Positions 1-29,177 of a DNA stretch of 29,177 bases are shown piece after piece (the first letter of the stretch is position 1; the number at the start of each line of letters is the position of its first letter). The translations under genes and the position numbers were made by a program. Location of the stretch: positions 1-29,177 of IMG/VR virus record IMGVR_UViG_3300031576_000237; one strand, 5' to 3'. The notes beneath the pieces are model-generated. The model had not been told where the DNA came from. It saw only the letters and a program-made list of their open reading frames with translations, and ran no database searches. Source of the stretch: a virus.

Positions 1-53
1 GCTCGTGTGCGCTGATCGTTGAGGCCGTCTACATGGATTCCGGTGATGTTCAT
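1..53 (-). CDS. 5' end of an unknown small protein (cut by window edge)
   Basis: Reading leftwards from an ATG at 53, the frame begins MNITGIHVDGLNDQRTRA and is still open at the window edge. A good ribosome binding site (GAGGAG) lies about 8 bases upstream of the ATG, and a sigma70-like promoter plus a leader hairpin lie just beyond it. It is the first gene of a separate minus-strand transcript that starts after the neighbouring five-gene operon ends. Only 17 complete codons are visible, so no function can be given. The start call rests on the ribosome site and promoter arrangement, which copies that of the gene starting at 1550. Confidence 0.6.
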   Translation of the reverse strand, partial: MNITGIHVDGLNDQRTR

Positions 54-67
54 TTTCGTTTTCTCCT

Positions 68-85
68 CGCCGCTTAATTGCGGCG
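68..85 (-). promoter_or_regulatory. Leader hairpin (copy 1) before the 1..53 gene
   Basis: A perfect inverted repeat, CGCCGC-TTAATT-GCGGCG on the plus strand, with a 6-bp stem and a 6-base loop. It lies between the promoter at 93..121 and the ribosome binding site of the gene starting at 53, so it would be in the 5' untranslated leader. A second copy at 1568..1583 has the same loop and a compensating base-pair change in the stem. Confidence 0.6.
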
Positions 86-92
86 TGTGTGT

Positions 93-121
93 ATGATCGT
101 TCAAATTCTGCAACGTGTCAA
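93..121 (-). promoter_or_regulatory. Sigma70-like promoter for the 1..53 gene
   Basis: On the minus strand the -35 box is TTGACA (116..121), followed by a 17-base spacer and a -10 box GATCAT (93..98, four of six consensus bases). It is preceded by AATTG, giving AATTGTTGAC, which also occurs at the promoter near 1622. The spacer is almost entirely the 19-bp repeat at 99..117, so a protein bound there would block the promoter. Confidence 0.6.
99..117. repeat. 19-bp operator-like direct repeat, copy 1
   Basis: GTTCAAATTCTGCAACGTG. It matches 18 of 19 bases with the copy at 1687..1705 in the same orientation, and sits exactly between the -35 and -10 boxes of the minus-strand promoter at 93..121. 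Its position suggests a repressor operator; the binding protein is not known. Confidence 0.5.
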
Positions 122-147
122 CAATTTTATTCGCCATTGCGAATCAG

Positions 148-540
148 TCACTTAGGTATCACTCCGCCGCGTTCGTTTTTCCGCCAGGCGATGCCGGACT
201 CGTCGAGCAGCATCCGAACCGTCTCGCCGTCGATGCAGCCTTTCCTCGCGCGCATGATCGATCTCGGGTTCACGAGCACGACGGTCGCGCGCTCGATGCC
301 GACGAACGAGTAGAACTTGCTGCGCGCCACGCGCTCGCCTGTCGAGGACGCGATCACCACATGACCGCGCTGCAGCCAGGCGTGGAGATGGCGCTCAGGA
401 TCGGCGGCGCTCGCTGCCACGATCCCGATCGCCACCTTGAACGTCTCTCCCTGCTGCCGGAGATCGGCCCAACGGTGCAGCGACTGATGGAAGCACGTAC
501 CCATACCAGGCGACGCGGCGACCCAATCGTCGGCGTTCAT
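148..540 (-). CDS. Small phage protein, possibly papain/transglutaminase-like
   Basis: 130 residues, last gene of the five-gene minus-strand operon. The start is the ATG at 540, which overlaps the stop of the upstream gene (ATGA), as do the other gene junctions in this operon; a longer reading to 642 would overlap that gene by about 100 bases and is less likely. Visible features are Cys16 in GTCFHQS and a HLHAWLQRGHVVIASSTG segment (His53). This Cys then His-Ala-Trp layout recalls small papain/transglutaminase-like proteins of bacteria and phages, but the third catalytic residue is not obvious and the enzyme assignment is a guess. The promoter of the next transcript starts 27 bases after its stop. 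Confidence 0.65.
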   Translation of the reverse strand: MNADDWVAASPGMGTCFHQSLHRWADLRQQGETFKVAIGIVAASAADPERHLHAWLQRGHVVIASSTGERVARSKFYSFVGIERATVVLVNPRSIMRARKGCIDGETVRMLLDESGIAWRKNERGGVIPK

Positions 541-764
541 TTGAGCCTCGAACAGTGACCGACGTAGGCGCGTGCCGCCATCCAGTACGCGGCCATCGGT
601 CCTTTGTTTTTCTTCCACGAGTGCAGCGCCAGGCGATGACACTCGGCGCGAAGCTCGCGCAGCAGGTCGCGAAAGATGGCCGCGAGCTCCGGGTTCGCCG
701 CCAGGAACGCGATCAACCTGGCGGCGGCGGGCAGCTTCATCAGCGGGTTCTGTATCGGGGTCAT
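537..764 (-). CDS. Small conserved-looking phage protein, unknown function
   Basis: 75 residues. Start ATG at 764 overlaps the upstream gene's stop by four bases, and its own stop overlaps the next start in the same way, so translation is probably coupled. The N-terminal half is rich in Leu/Ala and predicted helical (AARLIAFLAANPELAAIFRD), followed by a basic, aromatic stretch (SWKKNKGPMAAYWMAARAY) near residues 49-67. The KNKGPMAAYW pattern resembles small accessory proteins in other phages, but no function is established. No signal peptide or clear membrane segment. Confidence 0.65.
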   Translation of the reverse strand: MTPIQNPLMKLPAAARLIAFLAANPELAAIFRDLLRELRAECHRLALHSWKKNKGPMAAYWMAARAYVGHCSRLK

Positions 765-979
765 TGTCCGAGCGCCTTCAGCAGAGCGGCGCGGCTGATG
801 CGCTTGCCCTTGTGCTTATAGGAGACGCGCACATACTGGCCGACGATCCCGCTACGCGGATTCGAGCGCCAGGTCTGCGCGATCACATCGACATCTCCCT
901 CTCGGACGACGACCTCACATTTGCGCCCGTTAGTCAGGTCGTAGCGGGCGCGGCGCTCCATCTCGTTGATGTCGATCAT
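761..979 (-). CDS. Small unknown phage protein
   Basis: 72 residues (MIDINEMERRARYDLTN...). A longer frame to 1258 exists, but the ATG at 979 overlaps the upstream stop exactly as ATGA, and the upstream part of the long frame is an arginine-rich shadow of the neighbouring gene. The protein is basic at its C-terminus (YKHKGKRISRAALLKALGQ) and mixed beta/alpha by eye (CEVVVREGDVDVIAQTW). The C-terminal basic helix could contact nucleic acid, but that is only an inference from composition. Third gene of the five-gene operon. Confidence 0.6.
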   Translation of the reverse strand: MIDINEMERRARYDLTNGRKCEVVVREGDVDVIAQTWRSNPRSGIVGQYVRVSYKHKGKRISRAALLKALGQ

Positions 980-1212
980 GATGTGACCCTTGCTGCGGCG
1001 ACAGCGTCCGAGAACTTGGCGAACGCGACGCGCTTGCCGTCGATGAAATACGTGAAGCGCGGCATCGCCCTGTTCGGGCGCGGCTGCGCTTTGACGGCGT
1101 ACCTGACGCCGTCGTGATCGCGGATCGCCGTGAACTGACCTGCGAGGATGTGCTCTCGCAGACCGGCGCTCGCCTCGCCATGAAGGGTCTGAATGGTCGT
1201 GTGGCCGCTCAC
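976..1212 (-). CDS. Small unknown phage protein (GTG start)
   Basis: 78 residues. An ATG at 1260 is in frame, but the GTG at 1212 overlaps the preceding stop as GTGA, matching the coupling used by every other gene in this operon, and is preferred. Residues run from VSGHTTIQTLHGEAS through a basic middle (KAQPRPNRAMPRFTYFIDGK) to AKFSDAVAAARVTS. The beta-rich segment PRFTYFIDGKRVAFAKFSDA resembles compact DNA- or protein-binding folds of small phage accessory proteins, without a family I can name. Confidence 0.55.
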   Translation of the reverse strand: MSGHTTIQTLHGEASAGLREHILAGQFTAIRDHDGVRYAVKAQPRPNRAMPRFTYFIDGKRVAFAKFSDAVAAARVTS

Positions 1213-1550
1213 GACGCGCTCCGCAGCGTGTCCATGCGCTCGGCGATCCTGACGCCACACAGACCGGCAGCGTGCAAAGTCTTAACGTCGAGGCAGAGGA
1301 TTCCCTTCAACATCGAGAACTCGTCCTTGAGTCCGATGTACTGATCGATCGCTTCGTTCGTGTTCGCCAGGACTTCGGCGTAGGCGTTGATCGCGGCGTC
1401 GACCTGGCGCGTCGTCTTGAGCGTGTCGCTCGGCATCGTGAGGGAGATCGTGTGCGCGCCCTCGCCGTGGCAGACGTTCCGGTTATAGGCGTTGCGGCAG
1501 TCGACCATCCCGTACTTCGCTATCGCCTTCGCTGCTTTTTTGCTGATCAT
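1209..1550 (-). CDS. First gene of the minus-strand operon, unknown function
   Basis: 113 residues, led by an AGGAGAG ribosome binding site about 6 bases before the ATG, a leader hairpin (1568..1583) and a promoter (1594..1622). The N-terminus is basic (MISKKAAKAIAKYGMVDC) and the rest mostly helical, with NAYAEVLANTNEAIDQYIGLKDEFSML suggesting a helical bundle. Cys18, Cys27, Cys85 and Cys98 are present but do not form a clear zinc-binding spacing. As leader gene of an operon divergent from the DNA-binding-protein gene, it is probably early expressed. Function unknown. Confidence 0.65.
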   Translation of the reverse strand: MISKKAAKAIAKYGMVDCRNAYNRNVCHGEGAHTISLTMPSDTLKTTRQVDAAINAYAEVLANTNEAIDQYIGLKDEFSMLKGILCLDVKTLHAAGLCGVRIAERMDTLRSAS

Positions 1551-1567
1551 TTTGTCTCTCCTATCCG

Positions 1568-1583
1568 GCTGCTTAATTGCAGC
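1568..1583 (-). promoter_or_regulatory. Leader hairpin (copy 2) before the 1550 gene
   Basis: GCTGC-TTAATT-GCAGC on the plus strand: a 5-bp stem with the same 6-base loop as the hairpin at 68..85. The stem differs from copy 1 by one C-G to T-A pair change on both arms, which keeps the pairing. It lies just upstream of the ribosome binding site, between promoter and start codon, as in copy 1. Confidence 0.6.
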
Positions 1584-1593
1584 ACGTGACGCT

Positions 1594-1622
1594 AGTGTCC
1601 TCTTTTTTCAACGCCTCGTCAA
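1594..1622 (-). promoter_or_regulatory. Sigma70-like promoter for the five-gene minus-strand operon
   Basis: On the minus strand TTGACG (1617..1622) is followed by a 17-base spacer and GACACT (1594..1599, weak -10, three of six). The AATTGTTGAC surrounding the -35 box is identical to that of the promoter at 93..121, and the same hairpin-ribosome site order follows. Confidence 0.5.
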
Positions 1623-1664
1623 CAATTATTTTCGACCCTTTCGGATCAACGGCTTACGAATAGC

Positions 1665-1693
1665 TTGACCTGCCGTGCTTTCGCATGTTCAAA
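1665..1693 (+). promoter_or_regulatory. Possible promoter for the plus-strand early operon
   Basis: TTGACC (1665..1670), 17-base spacer, TTCAAA (1688..1693). The -10 match is weak (three of six). An alternative -10, AATAAT at 1709..1714, fits better but has no good -35 at standard spacing. The proposed -10 lies inside the 19-bp repeat at 1687..1705. Confidence 0.3.
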
Positions 1694-1705
1694 TTCGGCA
1701 ACGTG
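1687..1705. repeat. 19-bp operator-like direct repeat, copy 2
   Basis: GTTCAAATTCGGCAACGTG, differing from the copy at 99..117 at one position. It overlaps the possible plus-strand promoter at 1665..1693, so both copies sit at promoters about 1.6 kb apart. Confidence 0.5.
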
Positions 1706-1860
1706 AGGAATAATCTGCACTTCATCTACCGACACTACGACGCCAGGGGCAATCGAGGACGAAAATCCGCTGTTCAACGTGCCGAGCAGCCTAGTAGTTA
1801 AGCGAGATTTCAGACGCTCGCCGGGCTGGAAGGCGTACATGAAAAAAGTGAGGGATCGAC

Positions 1861-2076
1861 GTGACAGAAAACGTAAAACCCGCTGATGTTGTGATCGCGC
1901 TGTTCGGCGGTGTTCGCAAGACCGCTCGCGCGATCAAGGTCGCGCCAGGCACGGTGTCGAAGTGGCAGAAGGACGGCCTCGTGCCGTCGAAGCATCAGGT
2001 TCCGCTGCTCGACGCGGCGAAGGCGGCGCGCAAACGACTGACGCCGGAGATGCTGATCCTCGGAGCGGCGAAGTGA
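1861..2076 (+). CDS. Carph-isopro/HTH-like DNA-binding protein
   Basis: 71 residues starting at GTG 1861, preceded by GAGGGA. The segment VVIALFGGVRKTARAIKVAPGTVSKWQKDG (about residues 10-39) has the helix-turn-helix pattern and the ALFGG..KTARAI..APGTVSKWQ signature of the carph-isopro family, close in style to YdaS/Cro-type phage regulators. PSKHQVPLLDAA and LTPEMLI complete the usual domain ending. It is the first gene of the plus-strand operon and faces the minus-strand operon across 238 bases holding operator-like repeats, the classic place for a Cro-like repressor or activator. Which promoter it binds is inference. Its stop overlaps the next start (GTGA). Confidence 0.8.
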   Translation: MTENVKPADVVIALFGGVRKTARAIKVAPGTVSKWQKDGLVPSKHQVPLLDAAKAARKRLTPEMLILGAAK

Positions 2077-2156
2077 TCGAGGCGTACATCATCACCGTCC
2101 CGATCCTGATCGCCGTGATGATGCTGGCGATCATATTCGTTCGCCGCCGTCCGTGA
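2073..2156 (+). CDS. 27-residue single-span membrane protein
   Basis: A small frame from GTG 2073 (overlapping the preceding stop as GTGA) to TGA at 2156, which in turn overlaps the GTG of the next gene. The product is almost entirely one hydrophobic helix, from about residue 5 to 22, with an acidic N-terminal residue (Glu3) and a basic RRRP tail. By the positive-inside rule the tail would stay in the cytoplasm. The two perfect 4-base overlaps are strong support for translation of such a small frame. Role unknown; tiny early membrane proteins of phages often alter host membrane functions, but nothing specific can be claimed. Confidence 0.6.
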   Translation: MIEAYIITVPILIAVMMLAIIFVRRRP

Positions 2157-2692
2157 ACCTGCCGACCGTCAAGGTGATGCAGCGCGAGGACGACGACTGC
2201 ATGCGCGCGTGCTTAGCGACGTACTTCGGCGTGCCGATCGAGGACGTGCCGGTCTTGCGCGACGGCGTGTGGATGAAGCAGGTCCGCGATTGGGTCAGAC
2301 CTCGCGGACTCGGCTACGTCACCGTGCAGATGCCGTCGCAGGCCGTGTTCAAAGAGGCGTTCTCTGACGGCCTCGTCATCTGCGGCGGGCCTGGCGTTCG
2401 CAGCGGCGTGCCGCATGCCGTGATCTACCTCGACGGCAAGCTGTGGCACGATCCGCACGCAAGCGGGACCGGGATTCAGGGCGTCGAGCACGTGGATTTT
2501 TTCTACTCACTTGCGCCGCGATCGGACTCGACAAGAGATACGCAGCAGGCCGCGCTGTATGGCCTGATCGACGCCTACAACAAGCTGCCTGCCGCATCTA
2601 AGGATTGCGCTGGCGGATATGAGTGCTTCGATTCGCGCGGTAGATCGTTCTTCGACGCCGCGCTCGCAGTCGTAAGGGAAGCGATCGAGTGA
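2153..2692 (+). CDS. C39-like / papain-fold cysteine peptidase-like protein
   Basis: 179 residues from GTG 2153. The N-terminus reads VKVMQREDDDCMRACLATYFGVP, matching the Gln-x5-Cys helix start of C39-type peptidases (Gln10, Cys16). A later GVPHAVIYLDGKLWHDPH carries the expected His88 followed by Asp100 of the Cys-His-Asp triad. The C-terminal part after about residue 120 is helical and unassigned. No signal peptide, so it should act in the cytoplasm. C39 enzymes normally mature bacteriocin leaders as part of transporters; stand-alone phage versions are not characterised, and target and activity are unknown. It sits between a membrane peptide and a helicase in a coupled operon. Confidence 0.7.
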   Translation: MNLPTVKVMQREDDDCMRACLATYFGVPIEDVPVLRDGVWMKQVRDWVRPRGLGYVTVQMPSQAVFKEAFSDGLVICGGPGVRSGVPHAVIYLDGKLWHDPHASGTGIQGVEHVDFFYSLAPRSDSTRDTQQAALYGLIDAYNKLPAASKDCAGGYECFDSRGRSFFDAALAVVREAIE

Positions 2693-4092
2693 CGCTCGAC
2701 CTCCGCGAATATCAGGTCCGCCAGTACGACGAGGCTCGCCAGGTTCTGAAGGACGGCGGGAACAGCGTGCTGCTGCAGTGTCCGACCGGAGGCGGCAAGA
2801 CCGTGATCGCCTCGAAGATGCTGCAGCGGGCGACGGAAAAATACGGCGCGTGGTTCATCGTCCATCGCCGCGAGCTAGTCAAGCAGTCGGTCATGACCCT
2901 GCAGAACGCGGCGAGCATGGATGTCGGCATCGTCGCCTCCGGGTTCCCCGGCAATCGACATCTGCGCTGCCAGGTCTGCAGCGTCAGCACGCTCGGCAAG
3001 CGCCATCACCTTCTGACGCGACCGAAGCTGGTCATTTGGGACGAGTGCCACCACACGGCGGCGGCGACTTGGGCGGCGATCCACGAAGCCTATCCTGACG
3101 CGCTGCACGTCGGCCTCTCCGCCACGCCTGAGCGCCTTGATGGGACCGGCCTCGGCAAGTGGTTTAAGAATCTCGTTCTAGGTCCGAGCGTCGCGTCGCT
3201 GATCGCGGAGGGATACCTGTCGGGCTACAGACTGTACGCACCGGCTGGTCCCGATCTCGATGGCGTTCACACGACGGCAGGCGATTTCAACCGCAAGGAA
3301 CTCGCCGAGGCGATGCGACGCTCAACCGTGACCGGCGACGTGATAGCGCACTATCAGAAGTTTGCGCCAGGCAAGCGCATGGTGCTGTTCGCGTGGTCGA
3401 TCGAGTCGTCGATGGAGATGGCCGCGAAGTTCAAGGCGGCTGGCATGTCCGCGATCCACGTCGACGGCAAGACCGACAACGCCGATCGCGATCGGGCGAT
3501 GGAGGAGTTCAAGGCCGGGCGCATCCTCGTGCTCTGCAACGTCGATCTATTCGGCGAAGGCGTCGACGTGCCTGCGATCGAGGCGGTCGCGCTGCTGCGC
3601 CCTACGCAGAGCCTGGCGCTGTATCTGCAGCAGGTCGGGCGGGCGCTGCGCCCTGCGCCTGGCAAGGAATACGCCGTGATCCTCGACCACGCCGGGAACT
3701 GCAAGCGATTCGGCCTGCCGGACGACGATCGCGAATGGACGCTCGACGGTCGCAAGCGCGGACGCAGCAACGACTACAGCGCGCCGATCAAGCAATGCCC
3801 GCGCTGCTACTGCGTCACGTCGGCGGCGGCGGACACGTGCAAGGCGTGCGGACACGTGTTCGAGGCGATGCCGCGCGAGGTCGAGCAAGTCGAGGGCGAG
3901 CTTGCCGAGGTCGACATCAGCCTGCAGCGGCACATCGAGCGTCAGGAGCAGAGCGCGTGCAAGACCGAGGCCGAACTCGTGGCGCTCGGCACAATGCGCG
4001 GCTACAAAAAACCCGAGAAGTGGGCGGCGAAAATTTGGGCGTATCGACAACAGCAGCGCATAGCGCGCGAGACGAGGGAGATGTTCAGATGA
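2689..4092 (+). CDS. Superfamily 2 DEAD/DEAH-box helicase with zinc ribbon
   Basis: 467 residues from GTG 2689. Domain 1 carries the Q-like LREYQVRQYDEA (5-16), Walker A PTGGGKT (32-38), DECHH (118-122) and SAT (144-146). Domain 2 carries GEGVDVPAIEAV and the arginine-finger motif QQVGRALRP (about 314-322). A four-cysteine zinc ribbon, CPRC...CKAC (Cys370, 373, 384, 387), follows, then a helical tail. This layout matches phage SF2 ATPases of the ComF/RecQ-like DEXH group that remodel DNA or RNA during replication. It precedes a VRR-NUC nuclease and a Topo VI-A-like protein in one coupled operon, suggesting joint action in replication or recombination. Confidence 0.9.
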   Translation: MTLDLREYQVRQYDEARQVLKDGGNSVLLQCPTGGGKTVIASKMLQRATEKYGAWFIVHRRELVKQSVMTLQNAASMDVGIVASGFPGNRHLRCQVCSVSTLGKRHHLLTRPKLVIWDECHHTAAATWAAIHEAYPDALHVGLSATPERLDGTGLGKWFKNLVLGPSVASLIAEGYLSGYRLYAPAGPDLDGVHTTAGDFNRKELAEAMRRSTVTGDVIAHYQKFAPGKRMVLFAWSIESSMEMAAKFKAAGMSAIHVDGKTDNADRDRAMEEFKAGRILVLCNVDLFGEGVDVPAIEAVALLRPTQSLALYLQQVGRALRPAPGKEYAVILDHAGNCKRFGLPDDDREWTLDGRKRGRSNDYSAPIKQCPRCYCVTSAAADTCKACGHVFEAMPREVEQVEGELAEVDISLQRHIERQEQSACKTEAELVALGTMRGYKKPEKWAAKIWAYRQQQRIARETREMFR

Positions 4093-4580
4093 ACGACGAA
4101 CTGCAGCGCCTCGAAGCCGAGGGCGGCATCATCGAGCCTGACGCGCCTGAGAAAAAGGGCGCGAGCGAGAAGCAGATCATGCACAAGATGATGATCGCGC
4201 TCTCGAAGGCTGGCGCTCGCGTGTTCCGCAATACGGTCGGCATGGCGTATCAGGGCAAAGCGATCCGGTTCACGGAGCCGCAGACCGTGAAGGTCGAGCC
4301 TGGCGACATCGTGATCCGCAAGGCGCGCACCATCAAGGCCGGACTGATGACCGGCAGTAGCGACCTCGTCGGCTGGTATCCGCGCATGATCACGGAGTAC
4401 GACCTCGGCAAGACGATCGCGGCGTTCGTGGCTTGCGAGGTCAAGACCGAACACGGTACACTCGAGCCCGAGCAGCTTCAGTTCCTGAAGGTGGTCGAGC
4501 AGTCAGGCGGCATCGCGATCGTCGCGCGAGACAACGACGAAGCTACCCGAAAACTCACAGAGGGAGGCGGCATCAAATGA
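4089..4580 (+). CDS. VRR-NUC family nuclease
   Basis: 163 residues; the ATG at 4089 overlaps the helicase stop (ATGA). The second half has the PD-(D/E)xK core of VRR-NUC enzymes: SDLVGWYP with Asp92, ACEVKTEHG with Glu117 and Lys119, and the following QLQFL with Gln129. The N-terminal half (SEKQIMHKMMIALSKAGARVFRN) is the usual first helix and strand of the fold. Stand-alone VRR-NUC proteins in phages are thought to cut branched DNA such as Holliday junctions, and FAN1 is the cellular relative. Here it probably resolves replication or recombination intermediates together with the flanking helicase and Topo VI-A-like protein. Confidence 0.9.
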   Translation: MNDELQRLEAEGGIIEPDAPEKKGASEKQIMHKMMIALSKAGARVFRNTVGMAYQGKAIRFTEPQTVKVEPGDIVIRKARTIKAGLMTGSSDLVGWYPRMITEYDLGKTIAAFVACEVKTEHGTLEPEQLQFLKVVEQSGGIAIVARDNDEATRKLTEGGGIK

Positions 4581-5461
4581 AACAGATTTACGTCGACATG
4601 AATCTGAAGGGCGAAACGCTCGACCTGATCAACGTGATCAACGAGATCGGAGCGCGCTACCGCCGCCAGCACCTGACGATGACGGTGCGCCAGGTCTATT
4701 ATCAGCTTGTCGCGAAGAACGTCATCGCGAACACGCTGAAGTCCTACAAGCGCCTAGTTAAGATCATCACCGACGGTCGCATCTCCGGTTACATCGATTG
4801 GGACATGATCGAGGATCGGGCGCGAAACGTGGTCGGGCGCACGCGATGGGAGTCCGGCAAGTCCGTGATGGACGCCGCCGCCGACAACTACCACCGCGAC
4901 ATGTGGGAAGGACAGGAGGAGCGCCCGTTCGTCCTGATCGAGAAAGAAGCTCTCGCGGGCGTGCTGACGCCGCTGTGCATGAAGTACGACGTGCCGCTGC
5001 TGGCGTGCAAGGGATACCCGAGCGCGTCCGTCCTGCGTGACATGGCGCGCGATCAGATCATGCCGAACCTGGCCGAAGGGCAGCGATGCGTGATCCTACA
5101 TCTCGGCGACCACGATCCGAGCGGCATCGACATGACGCGCGACATTCGCGAACGCCTGACGATGTTCATCGAGTTCGAGGACGCGGACGTGAACCGCCTC
5201 GCGCTGAACATGCCGCAGATCGAGGCGCTGAAGCCGCCGCCGAACCCGGCAAAGCAGACGGACGCGCGCTACATGGGATACGTTGCGCGCTTCGGTCGCC
5301 GCTGCTACGAGCTTGACGCGCTGCCGCCCGAGGAACTGCAGTCGATGGTGAAGCGTTCGATCGTGCAACGCATCGACAAGCGCAAATGGGAGCGCCGCGA
5401 GCGTCAGATCGAGGCGATGAAGAAAAAGATGCGCAAGCACGCCGAGAAGTTCGAGGGCTAG
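4577..5461 (+). CDS. Spo11/Topo VI-A-like protein (Topo mini-A type) with TOPRIM
   Basis: 294 residues from ATG 4577, overlapping the nuclease stop (ATGA). The segment TMTVRQVYYQLVAKN (35-49) matches the winged-helix 5Y-CAP region of topoisomerase VI A/Spo11, with Tyr41/Tyr42 in the position of the DNA-cleaving tyrosine. A TOPRIM fold follows: FVLIEKEALAGVL (Glu122 or Glu124) and ILHLGDHDPSGIDMTRDI (Asp178, Asp180). The C-terminal 30 residues are very basic. No B (ATPase) subunit is visible in this window. Such single-gene relatives in mobile elements have been called Topo mini-A. It could be a DNA nickase or break-forming enzyme in replication; activity is inferred from motifs. Confidence 0.8.
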   Translation: MKQIYVDMNLKGETLDLINVINEIGARYRRQHLTMTVRQVYYQLVAKNVIANTLKSYKRLVKIITDGRISGYIDWDMIEDRARNVVGRTRWESGKSVMDAAADNYHRDMWEGQEERPFVLIEKEALAGVLTPLCMKYDVPLLACKGYPSASVLRDMARDQIMPNLAEGQRCVILHLGDHDPSGIDMTRDIRERLTMFIEFEDADVNRLALNMPQIEALKPPPNPAKQTDARYMGYVARFGRRCYELDALPPEELQSMVKRSIVQRIDKRKWERRERQIEAMKKKMRKHAEKFEG

Positions 5462-5484
5462 GCTCACACTCCGAGGGGATGATC

Positions 5485-5766
5485 ATGGCGACAAAAGTAA
5501 ATCCAGGCGCGTTCGACTGCTATGCAAACGCGAAAGACGACGAGCCGATGTTCGTGCTGCTGGCGCGCGACAAGGCTGCGCCTGCTGCCGTTCGCTATTG
5601 GGCGCTCGAACGGATCAAGACGCAGAAGAACCGCGTCAGCGATCCGCAGATCGTCGAGGCGTATGCGTGCGCCGTGGCGATGGAGACGTGGCTCGGCCAG
5701 CAGGAGGCTCTGAGAGCCGCCAGCGCGACCGTAGCTGCACACTCGAAGCCTGCTGACACGCTGTAG
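5485..5766 (+). CDS. Small unknown phage protein
   Basis: 93 residues. The start at ATG 5485 is chosen because GAGGGG (5473..5478) lies 6 bases before it, whereas the ATG at 5479 would leave no spacing. The protein reads MATKVNPGAFDCYANAKDDE, then a helical PMFVLLARDKAAPAAVRYWALERI and an Ala-rich end. The FVLLARD..APAAVRYWA pattern recurs in small proteins next to phage replication genes, but function is unknown. It separates the Topo VI-A-like gene from the primase-helicase by a few bases on each side and is probably in the same transcript. Confidence 0.75.
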   Translation: MATKVNPGAFDCYANAKDDEPMFVLLARDKAAPAAVRYWALERIKTQKNRVSDPQIVEAYACAVAMETWLGQQEALRAASATVAAHSKPADTL

Positions 5767-5772
5767 CCGCGC

Positions 5773-8490
5773 GTGATCGACTTCGTCGGCCTCGCGCAGC
5801 GGCTGCTCTCGCAGTCGCGGACGCTGCTGCCTCAGTGGTTCCCTGCCGGGAAGATACGCGGCCATGAGTTCGTGGTCGGCGACCTGGCTGGCGCTGAAGG
5901 CGAGTCGCTGTCCATCAACATCAATACAGGGATGTGGGGCGACTTCTCCTCCGGCGAGAAGGGCGGCGACCTGATCAGCTTGTACGCCGCGATGGAAGGC
6001 ATCACGCAAGGCGAGGCAGCGCGCAGGCTGACCGCCGACCACACGATCGCGGCGCACGTGTCGACCGCCGTCAAGCCGAAGCAGGAGCGTAATCAGGAAT
6101 GGACGCCGGTTCATCCGATCCCGGCTGACGCGCCGCCAGCGCCCGACGAGTGGTACAGGAAAGACGGCAAGGATTGGGTTAAGAACGTCGTGCGCGTGCG
6201 CTGGACGTACCGCGACACGCTCGGCAGGCCGATGTTCAACGTCTGCCGCTTCGAGTGGTTCAATCCGAAGGGCGAGCTATGCAAGGACGTGATACCGCAG
6301 GTCTACGCGCAGAACGCTGATGGTCGGCATCAGTGGCGCTGGCGCTCGCCGTCCGATCCGCGTCCGCTCTACAACCTGCACGAGCTAGTCTCGCGCCCGA
6401 ACGATCCGGTGATGATCGTCGAGGGCGAGAAGAAAGTCGAAGCTCTCCGCATCCTCGCGCCGCAGTACGTCGGCATCGCTTGGCAGGGCGGCTCGAAGGC
6501 GTGGCGCAAGACCGAATGGGAACCGCTCAAAGGTCGCAAGGTTCTCCTCTGGCCGGACAACGATCTTAAGACGGTCAAGACCGCGCGCGACGCTGAACGC
6601 TACAAGGTCGCGATCGGTGAACTAATCCCGCGCGACATGCAGCCTGGCATCCTCGCGATGTGGGAGATCGGGCATCACGTGCTCGGCTACGCTGCCGAGG
6701 TCAAGATCATCCTGCCCGCTGGCAAGCCTGACGGATGGGATGCAGCAGACGCCGTCGCTGACGGCATGGATTGGACGGCGTTCAAATCCTGGGCGCTGCC
6801 ATTGGTGCAACAACTGACAGGGGCAAACGATGGACACGGAGACTCAAGCAGAAGTGCCAGGCGTGATCAAAAAGCAGGAACCGAAAACGCTCAGACAGCG
6901 CCTGGCGAGAGCGTGGTACGTGGCGATGAGAGAGCCGGTCGGCGGAGTGATCCGAGGGCTGCTGCGCCTGACGGACAGCCGCTTGCACGCGACGCTGTTC
7001 GCGATTCAGCAGAAGGAACTCCGCGAGCACAAGATGCTGATAGCGGGGATGCGCGAGGACATGATCGCCCTGTCGCGGATCATCCAGAACCTGCAGGCGG
7101 AGATCATCGCGGCGAGGGGCGAGACGCAGCGGATCGAGCACTATCTCGAAGTGTTCAGGGAAGTGACCGGAGCGCAGGGGTCGAACTACGAACTGAAGCT
7201 AATCCCGCGCAGCGTCCGGCGTCACCGGCAGAGCAAGCACCGCAAAGTCAGGTAGGTCGCTGGCTCTCGTGGGGGCTGGATCGCAACGGCAACGGCCTGC
7301 CGTACACGAACCTGAACAACGCCGTTCGCGTGCTCGAAGCCGATCCGACTCTCAAGTCGTTGTGCTGGTTCGACGAGTTCCTTGGCCGCATCCTGACCGG
7401 CAACCCGGCGCGCGAGTGGACGGACGGCGACGACATCAATCTCACGCTCTACATGCAGCGCGAGATCGGTCTGACGAAGATCGGCCTCGATGTCATTCGC
7501 AACGCCGTCGTCGTGATCGCGCAGAGGGACACGCGCAACTGCGTGAAGGACTGGATCGCAACGCTCGCATGGGATGGCACACCGAGGATCGAGCACTTTT
7601 TCATCGACGTGTTTGGAGCCGAGGACAACGACTACGTTCGCGCGGCGGGCCAAAACTTCTGGATCAGCCTGGCGGCTCGCATCTACAAGCCTGGCAGCAA
7701 GGTCGACAACATGATCGTCCTCGAAGGCGCTCAGGGTCTCGGCAAATCGCAGGCGCTCGCGATCATCGGCGGCGAGTGGTTCGGCGAGCAGCACGAATCC
7801 GCGACCAATGCCAAGGCGTTCGCCGAGGTACTGCAGGGCAAGCTCGTGATCGAGATCAGCGAGATGGACGCCTTCGATCGGTCCGAGGTCAAGCGCGTCA
7901 AAGCTGTGGTGTCGTCGTCATCGGACCGCTACCGGCCTGCCTACGGTCGCCACGCACGCGACCACGCGAGGCAAGGCGTGATGATCGGCACGACCAACAA
8001 AGACGACTGGAACCGCGACGAGACCGGCGCGCGGCGCTTCTGGCCGATCAGATGCGCTGGCCTCGTGCGGCTGGACGTGCTGGCGGAGAACCGCGCGCAG
8101 CTATTTGCCGAGGCCGTGGCGACGTACAGGGCAGGCGCTACGTGGTGGGAGATGCCTGCCGAGCGGACCGGCCAGGAGCAGCGGGCGCGCTTTGACGCCG
8201 ATCCGTGGCTCGGCCAGATCGCGAGCTACACGCAGATGATGCGAGAGACATCGACCAATGAAGTGCTGCTCGGATGCCTGCATTACAGCATCCGAGAGAT
8301 CACACGATTGGAGCAGATGCGCGTCGCATCATGTCTCCGAGTACTTGGATGGACGAACAAGGGCAACGTAAAACGCAAGGGTGTGGTCATGAAAGTGTGG
8401 ATCAATCCTGCGATGGGTAGCGACGGTAGCGACGTAAACGGCAAAGGTAGCGACGTGGTCGCTACCGAAAATCATGATCCATTTCAATAG
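5773..8490 (+). CDS. Primase-helicase: TOPRIM domain fused to VirE/VapE ATPase
   Basis: 905 residues from GTG 5773. Residues about 1-105 resemble a phage primase N-terminus (SGEKGGDLISLYAAMEG). A TOPRIM domain follows: VMIVEGEKKVEAL (Glu217) and LLWPDNDLK (Asp262, Asp264). Residues about 353-494 form a low-complexity Arg/Ala/Asp-rich linker, overprinted by another gene (6830..7255). The C-terminal half is a VirE-type superfamily 3-like ATPase: Walker A GAQGLGKS (652-659), Walker B LVIEISE (691-697), and RRFWPI near the end of the core. No start codon lies between the nested gene's stop and the ATPase domain, which favours a genuine fusion. It should unwind the origin and prime DNA; an iteron cluster overlaps its 3' end. 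Confidence 0.88.
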   Translation: MIDFVGLAQRLLSQSRTLLPQWFPAGKIRGHEFVVGDLAGAEGESLSININTGMWGDFSSGEKGGDLISLYAAMEGITQGEAARRLTADHTIAAHVSTAVKPKQERNQEWTPVHPIPADAPPAPDEWYRKDGKDWVKNVVRVRWTYRDTLGRPMFNVCRFEWFNPKGELCKDVIPQVYAQNADGRHQWRWRSPSDPRPLYNLHELVSRPNDPVMIVEGEKKVEALRILAPQYVGIAWQGGSKAWRKTEWEPLKGRKVLLWPDNDLKTVKTARDAERYKVAIGELIPRDMQPGILAMWEIGHHVLGYAAEVKIILPAGKPDGWDAADAVADGMDWTAFKSWALPLVQQLTGANDGHGDSSRSARRDQKAGTENAQTAPGESVVRGDERAGRRSDPRAAAPDGQPLARDAVRDSAEGTPRAQDADSGDARGHDRPVADHPEPAGGDHRGEGRDAADRALSRSVQGSDRSAGVELRTEANPAQRPASPAEQAPQSQVGRWLSWGLDRNGNGLPYTNLNNAVRVLEADPTLKSLCWFDEFLGRILTGNPAREWTDGDDINLTLYMQREIGLTKIGLDVIRNAVVVIAQRDTRNCVKDWIATLAWDGTPRIEHFFIDVFGAEDNDYVRAAGQNFWISLAARIYKPGSKVDNMIVLEGAQGLGKSQALAIIGGEWFGEQHESATNAKAFAEVLQGKLVIEISEMDAFDRSEVKRVKAVVSSSSDRYRPAYGRHARDHARQGVMIGTTNKDDWNRDETGARRFWPIRCAGLVRLDVLAENRAQLFAEAVATYRAGATWWEMPAERTGQEQRARFDADPWLGQIASYTQMMRETSTNEVLLGCLHYSIREITRLEQMRVASCLRVLGWTNKGNVKRKGVVMKVWINPAMGSDGSDVNGKGSDVVATENHDPFQ
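6830..7255 (+). CDS. Overprinted gene nested in the primase-helicase linker
   Basis: 141 residues, in a different frame from the primase-helicase. AGGGG (6819..6823) lies 6 bases before ATG 6830. Nearly all third codon positions are G or C in this frame, as in the rest of the genome, while third positions of the primase-helicase frame over the same bases are about half A/T. So this frame carries the stronger coding signal. The protein is basic at its N-terminus (TLRQRLARAWYVAM), then has a long helix with heptad-like spacing from about residue 58 to 115 (EHKMLIAGMREDMIALSRII...), probably a coiled coil, and a very basic tail (RRHRQSKHRKVR). No membrane segment. Function unknown; a replication-associated DNA-binding role is plausible. 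Confidence 0.7.
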   Translation: MDTETQAEVPGVIKKQEPKTLRQRLARAWYVAMREPVGGVIRGLLRLTDSRLHATLFAIQQKELREHKMLIAGMREDMIALSRIIQNLQAEIIAARGETQRIEHYLEVFREVTGAQGSNYELKLIPRSVRRHRQSKHRKVR

Positions 8491-8723
8491 GGTAGCTACG
8501 GTAGCTACCTACTACTACTAAAATGAGAGAGAGTATATATAAGGCTGAAGGGGAGAGGAGACGGACACCTGAGAGCGGGCGAGTGCGCGCACGAGCGCAC
8601 GCGAGGGAACTATAGGGAAACGTGAAAAGGTGGCTACCGTCGCTACCGCTTTGATTACAAACGAATATAGGTCGCTACCGAAAACCCATGTCATTGATTG
8701 CATTGAACATCGTGGTCGCTACC
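8416..8723. repeat. Iteron-like cluster, candidate replication origin
   Basis: Ten copies of GGTAGCGAC or its reverse complement, each with at most one change. Forward: 8416, 8425, 8446, 8491 and 8500. Reverse: 8458, 8630, 8639, 8671 and 8715 (start positions). Most forward copies lie left and most reverse copies right of an AT-richer centre (8509-8540, with a TATATATAA run). The 8446 and 8458 copies form a perfect 9-bp inverted repeat around 3 bases, and the 8500 copy extends to the palindrome GGTAGCTACC. The cluster begins in the last codons of the primase-helicase gene and runs through the following intergenic region. Iterons next to an initiator/helicase gene are typical of phage and plasmid origins; operator function is the alternative. 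Confidence 0.6.
8491..8687. other. Intergenic region between primase-helicase and terminase genes
   Basis: No convincing gene. Besides the iteron copies it holds a purine-rich AT-richer run (AAAATGAGAGAGAGTATATA), a GTGCGCGCAC palindrome (8583..8592) and an ACTATAGGGAAA stretch at 8609..8620. A 30-codon plus-strand frame (8523..8615) and a 61-codon minus-strand frame are arginine- or serine-rich and lack ribosome sites. Confidence 0.5.
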
Positions 8724-8792
8724 GTCGAACCTGACGAGCCTTCGTCGGTTCCTGACGTGCTCGACCGGCGCGGCGTATCATCCCGGCAATGA
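8688..8792 (+). CDS. Possible 34-residue leader peptide before the terminase
   Basis: Frame MSLIALNIVVATVEPDEPSS... from ATG 8688; its TGA overlaps the terminase small-subunit ATG at 8789 as ATGA, the junction used by most genes here. It has no good ribosome binding site and contains one iteron copy, so it may be only an open frame. If translated it could couple translation into the terminase gene, whose own start also lacks an obvious ribosome site. Hydrophobic first 12 residues, acidic middle. Function unknown. Confidence 0.3.
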   Translation: MSLIALNIVVATVEPDEPSSVPDVLDRRGVSSRQ

Positions 8793-9328
8793 GCGAACGC
8801 CGACTCGCAACGAACGATTGGATCGCAGCGCCTGGCGCGATCGACATCGTGTGCGCCTCGATCACCGCTGGCTCGACGCTCGCCGCTGTCTGCCGCGACG
8901 CTGATGTGATCTTTCAGCTTGTCGCCGCGTGGATCGAACTCGACGAGGCCAGGCGCAAGCGGTACGCCGAGGCGATCGAGATTCGCGAGCAGCACCACAA
9001 GGACGAGATCGTCGAGCAGCTTCGCAACATGGTCACGTCGGATATGATCACGGCGTTCAATGACGATGGCACGCTCAAGCCGCTGCACGAGATTCCGGTC
9101 GGCGTGCGCCAGTGGATCGCGGGCATGGAGGTCGAGGAACTGTTCGAGGGGCGCGGAGAGAGCCGAAAGCAAGTCGGCATCCTGCGCAAGATCAAGTTCT
9201 ACGACAAGACGCGGAACATTGAACTGCTGATGAAGAACCTGAAGATGCTGGTCGAGCAGGTCGAGCACAAAGGTCTGAGCCTGGCCGACCTGATCGGCAA
9301 CCCTGCGAAGGAACCTGCACGGTCATGA
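8789..9328 (+). CDS. terS: Terminase small subunit
   Basis: 179 residues. An N-terminal DNA-binding part (ITAGSTLAAVCRDADVIFQLVAAWIELDEARRKRYAEAIEIREQ, about 25-70) has the helix-turn-helix and 'step, step, bite' layout of phage small terminases, followed by a long helical oligomerisation region and a C-terminal RGESRKQVGILRKIKFYDKTRNIELLMKNLKML that is characteristic of this group. It recognises the phage DNA and recruits the large subunit for packaging. No strong ribosome binding site precedes ATG 8789, and a short upstream frame ends on it. Four small genes separate it from the large subunit, an uncommon but not unique arrangement. Confidence 0.85.
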   Translation: MSERRLATNDWIAAPGAIDIVCASITAGSTLAAVCRDADVIFQLVAAWIELDEARRKRYAEAIEIREQHHKDEIVEQLRNMVTSDMITAFNDDGTLKPLHEIPVGVRQWIAGMEVEELFEGRGESRKQVGILRKIKFYDKTRNIELLMKNLKMLVEQVEHKGLSLADLIGNPAKEPARS

Positions 9329-9543
9329 CCATGCCGCGAGCGCACCTGATGTTCGAGGGCTACATCGTGTCGCCTCGCGTCCTGCGAGACATCCTTGAAC
9401 TCCGGCTGCTGTGCCGCGCTGACAAGTCTCTGCGCTGGACACATCACGCACACCTGAGCGTCGCCACGATCCGCGACGGTAGCCTGCCGCCGCAAGTGCT
9501 CAACCTACGGACCGGCGAGATCGCCGTGCTGCTCCCGGCGTGA
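9325..9543 (+). CDS. Small unknown protein between terminase genes
   Basis: 72 residues from ATG 9325, overlapping the small-terminase stop (ATGA). Sequence features are a hydrophobic first third (MFEGYIVSPRVLRDILELRLL), a basic, His-containing middle (RADKSLRWTHHAHLS) and an end LNLRTGEIAVLLPA. No signal peptide or membrane span, no motif I recognise. Codon usage matches neighbouring genes and both ends overlap with neighbours, so it is very likely translated. Confidence 0.6.
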   Translation: MTMPRAHLMFEGYIVSPRVLRDILELRLLCRADKSLRWTHHAHLSVATIRDGSLPPQVLNLRTGEIAVLLPA

Positions 9544-9689
9544 CGAAGGACGAAGCCATCGATCAGCTTGCTGAGTGCGTGGTGAAGCTGCGCAACGGCA
9601 GCGTCGGCGATCCTGTTGCGGCGAAGATGTACGTGCCGTTTGACGAGGTCGAGCGTGTGATCAAGCAGATCGACGAGACGCCGAAGTGA
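9540..9689 (+). CDS. 49-residue unknown protein
   Basis: A short frame from GTG 9540 (sharing GTGA with the previous stop) to TGA at 9689, which overlaps the GTG of the next gene in the same way. The product is acidic and helical: MTKDEAIDQLAECVVKL, a glycine turn, then PFDEVERVIKQIDETPK. The two 4-base overlaps and G/C-rich third positions are the evidence that it is a gene. Function unknown. Confidence 0.6.
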   Translation: MTKDEAIDQLAECVVKLRNGSVGDPVAAKMYVPFDEVERVIKQIDETPK

Positions 9690-9886
9690 ACTCGATATGG
9701 GTCCGCTGGCGCGAGACGCCTGACGCCGAGTGGCAGAAGGTGCAGGTAGCCGATCCTGATGACACGAAGCTCGCTGGCATCCTCGAACGCTGCGCTGCCA
9801 GGTTCGGCGCGGCCATCTCGCCAGCCGAACAGCAGCGCCGCGACCTTACGTATCAGCACATCATGAATCAGCGCCGTGCTCGATAA
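9686..9886 (+). CDS. Small unknown protein
   Basis: 66 residues from GTG 9686. It begins MNSIWVRWRETPDAEWQKVQV, a beta-rich tryptophan-containing segment, and ends in a basic helix (SPAEQQRRDLTYQHIMNQRRAR). It overlaps the next gene by 11 bases. Position between the terminase genes suggests a packaging accessory role, but nothing in the sequence proves it. Confidence 0.55.
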   Translation: MNSIWVRWRETPDAEWQKVQVADPDDTKLAGILERCAARFGAAISPAEQQRRDLTYQHIMNQRRAR

Positions 9887-10076
9887 GCGCACGAGCGACA
9901 CGAACCTGATCGGCATGGCTGGCGATCTCAGGCAGATCAGGCATCCAGCCACGCAGCTACTGATCGCGACCTACGCTGACCCTGTCGTTGGGCGGCTGCA
10001 CGAGGTCGTCCCGATCGCCGGTCGCACGTTCGAGGCGTCGAACGATCCGCTGTTCAAGGGGAACATCAAAGGCTGA
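9876..10076 (+). CDS. Small unknown protein
   Basis: 66 residues from GTG 9876, overlapping the previous gene by 11 bases and the large-terminase start by one (TGATG). Sequence runs MLDKRTSDTNLIGMAGDLRQ through IRHPATQLLIATYADPVVG to a polar end. No recognised motif. Tight packing and codon choice support it; the exact start is uncertain because no ribosome binding site is evident. Confidence 0.5.
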   Translation: MLDKRTSDTNLIGMAGDLRQIRHPATQLLIATYADPVVGRLHEVVPIAGRTFEASNDPLFKGNIKG

Positions 10077-11605
10077 TGGATAACGTCGAGAAGGCGCGCG
10101 AGCGTCTGCGCTACTACCGCGAAGCACCTGACGGCGTCGTCGTGTTCGCACGCGAGCGCCTGCAGATCGAACTCGACGAATGGCAGAAGGACGGAGCGAT
10201 AGCGTATCAGACCGGCAAGCCGCGCACGGTGCTGAAGGCGTGTAAGAACCCTGGCAAGACGTTGCTGCTCGCTGTGATCGCCTGGCACTTTCTCGCGTGC
10301 TTCTGGCATCCGAACATCGCGGCGACATCGATCACCGCTGACAACCTGCGCGACGGTCTGTGGAAAGAGATGGCGCGGCTGCAGATGCGAGACGAGATGC
10401 TGCAGCGTGAGTTCACGTGGACCGCTGAACGCATCTTCCATAAAAAGTATCCTGGCACGTGGTGGATGTCGGCTCGCAAGTGGTCGAAGTCAGCGGACAC
10501 CACGCAGCAGGCGAACACGCTCGCCGGTCTGCACAACGACAACATCCTGTTCATCCTCGACGAGACAGGCGGCATGCCGCGCGCTGTGATGGCCGCTGCT
10601 GACGCGGCGCTCGGCTCGGGCATCGTGTCCAGGCTCGTGCAGGCTGGCAACCCGACCAACCTCGAAGGTCCGCTCTACGACGCATGCACCACTGAGAAAG
10701 CGATGTGGAACGTGATCGACGTGACTGGCGATCCCGACGATCCGAAGCGTGCGCCGCGCGTCAAGATCGAATGGGCGCGGTCGCAGATCACTAAATACGG
10801 CGCTGACTCGCCGTGGGTTCTCGTCAACGTGTTCGGTCGCTTCCCTCCGGCCAGCCTGAACGCGCTGCTCGGCGTCGACGAGGTCGAGGCGGCGATGAAG
10901 CGTCACCTGACCAAAGACATCTACGAGTGGGCGCAGAAGCGTCTCGGCATCGACGTGGCGCGGTTCGGCGACGATCTCACCGTTCTATTCCCGCGTCAGG
11001 GATTGGCCGCGTTCACGCCGGTCCCGATGTCGCATCCTCGGAACTCGCCGGTCAGCGTCGACATCGCTGCGCGCGTGGCGATGGCGCAGGCGCGCTGGAA
11101 TCACGAGATGGAGTTCTACGACGACACGGTAGGTTGGGCGCACGGAGCGATCGATGTGCGCCGCACGCATCCAGGCGCTGTCGTGATGCCGGTCGCGATG
11201 GATCGGCCTGCGTTCGATCCGCGCTACTTCAACATGCGCGCCTACTGCTGGATGGAAATGGCCGATTGGGTCAAGCGCGGCGGCGCGCTGCCGAACGTGC
11301 CTGAGCTTGTCGGCGAACTGACGACGCCGACGTACACGTTCAAAAACGGGAAGTTCATCATCGAGCCGAAAGACGAGATCAAGGCCAGGCTCGGGCGCTC
11401 GCCGAACTACGCTGACGCGCTCTCCTGCACGTTCGCGATCCCTGATGCGCCAGGCAACATGCAGCAGGCTGTCGACCGTCTGCTCGGCATCAGCAGCGCG
11501 AATCACGCAAAGACGGAGTTCGATCCGTACCGCGACACCGACACCGAGCAGCAGCACGCAGGTCGAGCGACGATGGACTTCGATCCGCTGCGGGACACGC
11601 TCTGA
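10076..11605 (+). CDS. terL: Terminase large subunit (packaging ATPase and nuclease)
   Basis: 509 residues. The ATPase half has a deviant Walker A, KACKNPGKT (54-62), Walker B ILFILDE (157-163) with the catalytic Glu163, and a coupling region after it (AGNPTN, 190-195). The RNase H-like nuclease half has GIDVARFGDD (291-300, Asp293), MEFYDDTVG (Asp349/350) and a C-terminal SPNYADALSCTF with the last acidic residue. It drives DNA into the prohead at the portal and cuts the concatemer. ATG 10076 overlaps the preceding stop by one base. After its TGA the same frame stays open for 73 codons (see the feature at 11693). Confidence 0.93.
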   Translation: MDNVEKARERLRYYREAPDGVVVFARERLQIELDEWQKDGAIAYQTGKPRTVLKACKNPGKTLLLAVIAWHFLACFWHPNIAATSITADNLRDGLWKEMARLQMRDEMLQREFTWTAERIFHKKYPGTWWMSARKWSKSADTTQQANTLAGLHNDNILFILDETGGMPRAVMAAADAALGSGIVSRLVQAGNPTNLEGPLYDACTTEKAMWNVIDVTGDPDDPKRAPRVKIEWARSQITKYGADSPWVLVNVFGRFPPASLNALLGVDEVEAAMKRHLTKDIYEWAQKRLGIDVARFGDDLTVLFPRQGLAAFTPVPMSHPRNSPVSVDIAARVAMAQARWNHEMEFYDDTVGWAHGAIDVRRTHPGAVVMPVAMDRPAFDPRYFNMRAYCWMEMADWVKRGGALPNVPELVGELTTPTYTFKNGKFIIEPKDEIKARLGRSPNYADALSCTFAIPDAPGNMQQAVDRLLGISSANHAKTEFDPYRDTDTEQQHAGRATMDFDPLRDTL

Positions 11606-11692
11606 TGCAGCGACGCTGTAGCGTCTTGCTGGTTTGCGAAGCGCGCTTCGGTCACTGATTGGGTCGAGCTTACGTGGTGCTGCCTGCATCCA
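11606..11692. other. Palindrome pair after the terminase stop
   Basis: Two short inverted repeats follow the stop codon: GACGCT-GT-AGCGTC (11612..11625) and the perfect 14-bp palindrome CGAAGCGCGCTTCG (11637..11650). No T-run follows either, so they are not standard terminators. They could mark RNA processing, transcript protection or a DNA-binding site. Confidence 0.35.
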
Positions 11693-11827
11693 ATGTCGAG
11701 GACGCCGGTCGGACGCGCGATGTCGTGCGCGCAAGCTCGCGAGGATGGAAAGTTCTGCGGTCCGCGCGGCGATGCGTTCGTGCCGCTGCATGGTCAGCCG
11801 CCGTCGCGCGAGACGCTGCGCCAATAG
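11693..11827 (+). CDS. Possible 44-residue Cys-containing protein or terminase extension
   Basis: Frame MSRTPVGRAMSCAQAREDGK... with G/C-rich third positions like real genes here. Its cysteines (SCAQAREDGKFCGPRGD, plus Cys-Cys-x-His in the open frame just upstream) hint at a small metal-binding fold. No ribosome binding site precedes ATG 11693. The frame is the same as that of the large terminase and is open right back to the terminase TGA, so it might be a read-through extension, an independent gene with an unusual start, or a decayed gene. The stop is followed immediately by the hairpin at 11830. Confidence 0.35.
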   Translation: MSRTPVGRAMSCAQAREDGKFCGPRGDAFVPLHGQPPSRETLRQ

Positions 11828-11959
11828 AAAACGCCCGGCTGAGTTCCCTTCTCTGCGCCGGGCGTTGGGATCATTGGATGAACGATTTGGGCGGTATCTA
11901 CTTCATCGGTGTTCCTCCTCTGCTGTTGGCTGGCTTCAAGGGTTCACGCCTCTAAGCGA
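11826..11959 (-). ncRNA. Candidate minus-strand small RNA
   Basis: A compact unit read leftwards: a promoter at 11966..11994, a perfect ribosome-site-like AGGAGGA (11913..11919) 6 bases before ATG-AAG-TAG (11898..11906), and a terminator with a T-run at 11830..11866. Expected transcript is about 130 bases with no protein longer than two codons from that start. It lies between genes transcribed the other way. Ends are estimated from promoter and terminator positions; no expression evidence exists. Confidence 0.3.
11830..11866 (-). terminator. Rho-independent terminator, best in minus orientation
   Basis: AACGCCCGGC (11830..11839) pairs perfectly with GCCGGGCGTT (11857..11866), 10 bp with a 17-base loop. 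Read on the minus strand the stem is followed by TTTTCTATT; on the plus strand it is followed by TTGGGATC. It therefore suits leftward transcripts best, though its place right after a plus-strand stop may allow weak two-way action. Confidence 0.6.
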
Positions 11960-11965
11960 GACCTC

Positions 11966-11994
11966 ACTCTACGCCTGGCGCTACCACGTCGCAA
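11966..11994 (-). promoter_or_regulatory. Possible minus-strand promoter between terL and the GNAT gene
   Basis: TTGCGA (11989..11994), 17-base spacer, TAGAGT (11966..11971): four of six consensus bases in each box. It would transcribe towards the terminator at 11830..11866. Confidence 0.35.
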
Positions 11995-12025
11995 GGCGCT
12001 CGTCTGTTCCATAGAGCGCAAAGTG

Positions 12026-12048
12026 TTGCAAATACGATACGTTTGCAA
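12026..12048. promoter_or_regulatory. Operator-like palindrome upstream of the GNAT gene
   Basis: TTGCAAA, nine bases, TTTGCAA: a 7-bp inverted repeat in a locally AT-rich stretch. A weak plus-strand promoter reading (TTGCAA, 17 bases, GATCAA at 12049..12054) overlaps it, so a dimeric regulator bound here could control rightward late transcription. The regulator is unknown. Confidence 0.4.
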
Positions 12049-12080
12049 GATCAAAGACTTAGGAGCATCATCTCGCGCCA

Positions 12081-12533
12081 ATGCTCACCGTTCGCCGTTG
12101 CACTATCGCCGAGATCATGGCCGCGCCTAACCTGGCGGGCGTGCTGGCCGAGTATTCAGCGGAGTGCTCTCTCGCCGAGCTAGGCGAAGCGACACCGCAG
12201 TTCGACATCTACAAGGCGCTCGAATCGAGCGGGTTCTTCCAGCCGATCGCCGCGTTCAACGACGACAACCTCGTCGGCTTCGTCGGTCCGATCGTCGGCA
12301 AGCTGCCTCACTACGGCGTCATCGCCGCGACCATAGAGTCGATCTTCGTGCTCAGGGAATTCCGCAAGGACGGCGTCGGCGATAAGCTGATGTATGCCGC
12401 GCGCGAATACGCGATCGAGCGCGGAGCCAAGGCAGTGATCTACTCCGCGCCGGTCGGCTCGCAATTGTCGATGATGCTGCAACTGAGTAAGCGTCACCGG
12501 CACTCGAACAACGTGTTCGTCGAGGGACTGTGA
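12081..12533 (+). CDS. GNAT-family acetyltransferase-like protein
   Basis: 150 residues. The centre has the GNAT core: NDDNLVGFVGPIV, then IESIFVLREFRKDGVGDKLMYAAREYAIERGAK (about residues 88-120), with V.REFRKDGVGDKL corresponding to the acetyl-CoA pyrophosphate loop (usual Q/RxxGxG/A), followed by AVIYSAPVGSQLSMML. GNAT genes are frequent beside phage head genes, but substrates are unknown. AGGAG at 12061..12065 is 15 bases before ATG 12081, longer than usual, and no alternative start is in frame; the first gene of the head block may therefore be weakly translated or controlled. Confidence 0.75.
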   Translation: MLTVRRCTIAEIMAAPNLAGVLAEYSAECSLAELGEATPQFDIYKALESSGFFQPIAAFNDDNLVGFVGPIVGKLPHYGVIAATIESIFVLREFRKDGVGDKLMYAAREYAIERGAKAVIYSAPVGSQLSMMLQLSKRHRHSNNVFVEGL

Positions 12534-13012
12534 TGCTGCCGCTCGTGATCACCGATCCGCGCTTCATCCCTGGCCTGATCAGGTCGATGTCGCCGCGAGC
12601 GATCGACAACGTGCGCGCCCTCGAACGTCTGAGCCTCGATCACGTCGAGCAGGTTCTGCCGATCACCTATCACCTGATCCACGCCGGGATGTATCACCGG
12701 ACGATCCTCGTGCCGAAGGGCATGACGCTGACCGGCGCGCTGATCAAGCGCGCGACGACGGTGATCATGGTCGGCGACGCGAGCATGTACGGCGGCGACG
12801 GCGAGGAGGAGCGGTTCACCGGATACACCGTCCGGCCTGCGATGCCTGGCCGCAAGCAAGCGTTCTATGCGTGGAGCGACACGTACCTGACCATGATCTT
12901 CCCGACGAAGGCGCGCACTATCGCCGAAGCCGAGGCGGAGTTCACTGACGAAGCCGATCGCCTGTTCTCGCGACGCGGCCAGAACGAAGTTCACATCACG
13001 GAGGAGCTATGA
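12530..13012 (+). CDS. Conserved-looking phage protein after GNAT gene, unknown
   Basis: 160 residues from GTG 12530, or 159 from the adjacent ATG 12533; both overlap the previous stop. The middle is beta-rich with histidines (YHLIHAGMYHRTILVPKGMTLTG) and VIMVGDASMYGGDGEEERFTGY, resembling a cupin-like barrel. The end is helical and acidic (KARTIAEAEAEFTDEADRLFSRR). Neighbours are a GNAT protein and the portal block, so it belongs to the morphogenesis region, but a virion role is not shown. Confidence 0.65.
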   Translation: MMLPLVITDPRFIPGLIRSMSPRAIDNVRALERLSLDHVEQVLPITYHLIHAGMYHRTILVPKGMTLTGALIKRATTVIMVGDASMYGGDGEEERFTGYTVRPAMPGRKQAFYAWSDTYLTMIFPTKARTIAEAEAEFTDEADRLFSRRGQNEVHITEEL

Positions 13013-13320
13013 GCGGCGGCGTATCGATGGGTGCAGTTCTCACGGCAGTCGGCGCATCGGTAGCTGGCGCAGTGGTCAGCCAGGCGCTGAACAAAAAGGC
13101 GTCAGCGCCTTCGCAGACGCAGGCGACACCGATGCTGGTCGAGCAGGCCGCTCCTCCTGCGGCGACGCAGGACAACACGAAGGTCGCCGCAGAGGAGGCC
13201 GCTGCCGCCGCGAAGAAACGCGCTGCCGGAGCTACCGGTCGCGGCGACACGATCAAGACCGGCGTGAACAAAGACCTCGGCTCTGTCGGCGGCGAGCAGA
13301 AAACGCTGCTCGGCTACTGA
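13009..13320 (+). CDS. Small Gly/Ala-rich protein upstream of portal
   Basis: 103 residues; GGAGG lies just before ATG 13009. An N-terminal Gly/Ala/Val stretch (MGAVLTAVGASVAGAVVSQAL, about 7-27) could be a weakly hydrophobic helix. An Ala/Gln-rich middle follows, and the end is GRGDTIKTGVNKDLGSVGGEQKTLLGY. The RG..TI.TG.....KTLLG ending is typical of a small protein found just upstream of portal genes in many podoviruses. It is probably a minor virion or internal protein, function not known. Confidence 0.7.
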   Translation: MSGGVSMGAVLTAVGASVAGAVVSQALNKKASAPSQTQATPMLVEQAAPPAATQDNTKVAAEEAAAAAKKRAAGATGRGDTIKTGVNKDLGSVGGEQKTLLGY

Positions 13321-15086
13321 TGGCCGCTGTCGTTCAAGCTCGCGATCGGTTCCAGGCTTACAAAAAGCCGGAGTCGGAATACGTCACGTCACGCCAGCGG
13401 TATGAGCTTGCGCGTGCGTCGATGTGGAACGAGCGGGCGCTGCACGATCCGCACTTTCGCGAGCTAGGCGAGTTCATCGCGCCGCGCCGTCCGAGGTTCT
13501 TCACGTCGGACCGCAATCGCGGCGATCGACGCAATCAGAAGATCATCGACTCGACCGCGAGCTTCGCGAAGCGCACGATCCAGTCCGGCATGCACTCCGG
13601 CATGACTTCGCCTGCGCGTCCGTGGATGAAGCTGCTGACGCCGGACCCTGACCTGAACAACTACGCCACGGTGAAGGACTGGCTCTACATCGTGACGCAG
13701 CGCATGCTGACGGTGTTCGCGCAGACCAATCTCTACAACATGCTGCCGATCCACTACGGCGACATGGCGACGTTCGCGACCGCCGCGACCTCGATCCTCG
13801 ACGACACGCAGGACGTGTTCAGGGCGTACAACTACCCGATCGGCAGCTACGCCATCGCGACGAACTCGCGCGGCATCGTCGACCAGTGGATTTACGAGGA
13901 TCAGAAAACGGTCCTTGAGATCGTCGAGGAGTTCCTGCTCGATCGCAAGACGAACATGATCGACTGGTCGAAGGCGTCGAACACGCTGCGCAATCAATGG
14001 GACCGCGCGAACTACAACACGAAGGTCGACGTGTGCTGGATGATCATGCCGAACTTGGCACGCGATCCGAACGCGCTCGAAGCTGGCCGGTTCATGCCGT
14101 ATCAGTCGGTACACATCGAGAAGGGTCAGGAGCGCGAGGACACGTTCTTGCGCGTCTCAGGTTTCAACGAGTTCCCGATCAACGTGTCGCGATGGGACAT
14201 CACCGGAAACGATTGGTGGGGAACGGACTGCCCGGCGATGATCGCGCTCGGCGACGTGAAGCAACTGCAGACCGGCGAGAAGCGCGGCGCGCAGGCCGTC
14301 GAGAAGATGCTGAACCCTCCGCTGCAAGGGCCGTCGTCGATCCGCAATCAGAAGGCGAGCCTGCTGCCTGGCGACATCACCTACGTCGACGTGCGCGAGG
14401 GGCAGAAGGGGCTGCATCCGATCCACGAGATGCGGTTCGCGATTCAAGAGCACGAGATGAAGCAGCAGAGCACGCGCAACCGGGTCAAGACCGCTTTCTA
14501 TGAGGACTTGTTTCTCATGATGGCGTACACCGATCAGACGCGCGGCGTGCAGCCTCCGACCGCCACCGAGATCGCCGAGCGCCACGAGGAAAAGCTGATC
14601 GCCCTCGGGCCGGTCCTCGAACGCACGAACGACGAACTGCTCGATCCGATGGTCGATCGCATCTACTCAATGATGGAGCGGCGCGGGCTGATTCCGCCGC
14701 CGCCCGAGGAACTGCACGGCATGAAGCTGCGGATCGAATACACGTCGATCATGGCGCAGGCGCAGAAGCTGGTCGGCGTCGTGGCTCACGAGCGGTTCCT
14801 GCAGCAAGTGGTCGCGCTGTCGCAGACGTTCCCGCAGGCGCGGCACAAGGTGAACATCAACCAGGCGATCGACGACAGCGCCGACATGCTCGGCGTGAAC
14901 CCGAAGATCGTCGTGCCGACCGACGAGGCCGATGCCGCGAGCGCGCAGGAGCAGAAGGCTCTCGCGGCTCAGGCGTCTGCCGCCGCCGCGAAGGATGGAA
15001 CGCAGGCCGTGGCGAACATGGCCGGAGCGAACATGGAGGAGGACAACGCTCTGAAGCGGATCGTTGAGGGAGTGGTCGCGCAATGA
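13320..15086 (+). CDS. Portal (head-to-tail connector) protein
   Basis: 588 residues, the usual size of podovirus connectors. Family features include RYELARASMWNERALHDPHFRELGEFIAPRR near the N-terminus, the SGMTSPARPWMKL segment (about 94-106), DTQDVFRAYNYPIGSYAIA, and MMAYTDQTRGVQPPTATEIAERHEEKL near residue 400. It forms the dodecameric ring at one capsid vertex through which DNA is packaged and to which the tail attaches. The C-terminal 60 residues are Ala-rich and helical. Start overlaps the previous stop by one base. Confidence 0.93.
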   Translation: MAAVVQARDRFQAYKKPESEYVTSRQRYELARASMWNERALHDPHFRELGEFIAPRRPRFFTSDRNRGDRRNQKIIDSTASFAKRTIQSGMHSGMTSPARPWMKLLTPDPDLNNYATVKDWLYIVTQRMLTVFAQTNLYNMLPIHYGDMATFATAATSILDDTQDVFRAYNYPIGSYAIATNSRGIVDQWIYEDQKTVLEIVEEFLLDRKTNMIDWSKASNTLRNQWDRANYNTKVDVCWMIMPNLARDPNALEAGRFMPYQSVHIEKGQEREDTFLRVSGFNEFPINVSRWDITGNDWWGTDCPAMIALGDVKQLQTGEKRGAQAVEKMLNPPLQGPSSIRNQKASLLPGDITYVDVREGQKGLHPIHEMRFAIQEHEMKQQSTRNRVKTAFYEDLFLMMAYTDQTRGVQPPTATEIAERHEEKLIALGPVLERTNDELLDPMVDRIYSMMERRGLIPPPPEELHGMKLRIEYTSIMAQAQKLVGVVAHERFLQQVVALSQTFPQARHKVNINQAIDDSADMLGVNPKIVVPTDEADAASAQEQKALAAQASAAAAKDGTQAVANMAGANMEEDNALKRIVEGVVAQ

Positions 15087-15442
15087 GTTCAGCGCCGAAC
15101 GCCGCCGATCCGAGCCAGGTCAAGCAGGCCGGTCGCAAGGATCAGGACAGGGCGATCAGGTTCGCACGCGACCTTAAGGCCGTGCTCGGAACGCGCGAAG
15201 GTCGCAATGTCCTGTGGCACTACCTCGGCGCGTGCAAGGTGTTCGAGTCCGTGTGGCATCCGAGCGCGCTGATCCATGCGCAGGCCGGACGCCAGGATGT
15301 CGGACACGAGATCATGAAGGACATCAATGACACCGATCAGGATGCGTTTTTCCTGATGATGAGGGAAGCGCGCGACGCGGCACGGCGCGACGAAGCAGAA
15401 CGTGCCGCAGTCCAACAAACCAAAAAGGACACCACCGCATGA
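15083..15442 (+). CDS. Bbp19-like small phage protein
   Basis: 119 residues starting at ATG 15083 (ATGA with the portal stop). LKAVLGTREGRNVLWHYLGACKVFESVWHPS and RQDVGHEIMKDINDTDQDAFFLMMREARDAARRD (about residues 30-105) match the Bbp19-like phage domain, found between portal and scaffold genes in BPP-1-like phages. Its biochemical role is not established; position suggests a part in head assembly or a minor virion protein. The last 15 residues are polar and probably disordered. Confidence 0.8.
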   Translation: MSSAPNAADPSQVKQAGRKDQDRAIRFARDLKAVLGTREGRNVLWHYLGACKVFESVWHPSALIHAQAGRQDVGHEIMKDINDTDQDAFFLMMREARDAARRDEAERAAVQQTKKDTTA

Positions 15443-16230
15443 ACCGCACGAAGATCAGCATCGCAGTGCAAGCCGCCTACCTCGTGGTCAATGCGTCGCG
15501 TCGTTATGGCGACGGCGACGCCTCGACGACCACGACCACCACAACGACCGAGCCTCCGAAGTTCGATCCTGCCGCCGCACGCAGCGCGCTGGTCGAATAC
15601 GGGCATCCCGAGGAGACGGTCAAGGGATTGAAAGACGAGGACGTGCAGAAGCTGCACAGCACGGTCTCGAAAGCAGAGCAGAAACGGATCGACGCCGCGC
15701 TCGCAAAAACCAAAGGCGAGCAGGAGACGACCGCGAAGTCGAACAAAGAAGGTTGGGAGAAGGGAACGCTAAAGCTCGAACTGCCGAAGGAATCGAAGCT
15801 CCATCAGTCCGACATCGACGAGGTCGCCGCCATTGCGCGCGAGCGAGGATTGTCGAAGGACGAAGCAGCCGTCATGCTCGCTCAACGCGAGAAGGCCGCT
15901 GCGGGGTTCGAGGCCAGGTCGATCGAGACGATGGCGAAGGCGCGGCTAGGATGGGTAGACACGATCAAAGCCGACAAGGAACTCGGCGGCGATAACCTGC
16001 CGGAGACGCAGCGCCTGTCCATGCTGGCGGTCGAGAGGTTCGTGAGTCCCGCGCTGCGCGAGCATCTGCGCACCACCGGGTTCGGCGATCATCCCGAGAT
16101 CGTTCGCATGTTCAGGTCGATCGGCCAGGCAATGAGCGAGGACAAACCCGGAGTCGGGGGCGGACTCAGCAAGGGCGGCGGCGAAAAGAAGGACGCCGCT
16201 TCGGTTCTTTACGACAACACTCCGGCCTAA
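15439..16230 (+). CDS. Capsid scaffolding protein
   Basis: 263 residues, acidic to neutral and mostly helical, placed between portal and major capsid. A central heptad-like region (ETVKGLKDEDVQKLHSTVSKAEQKRIDAALAKTKGEQE) and a C-terminal GDHPEIVRMFRSIGQAMSEDK are characteristic of scaffold proteins of this phage type. It shapes the prohead and is lost before DNA filling. Unusual: the N-terminus MNRTKISIAVQAAYLVVNAS looks like a weak signal peptide or amphipathic helix, followed by eight threonines (30-37). Start ATG overlaps the previous stop (ATGA). Confident on role; the meaning of the N-terminus is open. Confidence 0.8.
   Translation: MNRTKISIAVQAAYLVVNASRRYGDGDASTTTTTTTTEPPKFDPAAARSALVEYGHPEETVKGLKDEDVQKLHSTVSKAEQKRIDAALAKTKGEQETTAKSNKEGWEKGTLKLELPKESKLHQSDIDEVAAIARERGLSKDEAAVMLAQREKAAAGFEARSIETMAKARLGWVDTIKADKELGGDNLPETQRLSMLAVERFVSPALREHLRTTGFGDHPEIVRMFRSIGQAMSEDKPGVGGGLSKGGGEKKDAASVLYDNTPA
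15526..15549. repeat. Threonine codon microsatellite in the scaffold gene
   Basis: Eight consecutive ACN codons (ACG, ACC and ACA mixed) encode an eight-threonine run between the unusual N-terminus and the conserved part of the scaffold. The mixed codons make slippage less likely than in a pure repeat. It looks like a flexible linker. Confidence 0.7.
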
Positions 16231-16261
16231 CGGCCACAACCTATATAAAGGGAAACAGGTC

Positions 16262-17401
16262 ATGACCATGCAAATGATTCTCCTGAACCTCGCGGCTCTG
16301 GCCGTGATGTTCTTCGTGCTCTACGTCGCGCTGCCGCAACTGGCTCGCGCGATCCTCGGCGGCAAGATCGTCGGCGTTCCGTCCGCGTTCGGGATGGCAG
16401 GCGCGACGCTCGGCACGGCGGCGCTGACGCTGGCGGATTGGGCGAAGCGGCTCGATCCCGATGGCAAGGTTCCGACTGTCGTCGAACTGCTCTCGCAGAC
16501 GAACGACATCCTGACCGACATGCTGTGGATCGAGGGCAACCTGCCGACCGGCCACCGCACTACGGTTCGCACCGGCTTGCCTACCGTCGCCTGGCGTCTG
16601 CTGAACCAGGGAACCACGCCGAGCAAGAGCACGACTGCGCAGATCGACGAGCAGGCGGGCATGCTGGAAGCGTGGAGCGAGGTCGACAAAGACCTGGCCG
16701 AACTGAACGGCAACGTCGGCGCGTTCCGTCTGTCCGAGGCGATGGCGTTCCTCGAAGCCATGAATCAGGAGATGGCGCAGACGCTGTTCTACGGCAATTC
16801 GGGTCTCGCGCCCGAGGAGTTCACCGGCTTGGCGACGCGCTACTCGTCGCTCACGTCGACGAACGCCTCGAACGTGATCACCGGCTCGGGCGCTGGCGCG
16901 GACAACTCGTCCATCTGGCTCGTCGGCTGGGGCAGCGACACCATCTGCGGGATTTTCCCGAAGGCGTCGAAGGCCGGGATCATCCACGAGGACTACGGCG
17001 TGCAGACCGTCACCACGGCGACCGGCATCGGCGGCGGCAAAATGCGCGCCTACCAGGAGCGGTATCAGTGGAAGGCGGGCATCGCGCAGAAGGACTGGCG
17101 CTATGCGGTTCGCATCCCGAACATCGACATCAGCAACCTCGTCGGCAAGTCGTCGGCGGCGGACCTGATCGAACTGATGATCAAGGCGACCTACCGCATC
17201 CCCTCGCTGAACCGCTGCCGCCCGGTGTTCTACATGAACCGGACGTGCATGCAGATGCTGGACATCCAGCGTCGTGACGACATCATCGCGGGCGCGGGCC
17301 TGACCTGGGAAACGGTCGACGGCAAGCGGCAGGGTACGTTCCGGGGCATCCCGCTGCGTCTCTGCGATCAGCTTACCGAAGCGGAAACCCTCGTCTCGTA
17401 A
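16262..17401 (+). CDS. Major capsid protein (GP7-type) with hydrophobic N-terminal extension
   Basis: 379 residues. From about residue 46 it matches the GP7-type major capsid protein: ATLGTAALTLADWAKRLDPDGKVP, WIEGNLPTGHRTTVRTGLPTVAWRLLNQG, and SEVDKDLAELNGN..AFRLSEAMAFLEAMNQE, with expected length. Relatives normally start near MAGATLGTAAL (an in-frame ATG lies at 16395). Here 44 extra residues precede it, including a strong hydrophobic span MILLNLAALAVMFFVLYVAL. The extension's codons have about 86% G/C third positions, so it appears to be translated; AGGGA lies 8 bases before ATG 16262. It may anchor the protein to a membrane or act as a leader; an internal start could give both forms. Confidence 0.9.
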   Translation: MTMQMILLNLAALAVMFFVLYVALPQLARAILGGKIVGVPSAFGMAGATLGTAALTLADWAKRLDPDGKVPTVVELLSQTNDILTDMLWIEGNLPTGHRTTVRTGLPTVAWRLLNQGTTPSKSTTAQIDEQAGMLEAWSEVDKDLAELNGNVGAFRLSEAMAFLEAMNQEMAQTLFYGNSGLAPEEFTGLATRYSSLTSTNASNVITGSGAGADNSSIWLVGWGSDTICGIFPKASKAGIIHEDYGVQTVTTATGIGGGKMRAYQERYQWKAGIAQKDWRYAVRIPNIDISNLVGKSSAADLIELMIKATYRIPSLNRCRPVFYMNRTCMQMLDIQRRDDIIAGAGLTWETVDGKRQGTFRGIPLRLCDQLTEAETLVS

Positions 17402-17412
17402 GTCCGAGACGA
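17391..17412 (+). promoter_or_regulatory. Hairpin over the major capsid stop codon
   Basis: TCGTCTCG (17391..17398) pairs perfectly with CGAGACGA (17405..17412); the 6-base loop holds the TAA stop. No T-run follows. Possible roles are RNA stability, processing or partial termination before the cement gene. Confidence 0.45.
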
Positions 17413-17443
17413 ATCCACTCAACGAGAAAAAAGGAATACGCAC

Positions 17444-17962
17444 ATGAACAAGAAACTGCTCGCTCTCTCCATCGCGGCGGCGTTTGCCGCGCCGCTGGCT
17501 CAGGCCGATGTCCGGTACAAGCCGAATGGCATCGTCGACGCGCTGCTGCAGCTTTCCTCGGCACAGCAGATCACGGCGGACGCCGTATCGACGAACACCA
17601 TCGACACCGGCAACATCACGCCGAAGCGCAACATGGGCGTCGGCGAGCCGATGGGCTGTCTGATCGTCATCACGGCGGTCGGCACGAACACCGGCTCGGC
17701 GAAGCTGACGCTGATCCAGTCGGCGGCGGCGAACCTGGGATCGCCGCAGATCATCGGCGAGATCGACCTGGCGACGGCGGACATCGCTGTCGGCAAGACG
17801 TATCTCGTCGCGCAATCGACCGGCATCGACGCGCTGCGCTACCTCGGCATCAACTACGACATCACCGGCACGGTCGACTTCACGGTGACGGCGTACTACG
17901 GGCCGATCTCGATGTTGTCGCAGCGCGCCCTGACCTACGCCAAGGGCTACACGATCTCGTAA
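17444..17962 (+). CDS. Bbp16-family capsid cement protein with Sec signal peptide
   Basis: 172 residues; AAGGA lies 8 bases before ATG 17444. Residues from about 32 match the Bbp16-type cement protein: DALLQLSSAQQITADAVSTNTIDTGN, GVGEPMGCLIVI and SAKLTLIQSAAANLGSPQIIGE, ending in the usual RYLGINYDITGTVDFTVTAYYGP. Cement proteins bind outside the expanded shell and stabilise it. Unusual: the first 21 residues, MNKKLLALSIAAAFAAPLAQA, form a textbook Gram-negative Sec signal peptide with an AQA cleavage site, which family members normally lack. If used, the protein would be exported to the periplasm, incompatible with ordinary assembly, so the peptide may be uncleaved or serve another purpose. 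Confidence 0.82.
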   Translation: MNKKLLALSIAAAFAAPLAQADVRYKPNGIVDALLQLSSAQQITADAVSTNTIDTGNITPKRNMGVGEPMGCLIVITAVGTNTGSAKLTLIQSAAANLGSPQIIGEIDLATADIAVGKTYLVAQSTGIDALRYLGINYDITGTVDFTVTAYYGPISMLSQRALTYAKGYTIS

Positions 17963-17971
17963 GGCGGCAAT

Positions 17972-17993
17972 GGGCGGCGGACCATCGCCGCCC
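17972..17993 (+). terminator. Hairpin after the cement gene
   Basis: GGGCGGCG (17972..17979) pairs perfectly with CGCCGCCC (17986..17993) around a 6-base loop, 9 bases after the stop codon. No T-run follows, so it is a weak terminator at best and may instead protect or process the mRNA. Confidence 0.4.
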
Positions 17994-18026
17994 TAGCTGC
18001 CTTCCACAACGACATAGGAGAGCGAG

Positions 18027-18437
18027 ATGAACGCATCAAACGTAGTGCGCAGGGTGATCTCCGGGCTTTGCGAGGGATGTTTCCTCGCCTTGCGCGGAGT
18101 CGGCGTTCCGTCCGGCGAAGGTGCTGGCGGTACGGTCACGCAGGCGACGGACAAAGCAACCGGCGTCACGCTGAACAAGGTGTCGGGCGCGGTCACGATG
18201 AACGCCGCTTCGCTGGCGGCGGCGACGATCGTGTCGCACGTGCTGACCTCCGACAAGATCGAGGCGGGCGATCAACTGCTCGTCACGCATCAGTCGGGCG
18301 GCACGCTTGGCAGCTACACGCTGAACGCGCGCTGTGCGGCTGGATCGGCGACCGTCGACATTCGCAACAACACGGCGGGCGCGCTGGCCGAGGCGGTCGT
18401 TTACCGTTTCACGGTCATCAAGTCGGCGCAGGACTGA
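18027..18437 (+). CDS. Small beta-rich virion protein, probable capsid decoration
   Basis: 136 residues with a good ribosome site (TAGGAGAG) before ATG 18027. After about residue 34 the pattern GGTVTQATDKATGVTLNKVSGAVTMNAASLAAATIVSHVLTSDKI...GDQLLVTHQSGG is a widespread beta-sandwich of phage structural genes next to capsid genes. The C-terminus NNTAGALAEAVVYRFTVIKSA fits the same fold. The first 30 residues (VVRRVISGLCEGCFLALRG) are an unusual extension with two cysteines, not a clear signal peptide. Likely a capsid-surface or internal structural protein; not proven. Confidence 0.65.
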   Translation: MNASNVVRRVISGLCEGCFLALRGVGVPSGEGAGGTVTQATDKATGVTLNKVSGAVTMNAASLAAATIVSHVLTSDKIEAGDQLLVTHQSGGTLGSYTLNARCAAGSATVDIRNNTAGALAEAVVYRFTVIKSAQD

Positions 18438-18444
18438 GCACGAA

Positions 18445-18468
18445 GCGAGGGCGTGAGAGCGCCCTCGC
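18445..18468 (+). terminator. Hairpin after the decoration-like gene
   Basis: GCGAGGGCG (18445..18453) pairs perfectly with CGCCCTCGC (18460..18468) around TGAGAG, 7 bases after the stop codon. An A-run, not a T-run, follows at 18476, so plus-strand termination would be weak. Confidence 0.45.
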
Positions 18469-18498
18469 CACTCCGAAAAATCAAACAGGAGCACCACC

Positions 18499-18873
18499 AT
18501 GATCAAAGTCAGAGTCAAGGAATCGCAACAAGACAACTTCATCGGCTTCATCGACCACGCGCGCCGTCGCCCTGGCGACGTGTTTCCGCTGAACGACACG
18601 AAGCGTCGCGCGCTGTTCAAGGCCGAGGCCGCTCTCGTCGCCGAGAACGAGGAGGCCAAATCGCACTACGACACCATCAAGGACGCCGATGGCAAAATCC
18701 CGCAGGAGTATTCGTTCCGCTGGATGGAGCCGGTCGACGTGAACGTGCCGGAGAAGATCAGCACGGCGCAGGAGGCACTGACAGCGCGCAACGACACCAT
18801 CAAGCAGGAGCGCGGCTCGGCGCGCAAGACGGAAACGACTGCCGACGCCGCTCCGAAAACCGACGTAATCTAA
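18499..18873 (+). CDS. Small head-region phage protein, unknown function
   Basis: 124 residues; AGGAG lies about 8 bases before ATG 18499. The start MIKVRVKESQQDNFIGFIDHARRRPGDVFPL and the middle EYSFRWMEPVDV followed by EKISTAQEAL match a recurrent small protein between capsid and tail genes in podoviruses (the RRPGDVF and RWME motifs are typical). The first 60 residues look beta-rich; the last 40 are charged and probably disordered. A head-completion or structural role is inferred only from its place. Confidence 0.7.
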   Translation: MIKVRVKESQQDNFIGFIDHARRRPGDVFPLNDTKRRALFKAEAALVAENEEAKSHYDTIKDADGKIPQEYSFRWMEPVDVNVPEKISTAQEALTARNDTIKQERGSARKTETTADAAPKTDVI

Positions 18874-18898
18874 CCCGCACCAATTCAGAGGAGTCGTC

Positions 18899-19210
18899 AT
18901 GGGAAATCCGAGACTTGAGTTCGACACCGACTACGAGACCGTAGCGGCTTCGCAGTCCGATCAGGTTCTCGGCGGCGCTGGCAAGGCTGGCGACATCCTC
19001 GAACGTCTGGTCATCACCGTTGGAACCGCCGCCACCGCTGCCGTTTCGATCAAGGACGGCGGCGGCTCGGCGATCCCGATCTTCCCGAACTCACCTGGCG
19101 GCGGCATCGGGACATACTTCGTCGACATCGGCGCTCGTTCGGTTAGCGGCGGCTGGAAGGTGACGACAGGCGCTGGCTCGACTGTTCTCGCGATCGGCAA
19201 GTTCACGTAA
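18899..19210 (+). CDS. Small structural phage protein, unknown function
   Basis: 103 residues; GAGGAG lies about 6 bases before ATG 18899. DYETVAASQSDQVLGGAGKAGDILERLVITVGT...SIKDGGGSAIPIFPN and the ending RSVSGGWKVTTGAGSTVLAIGKFT are a beta-sandwich signature common in head-tail regions of many phages. Probably exposed on the virion or part of head closure, but not experimentally assigned. A strong hairpin follows its stop. Confidence 0.65.
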   Translation: MGNPRLEFDTDYETVAASQSDQVLGGAGKAGDILERLVITVGTAATAAVSIKDGGGSAIPIFPNSPGGGIGTYFVDIGARSVSGGWKVTTGAGSTVLAIGKFT

Positions 19211-19238
19211 GACGCCGGACGGTCTAGACCGTGGCGTC
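19211..19238 (+). promoter_or_regulatory. Long hairpin covering the tail tubular A start codon
   Basis: GACGCC (19211..19216) pairs with GGCGTC (19233..19238), and ACGGT with ACCGT inside, around CTAG, with a 2-base bulge (GG). It starts just after the upstream TAA and includes the GTG start at 19231, so it could hide the start from ribosomes or stop upstream transcription. The inner 14 bases (19219..19232) are a perfect palindrome. Confidence 0.5.
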
Positions 19239-19842
19239 GAAAACGAACGTCCTGAACATCGCGCTCGGGCGCATTGGCGTCTCGAAGCAAGTCGCGAACG
19301 TCGACACCGAGCAGTCGCTCGCCGCGCAGACGGCGCGCACGTTCATCGACGAGGACATCAGATACGTCCTGCGCGACTTCCCCTGGCCGTTCGCGACGGC
19401 GTATAAGAACCCGGCGCTCGTCGCCGGGACCACTTCGGTCAACGCGGTCAGCGACTGGCGCTACGCCTACCGCTATCCGTCCGACTGCCTGTTCGTGCGG
19501 CGCATCGTCGTGCCGACTGTCGGGCGCAACGATCCGAATCCTCCGCCGTTCAGGATCGGCAGAGACTCCGAGGGTCGCCTGATCTACACGAATCAGGAGG
19601 ACGCGGAGATCGAATACACGTACAACGTCGACGACGTGACGGAGTTCGATCCGCTCGCAGTGAGTCAGCTTGCTTGGAAGCTCGGCGCTGGCCTGGGGCC
19701 GTCGCTCTCGCGCATCAAGGGAGTCGTCGAGATGTGCATGCAAGGCTACGAGATCGACAAGACGAAAGCGCAGTCGCGGGCGCTGAACGAGGCGCAGCAA
19801 GAAGTTCCGATCGAGGCCGAAGGCATCAGGGCGAGAGACTAG
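19231..19842 (+). CDS. Tail tubular protein A (adaptor, T7 gp11-like)
   Basis: 203 residues from GTG 19231. ASKTNVLNIALGRIGVSKQVANVDTEQSLAAQTARTFIDEDIRYVLRDFPWPFATAY (about 2-57) and WRYAYRYPSDCLFVRRIV are family hallmarks. The protein forms the ring between portal and nozzle in podovirus tails. Length is normal. Its start codon is inside a hairpin and lacks a clear ribosome binding site, so its translation may depend on unfolding. Confidence 0.9.
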   Translation: MASKTNVLNIALGRIGVSKQVANVDTEQSLAAQTARTFIDEDIRYVLRDFPWPFATAYKNPALVAGTTSVNAVSDWRYAYRYPSDCLFVRRIVVPTVGRNDPNPPPFRIGRDSEGRLIYTNQEDAEIEYTYNVDDVTEFDPLAVSQLAWKLGAGLGPSLSRIKGVVEMCMQGYEIDKTKAQSRALNEAQQEVPIEAEGIRARD

Positions 19843-19846
19843 GGCC

Positions 19847-22405
19847 GTGGCAGAGCAGGTAATTCAACGGTCCTTTGCTGGCGGAGAGATTTCTCCGTCG
19901 ATGTCAGGGCGCGCTGATCAGGTCAAGTATCAGACCGGCCTGAAGCGTTGCCGGAATTTCAAGGTGCTGAAGCACGGCGGCATCGCGAACCGCAGCGGCT
20001 CGCAGTTCAAGGTCGAGGTTAAGAACTCCTCGCTGCAAACCTACTTCATCAAGTTCGTGTTCAACGCCGATCAGACATACGTGATCGAGGTCGGCAATCA
20101 ATACATGCGGTTCCTGCGCCTCGGCGCGCAGATCAACGTGTCCGGCGTGGCGGCGTACAACGGCGCGACCGCATACGTGCCTGGCAACCTCGTGTCGAGC
20201 GCGGGCGTGAACTACTACTGCATCGCGAACACGACCGGCAATGCGCCGCCGAACGTGACCTATTGGTATCCGCTCACCGGGACCATCTTCGAGATTCCGA
20301 CTCCGTACCTGACGGCTGACCTGCCGCGCCTGAAGTTCGTTCAGTCCGGCGACGTGGTGACGATCACGCATCCGAGCTACCCGGTGAAGGAACTGACGCG
20401 CACCGGACACACCGCATGGACGCTGACCGACAAGCCGTTCGCTCCGCTGATCGGCATCCCGCAGGCCGTGGTCGCAACGGCTGGCGGCGCTGGCACGATC
20501 GTCTATCGCTACAAGGTCACGGCAGTCATGGCGGAGAGCTACGAGGAGTCGCTGCCGAGCGCCGTGGCAGCGACCGCCGCAGCCGTCGTGCCGACCCTGG
20601 CCGCGCCGAACACGATCGCATGGACACCGACATCCGGCGCTGCGGAATACAACGTCTATCGCGAGACCGCGCCAGGCACGAACACGTATGCGTTCCTCGG
20701 GATCGCCGCGATCAACGCCTTTGCCGATGGCGGCAATATCGTCCCTGATCAATCCGTGTCGCCGCCGATCGCGCGCACGCCGTTCACGTCGACGGATAAC
20801 TACCCTTCGACTGTCGGCTACTACCAACAGCGCCAGGTATTCGCGCGGACGAACAACGACATCGAGAAGGTGTGGACGACGCGGACCGGCATGTTCACGA
20901 ACCTGACCGTGTCCTCTCCGCTGCAGGAGGACGACGCGGTCACGTTCACGATCGCCGGTCGCCAGGTCAACGACGTGCGGCACATCATGGAACTGGACGC
21001 GCTCGTGATCCTCACGTCCGGCGCTGAATGGGTCGTGCTCGGCGACAGTGACGGCATCCTGAAGGCGAATCAGCCGCCGAGTCTGAAGCTGATAGGATCG
21101 AACGGATCGAGCGAGGTCGTGCCGGTAGTGGTCGGGAACTCGCTCGTGTTCGTGCAGGCGCGCGGCTCAGTGGTCAGAGACCTGCGCAACGAAGTGCAGT
21201 CGAGCGGCGGCACGTCGTACACCGGGCGCGACCTGAGCGTGTTCGCCGGACACCTGTTCAGAAAGAAAACTCTCGACCGCGTCGACTTTGCGCAGATACC
21301 TGACTCGATCATTTGGTACGTGCGCAGCGACGGATCGATGCTCGGACTGACGTACCTGCGTGATCACGAGATTTGGGGATGGCACACGCACGACACGAAC
21401 GGATGGTATGAGGACGTGTGCGTCGTGCCGGAGGACAACGAGGACATGCTGTACGTGATGGTGAAGCGGATCATCAACGGCGTGACGAAGCGGTACATCG
21501 AGCGGTTCCCTTCTCGCGACTTCGCCGACATCAACGTCGACGCGATTTTCCTCGACAGCTACCTGAGCTACGACGGCAGGAACACCGGCTCGACGACGCT
21601 GTCTCTGTCGACCGGCGCAGGCTGGACAGTCGACGACAACATCACCATCACCGCCGCGCTCGGCACTCCGTTCGTGGCTGGCGATGTCGGCAACGTGTTC
21701 GTCCTGAACATCCTAGACGCAGACCTTGAGAGCGAGACCTATGGCGAAGTGATCGAGACGGTGTCGATCACGGTCGACACGTACACGGACACGACGCACG
21801 TGATCGGCAGGCCGAGCAAGACCGTGCCTACCGCGCTGCGCGGCGTGGCAACGACATCATGGAGCCGCGCTGTCGATCAGATCGCCGGACTCAGCCATCT
21901 CGAAGCGAAGGACATCGGCGTGTTCGCTGACGGCAACGTCGTCGCGAACCCGAACAACAAGGCATACACCGTCGTCACCGTGACCGGAGGGCAGGCGCAG
22001 CTTGATCGCTGCTATTCCGTGATTCATGCTGGCCTGCCGTTCACGTCCGACATGCAGACGCTCGATCTCGACATCAACGGTCAGCCGGTGCGCGGCAAGG
22101 CGAAAGACGTGACGCACATCAGCCTGCTGGTCGAGAGCACGCGCGGCATCTTCGCCGGTCCGCAGTTCCCCGAGGACATCCCCGAGGCGAACAGGATCGA
22201 CGACACCGACATGCTGGAAGGTCTGAACGAATTGCAGTCATCGCCTATCACGGAATACGGCGAAGCCTGGCCTCTCGCAACCGGCCAGGTCGAGATGAAC
22301 ATTCAGTCGACCTGGGGAGAGAGCGGCAGCTTCGTGATCAGGCAGACCGACCCATTGCCGATTACAATCCTGGCAGCGATTCCGAACACTGAGATAGGGG
22401 GGTAG
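19847..22405 (+). CDS. Tail tubular protein B (nozzle, T7 gp12-like)
   Basis: 852 residues from GTG 19847. The start VIQRSFAGGEISPSMSGRADQVKYQTGLKRCRNFKVLKHGG is the family signature. LPRLKFVQSGDVVTITHPSYPVKEL, a fibronectin-like insertion (about 208-295, YRYKVTAVMAESYEESLPSA...YNVYRETAPGTNTYAFL) and DNYPSTVGYYQQRQVFARTNN follow, with VDFAQIPDSIIWYVRSDGSMLGLTYLRD in the propeller part. It closes the short tail and contacts the host surface or tail fibres. Four bases separate it from the previous gene. Confidence 0.92.
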   Translation: MAEQVIQRSFAGGEISPSMSGRADQVKYQTGLKRCRNFKVLKHGGIANRSGSQFKVEVKNSSLQTYFIKFVFNADQTYVIEVGNQYMRFLRLGAQINVSGVAAYNGATAYVPGNLVSSAGVNYYCIANTTGNAPPNVTYWYPLTGTIFEIPTPYLTADLPRLKFVQSGDVVTITHPSYPVKELTRTGHTAWTLTDKPFAPLIGIPQAVVATAGGAGTIVYRYKVTAVMAESYEESLPSAVAATAAAVVPTLAAPNTIAWTPTSGAAEYNVYRETAPGTNTYAFLGIAAINAFADGGNIVPDQSVSPPIARTPFTSTDNYPSTVGYYQQRQVFARTNNDIEKVWTTRTGMFTNLTVSSPLQEDDAVTFTIAGRQVNDVRHIMELDALVILTSGAEWVVLGDSDGILKANQPPSLKLIGSNGSSEVVPVVVGNSLVFVQARGSVVRDLRNEVQSSGGTSYTGRDLSVFAGHLFRKKTLDRVDFAQIPDSIIWYVRSDGSMLGLTYLRDHEIWGWHTHDTNGWYEDVCVVPEDNEDMLYVMVKRIINGVTKRYIERFPSRDFADINVDAIFLDSYLSYDGRNTGSTTLSLSTGAGWTVDDNITITAALGTPFVAGDVGNVFVLNILDADLESETYGEVIETVSITVDTYTDTTHVIGRPSKTVPTALRGVATTSWSRAVDQIAGLSHLEAKDIGVFADGNVVANPNNKAYTVVTVTGGQAQLDRCYSVIHAGLPFTSDMQTLDLDINGQPVRGKAKDVTHISLLVESTRGIFAGPQFPEDIPEANRIDDTDMLEGLNELQSSPITEYGEAWPLATGQVEMNIQSTWGESGSFVIRQTDPLPITILAAIPNTEIGG

Positions 22406-22406
22406 C

Positions 22407-22988
22407 GTGGACATCGGCATGCCGACACCTGACTACGGATCAACGCCGACCGTCTACAACGAGCCGTCAAGCGGCGGCGGATTCGGCAACCTCGTCGGTC
22501 CGATGGCTGGCGCGTTCCTGCAGCTACTCGGCGGAGGGTTCGCGGCGAACGCGCAGTATAAGTCCGGCAAGGCGCTGCAGTCGCTCAACGAATACAACGC
22601 ACGCATCGCCGACCTGAAGGCCGATGACGCGCTCGTGCGCGGCTACGAGACCGAGACTCTGCTGCGCAAAAAGTCGAAGGGCATGATCGGATCGTCGCGC
22701 GCGGCGTTCGCTGCTGGCGGCGTGGATGTCAACGACGCCGACTCGACGGCGATGAACGTGCAGCAGGATACCGCGCGCCTGGCTGAAGTGGACGCGCTGA
22801 CGATCCGCGCCAATGCCGCGCGCGAGGCATGGGGATTTAAAACCGCAGGCGTCGACCTGCGGGCGCGCGGCGACATCGCCGCTCAGGAGGGCGGCATGAA
22901 GGCGATCGGCACGATCACGTCGACGCTCGGGAACGTGCTCTATCAAAAGTACGGGTTCGGCGCGAACACTAAGTACGTGACCGCCTGA
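22407..22988 (+). CDS. Internal virion protein (ejection, gp14-like)
   Basis: 193 residues from GTG 22407. A hydrophobic Gly/Ala segment (LVGPMAGAFLQLLGGGFAANAQ, about 30-51) is followed by a long helix (YKSGKALQSLNEYNARIADLKADDALVRGYETETLLRKK) and AAFAAGGVDVNDADSTAMNVQQDTARLAEVDALTIRANAAREAWGFK, a widely shared pattern of small internal virion proteins. Such proteins leave the particle with the DNA and help build a channel across the host envelope. Role is inferred from family and position. Confidence 0.8.
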   Translation: MDIGMPTPDYGSTPTVYNEPSSGGGFGNLVGPMAGAFLQLLGGGFAANAQYKSGKALQSLNEYNARIADLKADDALVRGYETETLLRKKSKGMIGSSRAAFAAGGVDVNDADSTAMNVQQDTARLAEVDALTIRANAAREAWGFKTAGVDLRARGDIAAQEGGMKAIGTITSTLGNVLYQKYGFGANTKYVTA

Positions 22989-24760
22989 TGCCTACCGTCA
23001 AAAACTACGAACGGCAGGTCGATAACGTCGGGATCAGGGGCGGCGAGAAAACCGCAGCGCCGTCCGAGGTCGCGCTCGGCGGCGGCATCGGAGAGTCTGT
23101 CGCGAAGTTCGGCGCGCAGATTCATCGTGACGAGATCGAGCGGCAGGATCAGGTCGCGTTCATGGAGGCCGATCGCAAGCTAGGCGAGTGGGAGAACCGC
23201 GCGCTCTACGATCCTAAGAACGGCGCGCTGGCGAAGAAAGGCAAGGATGCGTTCGGCATGCCGGACGCGGTCGCCGAGGACTACAGAAAGAACGTCGACG
23301 ACATCGCTCAGGGTCTCGGCAACGATCGCCAGAAAGCCGCCTTTATGAAGGCGGCGCAGGCTCGCGGCAGAGACCTGCAGACTACGCTGTCGCGCCACGT
23401 GTTCACGGAGGCCAGGCAATACGAGGCCGTCGAGACGGAGAGCTACATCAAGAACGCGAGCGACACGGCGGCGCTGAACTACGACAACCCGGATCGCGTC
23501 GACCTTGAGATCAACAAAGGCCGCGCGGCGATCGTCGAGTTCGCCAAGCGCAACGGCCTCGGCGCGGAATACGAGAAGCAAAAGACATCGCAGTTCGTCT
23601 CGAACACGCACATCGCGATCATCGGCAGGTATCTGTCGAACGGTCAAGACCTGTCGGCGCAGAAGTATTTTGAGGAGGCGAAGTCGAAGGGGCTGATCGC
23701 TGGCGACGATCTTGAGAAGGTCGAGGGCAAGCTGAAGCACGCGCTGACCGAAGGGCAGGGTCTGCGCGGCGCGTCCGAGATATGGGACAAGAGCGGACCG
23801 AAGTCCGATCTCGATCCGGTACAGACGGACGTGATGATGAAGCAGGCGGAAAAGACTTACGCCGACAACCCGACCGTCCTGAAGGCGGTCAAGCAGGGCA
23901 TCCTCGAACGCGCGCAGATTCACAACGCATCGCAGCGCGAGCGCATGGAAGGCGCGGCGTCGAACGTCTGGAAGTTCATCGAGGCTGGCGGCAGCTTCGC
24001 CGGAGTTCGCACGATGGCCGACTACCGCATGCTGCCAGGCAAGCAGCAGAACGAGATCAAGACGTGGATGGTCGACCGCGCCGACACGCTGAAGCGGCGC
24101 TCGGATCAGGACGGAGACGACACGCTGTATTACAACCTGATCACGGAGGCGTCCTCTGCCGCGACCTCGGACAAGTTCGCCACGACGAACCTGCTCGAAC
24201 ACCGGACGAAGCTGTCAAAGGCGCAGTTCAATACGCTGGTCGGCGTGCAGGCCGCGCTGCGCAAGGGCGACGACAAGGAAACGAACAAGCTGCTCGCGAG
24301 CGAGCGCGTGCAGAAGAACATCGTCGACGAGGCGCTGCTGTCGATGAAGCTCGATCCGACACCTAACGAGAGAACGTCGCCGGGCAAGATCGAGCAGATC
24401 AACGGGTTCCGCCGCTCCGTGCGCGAGGCAGTGTCCGCGCAAGAGGCGCGCACCGGAAAGAACGCGACCGACAAAGAGGTTCAGTCGATCGTCGACGGCC
24501 TGATCATCAAGGGCGTGACGAAGGCTGGCGTGCTGTGGGACGACACGAAGCGCGTCTATGAACTGAAGCCTGGCGAGAACATCACGATCAAGGTGACGGA
24601 TGTGCCGAAAGCCGACCGCGCGAAGATCGAGGACAGCCTGAAGCGCAACGGCCAGCCGGTGACGCCGGAGGCGATCACGAGCCTGTACCGCGCCAGGCTG
24701 ATGAAGATTCGCGGCGACAACGCGCCTCCGACTGACGCCAGCGGTAAGATCGCGAAGTGA
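22988..24760 (+). CDS. Internal virion protein (ejection, gp15-like position)
   Basis: 590 residues, almost fully helical. The N-terminus YERQVDNVGIRGGEK precedes DRKLGEWENRALYDPKNGALAKKGKDAFG (about 60-88), a recurrent motif of podovirus internal virion proteins. The rest is long helices with no catalytic motif visible. It is probably packed in the head or core and ejected with DNA. It overlaps the previous stop by one base and the next start by four. Confidence 0.8.
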   Translation: MPTVKNYERQVDNVGIRGGEKTAAPSEVALGGGIGESVAKFGAQIHRDEIERQDQVAFMEADRKLGEWENRALYDPKNGALAKKGKDAFGMPDAVAEDYRKNVDDIAQGLGNDRQKAAFMKAAQARGRDLQTTLSRHVFTEARQYEAVETESYIKNASDTAALNYDNPDRVDLEINKGRAAIVEFAKRNGLGAEYEKQKTSQFVSNTHIAIIGRYLSNGQDLSAQKYFEEAKSKGLIAGDDLEKVEGKLKHALTEGQGLRGASEIWDKSGPKSDLDPVQTDVMMKQAEKTYADNPTVLKAVKQGILERAQIHNASQRERMEGAASNVWKFIEAGGSFAGVRTMADYRMLPGKQQNEIKTWMVDRADTLKRRSDQDGDDTLYYNLITEASSAATSDKFATTNLLEHRTKLSKAQFNTLVGVQAALRKGDDKETNKLLASERVQKNIVDEALLSMKLDPTPNERTSPGKIEQINGFRRSVREAVSAQEARTGKNATDKEVQSIVDGLIIKGVTKAGVLWDDTKRVYELKPGENITIKVTDVPKADRAKIEDSLKRNGQPVTPEAITSLYRARLMKIRGDNAPPTDASGKIAK

Positions 24761-27700
24761 ACGAATACGACGAACTGCTGACCGCTGGCAAGGGCGCGAA
24801 GCCGCGCAACGAATACGACGCCGTGCTGCAGGAGCAGAACGGCGCGCAGCAGACGCTGCTGCGGGCGACGATGCAGACCGCGTCGCAGGTCACGCCGGAT
24901 CGCGCGGCTCAGGTCATCAAGCTCTCCGAGCGCACGAAGCTGCCGACGAACGTGGTCGAGCGGAACTTCGACGACCTCTCGAAAAAGTACGATCTCAGCG
25001 ACAACGAATACGACACGATGCTTCGGCAGAACCCGAAGCTGTCGCAATGGCTGCTTGACACGAGCAACGCGGCGATAGCGCGCGATGACCTGCCGCTGAT
25101 GCAGAGGATCGAAAACACGTTCGCGTCCTTCGGGCGTGGATGGTCGAAGGCGAGCATGCAGGGCGAGCTTGCCGACATTCTCTACAAGGAAATGGAGAGC
25201 GGGCTGTCGCCGGTCGAGAAGGCTCGCCGCGACAAGCTGAAGGGCGACATGCTGTATCTGTCGCGCCAGGACGCGCAGAACGGCGTGCCTGAGTATGTGT
25301 CCGGCGTCACCGGATACTCGGCGCGGCAGATGGGGTCGACGCTGTACGAAGGCGCAGAGGGCGCGGGCTACGGCGGCGTGGCAGGCGCGGCTGCTGGCTC
25401 CGTCCTGCCTGGCGTCGGGACGGTCGCGGGCGGCACGGCGGGCATGATCGCTGGCGCTACGACGAAGCTGTCGATGTACGCCTACAGGATGGAGTCGGCG
25501 TTCGCGTATGACGAACTGCGCGACATGGTCGACATCAACGAGAACAAGATCGATCCGAAGATCGCGCGCAACGTGGCGCGCGGCGTCGGTGTCGTCAACG
25601 CTCTGATCGAGGCTGGCAGCGACGTGGCGCTCGCGTCGCTCGTGCCTGGCTTCGGGTCGATGATCAGCGGGCTGTCTAAGCAGGAGGCGAAGAACGCCGT
25701 TCGACGCCAGGCACTTGAGGCGCTGAAGGTTCCGACCACGCGCGCGGCACTCGCGTCTGCGGTCGGCAAGATGGGCGCTGCCGGGTCCGTGGAGGGCGCA
25801 GAGGAGTTCCTGCAGTCGCTCGTCGGCGCTGGCGGGCGCGAGATCGCGCAGGGCGCGAGCGGCCAGGCGTTCAAGCCGGACGACATCACGGACGACATTC
25901 GCAAGGCGTCAGGCGAGGCGATCGACGCGGCAGTAGGTACGTTCTTCACCTTCGCGCCGGTCGGCGGCGCTCGCTTCTATCAGCTTCACCGCCAGGCGCA
26001 GAAGGCGCAGGAGCAAGAGCAGTTTTTCCTCGCGCTCGGCGAGGGCGTGTCGGCGAGCAAGGTCTACGAGCGCCTGCCGCCGAAGATGCAGGACTTCATC
26101 GCGCACACGACGCAGGACGGTCCGGTCGACAAGGTGTACGTGCCGGTCGAACAGTGGTCGACGTACTGGCAGAACAAAGGCGTCGATCCCGCTGCCGCTG
26201 CCGAGGCCGTGGTCGGCAACACTACGATGTACGAAGCTGCGATCCAATCCGGCTCCGACCTCGTGATCCCGATGGACAAGTTCGCGACGCGGATCGCGCC
26301 GACTGAGCACGGCGCGTTCTTCGCGTCCGAGGCCAGGCTCGCGCCTGACGAGATGAACGCGCGCGAGGCGAAGGAACTGGAAGCGACGCTCGCCAAGGAA
26401 CAGGCGAAGGCTGACGCCGAGACGCAGAAGGTCGAGCAGGCGAAGCAGGCGGCGGGCGACGTAGACGCGGTCATGACCAAACTGCGCGAGGACATCAAGC
26501 AGAAGCTGATCGCCGCTGGCGTCGAGCAGCGCACCGCCGACGACTACGCTGCCGCGCAGGAGGCCAGGTTCCGCCAGTTCGCCGATCGCGCCGGGATCAG
26601 CGCCGAGGCTCTGTTCGAGCGGTTCGTGAAGGGCGACAAGCTGACGGTCGGTACTGGCGAAGCGGCGCAAGGCGGCGGGCAGCAGATGATGTCGCAGGGC
26701 GCTAAGGACAAGCTGCCGCTCGCGCAGGTCGGGAATTTTGCGACAGGGAAGCCGGTCGCTTTCGACTTCATCAGGAACACGCAGAAGGCTCCGAAGCCTG
26801 GCGCTGACGATCAGTTCGCGCAGAACGTGGAGCCTGCTGGCCGCTACATGCAAGAGAAGCCAGGCACTTACAAGCCGATGGCGAACATGGAGGACGGATC
26901 GATCTCGTTCTCGAATCCGCTCGTTATCGACTTCGGCGAAGGTCTATACAGCGATCAGACGAACTGGAAGCGTCAGCTAAGTGCGGCATACGGCGGGCTG
27001 ACAGGCGAGAAGCTGTCGCGCGCTATCGCAGCCGATGGACATGACGGCATCGTCACGATCGGCAAGCACAAGAGCGGCGAGACGTACACGTCGGAGATGG
27101 TCGATCTCTCGATGTTCAAGCCAGTCATCGGAGACACGATCAACGTAGACGGTCAAGACCGTGTCCTGAAGGACTACGGATTCAGCGAGATCAATGACGA
27201 GACGCGGCAAAAGATTTACGAGTTCGTCACGCGACTGCGCAACATGCCGACCGAATACTTCGAGGGCAAGATCACGCGCGAGGTTGATCTCGCTGAGTTC
27301 AAAGCCGCTGTCGTGCCGGAGGATGTGAACCCGAAGGTGATCGAGGCGCTGCGGTCGCGAGGCGTGACTATCGAGACGTACAAAAAAGAGGGCGATCCGG
27401 CGAAGCCGAATAGCACTCGCAAGCTGGCCGTCAAGCATCTCGCCGATCGCCTCGGCGACACAGCCCTGTTCCAGCCGCCAGAGCAGGACGCGAAGCGCGG
27501 CTCGATCACGTTCACGCCGCCTGGCGCTGATCGCCGGTTCAAGATCGATCTCCTCGAAGGCGCTGACCTGTCGACGTTCGTACACGAGAGCGGTCACTTC
27601 TGGCTCGAAGTGATGGGCGATCTCGTGCAGGAGCTTCGTGTAGGCGATGCCTCGAAGCTGAACGACAAGCAGCGCAAGATGATCGAGGACTACGACGCGC

Positions 27701-29177
27701 TGCTGAAGTGGATGGGGGCCAAGTCGCGCGCAGACATCGGCGTCGAGGAACACGAGAAGTTCGCGCGCGGTATCGAGGCGTACTTCATGGAGGGCAAGGC
27801 TCCGAGTCCGGCGCTGCAGAACCTGTTTGCCCGAGTTCGCTCGTGGATGGTGGCGATCTATCAGTCGCTCACGAAGCTGAACGTCGCACTGACGCCTGAA
27901 GTGCGCGACGTGTTCGACCGTATGCTCGCGAGCGATCAGGAGATCGAGGCGGCTCAGGCCGAGGCCGGGATCGAGCCGCTGTTCGCTGACGACAAGACGC
28001 TGATCGAGGCCGGGTTCACGCCGGAGTTCGTCGCTGCGTATCGCGACAAGGTGCAGGCCGCATCTGACTCGGCGAAGCGCGAGCTTACCGAGAAGGTGAT
28101 GCGCGCGATCACGCGAGAGCGCGAGGCGTGGTGGAAAGAGGAGCGCGCCAAGGTGCGCGCCGATGTCGCCGAGGAGGTCAACGCCAGGCAGGAGCAGGTC
28201 GCGCTGTCGATCCTGACGCGCGACGTGATGCCGAACGGCGATCCTCTGCCTTACGACGTGCAGCGGATCAAGATGAACCGCGCCGAGATCGACGCCATGT
28301 ACGGCGAGGGCGCGTGGAAAACGCTGCCGCGCGGCTCAACGGCGACGGACGGCCTGCCGCTGCAGGCGGTCGCCGACCTGCTCGGCTACTCCTCGGGCGA
28401 CGCGCTCGTGAAGGCGGTCCGCCAGGCGAAGCCTGCCGCCGCCGTGATCGAGGCCGAGACGGACAGCCGGATGAAACAGGAGCACGGCGACATGCTGGTC
28501 GATGGCACGATCCACGCCGCCGCTCAGGACGCCGTTATGAACGAGCAGCGCGGCGCTGTGATCCACGCCGAGCTTCGGGCGCTGGCACGCCTGGCCGCTG
28601 CCGCCAAGCCTGCCGTAGACCTTGAGAAGCGCCAGCAGGCCGAGCAGCGCCGGGAAGGGATCGCCAGGCTGGAAACGCAGGGCAAGTCCTCGAAGGTCGG
28701 CCTGATCCCTCCGCTCGCCGAGCTTCGCCGGATGGCGAGCCGCGTGATCGCGAGCCGCAAGGTCAGCGACCTAAACCCGATGTCGTACCTTGTCGCCGCG
28801 CGCCGGGCGAGCATGGGGGCTGTCGAGGCCGCTGGCGAGGGAGACTTCACGACCGCGATCTCGATGAAGAAACGCGAGCTACTGAACGTCGAGCTATTCA
28901 AGGCGGCGCGGGCGGCGCGCGAGGAGGTCGAAAAGACCGTCGACTACATGCAGTCGTTCGGCGAATCGAAGAAACGTGCGCGGATCGCGAAGGCCGGACA
29001 GGACTACCTCGATCAGATCGATGGGTTCCTCGATCGCTACGACTTCGCCAAGGTGTCGCAGAAGGCGCTCGAACGCCGCAAGTCGCTCGCGGCATGGGTC
29101 GCGCAGAAAGAGGCAGCGGGCGAGCAGGTCAACCTGCCGGACGATGTTGTCGTCGAGACGCGGACGAACTACAAGGA
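24757..29177 (+). CDS. Giant polyvalent virion-associated protein (3' end outside window)
   Basis: At least 1473 residues from GTG 24757 (GTGA with the previous stop); the frame is open at the window end. The N-terminus has three NEYD motifs (2-5, 18-21, 83-86) within a module common in large phage internal proteins (RTKLPTNVVERNFDDL...NPKLSQWLL). Glycine/alanine-rich hydrophobic stretches lie near 200-230. Residues about 650-800 resemble ADP-ribosyltransferase-type polyvalent domains (HDGIVTI and SEMVDLSMFKP), a tentative call. A zinc metallopeptidase motif HESGH occurs at 943-947 with a likely third ligand in EKFARGIEAYF, as in polyvalent-protein peptidases. Long charged coiled regions follow. 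Such proteins are thought to enter the host with DNA and protect it or modify host targets. Confidence 0.85.
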   Translation, partial: MNEYDELLTAGKGAKPRNEYDAVLQEQNGAQQTLLRATMQTASQVTPDRAAQVIKLSERTKLPTNVVERNFDDLSKKYDLSDNEYDTMLRQNPKLSQWLLDTSNAAIARDDLPLMQRIENTFASFGRGWSKASMQGELADILYKEMESGLSPVEKARRDKLKGDMLYLSRQDAQNGVPEYVSGVTGYSARQMGSTLYEGAEGAGYGGVAGAAAGSVLPGVGTVAGGTAGMIAGATTKLSMYAYRMESAFAYDELRDMVDINENKIDPKIARNVARGVGVVNALIEAGSDVALASLVPGFGSMISGLSKQEAKNAVRRQALEALKVPTTRAALASAVGKMGAAGSVEGAEEFLQSLVGAGGREIAQGASGQAFKPDDITDDIRKASGEAIDAAVGTFFTFAPVGGARFYQLHRQAQKAQEQEQFFLALGEGVSASKVYERLPPKMQDFIAHTTQDGPVDKVYVPVEQWSTYWQNKGVDPAAAAEAVVGNTTMYEAAIQSGSDLVIPMDKFATRIAPTEHGAFFASEARLAPDEMNAREAKELEATLAKEQAKADAETQKVEQAKQAAGDVDAVMTKLREDIKQKLIAAGVEQRTADDYAAAQEARFRQFADRAGISAEALFERFVKGDKLTVGTGEAAQGGGQQMMSQGAKDKLPLAQVGNFATGKPVAFDFIRNTQKAPKPGADDQFAQNVEPAGRYMQEKPGTYKPMANMEDGSISFSNPLVIDFGEGLYSDQTNWKRQLSAAYGGLTGEKLSRAIAADGHDGIVTIGKHKSGETYTSEMVDLSMFKPVIGDTINVDGQDRVLKDYGFSEINDETRQKIYEFVTRLRNMPTEYFEGKITREVDLAEFKAAVVPEDVNPKVIEALRSRGVTIETYKKEGDPAKPNSTRKLAVKHLADRLGDTALFQPPEQDAKRGSITFTPPGADRRFKIDLLEGADLSTFVHESGHFWLEVMGDLVQELRVGDASKLNDKQRKMIEDYDALLKWMGAKSRADIGVEEHEKFARGIEAYFMEGKAPSPALQNLFARVRSWMVAIYQSLTKLNVALTPEVRDVFDRMLASDQEIEAAQAEAGIEPLFADDKTLIEAGFTPEFVAAYRDKVQAASDSAKRELTEKVMRAITREREAWWKEERAKVRADVAEEVNARQEQVALSILTRDVMPNGDPLPYDVQRIKMNRAEIDAMYGEGAWKTLPRGSTATDGLPLQAVADLLGYSSGDALVKAVRQAKPAAAVIEAETDSRMKQEHGDMLVDGTIHAAAQDAVMNEQRGAVIHAELRALARLAAAAKPAVDLEKRQQAEQRREGIARLETQGKSSKVGLIPPLAELRRMASRVIASRKVSDLNPMSYLVAARRASMGAVEAAGEGDFTTAISMKKRELLNVELFKAARAAREEVEKTVDYMQSFGESKKRARIAKAGQDYLDQIDGFLDRYDFAKVSQKALERRKSLAAWVAQKEAAGEQVNLPDDVVVETRTNYK

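Follow-up and report, generated by a model that had tools for sequence, protein, structure and literature searches.

Capsid proteins of tailed phages are treated as soluble, cytoplasmic proteins. Does the major capsid protein encoded by the stretch of DNA analysed here (29,177 bases; hereafter, the window) begin with a membrane leader, and, if it does, what could that leader do during head assembly? The window is a fragment of an uncultured epsilon15/BPP-1-type phage, taken from an IMG/VR virus record without a host genome. A sequence-only reading had claimed that three adjacent genes in it, those for scaffold, capsid and cement, share membrane- or export-like N-termini.

N-termini of the head proteins in the window

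The head genes are arranged in the order portal, Bbp19-like gene, scaffold, capsid and cement (Table 1), which is that of the epsilon15/BPP-1/phiV10 group. By profile and fold, the capsid protein is an ordinary member of the GP7 family. The PF20911 profile scored 424.6 bits (cut-off, 27), the core is 48-56% identical to cultured BPP-1/phiV10-type capsids, and the best structural match of the core was Bbp17 of BPP-1 (3j4u_A; Z 25.2, rmsd 3.6 over 285 residues), with further matches to Carin1 (8cjz; Z 23.1) and epsilon15 gp7 (3j40; Z 17.6). For the most part, the alignments to the 91 matching phage records cover the protein from residue 59. The cultured GP7 members examined start about 11 residues before the core motif ADWAKRL, and a start some 10-12 residues before it is usual in the family and found in most relatives, although not family-defining, whereas the window protein carries a membrane-type leader of 44 residues ahead of Met45 (position 16394), or 57 ahead of the core motif.

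Table 1. Head genes of the window and the features of their products discussed in the text.
Feature	Position	Strand	Remarks
Portal gene	13320-15086		PF12236
Bbp19-like gene	15083-15442		
Scaffold/protease gene, phrog_458	15439-16230	+	No membrane leader; dG +3.95
Ribosome-binding-like AAAGGGAA ahead of the leader ATG	16247-16254	+	None such before the internal ATG at 16394
Major capsid gene, GP7	16262-17401	+	379 aa; PF20911
Capsid N-terminal leader, 44 aa, preceding Met45	16262-16393	+	MTMQMILLNLAALAVMFFVLYVALPQLARAILGGKIVGVPSAFG; dG, GC3, AlphaFold2 helix
Predicted membrane helix of the capsid leader, residues 5-24	16274-16333	+	dG -2.4 for MILLNLAALAVMFFVLYVAL
Disordered linker from leader helix to capsid core, residues 35-51	16364-16414	+	AlphaFold2 pLDDT < 50
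GP7/HK97-fold capsid core from ADWAKRLDP	16433-17401	+	PF20911 at residues 65-378; 3j4u_A match
Cement gene, Bbp16	17444-17962	+	PF21190
Signal-peptide-like cement N-terminus, 21 aa, ending AQA/D	17444-17506	+	Start-codon-free up to the cement core
Cement protein, Bbp16 family jellyroll	17507-17962	+	PF21190 at residues 37-143

A ribosome-binding-like AAAGGGA lies about 7 bases upstream of the leader ATG, the site at Met45 has a score of 0, and G/C at third positions reaches 0.86 over the first 44 codons, in agreement with the earlier statement that the extension, with about 86% third-position G/C, is not a mis-called start. Membrane-insertion energies were calculated with the dG-predictor formula in an approximate parameterization, with the M13 gp8 helix (-1.4) as a control. 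The best segment of the leader scored -2.4 kcal/mol versus +4.6 for the best segment of the protein's own core, and a second stretch in the leader was weak (+2.5). AlphaFold2, run with a 44-sequence alignment, modelled the leader as one helix from residues 2 to 32 (pLDDT about 77-88), joined to the core by the disordered linker. The leader has the hydrophobic core and a small-x-A site (ARA) of a Sec signal peptide but no K or R ahead of the helix (MTMQM), and R30 and K35 follow it; judged from this arrangement, a signal anchor fits better than a Sec signal peptide. The leader is predicted to form a single helix with its N-terminus out and its C-terminus in, leaving the capsid core inside.

The scaffold protein differs from what had been claimed. 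Its supposedly weak signal-like start scored at best +3.95 over the first 40 residues, which is inside the range of its relatives (+3.8 to +13.4); in leader-bearing phages, the scaffolds, most of them Ala/Lys/Pro-rich, scored between about +3.8 and +12.7. A scaffold leader was rejected for lack of a hydrophobic helix, and the idea of three adjacent genes sharing a leader fails with it: only two genes have one, and that of the cement gene is limited to a single clade.

The cement protein of the window does begin, as had been read, with a Sec-type signal peptide ending in AQA (MNKKLLALSIAAAFAAPLAQA followed by D), with a positive start, a hydrophobic core and a small-x-A site; by eye, there is no alternative start before the core, which was recognized by the PF21190 (Bbp16) profile at 58.2 bits (cut-off, 27.1). 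Beyond the window, such extensions were found only in its two closest relatives, L142/L002 (MKKKLLSAAIGAMFARGPAVAQ) and L087/L001 (different and longer), where they are weak or degenerate and where an internal ATG is also present at the conserved place. The conserved M-F/Y-x-D is the start of almost every other cement gene found, in most leader-bearing phages and in the sister L143/L003 as well; cultured-phage homologues match the window protein only from residue 30 on, past the signal peptide. The cement signal peptide is thus a local feature. The cement core of the window is closest to that of the leaderless L081 (71%), and the leader is similar to that of L142/L002, where a different type of core follows it; these resemblances point to possible recombination at the joint between leader and core. 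In several leaderless loci, genes with signal peptides are located just past the cement gene (+1886 from the capsid start in L117, about +1850 in L238, L240 and L245, +1799 in L219 and +1841 in L031). The L117 gene is an apparent homologue of the window gene at 18899-19210, which has no signal peptide. Signal peptides on several head-region genes of this family may come and go.

Capsid leaders among relatives

Protein searches of IMG/VR and species genomes yielded 133 distinct capsid loci, in each of which the start with the best ribosome-binding-like site was called. The start lies 10-14 residues before ADWAKRL in 92 loci and 44-68 residues before it in 40, and one locus is cut by a contig end. 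At 90% identity, the 40 leaders fall into 33 distinct sequences, which are diverse (18-45% identity to one of them, except for one 96% pair) but share a common layout consisting of a signal-peptide-like hydrophobic helix, a K/R-poor loop and, usually, a weaker second hydrophobic stretch leading into ADWAKRLDP. Typical examples are those of L210 (MRLFCLMALCVIALFSIDLSA/ATTAAQHSAAAGSWVWKLGLVVAFGAALGTGNLTM/ADWAKRL) and L012 (MYRMLFVLLAFVLAFSDSVFA/QVVTSAHGTDHSKVEWLIYGLGAIGAVLGTGALTL/ADWAKRL). The AlphaFold2 model of the signal-peptide-type L210 was poor (mean pLDDT 53).

Leaders were absent from every cultured relative examined and from all 10 relatives detected in a scan of 84,980 species genomes, and the openly accessible literature yielded no description of a signal peptide on the major capsid protein of a tailed phage. 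On an otherwise ordinary GP7 capsid protein, the membrane leader is a variant seen in none of these three sets.

The internal start is used by most relatives and by the cultured phages examined, and the long forms could on this ground be attributed to mis-called starts or to chance hydrophobic read-through ahead of the true start. Several observations make this highly improbable. A ribosome-binding-like score of at least 3 was obtained at the leader start in 39 of the 40 leader loci, and in many leader genes a plausible start codon is missing around the conserved position, so that the leader form must be their only product. Leaderless genes nested among the leader loci (L199, L204, L022, L228 and L197) have a stop codon 3-15 bases before the conserved ATG and a clear ribosome-binding-like site at this ATG, indicating two distinct gene forms rather than a calling error; L210, with a leader, and L199, without one, constitute a natural pair with 77% identity. 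In addition, the gap to the scaffold gene is short, and GC3 is about 0.85. The first helix has a dG of 0.54 or lower in 40 of 40 leader loci, as opposed to a background of about 5% of the other genes in the same loci scoring below about 0.5 (15/306 and 30/671); hydrophobic starts in other genes near leader capsids were not enriched (15/306 vs 30/671). In leader loci, the median dG was -1.4 for the first helix and +0.84 for the second stretch; the corresponding values were +4.0 for the best segment within the core and +4.45 for the N-termini of leaderless proteins. The coding signal and the purifying selection described below are of the same tenor, and mis-called starts were rejected on the basis of the start-codon survey, the coding signal and selection, and the clean leaderless starts.

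Signal sequences usually evolve fast. Pooled over independent pairs, pN/pS was 0.62 for the leader and 0.22 for the core, and among informative pairs the closest ones gave the leader a dN/dS of 0.08-0.45. The leader is coding and constrained in kind, and it evolves faster than the core. Its history was examined on a quick-type tree of capsid cores, from which the leader was left out and in which recombination was not modelled. On this tree, the leader state changes 12-13 times. A single ancestral leader clade was rejected by the AU test (p-AU 1.5e-65), which indicates that leaders have been gained or lost repeatedly and that the design either persists or arises again in different lineages.

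Homologue alignment had been named in the sequence-only reading as a test that could refute it. The capsid leader withstood this test: many homologues carry a translated capsid leader that is built alike and shows purifying selection, even if the majority of relatives, and the cultured phages examined, have none; the scaffold did not withstand it, and for the cement protein the extension proved to be confined to the window and its two closest relatives. The 44 extra residues with a hydrophobic span that had been noted on the capsid protein are real, and such leaders are more widespread than had been noted.

Charge pattern and predicted topology of the leaders

The capsid leaders of relatives have the positive start, hydrophobic core and small-x-A site of Sec signal peptides. 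K or R is present within residues 2-12 in 32 of the 33 distinct leaders, and an [AVILSTG]-x-A site is present at residues 15-33 in 30 of them (the ARA of the window being counted). K and R account for only 11 of the 454 residues in the loop that separates the two hydrophobic stretches (2.4%), compared with 9.9% in the cores (P 4e-10). Under the positive-inside rule, this pattern predicts the start inside, the loop outside and the capsid core inside. The AKR following the second stretch is also present in leaderless proteins; because these post-helix K/R residues belong to the conserved core, they fit the idea of a stop-transfer signal but by themselves do not prove selection for topology. The leaders of L002, L003, L185, L194 and L221 appear to have more in common with an uncleaved anchor than with a plain signal peptide. 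What all these leaders share would therefore be not export but a capsid core predicted to stay in the cytoplasm, anchored in the membrane by its N-terminus.

Export nevertheless deserves consideration: with a second stretch of no more than marginal hydrophobicity, weak in the window (+2.5), the capsid protein may be fully exported. Capsid and cement proteins might be partly exported to the periplasm or the cell surface for a second job (as a decoy, in a superinfection block or in lysis timing) besides building heads. The plain Sec-type signal peptide of the window cement protein and the signal peptides on several other genes of these phages are in keeping with this, but many leader phages have no internal start and make the leader form alone, which must also build the head, and, from the charges in the loop and behind the helix, the core is predicted to be cytoplasmic. 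We regard such a second job as rather unlikely.

The topology predicted for most relatives resembles the design of M13 pVIII, which has a signal peptide, a short outside segment, a second membrane helix and a cytoplasmic C-terminus. The likeness is one of design only: pVIII is an unrelated protein of an unrelated virion, and the cytoplasmic part here is a 320-residue HK97-fold domain.

A proposal of membrane-docked head assembly

We propose that the capsid leader is a membrane-targeting element and that heads are assembled while attached to the inner membrane, where signal peptidase may trim the leader; we give this reading a probability of roughly 50%. The leader would be hydrophobic enough for targeting to the inner membrane, presumably through Sec/YidC, during capsid synthesis. 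In most relatives, a short loop on the outside would come after the signal-peptide-like helix, and the conserved AKR would halt a weak second stretch; the window leader would insert as one helix, whose positive charges are all on the C-terminal side. Both designs would leave the capsid core in the cytoplasm, with the N-terminus holding it at the membrane. The shell would then assemble on the cytoplasmic face of the inner membrane through the docking of many subunits, the capsid protein itself being the anchor. Signal peptidase could trim the leaders bearing an A-x-A-like site, after which the weak second stretch could detach and free the heads for packaging.

In BPP-1, the capsid protein has both termini on the outer surface of the head, and its N-terminal peptide extends outward and pairs with the cement protein (PMC3863775). 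A leader at this end would point outward from the mature head, beside the cement protein, and the shell would accordingly dock on the cytoplasmic membrane face; inner-membrane prohead assembly thus fits both the predicted cytoplasmic core and the external N-terminus of the BPP-1 capsid. A precedent for the assembly site is provided by T4, whose proheads start on the inner membrane, with the portal attached, in a gp40-dependent manner and in contact with YidC, and are later released (PMC9958956). As proposed for the window phage, the T4 head is built at the inner membrane, but there the portal (gp20) is attached rather than the capsid protein, and T4 gp23 is without a membrane leader. Counting against docking, the close relatives L199/L204 and L022 manage without a leader. 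The cement signal peptide is not explained by cytoplasmic assembly either, because its cleavage would imply that the cement protein exits the cytoplasm.

The external position of the BPP-1 N-terminus, where it augments the cement sheet and any extension would adjoin the cement protein, could also suit a leader that is retained on the mature head as a surface peptide, packing on cement or neighbouring capsid proteins or sticking virions to surfaces, with no use of a membrane. The fast variation of leader sequences agrees with such a role. However, packing needs neither a signal-peptide charge pattern nor A-x-A sites nor K/R-poor loops, and the aggregation expected of a T=7 head that exposes several hundred hydrophobic helices makes retention unlikely in our estimation.

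HK97-fold capsids commonly have N-terminal prodomains, and the leader could be an internal N-terminal scaffold similar to the delta domain of HK97 gp5, removed before expansion by the phage protease (the phrog_458 gene). Such a role is retained as a rival because the procapsid N-terminus may sit elsewhere than in the mature BPP-1 head, and the adjoining gene is annotated as a protease in the family. The delta domain is likewise an N-terminal extension of an HK97-fold capsid protein, but it is a soluble internal scaffold, whereas the window-type leader is hydrophobic and signal-peptide-like. The leaders do not resemble charged coiled coils, a separate scaffold/protease gene is present with or without a leader, and the closest relatives lack the prodomain altogether; we consider this role decidedly unlikely.

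A more extreme variant would involve a whole shell of membrane-inserted subunits with their anchors outward, the head being formed by curving of the inner membrane, perhaps with a lipid coat or passage through the envelope, as in enveloped or filamentous viruses. We consider this very unlikely.

If membrane-docked assembly is correct, a considerable group of uncultured phages would couple head assembly to the membrane, keeping one physical design despite repeated gain or loss of the leader. Gene callers and signal-peptide filters may wrongly label such capsid genes as secreted or trim their starts.

Small proteins with hydrophobic starts were also encountered near the head genes. In the window, one is encoded ahead of the portal gene (13009-13320) and has a Gly/Ala-rich hydrophobic start (MSGGVSMGAVLTAVGASVAGAVVSQAL); similar proteins are encoded upstream in L187, L185, L190 and L223. 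Other small proteins (about 105-125 aa) with plain signal peptides are encoded among the head genes of leader-bearing phages, upstream of or near the portal and scaffold genes (L101, 666-986; L223, 3807-4130; and L133, L193, L198 and L206). They share the domain FxAGRVTVTTTATAIYTAP...CNRHxAxxFIG and have almost no family matches. Limnohabitans phage DC33 (PQ492659.1; L252) has an epsilon15-type capsid gene in a 39-kb genome with a taxonomy line of Inoviridae, a filing that is probably a misclassification.
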